Source: a virus. From it: a stretch of 23,382 nt of DNA. Where the stretch lies: positions 1 to 23,382 of IMG/VR virus record IMGVR_UViG_3300032241_000235. One strand, given 5' to 3'. This document shows, piece after piece, positions 1-23,382 of this stretch. The stretch's first letter is position 1. The number at the start of each line of letters is the position of its first letter. A program made the position numbers and the translations under genes. The notes below the pieces were generated by a model. It made no database searches, had not been told where the DNA came from, and saw only the letters and a program-made list of their open reading frames with translations.

Positions 1-354
1 CTTTCCATTACCATTATTATGTTGTGCATAAGTAAATGGTTGATTGCCTTGTCCCGTAGTATTCATATACTGATTGGGTTGCCCCATTATAGGTTGACCT
101 GACGTAATTGTGTTTTGCGCTTGCCCTGGAGGTGTTCCTTGCATAAGGGTAGGCGAAGATGGTTGACCTTTGCCGCCAGAAAATTGATTTGCTCCACTTG
201 CCTGTGCTTGAGACAACCCATCACCTGATAAAACTGGCTTTAATGGGGTTACGTTTTGAGTCATAGGTTGAACCATGTTGGGGTTTTGACCCATCAAAGA
301 AGATAAACCTTTTGCTCCAGATTGATCACCTGCTCCACCGCTCATTGCACCCAT
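1..354 (-). CDS. Gln/Gly/Asn/Pro-rich hypothetical protein (partial, C-terminus off window)
   Basis: A reading frame opens with ATG at 354, three bases after the stop of the upstream tail gene, and stays open for all 118 codons to the left edge of the window. The visible part begins MGAMSGGAGDQSGAKGLSS and is low-complexity, rich in Gln, Gly, Asn, Pro, Ser and Met. Such composition suggests an extended or disordered segment of a virion or tail-associated protein. I recognise no domain. A second ATG three codons in (345) could also be the start. It is the last visible gene of the long minus-strand late operon. The reading frame and position are seen directly; the virion role is inferred from context only. 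Confidence 0.7.
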   Translation of the reverse strand, partial: MGAMSGGAGDQSGAKGLSSLMGQNPNMVQPMTQNVTPLKPVLSGDGLSQAQASGANQFSGGKGQPSSPTLMQGTPPGQAQNTITSGQPIMGQPNQYMNTTGQGNQPFTYAQHNNGNGK

Positions 355-355
355 A

Positions 356-1021
356 TTAATACCCTGTTACGTTAATAGTCATGTTAATAGAAGTCCCTGA
401 ATATTGATACCCAGTATGATCAGACCAACCTAAAGAATTACCACCTGTACCCGATACATTGCTTGCTACCGTTACAGATGTACTTGTGCAGTTTATGCCA
501 TCTGTCTGATAGGTAATAGGCGTAGTAAACGAAGTAAATAGCAACCTAGGCCATCCCAACACTACCGCATAAGTACCCGATGGATAACCACTTCTGGTTA
601 CCGTTGGTCTGCTAGAACCGCTGAATGTCGCTCCCCAAACATCAATCACCCTTAAATAATTGTTGTCCGTATTAAATACGTTATTTCCTGCCTGGTCAAA
701 TATCTTCATGCCAAAGGTGCTTGACGATGGCGCAGGAACATCAAAGAAGTATACGTTAACCGTACCTGCAACAGAGCATTGGATATACCAGGTTACCGTC
801 AATGGCGTAGCACCTGTGTAATTAGAGTAATCTGTTTGCATTACTCCCGCATATCCTGTTGCATTTATTGCAATCAAGGGGAAGTTGCCTGTATAAGATA
901 CCGCAACAATCTGTCCTGCGGTCATCGAATAGGTGCTTTTTTGGCGCATACCCATATTCTGATAAGACTGATCTATGATCACGTTACCAGAAGTGTCGGT
1001 ATATTCAAAGCCAAAACTCAT
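356..1021 (-). CDS. Tail-associated protein, MSFG-type (221 aa)
   Basis: This 221-residue protein begins MSFGFEYTDTSG. It is rich in Thr, Ser, Gly and aromatic residues, with alternating hydrophobic patterns suggesting an all-beta fold. A longer frame is open to 1090, but that would overlap the upstream gene by about 70 bases. The ATG at 1021 gives a TAATG stop-start overlap, the rule in this operon, so I chose it. It appears paralogous to its upstream neighbour, which opens MSFGLQCWNASG, though it is more than twice as long. Genes of this style lie at the tail-tip end of many phage structural operons; I infer a small tail or fibre accessory protein. The exact function is unknown. Confidence 0.75.
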   Translation of the reverse strand: MSFGFEYTDTSGNVIIDQSYQNMGMRQKSTYSMTAGQIVAVSYTGNFPLIAINATGYAGVMQTDYSNYTGATPLTVTWYIQCSVAGTVNVYFFDVPAPSSSTFGMKIFDQAGNNVFNTDNNYLRVIDVWGATFSGSSRPTVTRSGYPSGTYAVVLGWPRLLFTSFTTPITYQTDGINCTSTSVTVASNVSGTGGNSLGWSDHTGYQYSGTSINMTINVTGY

Positions 1022-1314
1022 TAGTAAACCCCTGCAAAAATGATCATAGGAGCCCAGTTTAACGATCCACCACCCGCAGTATAGGTCCAACTAACCGTAG
1101 TACCAGAAACCGTTACATCAGCCGCAATATACTGAATAGAGTTGTTTGTATACCTGTATGCCGCTACCCAAGGTCTACCAGTAGATAAAGCAGAGATTGT
1201 CATTGATCCTGCCGTACCATTGGTAATAAATGTCTCAATATATCGTGTGACCGTAGAGCTACTGTCTACCGTTAAAGCACCACTAGCATTCCAACATTGA
1301 AGACCAAAGCTCAT
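1021..1314 (-). CDS. Small tail-associated protein, MSFG-type (97 aa)
   Basis: This 97-residue beta-rich protein opens MSFGLQCWNASGALTVDSSS. It includes a stretch typical of small phage tail-tip proteins, with a variable middle and an aromatic C-terminal strand (NWAPMIIFAGVY). Its ATG overlaps the stop of the preceding gene as ATGA, and its own stop overlaps the next start as TAATG, so it is tightly coupled on both sides. It shares its opening and general pattern with the following 221-residue gene, which suggests tandem duplication and divergence. The virion role is inferred from position between tail genes. Confidence 0.75.
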   Translation of the reverse strand: MSFGLQCWNASGALTVDSSSTVTRYIETFITNGTAGSMTISALSTGRPWVAAYRYTNNSIQYIAADVTVSGTTVSWTYTAGGGSLNWAPMIIFAGVY

Positions 1315-2444
1315 AGCTGACCGATTCTTACACGAAGAACGCCTGAGTTATAAACGTCAATCCTTTGGTTAGCTCCGTCAATTAATATATAGTTTCCAGG
1401 GCTTAAAGTAAACGTAGCAGTACCCGCAGTAATGTTACCCAGGTTTGCGCTAATCGCACTTAAGTTTGTAGCATTGATCTTTGCAGTACCAGTACTGTCA
1501 TACACTATGTTTGCAGAAGAGTTACCGAAAGCAAAAGTACCATCGCTATTGACTGTTATACCTGAGCCAGAGCTAACCGTATGGTTTGTAGAGTCTATTA
1601 CTGGATGAGTTGATCCTGCGTAAACATTGGTTCCAGATATGGTTCCTGCGGTGATTGTTCCAAGATTTGCACTTATTGCACTTAGCGAACCCACTTTTAG
1701 TGTTGCAATAAAAGGTGCTACCCAAAGGGTTAACCCAGTTGTAGGGTTGTATATTCCATCAATTTCCCACAAGTTTTGACCTGCGTTATAAGTAGATGGG
1801 TTTGCTGACCAAACTTCTGTTCCACCCCAAGTTCCTGTTGGAGGAAAGCTTGAGCCTCCACTTGTTGTAATTGTGGCAGGAGTGTTTCCCAAAGTACCCG
1901 TGTAAACAGTAAACCCTGTTCTAGCTTGAAGGTTATTGCTACTGCCAACCAAGGTCAAGTCAATAGGACCATTAGCAGTCCAATCGGGTACAACTTGGTA
2001 ATAAGTGGTTGGTGCGCTTAAAGCTGAAATTAGATTAATCTGCAATCCACCAAAGATTTGATACCAAAGTGAATTAGAAGCCCCAAAGCCTCCTTGTATT
2101 TGAAACCAGGCAAAGTCAGCAGGGCTAGGAGAGCTATAGACGTTAGAGTTGCTATTACGCAACCCATAATATTGAGAGCCTGTATAGCTACCAGAGGGGC
2201 GTTGAATCGTTGAAGAAAACCCTTGGTTACCCGCATAGTTATCTGCGTATGCAACATACAAATATCTATAAAGATAAGCAGTTGTCTGCCCAATAGTCGT
2301 TGTAGCAGGTACTGTATTGTTGTTATTGTTAACTACACCTGTATTGAAGTTAGACGAGTAGTTAGCTCCCAGGTTTGCCAGGATATAGTTAATCGCCTGT
2401 GCTAGTTGGGCACTCGATGCAGATGGGGTAACAAAGTAAGACAT
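1311..2444 (-). CDS. Tail-tip / fibre protein with repeated SAISANLG motif (377 aa)
   Basis: This 377-residue protein has a short N-terminal helical segment (residues about 8-25, ASSAQLAQAINYILANLG), a beta-rich aromatic middle, and a C-terminal fibre-like region. The motif LSAISANLG followed by (T/N)ITAGT appears twice, near residues 254 and 331. This type of repeat is common in receptor-binding or central-fibre C-termini of phage tail proteins. The C-terminus (residues about 345-377) reads like a short capping beta domain. Its start overlaps the stop of the tail nozzle gene as TAATG. From its place directly after the nozzle gene I infer a distal tail (needle, tip or fibre) component. It has no visible enzymatic motif. 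Confidence 0.7.
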   Translation of the reverse strand: MSYFVTPSASSAQLAQAINYILANLGANYSSNFNTGVVNNNNNTVPATTTIGQTTAYLYRYLYVAYADNYAGNQGFSSTIQRPSGSYTGSQYYGLRNSNSNVYSSPSPADFAWFQIQGGFGASNSLWYQIFGGLQINLISALSAPTTYYQVVPDWTANGPIDLTLVGSSNNLQARTGFTVYTGTLGNTPATITTSGGSSFPPTGTWGGTEVWSANPSTYNAGQNLWEIDGIYNPTTGLTLWVAPFIATLKVGSLSAISANLGTITAGTISGTNVYAGSTHPVIDSTNHTVSSGSGITVNSDGTFAFGNSSANIVYDSTGTAKINATNLSAISANLGNITAGTATFTLSPGNYILIDGANQRIDVYNSGVLRVRIGQL

Positions 2445-4141
2445 TAGAACGCATCCTCAACAATGGTTGATAAGAAGGTCATGGCAGTCATATTCCATGT
2501 GTTTGTAGCATCATTAGTGCCAAACTTCAACGCTACAGTCCTTACGTCATTCTGGGTAGTTGTAACCCAAGGATCGTTGGTAACAATATGGCATTGCTCT
2601 GTATCACCAAACGTAGGAGTTTGAGCAGTCGAATTAGCTCCTCCAAGGGTAATATAGATGTAAGGTGCGTTGCTAGGCGTAGTCGTTGAAATCTCAGGGA
2701 AAAGCCTGTGAACGTAAAGTCTATGTGGATAACTTATAGGGTTACCTTCACCATCCAGTAAAGTGAGGTTATCTCGCTCAAAAAGACAGTTAATAGCATT
2801 TCCTGAGAAAGATGTGCCTTGACCTGTCTGAATAAGTTGCAAGCCTCCTGCGCCTGTATTAGGGGCGTATACAGTACATCTAGAAGATAGATTAAACGTA
2901 CTGGTAGTCGTGTTGTATACAGGAGCTTCAACCGCCATAGCACTATTGTTAATAGTCTTAGGCGCATTCCAAACCTTGAGATCGTATCTCCAAGATAGCA
3001 TTTGATCGCAATATCCTGTGGAATTTAAACTTGGATAGTAAATCTCAACCTGGTTCTTTTTTGTATTATTAACAACATGAACTGCGCTTATGTAGTTAGG
3101 ATTAAGATTTGAGTAGAAGTAATTCTTTAGTTTTTGGTTGGCTAAAGATACAAATTGTGATCCGTCAAAAGCCCAAATATCTCTTGCATCAACTCCGTAA
3201 ACAACGTCATCTCCGTTATCCCAACAGTTTTGGTTTAGTAACCCTCTACCCTTTTTGAAGGGAGCTATTGCAAATACAGGAGCAGTCTGAGATTGATACG
3301 CTATTGGAGCAAAGATAACTGTATCCCAGTAGCTACAGACGTAAAAGTTTGCGCCCAGGGGAAATCCATCGATCAGAGGTCCACGAACGGGCACCTCTAA
3401 TTCGTTGGCAGTATTAGTAAGAGTTGGTTGCCAGGTATGTGGAACACCTGTATTAGCAAAGGTTTGACTCCATCTTACAGTTGTAGGATAGTGAGTAATT
3501 GCTCCACCAGATGTAGCAGTTTTTGTAAGGTTTCCTGCTATCAGAATGTTACCAATGTTAGGCGCAGAGTACTCTCTTACAAATGCCGCTTGAACAGATG
3601 CAACACCTACAGTAATCTCGTAGTTCCAAATGTTTGTAGTCAGGGTTACAGGGTCTACGCTATCAAACAATGCTATTGCGGTAGAAGGAGATGGCAATAG
3701 ATACATTGGAGGGTTAATGTTGTCATTAATGAAGAACACCTGCCCAATCCAAGCTCCTGTGATCGGAGGAGTTGGCGCAGGACTTCCACTAATTGATCCT
3801 GAGTAACTGTAGCCAGTAGTTGTGCTATAGGTTACATAAGGTGATGGAGGAGTAATTACGCTTATTCCTGCAATGTTAACCTTGTACCAAACACCTGCTG
3901 AAGTAGCTACTATGTAGCACCAGTCATTGTTTGATCTAAACCCTGCCTCCATGTAAATAATATTACCTGAGATAGCAGAGAGTATTGGTGCTTCACCATC
4001 AACCTTTTTAACACCTCTTACATCTGCTTCAATGTTATACCCTGCGTTGTATTCGTTAGCCGCAAGAGCATTACTTGGAACATCTGGCGTAAAGCTTATG
4101 TTCGCAAAAGGAACTCTTAGTGGGGTATAACCTTCAGCCAT
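2444..4141 (-). CDS. Tail nozzle / stabilisation protein (P22 gp10 / T7 gp12-like)
   Basis: A 565-residue protein starting MAEGYTPLRVPFANISFTPD. The frame extends upstream to a TTG at 4153, but the ATG at 4141 lies just past the stop of the previous gene and is the better start. Near the N-terminus it carries the family's typical element in which a gene-specific Asn-rich strand leads into a GVKKVDGE motif. The middle has the characteristic run where the protein names its own blades (VVYGVDARDIWAFDG), followed by an EIYYPS element and a WRYDLKVWN strand, as in nozzle proteins of podoviruses. In that family the protein forms a hexameric beta-propeller tube closing the short tail below the adaptor. 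It is separated from the adaptor by the whole fibre array, which is unusual. Family assignment is from pattern recognition, with no alignment. Confidence 0.78.
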   Translation of the reverse strand: MAEGYTPLRVPFANISFTPDVPSNALAANEYNAGYNIEADVRGVKKVDGEAPILSAISGNIIYMEAGFRSNNDWCYIVATSAGVWYKVNIAGISVITPPSPYVTYSTTTGYSYSGSISGSPAPTPPITGAWIGQVFFINDNINPPMYLLPSPSTAIALFDSVDPVTLTTNIWNYEITVGVASVQAAFVREYSAPNIGNILIAGNLTKTATSGGAITHYPTTVRWSQTFANTGVPHTWQPTLTNTANELEVPVRGPLIDGFPLGANFYVCSYWDTVIFAPIAYQSQTAPVFAIAPFKKGRGLLNQNCWDNGDDVVYGVDARDIWAFDGSQFVSLANQKLKNYFYSNLNPNYISAVHVVNNTKKNQVEIYYPSLNSTGYCDQMLSWRYDLKVWNAPKTINNSAMAVEAPVYNTTTSTFNLSSRCTVYAPNTGAGGLQLIQTGQGTSFSGNAINCLFERDNLTLLDGEGNPISYPHRLYVHRLFPEISTTTPSNAPYIYITLGGANSTAQTPTFGDTEQCHIVTNDPWVTTTQNDVRTVALKFGTNDATNTWNMTAMTFLSTIVEDAF

Positions 4142-4142
4142 A

Positions 4143-4319
4143 TTAAGTCTCAATAACTTTTAATAAAGTAACTACAACTGAAATAATCAACCCTGCAAGC
4201 ATTTGGTGCATAGGGGTTAAAGGAAACTTCATTACAAACCCTTGCAATACAGAAAGTACTGCAATTACTAAAGCCCATTGAACCTGCTTTGATTTAAGTA
4301 CGGTAATTAGTGTGTTCAT
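4143..4319 (-). CDS. Small membrane protein, putative holin (58 aa)
   Basis: A 58-residue frame starting MNTLITVLKSKQVQWALVIA. It has two hydrophobic segments, about residues 15-29 and 41-54, separated by a short loop with KFPLTP, and ends in LKVIET. This layout (basic N-terminus, Trp at the membrane edge, VLSVLQG, then a Pro-rich turn and a second helix) matches small phage proteins often annotated as holins. Holins time lysis by opening holes in the inner membrane. It overlaps the upstream small gene as ATGA and ends one base before the nozzle ATG. No endolysin lies in the window, so the lysis role is an inference; another small inner-membrane function is possible. Confidence 0.6.
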   Translation of the reverse strand: MNTLITVLKSKQVQWALVIAVLSVLQGFVMKFPLTPMHQMLAGLIISVVVTLLKVIET

Positions 4320-4495
4320 TTTCCTGTCGCTTGTAATTGCGCTTCAGTTGGTTGTGGATTGCTATTTGTCCATGACTTTATGTAGTCACCTTTGCCGTCA
4401 CTATCGTTTTGCAAAAGAATAGTTGCTGGAGGATGACCAAAATCATTGTTTGTTAATGTAGGGTAAATAGTTAAAATTTGTTCATATAAAGTCAT
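4316..4495 (-). CDS. XkdW-like small tail-region protein (59 aa)
   Basis: A 59-residue frame starting MTLYEQILTIYPTLTNNDFG. It contains a central ATILLQNDSDGKGDYIKSW element and a PQPTEAQL tail. This matches the pattern of small XkdW-like proteins found near tail-fibre and lysis genes in many phages: an amphipathic N-terminal helix, an ILLQ(N/D)DxDG turn, then (A/S)W and PTxEQL. The biochemical role of that family is not established. The start has a strong ribosome binding site (AAGGAG about nine bases upstream). It ends in an ATGA overlap with the holin-like gene. Recognition is by eye from the motif. Confidence 0.65.
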   Translation of the reverse strand: MTLYEQILTIYPTLTNNDFGHPPATILLQNDSDGKGDYIKSWTNSNPQPTEAQLQATGK

Positions 4496-4496
4496 A

Positions 4497-4949
4497 TTAG
4501 TTACTCCTTATATAAGAACCATTAAAATAAGTGTTTGTAGAACCACTATTAAATGTACAAGTCCCAGATGCGTAAACAACACCCCAAAGTTCTACATAAT
4601 CAGTTGAACCATTTAAATAAACAATAGAGGATACAAAATCTACCGCATTATTATTGTAAGCAGTAGTACCATTTGCATAAAGTGAACCATTCTTATATAT
4701 AGAAATAAGTTGCAATGTAAATGTGCTTGTTGCACTTCCCTGCATAGCGCCATTTATTTGGTAATAACCAGCAACAGTAGGGGTAAATCTATAATTACTT
4801 GTACTGTAATTTGAGTTTGTATCAAAATTACTTGTATTAAATGCAATCTTTGTATAAGTGTTGGTTGTTACTGTTTGATTATTACTAGCATAAGCACTAA
4901 ACGCAGGACCACCTAGTGACATTTGTGGTTGTACTTGGGTCAGAGACAT
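4497..4949 (-). CDS. C1q/TNF-like domain tail appendage protein (150 aa)
   Basis: A 150-residue protein made almost entirely of one C1q-like jelly-roll domain. After a short lead (MSLTQVQPQMSLGG) comes the hallmark PAFSAYAS strand, then KIAFNTSNFDTNSNY, then the FTPTVAGYYQINGAMQ element, and later an YKNGSLYANG hairpin. These correspond to the conserved AFSA, FN, NY, Fxx-VAGxYxxNG and NG positions of C1q domains. In phages such trimeric heads sit at fibre tips and contact receptors. There is no collagen-like stalk in the protein itself, so it probably caps another fibre in this array. The gene is A+T-rich (about 25-35% G+C in the lines counted by hand), suggesting separate acquisition. Confidence 0.78.
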   Translation of the reverse strand: MSLTQVQPQMSLGGPAFSAYASNNQTVTTNTYTKIAFNTSNFDTNSNYSTSNYRFTPTVAGYYQINGAMQGSATSTFTLQLISIYKNGSLYANGTTAYNNNAVDFVSSIVYLNGSTDYVELWGVVYASGTCTFNSGSTNTYFNGSYIRSN

Positions 4950-4950
4950 A

Positions 4951-5202
4951 TTACACCTTTGCTTGTGATGCTACTTGAGCTTGATAGGCAGAGATAACTT
5001 CAGAAGTCCATACTGCTTCACAAATAGCTTTTACTTTAGCATCCTGAGTGCTTACGTCTTCACCAGGAGTTAGTACCCACCTAGAGAAGTTACGAGCTAT
5101 CTCATTACCTGAGTCTGTTATAACCTGAGCTTGGCGTACTTGTACAACACCGTTCTCTAGGACTTCGATGCGATCTATGATGTTTTGTGATGCGAGTGTC
5201 AT
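4951..5202 (-). CDS. Small conserved tail-region protein (83 aa)
   Basis: An 83-residue protein starting MTLASQNIIDRIEVLENGVV. It has a DRIEVLENGVVQVRQA strand pair, a Trp-containing RWVLTPGEDV turn, and a C-terminal helix (VKAICEAVWTSEVISAYQAQ). Proteins of this shape, with IDRIEV..NG..QVR and LTPGxDVSxQ, recur among small genes in phage tail-fibre clusters, but I know no assigned function. Start choice is supported by AAGGAG eight bases before ATG. It lies two bases from the next gene. A small chaperone or a virion accessory are both possible. Confidence 0.65.
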   Translation of the reverse strand: MTLASQNIIDRIEVLENGVVQVRQAQVITDSGNEIARNFSRWVLTPGEDVSTQDAKVKAICEAVWTSEVISAYQAQVASQAKV

Positions 5203-5211
5203 TGTGACTCC

Positions 5212-5757
5212 TTAGAAATTAGCTTGATATGTTGCAGTAAGAGAATAAATACTTAATGTTCCTGAATTTAAATCAGACGCTGCAAGAGTTCCTGCATAAT
5301 ATCCTGCATTGAATTTTTGTATGGTAAAAAAAGTTAAACCGCTTGCTATTTGAGGAACTAATTGCGTAGTGCTAGTAATGGCAACTCCGTTATTATCAAA
5401 CCTTATTGCTCCATTTGAATTTTGTTGTGTTATTCCTGTAGTCCCTGATGCTGTAAAAGGCAGATTGCCAATTTGTAAAAAACCGCTTAATGTATTTTTT
5501 GTCCAGCTACCAATAATTAAAGAAACGTAAACTAATTGACCTATCTTTATATATTGACCAGAAAAAGAACCTCCAGATATTGCACCCCCGCTACCACCAG
5601 TTATATTTGGCGTAAAAGTCCCTGTCTCATAGTCAGTCAGCGTAGATGCACCAATAGCACTTGAGTTGTTAAAGTTTATCCCCGCATTAGATACAGGAAT
5701 GTTTATGTTGCCACTTGAATTGACAAGGCTTGCTAAGTATTGTGCGTTTGTTGCCAT
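5212..5757 (-). CDS. Tail fibre / appendage protein with DYETG module (181 aa)
   Basis: A 181-residue protein with a short lead (MATNAQYLASLVNSSGNINI) followed at about residue 41 by a TDYETGTFTP element. After that come strands with YIKIGQLVYVSLII and GNLPF. This DYE(T/E)G(T/S)(W/F)TP - YxKIGxxVxV - xxNLPF module is a widespread beta-rich appendage domain in phage fibres. The same module forms the C-terminal third of the neighbouring 322-residue protein, so the two are clearly related there. Its probable role is a fibre tip or decoration domain facing the host surface. The start is supported by an AAGGA sequence upstream of ATG. Specificity is unknown. Confidence 0.72.
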   Translation of the reverse strand: MATNAQYLASLVNSSGNINIPVSNAGINFNNSSAIGASTLTDYETGTFTPNITGGSGGAISGGSFSGQYIKIGQLVYVSLIIGSWTKNTLSGFLQIGNLPFTASGTTGITQQNSNGAIRFDNNGVAITSTTQLVPQIASGLTFFTIQKFNAGYYAGTLAASDLNSGTLSIYSLTATYQANF

Positions 5758-5766
5758 TGTTGATCC

Positions 5767-6735
5767 TTAGACCGCAGATAGGTATGTAAATGAGCCAGTA
5801 AAGTGTGGAGTTCCAGAAGGAAGAGTATTGCTATTGTCGTACCTCCAAAAAATAATAGAAGTTCCTGATCCTGCACTTAATCCCCAAAAATATCCTGTAA
5901 TCGCATTTTCTCTTAATATTCCAGAAGAACTATTTCCGCTTGCTTGAGAAAAAGGAAGGTTTGTAATAGTTACATTAGAGGCACTTGAAGTAGATGCAAA
6001 GTTAATAAGCATATTTACAGTTACCATGTTACCTATTTTGGTGTAACTTCCAGAAGTTGTTGACAAAGTAAAACTTCCAGTACCTGCGGTTAAAGTAGGA
6101 GTCCAAGTTCCTGTTTCGTAATCATTTAATGTGGCTTGAGTACCTCCACCAGGATTAGCCGCAAAGATTATTCCTGTCTGTACTGTTGTTGTACCACTAA
6201 GGGTTAAGTTAGATGCCAAGTTAGTAGTACCCACACTACCCGCAGTATTCGGTATAGCATTAAGCACAGAGCTAACCAGGAAGCTCTCAATCGCTACTAA
6301 GTCACCTGATGCCGCTCCACTTGCCAGTACTACCGTTGTACCGTTTGTAGCCGTGTAGTCTGCTGATCCTAGTCTTACACCGTTTCTGTATACGTTAATA
6401 AACCCTACCGTATAGCTAGGAGGAGTAAAGGTTGTCTGTGATGCAGTAGCAGTAAACTCAGTTACTGTTCTGTACGCAGTTGTTGTGACGTTACTTGCAG
6501 GTATACCTAAGTACCTTGCAGAGATGTTGCCTGTGCCGACTGGCGGGGCGGATGAGAATGTTAGCGTTGTACCAACTACAGAGTATGTTGATGGGTCTTG
6601 TAGAACCCCTGATACGGCAACCAGAACAGATGCTGTATTAGCAGGAGCCACAGACATTGTGAACGTAGTTCCTCCATTCCCAGAGAATTGATCTGTGAGA
6701 AAGGCTACCTGGTAAATGGGGTTTCCAATATACAT
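5767..6735 (-). CDS. Modular tail fibre protein (322 aa)
   Basis: Three parts are visible. Residues 1-78 form an N-terminal module beginning MYIGNPIYQVAF and containing an SGVLQDPSTYSV turn and TFSSAPPVGTGNI. Residues about 85-155 hold a related beta module with FINVYRNGVRLGSADYT. Residues about 205-322 form a DYETGTWTP module with YTKIGNMVTVNMLI and TNLPF. The N-terminal module recurs in the 250-residue fibre gene upstream, and the DYETG module recurs in the 181-residue gene downstream. I infer that the N-terminus anchors to the virion and the C-terminus is exchangeable. The start has an AGGATAAAACT spacing before ATG. No chaperone or enzyme motif is visible. Confidence 0.77.
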   Translation of the reverse strand: MYIGNPIYQVAFLTDQFSGNGGTTFTMSVAPANTASVLVAVSGVLQDPSTYSVVGTTLTFSSAPPVGTGNISARYLGIPASNVTTTAYRTVTEFTATASQTTFTPPSYTVGFINVYRNGVRLGSADYTATNGTTVVLASGAASGDLVAIESFLVSSVLNAIPNTAGSVGTTNLASNLTLSGTTTVQTGIIFAANPGGGTQATLNDYETGTWTPTLTAGTGSFTLSTTSGSYTKIGNMVTVNMLINFASTSSASNVTITNLPFSQASGNSSSGILRENAITGYFWGLSAGSGTSIIFWRYDNSNTLPSGTPHFTGSFTYLSAV

Positions 6736-6739
6736 AGTT

Positions 6740-7006
6740 TTATCCTACGATTGCTTTGACTTCGTCTTGTGTAAGTCCTAGAGCAGTTAACTTTGCTAGT
6801 GCAGATGCCTTAGCGTTTGCTTGTGCTTGTTGTTCGTTAGCGTAATTTGTTTGAAGGGTTACTAACTCTGCTTCTACTGTTGCAGGGACAATAGTTACTT
6901 CAGCACCGTTTTGGTCTAAGCAGGTTAAAGAATTAACGTCATTACCATGAATAGTAACTACGTTTGAATATACGGCTCTTACCGCATCGTGAATTGTTGG
7001 TTGCAT
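6740..7006 (-). CDS. Small hypothetical protein in fibre cluster (88 aa)
   Basis: An 88-residue protein. The N-terminal half is mixed, with HDAVRAVYSNVVTIHGND and a beta hairpin around CLDQNGAEVTIV. The C-terminal half is a continuous helix rich in Ala, Gln and Leu, ending KLTALGLTQDEVKAIVG. That ending resembles the helical tails of small phage structural accessory proteins. Its ATG overlaps the stop of the upstream fibre gene as TAATG, with a good GGAG site inside that gene's last codons. Function unknown; a small fibre-associated protein or assembly factor would fit the context. Confidence 0.65.
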   Translation of the reverse strand: MQPTIHDAVRAVYSNVVTIHGNDVNSLTCLDQNGAEVTIVPATVEAELVTLQTNYANEQQAQANAKASALAKLTALGLTQDEVKAIVG

Positions 7007-7758
7007 TATCTTATCTCCTGTGCAGTTAAGTTTAAATACCCATATCCAGGACCATTATTCATTAAATATACTGCATTTGAATTTGAAGATGCAATATATA
7101 TTGTGTATGTTAATGAAGATGTAGAATTTGGAGCTTCAAAAAATGATTGTGTTACAGGTAATGCAATTGCGTTTGAACTTGGATTTTCTATTTCAATCCA
7201 ATTTTTTGCATTTGGAATAATATTTGAGCCACCTCTCCATAATTGCACATAAAGATTTGTTGATGCTAAAACTGCGGCTCCATAGCAAGTCATCAAAAGA
7301 AAAATTTTACTCGTAGAAAATTGAGGAGTTATAGATACTGAATACGATGTTGATACAAAACTTGTACCAGTTGTTGATGTTGATGATTGATAATATGAAT
7401 TAACAACTTGAACAATACTACCTGTAGGTTGTTGTACCGCAGTCAATATTTGACTTTGTGGCAATTGAGCCGCTCCAACAGTACCAGGGCTAGGAGCAAT
7501 AACTTGGGTTATTAAGCTTGTGTATTCAACCCAGATGTTGTTTGTTCCTGTTGGAGGAGCAGAACTAAAGGTAATTGTGTTACCAGATACTGTGTATGCT
7601 GATCCAGGGTTTTGAACCACGTTAGCAACACTCACAATCAATTGTGCAGTCGTAGCTACAGGACTTGGCAATGTAAATGCCGTTGTACTAGCGTTTCCGC
7701 TAAAGAACGCAATTTGAGGTGCGTATCCTTGGTTTTGAACGGTGTTGCCTATGTACAT
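7006..7758 (-). CDS. Modular tail fibre protein with divergent C-terminal domain (250 aa)
   Basis: The N-terminal half (residues 1-about 88) begins MYIGN and contains SVANVVQNPGSAYTV and ITFSSAPPTGTNNIWVEY. It matches the N-terminal module of the 322-residue fibre. A linker with VGAAQLPQSQI leads to an unrelated C-terminal beta domain (about residues 125-250) containing an YVQLWRGGSNIIP hairpin and FFEAP, like small receptor-binding heads of other phages. By hand count, 7081-7380 (C-terminal part) is about 31% G+C, while 7441-7740 (N-terminal part) is about 43%. The difference suggests the C-terminal domain came from elsewhere. Probable host-range determinant. Confidence 0.77.
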   Translation of the reverse strand: MYIGNTVQNQGYAPQIAFFSGNASTTAFTLPSPVATTAQLIVSVANVVQNPGSAYTVSGNTITFSSAPPTGTNNIWVEYTSLITQVIAPSPGTVGAAQLPQSQILTAVQQPTGSIVQVVNSYYQSSTSTTGTSFVSTSYSVSITPQFSTSKIFLLMTCYGAAVLASTNLYVQLWRGGSNIIPNAKNWIEIENPSSNAIALPVTQSFFEAPNSTSSLTYTIYIASSNSNAVYLMNNGPGYGYLNLTAQEIR

Positions 7759-7759
7759 A

Positions 7760-8086
7760 TTAGGTTATCTGTAAAACGGAAAGAATTGCATCCATAGAAC
7801 TTGCAGTTCCAGATACGACTGTAAACGCATCGCCAGTATTTAACACTACTTTACCATCACCACCAAACAAAGCTAAAGAGCCTCCTACAGGGATCGTAGC
7901 ATTGTTAACAAGGTAGTAGTTCACCGCAGATGCAGTTATGTATACGCTTGCAGTAATAGGGCTACTTGTCGTGTTTGACAATGTTAAACCTATTGCAGTT
8001 GTCTGCGTTGCAGATGCGGCAGTTACAAGCACTACAGGCGTAGTACCTACCGATTTAGATGTATAACGAGTAAAGGTATTTGCCAT
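7760..8086 (-). CDS. Small virion/fibre-associated beta protein (108 aa)
   Basis: A 108-residue, Thr/Ser/Val-rich protein starting MANTFTRYTSKSVGTTPVVL. It has an IGLTLSNTTSSPITASVYI strand series, a central IPVGGSLALFGGDGKVVLNTGD motif, and a C-terminal ASSMDAILSVLQIT. This is a recognisable pattern of small phage proteins found next to tail-fibre genes (N.T....TA.V.......YLV....IPVGG...GGD.KVVL.tGD.......SS.DAI.S.LEIT). Its function is not established. The fold is probably a beta sandwich used as a minor virion or appendage part. A clear AAGGA site precedes the start. Confidence 0.7.
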   Translation of the reverse strand: MANTFTRYTSKSVGTTPVVLVTAASATQTTAIGLTLSNTTSSPITASVYITASAVNYYLVNNATIPVGGSLALFGGDGKVVLNTGDAFTVVSGTASSMDAILSVLQIT

Positions 8087-8098
8087 GTTTTATCCTTG

Positions 8099-8410
8099 TT
8101 AGCCGAGGGCTATGCTCATTGCGACTGCGGTTCCTGCTGGGTCTACCTGAAGTCCTGATTGTGCCGTTGCTACTGTTGTACCGCCTGTTCCACCGTTTGC
8201 TACAGACAAAGGTAGTGAAATAGCGGCAGTTGCTTTTGTTGCAATAACCTGTACAACTCCACTATTATCCTTATAGAAGAGTTTACCATCAGTTATGTTT
8301 ATTGCTAATTCTGAGCCGTTTGTGTCGTTCGTCAAGTTACCCGCAGATGGAGTATTCGTAGCAGTTGAACTGCTATATAGTTGAACTTTTGAGTATGCCG
8401 TTTGTGCCAT
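8099..8410 (-). CDS. Small fibre-type protein (103 aa)
   Basis: A 103-residue protein beginning MAQTAYSKVQLYSSSTATNT. The elements GSELAINITDGKLFYKDNSG and SLPLSVANGGTGGTTVATAQ match a domain usually found inside long phage fibre proteins: a (V/L)xELA(I/L)NxxDGKLYYKD repeat followed by a GGTG-rich linker. Here it stands as a separate small gene. It may be a detached module of a larger fibre or a fibre-associated small protein. The start has TAGAGG close upstream, overlapping the stop of the previous gene's region. Function inferred from the module only. Confidence 0.7.
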   Translation of the reverse strand: MAQTAYSKVQLYSSSTATNTPSAGNLTNDTNGSELAINITDGKLFYKDNSGVVQVIATKATAAISLPLSVANGGTGGTTVATAQSGLQVDPAGTAVAMSIALG

Positions 8411-8419
8411 AGTTAACCT

Positions 8420-8821
8420 CTAGAAAGAGCCTCCACCAATTGTCGCACCATTTAGCGTTCCACCTGTAATTGCTACTGCATTAGCATTTTGAAGAGCCAT
8501 TGTTCCAAACGATGCGCCTGTCGAAAATGCAAACTCACCAGGCGTAGACCAAGTTAATGCGTTGGGATTTGATGAGCTAACCACCGCAATAGATATCCAA
8601 ACATTTGACAAAGGATTTACAGGAGGGTTTGCCAACCAACCAGTAGGAGCAGTACCCGTATTGGTTGTGAAGTTCCATGAGCCTCCTGTTGGCGTAGCAG
8701 GTTGTGTTGAGCCTACCTGGTAAACATACCATTGAAAGTATGTTCCACCATAAGTAATCCCTTGACCGTAAAGCCCGTTAGACTCTTCGTTAGTTAACCC
8801 ATAAAAGCTATTGGTCATCAT
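8420..8821 (-). CDS. Miniature paralogue of the long fibre (133 aa)
   Basis: A 133-residue protein whose N-terminal about 100 residues match the first 85 of the adjacent 954-residue fibre: both have FQW(Y/F)V(Y/F)Q, then ATPTGGSWNF, PTGW, VW(I/V)SIA(V/L)VSS and TWSTPG. Its last residues (NGATIGGGSF) match the end of the long fibre (NGVSIGGGTF). All the stalk and repeat region between them is missing. This looks like an internally deleted duplicate. It may still be made, since the start (tandem ATGs at 8821/8818) has a GGAGG site and it overlaps the upstream stop. It could occupy the same virion socket as the long fibre; that is inference. Confidence 0.75.
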   Translation of the reverse strand: MMTNSFYGLTNEESNGLYGQGITYGGTYFQWYVYQVGSTQPATPTGGSWNFTTNTGTAPTGWLANPPVNPLSNVWISIAVVSSSNPNALTWSTPGEFAFSTGASFGTMALQNANAVAITGGTLNGATIGGGSF

Positions 8822-11685
8822 TAGAATGTTCCTCCACCAATAGAAACCCCATTTACGTTGCTTACCGTTGAGCCAAGGGCGTAAGCAGTAGATCCAAAAG
8901 TTATTGAGCTATTAGTTAACTGAGAATTAGCAATTGATCCTAAAGTACCACCCAAAGTGAGTGATCCACTAGAAGTTACAGTTCCTGTCAGCGTAATACC
9001 GTTAACTGAGCCTGTGCCAGATACTGAGGTTACTGTACCGCCTGTGCCTGTTGCGCTAAGAGTTCCCCCGCTAAATGAAACCCCAGAACCTATAGCTACA
9101 TTTGAAAATCCACCCGATCCATTTCCATAAAGGATTGCCGCTCCAGAAGTGGGAGGCGCATAATCAGTACCAGAGGTTGCGGCAGATATTGCCGTACCAT
9201 TACCCTTTAAAAGACCTGTAATCGTTGTTGTAAGCGTTATTGCAGGAGTTGTTGAGGCAGTTGCTACCGTACCCGCAAACCCGTTAGCTGAGACTACAGA
9301 GGCAGAAGTTACAGTTCCTTGAGGATTGCTTGCAGTAGTTACGTTTGTAACCCTACCGTAAGTGTCAACAGTAATTACTGGTATTAAAAGGCTTGATCCT
9401 GTAGTTCCTGCTGTAACTATTCCAGAAACCAAGTCGATTGCAGGTGTTGTACCTCCGCTCGATGTTGTTCTTCCTGTTGTTCCTGTTACAGATGTGACAT
9501 AAGTTCCAGATGGTTGTTTATTGTTAAACGTATTCCAATCTGTAGAACTTAGATAACCACTTGTAGATGTTGTTGCCTGGCTAATGCTTATTGCAGGAGT
9601 TGTTCCTCCGCTAGAAGATATAACCCCGCTTCCTGTAACGCTTGTAACGGTTCCAACACTAATACTTCCACCTAAACTTGTGGACGTACCATTAATCGTA
9701 ATAACACTATTGGCTAACTGAGCATTGGTTATTGTTCCTGATAATGCCGTAGTAGGTATCGTGGTGCTTGCAGTATGTGCGCCTGTACCATTTGCATATA
9801 CATAACCTGTAATTGTTCCCGCTACACCTGTACCACCATAAGCAGCACCAATAATGTTTCCTTGCCAAGTTACAGATCCAGATATGCTGCTTGCAGAATT
9901 AAAGTTTAAAGTAGCATTGCCCCATGAAACACTAGAAGGAACATAAGAATGTACATCCCATGTACCATTTGTTGTAGAGTTTGTAAGCAAAATAACATGA
10001 GCTGCACCACCTGCTTGCAATGCAAGTATTGAAGTTGTTCCATCGTGTGCATTAATTTGAACAGATGAGTATGTTATGTTGTTATTAAAATAAAAAGTAT
10101 CACCAACCGTTAAGGTTGTAGCATCTGGCAAATTAAATTGCTGAGAAGTTGTAGTTCCATTAACAATCTGATATTGAGCAGATGCAATTGTTAAATTAAT
10201 GGGTGTAGACGAAGATGTTGTAGTTGTTACATTTGGAATAAAGTTATTTGCATATACATTTTGATTTGTATCACGCAATAAAACAGAATTTGCACCAGAA
10301 GTGCCATAAGAACTTCCCCAAGCACTACCTGTTGACAAAGGTATTCCAGAACCTGGGTAAACCATTGGTGAAGTGTTTGTAATGGTTACCGCTGAACTAC
10401 CGTTGTAGCTTGTTCCGCTAAGACCTGTGCCAATCGTTAAGGCGTTCAGGTTTGATCCCAAAGAAACGCCAGAAATAGTACTGTTTGTTAAAGAACTATT
10501 GGGTATTGCAGTAACCTTCGATCCCGCAAGACTTGTGATCCAAGCAGGGTTTGAATAGCTACCAGTTGTATATACGCCATTGGTAACAGTACCTGCATTG
10601 CCTGTGACGTTAATACCCCAAGTGCCAGAAGCTCCTGTACCCGTGTAAGTAGGTGCTCCGACATCAGTATTTGTCAGTACAACTGCGCCTGTATAACCGT
10701 TAACTGAGGTTACTAAGTCAGAATTATCAATCTTTTCCCAAGATGTACCGTTAAAGATTGCCCAGTCGTTTGGTTGCCAATCTGTAATTCCGTTAAGGTT
10801 TGTTGTGCCGCCTACGCTAACAATGTAGTAATACCCATTAGTTCCAACAGAGGAAGTAAGGGTAGGCGTATTGGTATTTGCATTCCAAGTGCCTTGATAA
10901 GCCAAAACACCTGTAATTGTTGACCAAGTTGTATCGTAATCAGTATTACTGTTTTTAACTAATGCTTGACCAGTTGTACCACCTGCCTGAACACCTGCAC
11001 CTTTGGGTATGCCAAAGTTAAATACTGCCGCAGAAGAAGTACCTGAATTGGTAACAGTAGCCGATGTGCCTGGCGCAGTAGTCGTTGTTGTGCCAACTGC
11101 AATTGTTGCCGCATTACCAGGAATGCCTTGAGGTATTCCAAAGTTAAAGGTTGCCGCACTAGAAGAACCACTATTGGTCACCGTAGCAGGTGAGCCAGAT
11201 GACAGGGTTGTCGTAGTGCCTACCGCTACAGTAGCCGCACTACCAGTTGGTCCTGTGGGTCCTGTAGGACCTGTTGGTCCAGTTGCACCTTGAATACCCT
11301 GCGGTATGCCAAAGTTTAAAACTGCGTTATAAGTTGTTCCGCTATTGCTGACAGTAGCAGGACTTCCTGCCGACAATGTGCTTGTTGTGCCAACAGATAC
11401 TTGACCTGCCGCACCTTGTTGATACCATAGCCCTGGCGTTGACCAGGTGAAGGTTGTAGGCGATAACGAAGATACTAGGGCTATAGATACCCATACTTCG
11501 TTAGAAGGGCTTGCAGGGGGCGCATCTGACCATCCTGTTGGAGGTGTTCCTACATTGGTTTGAAAGTTCCAAGAGCCACCAGTAGGCGTTGCAGGTGCAG
11601 TAAGCGAAGACTGAAATACAAACCATTGGAACTGGACAATTTCCACTCCACTATATTGATTGCCATAAAGACTATTTGATGCCAT
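8821..11685 (-). CDS. Long tail fibre with collagen-like segment and tandem repeats (954 aa)
   Basis: The largest protein of the window. Residues 1-90 are an N-terminal module with ATPTGGSWNF and TWSTPG. Residues 94-231 contain three diverged repeats, each with (S/A)VGTT.TLS.G.PATV.NSG and FNFGIP(Q/K)G. A short collagen-like run (GATGPTGPTGPTGPTG) at about 133-148 sits between repeats 1 and 2. Further on are a GYYYIVSVGGTTNLNGI - DWQPNDWAIFNG element, a VNGYTGAVVL strand, and many Ser/Thr/Gly-rich passages including YLSSTDWNTFNNKQ, all common in phage fibre stalks. The C-terminus ends NGVSIGGGTF. No S74 or other autoprotease motif is visible. It is the probable trimeric long fibre for host binding. 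AAGGA supports the start. Confidence 0.82.
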   Translation of the reverse strand: MASNSLYGNQYSGVEIVQFQWFVFQSSLTAPATPTGGSWNFQTNVGTPPTGWSDAPPASPSNEVWVSIALVSSLSPTTFTWSTPGLWYQQGAAGQVSVGTTSTLSAGSPATVSNSGTTYNAVLNFGIPQGIQGATGPTGPTGPTGPTGSAATVAVGTTTTLSSGSPATVTNSGSSSAATFNFGIPQGIPGNAATIAVGTTTTTAPGTSATVTNSGTSSAAVFNFGIPKGAGVQAGGTTGQALVKNSNTDYDTTWSTITGVLAYQGTWNANTNTPTLTSSVGTNGYYYIVSVGGTTNLNGITDWQPNDWAIFNGTSWEKIDNSDLVTSVNGYTGAVVLTNTDVGAPTYTGTGASGTWGINVTGNAGTVTNGVYTTGSYSNPAWITSLAGSKVTAIPNSSLTNSTISGVSLGSNLNALTIGTGLSGTSYNGSSAVTITNTSPMVYPGSGIPLSTGSAWGSSYGTSGANSVLLRDTNQNVYANNFIPNVTTTTSSSTPINLTIASAQYQIVNGTTTSQQFNLPDATTLTVGDTFYFNNNITYSSVQINAHDGTTSILALQAGGAAHVILLTNSTTNGTWDVHSYVPSSVSWGNATLNFNSASSISGSVTWQGNIIGAAYGGTGVAGTITGYVYANGTGAHTASTTIPTTALSGTITNAQLANSVITINGTSTSLGGSISVGTVTSVTGSGVISSSGGTTPAISISQATTSTSGYLSSTDWNTFNNKQPSGTYVTSVTGTTGRTTSSGGTTPAIDLVSGIVTAGTTGSSLLIPVITVDTYGRVTNVTTASNPQGTVTSASVVSANGFAGTVATASTTPAITLTTTITGLLKGNGTAISAATSGTDYAPPTSGAAILYGNGSGGFSNVAIGSGVSFSGGTLSATGTGGTVTSVSGTGSVNGITLTGTVTSSGSLTLGGTLGSIANSQLTNSSITFGSTAYALGSTVSNVNGVSIGGGTF

Positions 11686-11693
11686 TTCAGTCC

Positions 11694-12683
11694 TTATTTG
11701 AAGCTATAGCGATAGTTCCTGGGTTGGAACTCGCTTGACAAGTGTCTATCTCCACCGCTCCAAAGGTCTTTCATAGCTTGATCTTCAATCAAACCGTAAG
11801 CCGAATCAAATCTAGCATTCCATTTCTCAGACTCTGCTACGTTCTTTTTCTTGTCGTAGTAAACAGATAAAACCTTATACATATACCCTTCAGGGAATGT
11901 AGCAAGAATAGCGTTGTTCTGCACTAAAGGAGTTAATGAATCTCCAGTAGGACCAAGCAAGAATGGGAATGACTTCACATAATATGCAAGGATTGTTGTT
12001 GCGTTGCCAGGGTTAGGCGTGAACATATAGTTCGGTCCAACTTCTGAGAACTGAGCTCGAATAACCCTTGGCACACCAAAAGGCTTAACGTAGAGTTGAT
12101 CAATCATTGACAAGCGAATAATTTCTCTATCGCCAACTCTATCGTAAATAATCCAAGGACCAAACCCTGCATTTAAAGTACCTGGAGGCACTTGTGTAGA
12201 AGGAGTTTGTTGAAAGAAGATAATAGGCCAATTCATGTCCGCAGGTATAGGAGCCATACCATTGGTATTTGTAACGATCTGAGAAGGGCTTACAGGGTCG
12301 TAAGGATTGCTTCTTAGTGCAGGAAGATAAATTGTTCTAAACGACAACTCAGCAAACTGAATACTGAATTGAATATCTAAAGTTGATTGTGTTGGCAACT
12401 TCAGAATAGGTGTTGGTAAAGTAAATGCACCCCAAATAAGATCAGGGTCAGAAACAACAATTGTGCTTGATGTAACAGATATAACCGCAGTAAACGGTCC
12501 TACGGGCGTGGGTGAGATAAAGTCTCCCACAAACACCAAAGAAGTAGTATCAGAAGCAGTTGTAATTGCTCCGCTAGTAGGGTTATATGCCGTTGCGTTA
12601 ACCGATACGCTTGAGGGAATCGCTCCAACCCATTGAGCCACTCTGGTAACAAGACTGTTGGCAGATTGGATAAAAAGCGACAT
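11694..12683 (-). CDS. Putative head-tail adaptor / neck protein (329 aa)
   Basis: A 329-residue protein in the position after capsid where short-tailed phages encode connector proteins. The first 250 residues are beta-rich, including a PPGTLNAGFGPWIIYD stretch. Residues about 262-310 form a helical pair (FPEGYMYKVLSVYYDKKKNV, then ESEKWNARFDSAYGLIEDQ) resembling the A/L-rich helix pair of adaptor proteins, in which a YY motif is followed by a W..RF helix. The C-terminus is basic and aromatic (RHLSSEFQPRNYRYSFK). The RBS AGGA lies nine bases before ATG. Role as an adaptor that docks under the portal ring is an inference from position plus that motif; no firm family match. Confidence 0.5.
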   Translation of the reverse strand: MSLFIQSANSLVTRVAQWVGAIPSSVSVNATAYNPTSGAITTASDTTSLVFVGDFISPTPVGPFTAVISVTSSTIVVSDPDLIWGAFTLPTPILKLPTQSTLDIQFSIQFAELSFRTIYLPALRSNPYDPVSPSQIVTNTNGMAPIPADMNWPIIFFQQTPSTQVPPGTLNAGFGPWIIYDRVGDREIIRLSMIDQLYVKPFGVPRVIRAQFSEVGPNYMFTPNPGNATTILAYYVKSFPFLLGPTGDSLTPLVQNNAILATFPEGYMYKVLSVYYDKKKNVAESEKWNARFDSAYGLIEDQAMKDLWSGGDRHLSSEFQPRNYRYSFK

Positions 12684-12692
12684 AAAACATTC

Positions 12693-13199
12693 CTATCGAG
12701 TCGGTATGATTGGATTGTACGGTAACGGTATTTTCCCGCTTGGATGACAAACAAAATCAGAATAATATTCGTTAACTATGGCGTAAAACAGAATCTTGTC
12801 TGCTTTTTCACGTTTAATTAACTCCCAGGGGCGGTTGTTAAACCACTTAGAACTTATCTCATGGGCAAAGCACTTTGGTAAATCCATTGCGTGAAATGTT
12901 CCTGCAAAAAAAGGATTGTCAGTTCCATGAATCTTATAGAACTCTCTTCTTTCCTTGCAATTTTGTCTGATGGCTTCTACGTTGTGTTGCGTATACTGCA
13001 CATAACGCTGACCATCTTCAGCACCTATTTTGTAGTCGATACGGTCTGTCTTGAATGTTTGACTCCAAGTGCCAGATTTAACTTCGTTGAACATCTGGTT
13101 ATTTCGGGATAACACACCCTCAATACCCGCTTCCAAATTACCTTTTGTATAGTAATCTTCGTTAATCTTGGCTTCTTCGTTGTCTAAATTCAATTCCAT
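12693..13199 (-). CDS. Hypothetical connector-region protein (168 aa)
   Basis: A 168-residue protein I do not recognise. It is charged and mostly helical through the middle (KGNLEAGIEGVLSRNNQMFN, then NVEAIRQNCKERREFYKIHG), followed by an aromatic C-terminal half with FFAGTFHAMDLPKCFAHEIS and KADKILFYAIVNEYYSDFV. It follows the capsid gene and its terminator, and precedes the putative adaptor. In other phages this slot often holds a head completion or decoration protein, but nothing in the sequence proves this. Its start at 13199 has GGAGAAGA just upstream, inside the region of the terminator's T-run. Confidence 0.6.
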   Translation of the reverse strand: MELNLDNEEAKINEDYYTKGNLEAGIEGVLSRNNQMFNEVKSGTWSQTFKTDRIDYKIGAEDGQRYVQYTQHNVEAIRQNCKERREFYKIHGTDNPFFAGTFHAMDLPKCFAHEISSKWFNNRPWELIKREKADKILFYAIVNEYYSDFVCHPSGKIPLPYNPIIPTR

Positions 13200-13208
13200 A
13201 TCTTCTCC

Positions 13209-13240
13209 AAAAAAGGAGAGAGCCTTTTGAGCCCTCTCCT
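13209..13240 (-). terminator. Intrinsic (Rho-independent) terminator after the major capsid gene
   Basis: Read on the minus strand, an arm AGGAGAGGGC (13240-13231), a seven-base loop and the complementary arm GCTCTCTCCT (13223-13214, one G-U pair) form a ten-pair stem, directly followed by six Ts (13214-13209). It lies between the capsid stop and the next start. A hairpin here would lower tail-gene transcripts relative to capsid, a common phage arrangement. The hairpin is seen directly; its efficiency is inference. Confidence 0.85.
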
Positions 13241-13252
13241 ATCTCTCAACAA

Positions 13253-14407
13253 TTAAGCCAAATAACGCTTAACTTGTGCGCTTGGGCGTGGTGTTGTTGT
13301 TGGTGTGCCAGTAGTGATAGCGGCAAGAACTGCTACACCTGCTGGGTTACGAACAATCAATGTACCTTCCATGATGTACTGATCCAAGGAAGCATCTGCA
13401 TTTGAGAATACTTCGTTGTTTGGACCAAGCTCACGGAGTGAACCCCATTGAACAACATCAGGATTCAAGAAGAGAATCGCATTGTTGTTAGAACCAGTCT
13501 GATCCATGATCCAGTTGTCATCGATTTGGTATGTATAGTTGAAGTCACCTTCGTATGTACCAATTGTGTCGCCCTTGTCAGCAGGATTGAACCTGTTGAT
13601 AGAACGTGACTGTGGAATGTTGTCAGAAATTGTGGTTCTGAGTGATGTTGGCACAACCATGTTGGTAATCTTAGCGTTGAAGCGTTGTTCAGCGGCTGTT
13701 ACCAATTGCTTGTACAGAACAGGAGAAAAAGGCTGGTTTGTCTCGTTACCACCAAATGAGAAGTAACCCAATCCTGCATTAGACAATACACCGTTGAAAG
13801 GTGTGTTTGTATCTGTACCAGTTGTTGTGTCATTGCTGTCAGAAGCGGCAAGGTTCAATACGGATGTGCCGTCTGTGTCATTGCCAGAACGAGTTCCTGC
13901 AAATGCAAAGAGTGAACCAAATCTACGACCGTTGTTGGGTGATGCGCCTTGAGTAGCTGACTGACCTGAGTACTTGATAGAAGCACCGTCAGCACGAACC
14001 ATTTGGAGCTCAACGTCAAACATGATCTCAGTTAACTGCTTAACTTCTTGATATGCTTGTGGATCGCCACCTGCTTGCTCAACCGCACGAGCTGTACCAG
14101 TTGCACCGATAACTGTTGTGAAGATTTGAGTGTAGTTACCAATGTTTGAACGAGTATTAGACTCAGACAAAGAAGAAGTTACTGCCGCACCTTCGAGTGC
14201 CGCATTAAGTGTAGGTTGACGGAAATAGTCATTAGGCCAAATGTGTAGCGTAGAGTTAATCTTGCGCTTTTTAGACATTGCCATGTTAGTTGTTGGAGTA
14301 CGGTCTTTAACATAGTTAGAGACTGTCAAGTCCATATCTTTAACAACGATATCGGTTTGGTATGGACCGTTACCATTACCCAGGTTTGCAGAAGTGATTT
14401 GTGCCAT
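13253..14407 (-). CDS. Major capsid protein (SU10/DUF5309-like)
   Basis: A 384-residue protein in the standard capsid slot, directly after scaffold and closed by a terminator. The opening has a DMDLTVSNYVKDRTPTTNMAM element, followed by a STLHIWPNDYFRQP turn and then ALEGAAV. This is the pattern of the SU10-type (DUF5309) major head protein family, with a TPxxxx, WxxD and EG order. The middle contains VELQMVRADGASIKYSG and a Gly/Ala-rich loop. Later come a KITNMVVPTSLRTTIS helix-strand and NAILFLNPDVVQWGSL, typical of the P-domain and A-domain of HK97-fold coats. The family includes short-tailed phages with elongated heads. Fold assignment is by pattern, not alignment; position makes the capsid role secure. 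Confidence 0.88.
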   Translation of the reverse strand: MAQITSANLGNGNGPYQTDIVVKDMDLTVSNYVKDRTPTTNMAMSKKRKINSTLHIWPNDYFRQPTLNAALEGAAVTSSLSESNTRSNIGNYTQIFTTVIGATGTARAVEQAGGDPQAYQEVKQLTEIMFDVELQMVRADGASIKYSGQSATQGASPNNGRRFGSLFAFAGTRSGNDTDGTSVLNLAASDSNDTTTGTDTNTPFNGVLSNAGLGYFSFGGNETNQPFSPVLYKQLVTAAEQRFNAKITNMVVPTSLRTTISDNIPQSRSINRFNPADKGDTIGTYEGDFNYTYQIDDNWIMDQTGSNNNAILFLNPDVVQWGSLRELGPNNEVFSNADASLDQYIMEGTLIVRNPAGVAVLAAITTGTPTTTPRPSAQVKRYLA

Positions 14408-14430
14408 GATTAAAAGTTCCTAAAAAAGAA

Positions 14431-15537
14431 TTACTTGCGCCTTTGTTTGTTAGTTGCAAGCATTGTTGCCAAAAGTTCTCTAGCCGCACTTTTATCGCCT
14501 CTATTAGCCGCTTGTTGAAGCTTTTCAGTCTCTGTGGAAGGTGAGGTTTTCGCTTTACTACCAGATTTGATACTGGCGGCAATCGATCCACCTACATTGC
14601 GAACTACAGGCTTCTCACGAAACTTCATTCCATCTCGTATTAAACCTAGCAAGTACTCGTCACTAGAGATCAAATCAATATTTGGTACTCCAGGCACAAG
14701 GGTTGCCTTCGCACTTTTCCAATCCTTAGATAGTTTGTCTCTCAGCTCTTCAAAGTTAGCTTTATTCGCCAACTCTCTATCTGTGAAACTTTGTCTTGCT
14801 TGCTCTAAGTTTTTCTTTACAAAATCAGATCTAGCATTAACAAATTGCTCTACCTTTGGACGATTAGCTTGAATGAACTGGGATTTTTCCTGAATTAACT
14901 GAGCATTTTGACGGATAGCCGCCTCTGCCTCAGACCTTTCTAACTCAGTTTGTGCCCTGTCACGGATTTGAGTCCATTGTTGGTTGTAGCCTTGGAGTTG
15001 AATCAACTCATCTGCCGCTTCCTTCAACTGGGGAACCAAGGTTAACTCGATTCCAATCTGTAATCCGTCTAGTTCAGTTCTTCGCTTCGACTCATACTCT
15101 TCAAAATCAGCTCTTTCAGCTTTAAGCTTTCTAGAGTTTTCATCTAAAGCACTCGTTTGACCAAGGAGAGTAGCCGCCTTCTTTGCAGTTAACTCTACAA
15201 AACCGCCTTCAGCGTTCTTGTTCGGTATTCTTAACCGCATATCAGGATTTTGCTCTGCAAACTCAAAGAAGTTTACTGGTTCGTTTGCTCCATCGGAGGA
15301 CTCTCCATCTTCTTCGCTTACAGTTTCCTCAATTTCACTCGTACCTTCTTCAGGTTCAACTTCCTCTTCGGGAGTAGCCTGTGGGGATTCAGCTTGCGCC
15401 TCTTCTTGTCCACCTGGAGGCTCTTTACTGCCAATTATCTGGGGATTGTTGCGCCTGTTGGCGGCAATCATGTCAGCAATCTGCGTTTCTGGGCTTCCAG
15501 TTTGTTGCGAAACGACCTCTGGGGTTGCGTTTTCCAT
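14431..15537 (-). CDS. Scaffolding protein (368 aa)
   Basis: It lies immediately before the major capsid gene. It has the composition of a phage scaffold: a Gln/Pro/Glu-rich acidic N-terminus (residues about 45-83, with EEEVEPEEGTSEIEE), a short ordered NFFEFAEQNPDMRL element at 89-102, then a long charged helical region (about 115-270) with heptad-like spacing. The C-terminus is basic (TNKQRRK), as is typical for capsid-binding ends. Scaffolds direct procapsid assembly and then leave or are degraded. No protease motif is visible in or near the gene. Its ATG has AGGATAAACT upstream. Confidence 0.83.
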   Translation of the reverse strand: MENATPEVVSQQTGSPETQIADMIAANRRNNPQIIGSKEPPGGQEEAQAESPQATPEEEVEPEEGTSEIEETVSEEDGESSDGANEPVNFFEFAEQNPDMRLRIPNKNAEGGFVELTAKKAATLLGQTSALDENSRKLKAERADFEEYESKRRTELDGLQIGIELTLVPQLKEAADELIQLQGYNQQWTQIRDRAQTELERSEAEAAIRQNAQLIQEKSQFIQANRPKVEQFVNARSDFVKKNLEQARQSFTDRELANKANFEELRDKLSKDWKSAKATLVPGVPNIDLISSDEYLLGLIRDGMKFREKPVVRNVGGSIAASIKSGSKAKTSPSTETEKLQQAANRGDKSAARELLATMLATNKQRRK

Positions 15538-15540
15538 AGT

Positions 15541-15930
15541 TTATCCTATTTTCTTAAGTTGTTGCAATTCTTCTCTTAGGCTCAGATTTTTGGTCTTTGC
15601 TTTTTCCATTTCTCTCTCTAGTTTTACATCTGACAGATGTTCCATAAACTCCGTTCTTTCTATAAACGTAACGAAGTCTCTAATTCCAATGAGGCTATGT
15701 GAGTAGTTAACTCTTTCCTCATCCGTCTTGCAATCCTCAATCCTATCCATGATGTAAAACCGATAAAGGTTAAACAACAGAGCCAAATCATTGTTGGCTA
15801 ATAATCGTTTAGCGGCTTGGGCATTTTCAACCACCAGAGTTCTTCGGTGAACAGGTGCTTTACCTTCTGTGTCTTCTACTCTAGTCCTACGGTTAAAGTA
15901 ACCCGCAATATCTCCAATCAAAGCTTTCAT
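15541..15930 (-). CDS. Small hypothetical protein between portal and scaffold (129 aa)
   Basis: A 129-residue, largely helical, charged protein beginning MKALIGDIAGYFNRRTRVED. It contains an aromatic helix (LALLFNLYRFYIMDRIED) and a C-terminal coiled-coil-like stretch (REMEKAKTKNLSLREELQQL). I recognise no family. It sits between the portal and scaffold genes with a good AGGAGATTT site before ATG. Candidate roles are a head assembly factor or a minor internal head protein. Nothing in the sequence distinguishes them. Confidence 0.65.
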   Translation of the reverse strand: MKALIGDIAGYFNRRTRVEDTEGKAPVHRRTLVVENAQAAKRLLANNDLALLFNLYRFYIMDRIEDCKTDEERVNYSHSLIGIRDFVTFIERTEFMEHLSDVKLEREMEKAKTKNLSLREELQQLKKIG

Positions 15931-15937
15931 AAATCTC

Positions 15938-18118
15938 CTAATCTACTCGTACATCAGTTAGTTTGCCTTTTTTCATTGCCATAGCATCGAACATATTGTC
16001 TACGTCCATTTGCTGAGTTTCTTTAGATACCAAACCAGTCTTAGCCATAACTTCTTTAGCTTGAGCTTGGTTGAGTTCCATCTTAGATTTGTGTAATTGG
16101 TCTTCCATTGGAGGAGGAGCACTTGCCTTGGCTTGCAATATCTTCATTGCTTCTTCCATTGTTGGCAGATAAGCATCAACATGGCGAACACCTAACACTC
16201 TGAGCGTATCTTCGTAAGGTCTTCTAGCCTTCTCAAACATCTCAGGCATAGATGGGTCTAACTGCATCATTACCTGGGCAAACTGTTGTTGCGCTTGAGT
16301 AATAAGTTGTTGTCTAGTGAGTCTATTTTCATCAGACATAAACCCAAGACCCAAATCAATGTTGATCATCTTGCGATCAATAAATTGGTAGTTTGCCATT
16401 GCTTGTGCATCGAGGAAAGGACCACCTTTCTCAGAGCAAACGTGAGCAAGTTGCTGAATAGAATAATCGTCAGCGTATTGGATCATTGTGTGCCATACAA
16501 GGTGTATTACGTCTTGCAAAGCAATCGCACAATTCTTAATCATCTCATCTTGAATGAGTTGGTTGGGTCCCATTGCCGCTTGAAGCTTGAATCCAGAGTT
16601 ACCATCTTTCATAATCTCTGGGTTCATTGAGTCATTGGGACTCGTCATACCAATCATTGCCATGTTGTCTTCTTTAAGCGAAGCCATAGCAGATTCAACA
16701 TATGCCAGATTGCCCTGCATAGGTTGAAACTCATAAACGTGCTTATTAGGATCAAACTTACGATCAAGCACAAACATTGCACTAACGCCTCGCTGAATTT
16801 CTTCAGCATCCACAAACTCAGGATTAACGCCAATCCTAGGAGTAGAGGCTTGCATTGCAAAGCTAAGTTCAGCACGTTTAATAGATGTTGCATACTCTTG
16901 AATCGGGACTAACCGTTCTCCAAGTGAATAGCCAAAGAAGTTGCCTGTGATTGGCTTGGGGCACATATTCGCCAAAGGAATAAAGTCCACTTCCTTGACG
17001 TACAGTATGTAAGAGCCTGAATAGCAAACTTCTACGATTTCTTCTTCACCGTCACCATCAACATCTTTTCTAAGCCATGCAGTAGTCAGCATAACAACCC
17101 GAGCGTACCTGTCAGCACCTTGGGAAGCAATAACGCCTTGTCCAGGAACAGGTGTAGAGTCCCTGGCGTGTAAGGCTAAGTCGTTTTCTAAAGCACCTGC
17201 TTGGTAAGCTCCCGCAGGTCCGTATGCCGCATGATCAGCAAAACTTTCCATATCAATGAAGGGGTATTGCACCTTGGCTTCATGGATGGTCATTGGCTCA
17301 TAGAAACCCACAAAATCTTGATACATGATCTGTGGGATTGTGGGGTTACACACAAAGTAATGTTGTGCAACGTGCTTGATTCTGATGTTTGTTTTAGTAC
17401 CTGTACATTTGTACTTAGCACGATAGATTGTGTTGTTTTGAATGGCTTCGTTGAGCTCTGCATTAGGATCAACTTCTTGCTCTTCTTCTGGCTCATCACC
17501 AGGTTGCATGGCTTCTGCCATTGCTTGCTGGAGATTTACATCAACCCTACGCATTTGTTGTCTAAGAGTTTTTAGACCACTTTCTGCGGCTTGTAATTCA
17601 AAAGCTTTTAGTTGATCACGAGTACCTTCTACTTCTTTGTACTGAGTAATTGTTTCTCTGATTGGCATCACCATCACAATGCCGTTTTTGTGCATTAAAG
17701 AATCTTGAGCCCAATCACGAATAATTTGGTATGCACAGTTCTTGTTGTTAATAAAGTACTTGACCATGTCTGTGGCTTGCTCTGCGCCTTCTTGGTCAGC
17801 TTCATCAAATCTTTCAAACTCAAAATTAACTTTACCGTCAGGCATTAAGCACTTTGTGATCACCGCAGTAGCGTAATCAATGCCAGGCGTTACTACAGGG
17901 TGAATGTAATCAATACCTCTAACAGGCTCTGTAGACTCAGATACTGGGATATTGAGATAGTGGTAATCAGTAAAGCGGTTGTAAGTGTTCTTGGCTTGTG
18001 TCAAGCGAAGGTAGTCAACCATTTTTACATAGGCTTCGTGACAGACTTTCTCTGCGATGCCACGATTGCCAGAAGGCGATGCGAGATTTTCGACTACCAA
18101 GTTTTGCTTGAATAACAT
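15938..18118 (-). CDS. Portal protein (726 aa, P22/Kuravirus-like)
   Basis: The size and order (TerL, portal, scaffold, capsid) identify it. The N-terminal third holds wing-type helices and a long acidic insertion (about residues 206-222, with EPEEEQEVDPNAE). Residues 351-400 hold the signature of this portal class: a KDVDGDGEEEIVEV strand, YILYVKEVDFIPLANMCPKP and GNFFGYSLGERL. These correspond to the D.DGDG.xE, D..P, KP, H/NxF.G.S positions of the P22-like portals. The C-terminal 100 residues are helical and Gln/Met-rich (barrel-like). Twelve copies would form the head vertex through which DNA is packaged. The C-terminus is close to, but does not overlap, the next gene. Confidence 0.88.
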   Translation of the reverse strand: MLFKQNLVVENLASPSGNRGIAEKVCHEAYVKMVDYLRLTQAKNTYNRFTDYHYLNIPVSESTEPVRGIDYIHPVVTPGIDYATAVITKCLMPDGKVNFEFERFDEADQEGAEQATDMVKYFINNKNCAYQIIRDWAQDSLMHKNGIVMVMPIRETITQYKEVEGTRDQLKAFELQAAESGLKTLRQQMRRVDVNLQQAMAEAMQPGDEPEEEQEVDPNAELNEAIQNNTIYRAKYKCTGTKTNIRIKHVAQHYFVCNPTIPQIMYQDFVGFYEPMTIHEAKVQYPFIDMESFADHAAYGPAGAYQAGALENDLALHARDSTPVPGQGVIASQGADRYARVVMLTTAWLRKDVDGDGEEEIVEVCYSGSYILYVKEVDFIPLANMCPKPITGNFFGYSLGERLVPIQEYATSIKRAELSFAMQASTPRIGVNPEFVDAEEIQRGVSAMFVLDRKFDPNKHVYEFQPMQGNLAYVESAMASLKEDNMAMIGMTSPNDSMNPEIMKDGNSGFKLQAAMGPNQLIQDEMIKNCAIALQDVIHLVWHTMIQYADDYSIQQLAHVCSEKGGPFLDAQAMANYQFIDRKMINIDLGLGFMSDENRLTRQQLITQAQQQFAQVMMQLDPSMPEMFEKARRPYEDTLRVLGVRHVDAYLPTMEEAMKILQAKASAPPPMEDQLHKSKMELNQAQAKEVMAKTGLVSKETQQMDVDNMFDAMAMKKGKLTDVRVD

Positions 18119-18127
18119 AGTTAACCT

Positions 18128-19720
18128 TTAGATTCGTTGCAATTTACCTTCAATGACAGGGATTCTACGGTTAGCAAAGGTGTTTGCTCTGCTGACTACG
18201 GATTCTCCATGCCCTTGAATCAACGCCAATATTCCTATTCTTGCTGAATCTATGTGATCGTCTGGATCACTAAATCTGCCCATTTCATCGATAGCGTAGT
18301 TCCTGGCTTCGTCAAGGAAAGCTTTACAGGATTCGTTAACCAGTAACGTCCCACGCTCCATCATTAACCTCATTATATTGATTCCGTAAGCTTTGTGGTT
18401 AGTTACCTTTCCTTGGTCGTTCGCAGGATTGAGGATTGCGCCAGAAATGCAGTTAAGACCATATGAATCCTCAAACACTTCACGGACACTTTGCTCCGTG
18501 AGAGTGTATCGACCTGCCGTTGCTGCGTCATGCGGTAAAGCAATTGGTACTCCCTTGGATTCCCTGTCGAGCAAATAGTGAACGTACTCGTCAGGTGTCT
18601 CGCCTGAAGGGATCGTGATTTGCCTGTGAAGGTAGATAATTTCGTTAATTGCATCTCTAAAAAAGAACGAGATAACTGTCGGGTCATTTTTGATTCCTAA
18701 GTCAAAGCTAATCAATCTTTCTAGCTTGTCATTGGTACGCAAATCATAGGCATCAGACTTATAAATAGGCCATTCAAGCAAAGGAAATACTACACCTTTG
18801 CCCATCAGAGGTATACCGTTCATACGGCACTCACGCTCCCAAGGCATAAAGTCTCTGGCTAGTTGTTCTCTTTCTTCAAGAGGAAAGAAGGGCTCACCCC
18901 ATTCGTTGACAAAGGGGATATCGTCCCAGGTGACTCGCACATGGGCATAACCATCGACTTGATCCCAAAACTTACGAACCAGTCCTGACATACCTTTGAG
19001 CGGAGTGAATGAACAAATAACTTGTCCGTTTCTTGATGCCGTTCTAACGACAAGCTCGGAGAAGGTTTCGTCTGGCGGTTGCTCGTCAAGAACAACGAGA
19101 TCAAGCTCAAATCCTTGTAGATGTCTAACTTGTTGTGTATAGTTTGAGAAGTAAAGTTTGGACTTCCCGCCAGTAGAATGCCAAACTTCCATCGCAAGCA
19201 CGTTCTGACCATCCGAACGGATAGATTTAACGTCAATAAGTTCTCTAGGTATAGCACCAGAACCAAGGCGATAGCTTTGTTTAATGTCATCACAACCCAA
19301 GAGCTTGCTTTGGAGAGTTTTAGCCACCTGTTCCCAGGATTCACCCGAGCACATAGCAATGATGGGAGATTCATATATCTTTCCTTTCCAATGCGGAGGG
19401 TATTTGCCTGTCAAGTGAAAGGCAGTCTCATAGGTAGAAGCAATTGTCTTACCTGCCCTGTTAGCCGCAATCATTCCTCTTCTGGTAAATTTGTTACCTA
19501 GTTCAAAGAATTTAGTTTGATATGAGAAGGGTTTAAACCACTTCATTTGGTTGTACTGCATATCTTCCGCTATTTTGTCGGTAGCGATACGCATAGCCTC
19601 AAATTGTTCTTTAGTAAACTCTTTGAGCTTTTTCTTACCACCCGCAAGGTTTATCAGGTGCTTAAGAGCTCTTGTTTTATAGAGTGGTAAGACGTAATTA
19701 CTGGCTTCACTTTTTGCCAT
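18128..19720 (-). CDS. terL: Terminase large subunit (530 aa)
   Basis: ATPase plus nuclease of the DNA packaging motor. The Walker A motif is AANRAGKT at residues 85-92, preceded by RRGMI. Walker B is LDLVVLDE, with D212 and E213. A coupling-type SFTP follows at 237-240. The C-terminal nuclease domain has an acidic strand ISFDLG (D340), a PHDAA element (D398), and a DPDDHIDSARI motif (487-493) providing the metal-binding Asp residues. The GKYPPHW element after Walker A is shared with terminases of the P22-like group. Length is usual for the family. It overlaps the end of the preceding small gene by 14 bases. No split or inactivating change is seen; all catalytic residues are present. Confidence 0.94.
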   Translation of the reverse strand: MAKSEASNYVLPLYKTRALKHLINLAGGKKKLKEFTKEQFEAMRIATDKIAEDMQYNQMKWFKPFSYQTKFFELGNKFTRRGMIAANRAGKTIASTYETAFHLTGKYPPHWKGKIYESPIIAMCSGESWEQVAKTLQSKLLGCDDIKQSYRLGSGAIPRELIDVKSIRSDGQNVLAMEVWHSTGGKSKLYFSNYTQQVRHLQGFELDLVVLDEQPPDETFSELVVRTASRNGQVICSFTPLKGMSGLVRKFWDQVDGYAHVRVTWDDIPFVNEWGEPFFPLEEREQLARDFMPWERECRMNGIPLMGKGVVFPLLEWPIYKSDAYDLRTNDKLERLISFDLGIKNDPTVISFFFRDAINEIIYLHRQITIPSGETPDEYVHYLLDRESKGVPIALPHDAATAGRYTLTEQSVREVFEDSYGLNCISGAILNPANDQGKVTNHKAYGINIMRLMMERGTLLVNESCKAFLDEARNYAIDEMGRFSDPDDHIDSARIGILALIQGHGESVVSRANTFANRRIPVIEGKLQRI

Positions 19721-19886
19721 AGGAATCTCTGATTTCCAAAAAGAGCTTTGCGCTTACAGCAAGATAATGAATTTCTAAAGGAGAAAGACTTTGTATATCT
19801 TTCTTTAAAAACTCAAATACTTTACGGGCACAAAACTCTGCTTGGTTACCTAGACGATTATCGAAATCATCTTTTTCGTATTGCAT
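19707..19886 (-). CDS. Small hypothetical protein before terL (59 aa)
   Basis: A frame of 59 residues from the ATG at 19886 (a TTG three codons upstream also opens the frame). The ATG gives a TAATG overlap with the previous gene and is preferred. The protein begins MQYEKDDFDNRLGNQAEF and is helical and charged, ending FLEIRDSYGKK. It runs 14 bases into terL. A terminase small subunit would be expected near here, and this is one of two candidates, but it is short and no HTH pattern is obvious. Function unassigned. Confidence 0.55.
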   Translation of the reverse strand: MQYEKDDFDNRLGNQAEFCARKVFEFLKKDIQSLSPLEIHYLAVSAKLFLEIRDSYGKK

Positions 19887-20533
19887 TACGCCCAAGGATC
19901 AGCAATGTTTTTGGCAGATACTGAGACAATGTTTTTGTCAATCAAAGGCCAAATGCTTGCACCCTTTTCACCTGTGCAATACAAATATAGACCACGACCT
20001 TTTTCAGTAAAAGAGCCGTCTTGTCTGCGTAGCATTATTTCTTCAGTCCTTGGATCATCCCAGGAATATCTCTCAGGTACTGTTTGTCCAAACTTATTGA
20101 TCCTTTCACCAACTGCCACTAACTCAGTAGGACCCATGATCTGATAAGTGATCACTCCGTTATCGTATTTGCGGAACATAATCTGTACCTTTTTATCCGA
20201 CTGGGGGTTAGTCGGGTGAGGCATATTAGTCGCACCGAAATGATGAATCTCTGAAGTTGTAGGAGGTAGATCCGCACTTCTTGGAGGAGGGAAAGGCTTC
20301 TTCTCATCTACTGGGATGATATCTTTTTTATCGACATACGGGTTGTCAGTAGTGATGAAGTCCTGGGGAACCTTCTTACCTTCTAAGGCATTCTTTGCTG
20401 CAAGGTATTGCTCTTCTTTGGGTTTGCCAATGAGATCAAGAGCTAACCCAGTCTTGTCGTAAACAAACTGAGCTAACTCTCTAGCGTTGGGAAGGTCTGT
20501 CTTTAGAGCATCTATATCGTATAAATCTGCCAT
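19886..20533 (-). CDS. Hypothetical protein (215 aa)
   Basis: A 215-residue protein with three visible parts: an N-terminal helical segment (MADLYDIDALKTDLPNAREL, then a KPKEEQYLAAKNALEG helix), a Pro-rich linker (about residues 70-100, KKPFPPPRSADLPPTTSE), and a C-terminal beta-rich domain with KVQIMFRKYDNGVITYQIMG and RYSWDDPRTEEIMLR. I recognise no family. It has a good AAGGA site. Position in the packaging cluster suggests a small packaging or head role, but I would not assign one. The Pro-rich linker separating two domains is the main visible feature. Confidence 0.65.
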   Translation of the reverse strand: MADLYDIDALKTDLPNARELAQFVYDKTGLALDLIGKPKEEQYLAAKNALEGKKVPQDFITTDNPYVDKKDIIPVDEKKPFPPPRSADLPPTTSEIHHFGATNMPHPTNPQSDKKVQIMFRKYDNGVITYQIMGPTELVAVGERINKFGQTVPERYSWDDPRTEEIMLRRQDGSFTEKGRGLYLYCTGEKGASIWPLIDKNIVSVSAKNIADPWA

Positions 20534-20554
20534 TTCTAGTTCCTTTATCTAAAC

Positions 20555-20884
20555 TTACTCTTTTCTCATTTCTTCTTCGTACTTCTCTTTTGCTCTGTCA
20601 GCATGGTGATGAGCTAATTCTTTGTGCTCTTCTACACGCTCTGTATCATGGTGACCCATGCCAAGCCAAGATGCTGAATGGTGAGCATGATGAGCACCGT
20701 GATGTTCATGTTGCTCTTTAGCACTCTTGGTTAACTTGTGTGCCAATGCAGAAGCTTTCTCGAAGTCTTCATTAACATTGGTGAAGTCATTGCCTACAGA
20801 CTTCTTAGGTTTCTCAGCAGACTTGGGGATAGCCGCACCACCTAGTGAGCCAAAGAATGAGTTGATTTTGTCTTGTGGCTTCAT
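20555..20884 (-). CDS. His-rich small protein (109 aa)
   Basis: A 109-residue protein with a basic N-terminus (MKPQDKINSFFGSLGGAAIP) and, from about residue 59 on, a strikingly His-rich stretch (EQHEHHGAHHAHH, then GHHDTERVEEHKELAHHH), 14 His in all. It ends with an alternating charged helix (ADRAKEKYEEEMRKE). The His clusters could bind a metal or be pH-sensitive, but no known motif with fixed spacing is present. It overlaps the preceding gene as ATGA. Function unknown. Confidence 0.65.
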   Translation of the reverse strand: MKPQDKINSFFGSLGGAAIPKSAEKPKKSVGNDFTNVNEDFEKASALAHKLTKSAKEQHEHHGAHHAHHSASWLGMGHHDTERVEEHKELAHHHADRAKEKYEEEMRKE

Positions 20885-21132
20885 TTGGGTTGCAACCTTG
20901 CTTTATCTTTAACAGTTGTATAGTCAACTTTATCGCCAATTCTCTTAGCGTTAATGTTGTTAATCTTGTTGTCAGAAAATGATTCTTGACCAAGCCATTT
21001 AAGGGCAGTAGAAGCGATGTGAGCTCCATGCTTGTCGTGAGATGCAAACTCTTCTAGTTTGTTGTTTATAGGCTTGTCAACGCCTTTAGTCATGCGCTTA
21101 CCGCCATCAATGATTCTTCCGTATCCAGACAT
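20881..21132 (-). CDS. Small hypothetical protein (83 aa)
   Basis: An 83-residue basic protein starting MSGYGRIIDGGKRMTKGVDK. It carries an IASTALKWLGQESF helix-turn and a C-terminal KDKARLQPK. No family is recognised. It lies seven bases after the preceding gene and is coupled to the next by an ATGA overlap. It is part of the cluster of very small basic proteins located between the terminase-small candidate and terL. Confidence 0.6.
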   Translation of the reverse strand: MSGYGRIIDGGKRMTKGVDKPINNKLEEFASHDKHGAHIASTALKWLGQESFSDNKINNINAKRIGDKVDYTTVKDKARLQPK

Positions 21133-21139
21133 AGTTATC

Positions 21140-21433
21140 TCACTTTAAAAAGTTCATACGGTCTTTGTCCATGTAGCCACAGTTAGTAGCTTTTGTATCA
21201 TAAGCTTTAGGCTGATGTACTTCTACTTTCTGGTGTCTACCATTGACAACATTGTGGTTACCTGCGCTGGGTGCGGCTTGGTGACCTTTCTCATAGTGGG
21301 TAGAACCCTTCTTAATAGTCACAGCAGTTGCGCCAGTATCATGGCTCATGTGAACAGGGTTATCAAGTCCACGCTTTACTGCGTGTTGCTTCATAAGAGT
21401 TGGGGCTTTGTTGCCAGAAGTGTAGTTGCTCAT
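21140..21433 (-). CDS. Small basic hypothetical protein (97 aa)
   Basis: A 97-residue Lys/His/Gly-rich protein starting MSNYTSGNKAPTLMKQHAVK, with several His and Asn. No hydrophobic core pattern is obvious, so much of it may be extended and could bind nucleic acid or be stabilised on the virion. Its ATG overlaps the preceding gene's stop as ATGA. I recognise no family. Function unknown. Confidence 0.6.
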   Translation of the reverse strand: MSNYTSGNKAPTLMKQHAVKRGLDNPVHMSHDTGATAVTIKKGSTHYEKGHQAAPSAGNHNVVNGRHQKVEVHQPKAYDTKATNCGYMDKDRMNFLK

Positions 21434-21582
21434 TTCTTTCCTTTAGGTTTACGTTTAGCTTGTGCCTCACGCTTGACTGCGTAGGCAATTGCCACGGCTT
21501 GGGATTCTTTCTTTCCTGCTTCACGCTCTTTAGCCACGTTCTTCCCAAATGCGGCTTTAGACTTAGACTTGATTAGTGGCAT
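21430..21582 (-). CDS. Very small basic conserved-looking protein (50 aa)
   Basis: A 50-residue frame starting MPLIKSKSKAAFGKNVAKER. The middle reads EAGKKESQAVAIAYAVKREA and the end is KRKPKGKK. It fits a small protein type seen in many phages (P(L/V)xKxxSxxAFxxNVxxExxAGKxxxQAxAIAYxVKR). The function of that type is not known. It links to both neighbours: its ATG overlaps the previous stop as TAATG, and its own stop overlaps the next start as ATGA. The strongly basic composition could mean nucleic-acid or head-interior binding. Confidence 0.65.
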   Translation of the reverse strand: MPLIKSKSKAAFGKNVAKEREAGKKESQAVAIAYAVKREAQAKRKPKGKK

Positions 21583-21926
21583 TATTTTACCTTAGACAGA
21601 GTTTCCATAAAAGCATCTAGAGCACCATCAGCATCAGTCTCTTCCTTACTGGCAACGCTCTGTACATAGTCTACAGTAATTACAGGAGCTCTGCTAGATT
21701 CATAGGAAGCCATCTTATCTGCTATCCGAGCTTTATCCTTGATATCCAGTTCATCACTTTGCATAGCCTCTATAAGTATCTCCATAGCAGTCTTCAGGGG
21801 AGGCAATCCTTTATCCAACCGCTCTTGGTTTAACTTATTAAACAGAGCACCATACTCTGTAACTTTGTTAACCAGGGATTCAGCTTGCTTCTTTTGTGTT
21901 GGGAGCTTCGAAACCTTTGATGCCAT
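21582..21926 (-). CDS. Candidate terminase small subunit (114 aa)
   Basis: A 114-residue protein starting MASKVSKLPTQKKQAESLVN. The middle reads MEILIEAMQSDELDIKDKARIADKMASYESSR, i.e. a helix, a (D/E)E turn, and a K..R...AD..A.YE..R helix. That order resembles the helical core of phage small terminase proteins (L..xM.DE...xxR..AA...aPY). The start is supported by AGGAAGG upstream and causes a 47-base overlap with the preceding gene. It is not adjacent to terL, which is unusual for a TerS. The call rests on a motif impression, so confidence is moderate to low. Confidence 0.4.
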   Translation of the reverse strand: MASKVSKLPTQKKQAESLVNKVTEYGALFNKLNQERLDKGLPPLKTAMEILIEAMQSDELDIKDKARIADKMASYESSRAPVITVDYVQSVASKEETDADGALDAFMETLSKVK

Positions 21927-22446
21927 TTACGCCTTCCTTTGTCTTAATCCACCCATAAGAACCGTTAACCTTAAACCCACGCTTCTCGTGCATTCTCATA
22001 AACACTTTATTCTCTTCTCTAATAGAGGAGCTACAAACCACAGGAATACCCCAGGTATACGCCCACAGAAGGTGTTGATCAATCATAGCATTGATTATCT
22101 TTACCCTCGTCTTAGCAGGTAAGCTCAGATCAACGTGATAGAACTTCGCATTAGATATCTCTTCAGGCGCATAAGTCGTATACCCACCCCTATCAAACCA
22201 ACAGAACCCCAAAAGCTTATTAGAGAACTCCCCAGTCCCACTAATAACCGCAGGTCTGGCAACCGCTAAAAACTCCCTAGACCTATCAAACTGCTGATAC
22301 ACAGATGCCATAGTGACATTCTTTCTAAAGATATCTCTATTCGTAACCAGTAAACCTTCTACCTCTCTCCCAAAGATAGTATCCGCCATCTCTACTATAT
22401 CCTCTACATCCCTCAAAGGATGCGCTAATGCCCACTCTATTTCCAT
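21880..22446 (-). CDS. GNAT-fold-like protein (degenerate acetyl-CoA site?)
   Basis: A 188-residue protein, the first gene of the minus-strand operon, with an excellent GGAGG site at the start. The fold pattern looks GNAT-like: a central strand KLLGFCWFDR (about 77-86), a strand FYHVDLSLPAKTR (about 102-114), a helix to about 130, then VVCSSS and the motif-B-like FMRMHEKRGFKVNGSYGWIK (149-168), the latter typical of the GNAT C-terminal helix-strand. The pyrophosphate-binding loop expected after the VDLSLP strand normally reads (R/Q)xxGxG/A, but here it reads KTRVKI, so the acetyl-CoA site looks degenerate. It may be a non-enzymatic adapter. Substrate unknown. Confidence 0.6.
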   Translation of the reverse strand: MEIEWALAHPLRDVEDIVEMADTIFGREVEGLLVTNRDIFRKNVTMASVYQQFDRSREFLAVARPAVISGTGEFSNKLLGFCWFDRGGYTTYAPEEISNAKFYHVDLSLPAKTRVKIINAMIDQHLLWAYTWGIPVVCSSSIREENKVFMRMHEKRGFKVNGSYGWIKTKEGVNGIKGFEAPNTKEAS

Positions 22447-22563
22447 ACTTACCTCCGTTGATTTAGTTTACCAGAAACTTTTAGATTAAAAATTTTTATA
22501 CAGGAACAGTCTTTACTATTTTACTGTTGGTAAACCTGAATGTTTGTATTAAATTTTGGGAAT

Positions 22564-22660
22564 GGGGGAGTGGGCCCCCCTCTTACCCTCCTAATCCCGT
22601 CCTACCCCCCTCGACCTAATCACCTTTAGTGTTGGGGGGGTTTAATAAAGTGGTGGGGGG
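22564..22660. repeat. G-run and C-run tract
   Basis: Within about 100 bases the plus strand has G runs at 22564-22568 (5), 22634-22640 (7) and 22655-22660 (6), and C runs at 22575-22580 (6) and 22605-22610 (6), with further CCC triplets between. The surroundings are A+T-rich. The C-runs and G-runs could pair (CCCCCC with GGGGGG across about 23 bases) or form G-quadruplex-like structures. Function unknown; origin, regulatory or packaging roles are possible. Confidence 0.6.
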
Positions 22661-22671
22661 TCCTATCTCTT

Positions 22672-22760
22672 TTGAGTAATGAGGTTATTGGCATTCGGTT
22701 TACTGTAACGGACACGGACAATGTATTTGTCTTATGTGTTCTCTCTAGATATTGAGTAAT
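22672..22760 (+). repeat. Short direct repeat TTGAGTAAT (two copies)
   Basis: The nonamer TTGAGTAAT occurs at 22672-22680 and 22752-22760, 80 bases apart. A related pair, ATTGA(A/G)TATTTGAT followed by (GAT)CTA, lies at 22868-22887 and 22914-22930. Together these make the control region rich in degenerate repeats, as seen in iteron-type or operator regions. Individually each repeat is short and could be chance in A+T-rich DNA. Confidence 0.35.
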
Positions 22761-22790
22761 CAGTTACCAGGGTTTCTATTATCTCGAGCC

Positions 22791-22962
22791 ATATAAGTTA
22801 ACTCATTAGCTATTTACTAGGTTTATTAGCGTGCGATCATTGATCAGTATTATGTTAAATAGAATTAATTGAATATTTGATGATCTATTTGGTTTGTTAG
22901 CTATCTACTATCTATTGAGTATTTGATCTAAGGGTTTTATTGCAAGCATATATAAGTTAACT
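22791..22962 (+). repeat. Pair of 13-base direct repeats (ATATAAGTTAACT)
   Basis: ATATAAGTTAACT occurs exactly at 22791-22803 and at 22950-22962, 159 bases apart. Each copy is followed at a similar distance by TTTACTA (22813-22819 and 22974-22980). GTTAAC also occurs at 23257-23262, 23264-23269 and 23376-23381. This pattern suggests a binding site for a phage protein, perhaps a repressor or replication protein, but no specific family is implied. Confidence 0.55.
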
Positions 22963-23023
22963 AATAGTTAGTGTTTACTAACATTTAGATTATGAATAAA
23001 TGCAAAATAATTATTGACTACTA

Positions 23024-23052
23024 TTGAATAGGTTAAACATTGCCTTTATAAT
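23024..23052 (+). promoter_or_regulatory. Sigma70-type promoter for the rightward (early) genes
   Basis: A -35 hexamer TTGAAT at 23024-23029 is separated by 17 bases from a perfect consensus -10 hexamer TATAAT at 23047-23052. The transcript would start near 23059 and lead into the two tiny overlapping ORFs and the gene starting at 23338. Use of a host-type promoter fits early phage transcription. The fit is seen in the sequence; activity is inferred. Confidence 0.75.
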
Positions 23053-23096
23053 TATGTTTAGTGCAATAAAGCACTTAATTACACTTAAAGGGATTA

Positions 23097-23186
23097 ATGA
23101 TGATAGGTTTTAAAGTTACTTATATTTTTAATGGTTCATTAGAGGAAATCTTAATTAGCACATATGAGCTAGAGGAAATTATCTAA
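23097..23186 (+). CDS. Tiny ORF, 29 aa (possible leader peptide)
   Basis: A 29-residue frame beginning MMIGFKVTYIFNGSLEEILI, with AAAGGG just before tandem ATGs. It is about 40 bases downstream of the predicted start of transcription. It ends with TAATG, overlapping the next tiny ORF. I recognise no family. It is likely translated if the promoter works, because the site and spacing are good; function unknown. Confidence 0.45.
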   Translation: MMIGFKVTYIFNGSLEEILISTYELEEII

Positions 23187-23257
23187 TGATGAATTTATTA
23201 AAGATTTTATTTGTATGCGCTATTTATGCGTTTATAGGTGTTTTATTGTCTTATTAG
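23186..23257 (+). CDS. Tiny membrane peptide ORF, 23 aa
   Basis: A 23-residue frame of almost entirely hydrophobic residues (MMNLLKILFVCAIYAFIGVL, ending LSY). It begins in a stop-start overlap with the previous tiny ORF, so it is likely to be coupled to it. A single membrane span is plausible. Such short hydrophobic ORFs are frequent in early phage regions, but their functions are mostly unknown. Could also be chance. Confidence 0.4.
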   Translation: MMNLLKILFVCAIYAFIGVLLSY

Positions 23258-23264
23258 TTAACTG

Positions 23265-23292
23265 TTAACCCTTTAGGTAATTAGAGGGTTAA
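23265..23292. promoter_or_regulatory. Inverted repeat TTAACCCT...AGGGTTAA before the rightward gene
   Basis: A perfect eight-base inverted repeat, TTAACCCT (23265-23272) and AGGGTTAA (23285-23292), with a 12-base spacer. A second pairing between GTTAACCCTTT and AAAGGGTAAC is possible. It is not followed by a T-run, so it is not a clear terminator. It sits between the tiny ORFs and the next start, where an operator or attenuator hairpin could act. Function inferred from position only. Confidence 0.5.
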
Positions 23293-23337
23293 AGGGTAAC
23301 TAATTTCAGTTATCACAATTTAAAGGATGTCCACACC

Positions 23338-23382
23338 ATGATCAACCCATATTTACAATTAATTAGAAATCTACAGTTAACC
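23338..23382 (+). CDS. Start of rightward gene (partial, off window)
   Basis: An ATG at 23338 with AAAGGATG about ten bases upstream opens a frame that is open to the right edge (15 codons, beginning MINPYLQLIRNLQLT). It is the first gene of normal aspect in the rightward, probably early, direction. Too short to identify. Confidence 0.5.
   Translation, partial: MINPYLQLIRNLQLT

Follow-up and report, generated by a model that had tools for sequence, protein, structure and literature searches.

Genes between the adaptor and the nozzle

The window, i.e. the whole 23,382-nucleotide stretch of the IMG/VR record IMGVR_UViG_3300032241_000235 analysed here, contains 12 densely packed minus-strand genes at 4143-11685, located between an SU10-type adaptor gene and a nozzle gene. 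The array and its borders comprise the following features:

11694..12683 (-), g17, head-to-tail adaptor, left border of the array; Pfam SU10_adaptor (PF24175), 27.3 bits against a cut-off of 27
8821..11685 (-), g16, long fibre with an N-terminal ATPTGGSWNF domain, a collagen-like and repeat stalk and a GGGTF end
8420..8821 (-), g15, fibre module with a second copy of the ATPTGGSWNF domain and a GGGSF end; 89% in L163
8099..8410 (-), g14, fibre module of the DGKLFYKD type; tail fibre matches in PHROGs; 98% in L163
7760..8086 (-), g13, conserved small structural protein, first in the docking series; virion structural protein in named phages
7462..7758 (-), g12 residues 1-99, MYIGN-1 anchor domain; 98% in L163
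7006..7461 (-), g12 residues 100-250, putative receptor-binding tip of the LME-1 orf22 type; profile match to the orf22 C-terminus (PDB 9efk), E 2e-24
6740..7006 (-), g11, small partner (s11) of the g12-type tip; after such a tip in 26/28 dereplicated cases
6211..6735 (-), g10 residues 1-175, MYIGN-2 anchor with jelly-roll and gp10/XD-like domain; at most 90% in other phages
5767..6126 (-), g10 residues 204-322, putative receptor-binding tip of the DYETG type
5212..5757 (-), g9, free DYETG tip with a short N-terminus
4951..5202 (-), g8, small partner (s8) of DYETG tips; after such a tip in 28/29 dereplicated cases
4497..4949 (-), g7, free C1q-like tip; Pfam C1q, E 0.006, below the cut-off
4316..4495 (-), g6, XkdW-family small partner (s6) of C1q-like tips; after such a tip in 26/27 cases
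4143..4319 (-), g5, small hydrophobic protein with one or two helices, possibly a holin; 79% in L084
2444..4153 (-), g4, tail nozzle, right border of the array; nozzle gp16 of PDB 8zkk and nozzle of 8zkm, E 4e-12

The first-pass annotation had described about ten consecutive coupled genes, and all ten ORFs at 4497-11685 are indeed intact on the minus strand, with an intergenic spacing of -1 to +12 bases; Shine-Dalgarno-like sequences precede most of the array genes. Two further genes, at 4316-4495 and 4143-4319, are part of the same interval, which stops at the nozzle gene. In 46 relatives the interval between adaptor and nozzle holds from 1 to 13 genes with a median of 6, and the gene content of the array is hypervariable among close relatives, which lack the block from g13 to g10. 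The closest relatives being without this block, the metagenomic contig could be thought an assembly chimera, but this is extremely unlikely, as the joins are spanned by the independent contig L163, which has the end of g16, g15, g14, g13 and the anchors of g12 and g10, while L162 runs from g13 to g10 and L084 possesses the flanking parts from adaptor to nozzle.

An adaptor of the SU10 family adjoins fibre genes and a nozzle gene. The fibre genes of SU10 (Kuravirus) are also found between adaptor and nozzle, in the order adaptor, fibre genes, nozzle (PMC9509320), and the adaptors belong to the same family, PF24175. However, the fibre content here is unrelated and far more fragmented, and terminase relatives of the SU10 kind are only distant.

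Long fibre, fibre modules and docking series

The family of the N-terminal domain of g16 is represented in 41 of 49 arrays. BLASTP comparison within the window revealed that this ATPTGGSWNF domain is common to g15 and g16 (58% identity, E 6e-26), the MYIGN domain to g10 and g12 (49%, E 6e-14) and the DYETG domain to g9 and g10 (41%, E 8e-7). Each is present in two genes with E-values far beyond chance, which bears out the earlier claim that neighbouring genes share modules. The claim had extended to the C1q-like module, which is found in one gene of the window only (4497-4949) and is shared with other phages instead. The first 60 residues or so of g14 are also matched in L084. At the sequence level, no Pfam match to a polysaccharide-degrading beta-helix domain was detected in the array.

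The order g13, MYIGN-1, MYIGN-2 is constant in 69/69 dereplicated loci, with g13 immediately preceding MYIGN-1 in 67 of 69. In a predicted model of g10, residues 88-153 superimpose on residues 187-250 of CBA120 TSP4 with Z 9.6 and an rmsd of 1.4 over 64, as would be the case for a gp10-like XD docking domain; the model is a monomer with a middling pLDDT of 71 overall and about 80 at residues 88-153. Comparison of the g10 profile with PDB sequences returned antibody-fragment matches only, which were rejected as spurious. The g13-g10 block matches phages with unrelated terminases (0/31 terminases of anchor carriers match; 3/4 controls were positive), and a scan of bacterial genomes for hosts, made with g13, found no relatives.

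Putative receptor-binding tips

Three tip families are found on four genes of the window, so several putative receptor-binding proteins are encoded together. The MYIGN, DYETG and C1q domains are recurrent: of the fetched loci, about 150, 50 and 88, respectively, contain them. In the predicted model, residues 206-321 of g10 fold like the C-terminus of the Det7 tailspike (Z 10.1), and the conserved N-terminus of g9 stops at the DYETG motif.

The fibre orf22 of LME-1 (PDB 9efk) resembles the array in two respects, its C-terminus being a g12-type tip and its N-terminus matching the second anchor domain of g10, but it is a single protein of 658 residues, whereas the window encodes separate, apparently swappable parts. 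Neither the DYETG/DYEEG motif nor PDB 9efk was mentioned in the literature searched.

Small genes paired with the tips

The small genes, called accessory proteins in the first-pass annotation, are present as described and can be specified further as tip-specific partners by pairing counts. A tip family of the window and its own small gene directly downstream form concordant pairs in 79 of 80 cases (permutation mean 26.7, maximum 44), the test set having been fixed from the modules of the window itself. When two further families are included, the concordance is 138/139; DYETG counts are lower in this five-family test since the profile hit had to end at most 60 residues from the C-terminus. The pairing holds alike for tips on MYIGN-1, on MYIGN-2 and in free proteins, and in 7/8 named phage records the gene immediately upstream of g8 relatives ends in a DYETG tip. 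Isolates that show this pairing include the cyanophages P-SCSP1 and S-SBP1. What is new here is that every tip family has a small gene of its own behind it. No partner could be recognised for roughly half of the tips of the C1q and g12 types, and the tip of g10 in the window does not have its own directly downstream; it may share g8 with g9.

The predicted fold of g8 has a pLDDT of 93, yet the model has no PDB match above Z 5.4 (G5 domain, IgA1 protease) and no known chaperone fold, the best viral matches of the fold search being uncharacterised proteins. Neither g8 nor g11 could be given a functional name from Pfam, PHROGs or NCBIfam. The product of g6 belongs to the XkdW family of PBSX, PF09636 (Pfam, 34.9 bits against a gathering cut-off of 24.6), which has no established role elsewhere and is linked here to C1q-like tips; an XkdW-like gene of the Bacillus phage Sam46 sits among tail genes (PMC8190038).

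As in systems of the Mu/T4/V22/A5 type, the partner gene lies directly downstream and is tip-specific, and we take the small proteins to be chaperones or caps, each dedicated to one kind of tip. In the Alteromonas phages V22, A5 and P24 a fibre and its adjacent chaperone gene are likewise shared by distant phage families (PMC7289586, PMC10579305), but there one fibre is accompanied by one chaperone of about 20 kDa, whereas here at least five tip families each have their own 6-11 kDa partner family, with several pairs per genome. The pairing would fit equally well if the small proteins resembled gp38 of T2-type phages, being structural end pieces that remain on the virion and themselves serve as its adhesin, and the partner does stay bound in the T2/S16 and Mu systems (discussed in PMC7289586). 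This is nevertheless rather unlikely, for the conservation of partners is similar to or above that of tips (C1q median identity 68% for the partner against 45% for the tip), the reverse of what is expected of an adhesin.

Neighbouring genes travel together by default and many tips lack a recognised partner, so the free tips and small genes might also be recent passengers (morons) joined by physical linkage only, with no shared function. The tight linkage could indeed be partly hitch-hiking. As a full explanation it is very unlikely, given that the pairing survives in three N-terminal contexts, in unrelated phage families and at low identity (tips retain the partner family down to 25-33%), and that the genes are under purifying selection.

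Module exchange and selection

Recombination of modules, also claimed previously, is supported by sequence comparison down to single bases: the breakpoints coincide with domain borders, namely the ends of the anchors and the DYETG motif. The DNA identity of g12 with L163 ends exactly at the border of the MYIGN-1 anchor (7462..7758), and the g10 tip (5767..6126) has 97.4% DNA identity with a tip carried in L169 by a MYIGN-1 protein, i.e. by the other anchor type. To judge by the sequences, tips are swapped onto anchors at the DYETG motif, and this exchange points to a way for such phages to alter their binding targets.

Values of dN/dS are 0.04-0.32 for the anchors, for the small genes and for the tip of g10, which was the only tip with a close match; they indicate purifying selection in all comparisons. 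In 20 records of the lineage, some of them fragments, neither reverse transcriptase (RVT_1) nor serine recombinase (Resolvase) was detected, and the search for tyrosine recombinases gave a single Phage_integrase match, below threshold; the array showed no inverted repeats. Programmed fibre variation by a DGR, a shufflon or an invertible segment is disfavoured because no recombinase scored above its cut-off in these records, inverted repeats were not detected in the array and selection is purifying.

The two alternatives previously proposed for the array, several distinct appendages per virion or a reservoir for swapping, can be weighed on this basis. In a reservoir g16 alone would be in use, and the downstream genes would be spare tips brought into use by switching or recombination upon a change of host, which is consistent with the hypervariability between close relatives and with the exchange seen at the base level. 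We regard it as quite unlikely: all the genes are intact, tightly coupled and mostly provided with a ribosome site, and free and anchored tips alike retain the partner. Several appendages per virion are favoured by the sequence data because the docking order is invariant, purifying selection acts on the genes for which close comparisons were possible, and no switching machinery was found in the records searched.

Proposed receptor-binding apparatus

What is observed, namely the genes present, the modules they share, the breakpoints, the constant order, the coupling of tip and partner and the purifying selection, is probably explained by a multi-part receptor-binding apparatus, itself probably branched, that a short-tailed phage would assemble from exchangeable units with tip-matched partners. 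In this apparatus g16 would be the long fibre fixed near the adaptor, and g15, g14 and g13 would lengthen or cap it. MYIGN-1 (g12) and MYIGN-2 (g10) would provide two fixed docking positions with jelly-roll/gp10-like domains, each anchor bearing a trimeric receptor-binding tip, and g9 and g7 would be additional tips made as free proteins. The small gene directly downstream of a tip would code for its folding chaperone or tip cap, tip and partner being exchanged together as one unit. New tips would be joined to anchors by homologous recombination between phages, at conserved junctions like the DYETG motif, a process that would need no dedicated recombinase.

By analogy with CBA120 or RaK2, gp10-like docking domains would let one virion bear several tips of different kinds. 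CBA120 (Ackermannviridae) and RaK2/phiK64-1 (Alcyoneusvirus) possess several receptor-binding proteins per virion, use T4 gp10-like XD domains as docking points and exchange receptor-binding modules among spike types (PMC8825819, PMC8432352, PMC10253068). In contrast to them, the phage described here is a short-tailed freshwater phage with small fibre heads as putative tips, no recognised depolymerase and a dedicated small gene per tip, and a branched complex is only proposed for it.

There is a somewhat less than even chance that the pairing reflects a general tip code in tailed phages, in which at least five tip families each require their own small partner, and the pair is a portable unit traded by unrelated phages and plugged onto fixed docking domains. 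If so, the orphan families phrog_6228, phrog_16631, XkdW and two others would each serve a specific tip as chaperone or cap. The pairing gives several small phage protein families of unknown function a concrete, testable role. For multi-fibre loci the rule would be to locate the tip and expect its partner next to it, which also suggests co-producing soluble receptor-binding proteins of environmental phages with the partner. The exchange of putative tips also shows how phages of different families in the same water types could trade binding specificity while leaving the rest of the tail unchanged.

Gene content and position of the fibre array

The window is the complete IMG/VR record, a linear 23,382-base fragment, and all of its main genes are carried by the minus strand in the following order.

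Gene order, minus strand
terminase, portal, scaffold-position gene, major capsid protein, g18
g17, adaptor
g16, long fibre
g15 and g14, fibre modules
g13, small structural protein
g12, MYIGN-1 anchor with a tip
g11, small partner gene of g12-type tips
g10, MYIGN-2 anchor with a DYETG tip
g9, free DYETG tip
g8, small partner gene of DYETG tips
g7, free C1q-like tip
g6, small partner gene of C1q-like tips
g5, last gene of the array
g4, nozzle
three further genes

The ten tightly coupled ORFs proposed by the first-pass annotation are present, with gaps of -1 to +12, and two additional small genes complete the adaptor-to-nozzle interval. On the coding strand no terminator-like site separates the array genes, the one weak match lying within g16. 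The score of g17 barely exceeds the SU10_adaptor family cut-off, and the matches of g4 are to solved structures of tail nozzles. The array occupies the same position as in SU10, whose fibre genes are numbered between those for the adaptor and the nozzle, to which the long and the short fibres, respectively, are attached (PMC9509320).

The window terminase shares 80% identity with an uncultured Manatee Spring phage and about 32% with Bruynoghevirus-like Pseudomonas phages in the named collections; relatives of complete size (40-42 kb) are numerous. A strong terminator-like hairpin of 11 pairs with a run of T residues (13214-13240), located between the major capsid gene and g18, is likely an expression step separating head from tail genes. 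Past the nozzle, g2 (1021-1314) and g1 (356-1021) both start with MSFG and match phrog_2427 and phrog_4062, PHROGs families of unknown function, a likeness suggesting another small tail-related pair. No convincing gene was recognised in the roughly 0.9 kb at the contig end (22447-23382).

Shared modules and predicted folds

Neighbouring genes had been described as sharing four modules, which holds for ATPTGGSWNF (g15/g16, E 6e-26), MYIGN (g10/g12, E 6e-14) and DYETG (g9/g10, E 8e-7), but the C1q-like domain occurs only once in the window. The AlphaFold2 model of g10 (37 sequences, pLDDT 71) predicts three beta domains. Residues 8-78 weakly match T7-type fibre N-termini (Z 6.6), residues 88-153 match CBA120 TSP4 (Z 9.6, rmsd 1.4 over 64), a protein with XD domains to which other tailspikes dock (PMC8825819), and residues 206-321 match the Det7 tailspike C-terminal domain (Z 10.1) as well as the heads of reovirus sigma fibres (Z ~9). 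The g12-type tip corresponds to the C-terminus of the LME-1 fibre orf22. Of the partners, g6 was assigned to the XkdW family, and g8 is confidently predicted as a three-stranded sheet with a helical hairpin, for which the fold search returned no solved relative.

Pairing of tips and partners

The gene next downstream of each member of three window-defined tip families was classified, and counts were made over dereplicated pairs in which the small gene was recognised. DYETG tips were followed by the g8 family in 27/28 pairs, C1q-like tips by the g6 family in 26/26 and g12-type tips by the g11 family in 26/26, giving 79/80 concordant pairs; across 20,000 permutations the mean was 26.7 and the highest value 44. 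With two further tip/partner pairs, picked after the fact while loci were being read, concordance across the five families is 138/139. Pairing is kept for tips on MYIGN-1, on MYIGN-2 and free, and at tip identities as low as 25-33%. Some tips have no recognised partner, and in the window the g10 tip is followed directly by g9, with no small gene.

In seven of eight phage records selected for carrying a g8 relative, the gene directly upstream ends in a DYETG tip (cyanophages S-CAM4, S-SBP1, P-SCSP1k and P-RSP2, roseophage CRP-804, pelagiphage HTVC168P and uncultured ctz7E20); DSL-LC05 has no such tip directly upstream.

The g11 family (e.g. L283:656-916 versus window 6740-7006) combines one N-terminal half with two alternative C-terminal halves, of ALGLT type or of FDTIFHEGLDAWK type, the latter matching phrog_9114. 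Limnohabitans phage DC33 (PQ492659.1, L327), recorded as Inoviridae, has 39 kb and fibre-like genes; it resembles a tailed phage, and its taxonomy may be wrong.

Variation and exchange among relatives

Across the 46 relatives that have both borders, the adaptor-to-nozzle interval holds 1 to 13 genes by our own gene caller (median 6; 3.6-8.9 kb), only one having at least 12, and the first fibre keeps the ATPTGGSWNF domain in 41/49 arrays. Core genes of the closest relatives are 85-96% identical, and these relatives have no counterpart of g13, g12, g11, g7 or g6. DNA similarity to one relative, L084, is lost within g14 and regained at g8; a stretch of roughly 3 kb has thus been replaced.

The block genes recur in many other phage contigs at up to 98-99% protein identity. 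The window's terminase was found in none of 31 records carrying them (positive controls 3/4), and 7 of 16 such records tested carry a different Terminase_6N protein. The order g13, MYIGN-1, MYIGN-2, each in single copy, occurs in 69/69 dereplicated loci, which were fetched by g12/g10 similarity, a selection for presence and not for order or copy number; g13 immediately precedes MYIGN-1 in 67 of them.

Contig L163 is 92% identical to the window DNA from the end of g16 through g12 residue 99, the end of the MYIGN-1 anchor, after which it carries a different tip; identity returns across the g10 anchor and stops at the anchor end. The tip of the L169 MYIGN-1 protein shares 97.4% DNA identity with the g10 tip, beginning at the NDYETG motif, and the conserved part of g9 stops at its own DYETG motif; tips thus pass from one kind of anchor to the other at a conserved seam, in a manner similar to that described for Kuttervirus tailspikes (PMC8432352).

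The anchors, small genes and g10 tip have dN/dS values of 0.04-0.32; the g12 tip gave 0.89 against a 37%-identical relative, an estimate unreliable at that divergence. Searches for a reverse transcriptase, a serine recombinase and inverted repeats found none, and the sole integrase match was under the cut-off.

Small genes within relatives' arrays (a 166 aa gene in L095, and L102, L135, L106, L289 and L272) appear by eye to be HNH- or GIY-YIG-like homing endonucleases, candidates that could drive exchange. A gene of about 350 residues starting MKIAVYAISKNEEKF, conserved between adaptor and nozzle in relatives (L093, L095, L096, L119, L127, L154 and others) and absent from the window, looks by eye like a glycosyltransferase with repeats.

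Possible organization of the receptor-binding apparatus

Multi-spike docking, chaperone adjacency and module exchange are already known principles; a limited literature search turned up no account of tip/partner pairing across five families, nor of the invariant order of the three docking genes. Here we infer how the parts dock, their stoichiometry, what the virion contains and what the partners do. By analogy with V22 gp27 and A5 gp9 (PMC7289586, PMC10579305), the partner would most likely be a chaperone or cap. The array is best read as encoding a branched or stacked receptor-binding apparatus, in which fixed docking parts would bear portable units of a tip plus its partner.
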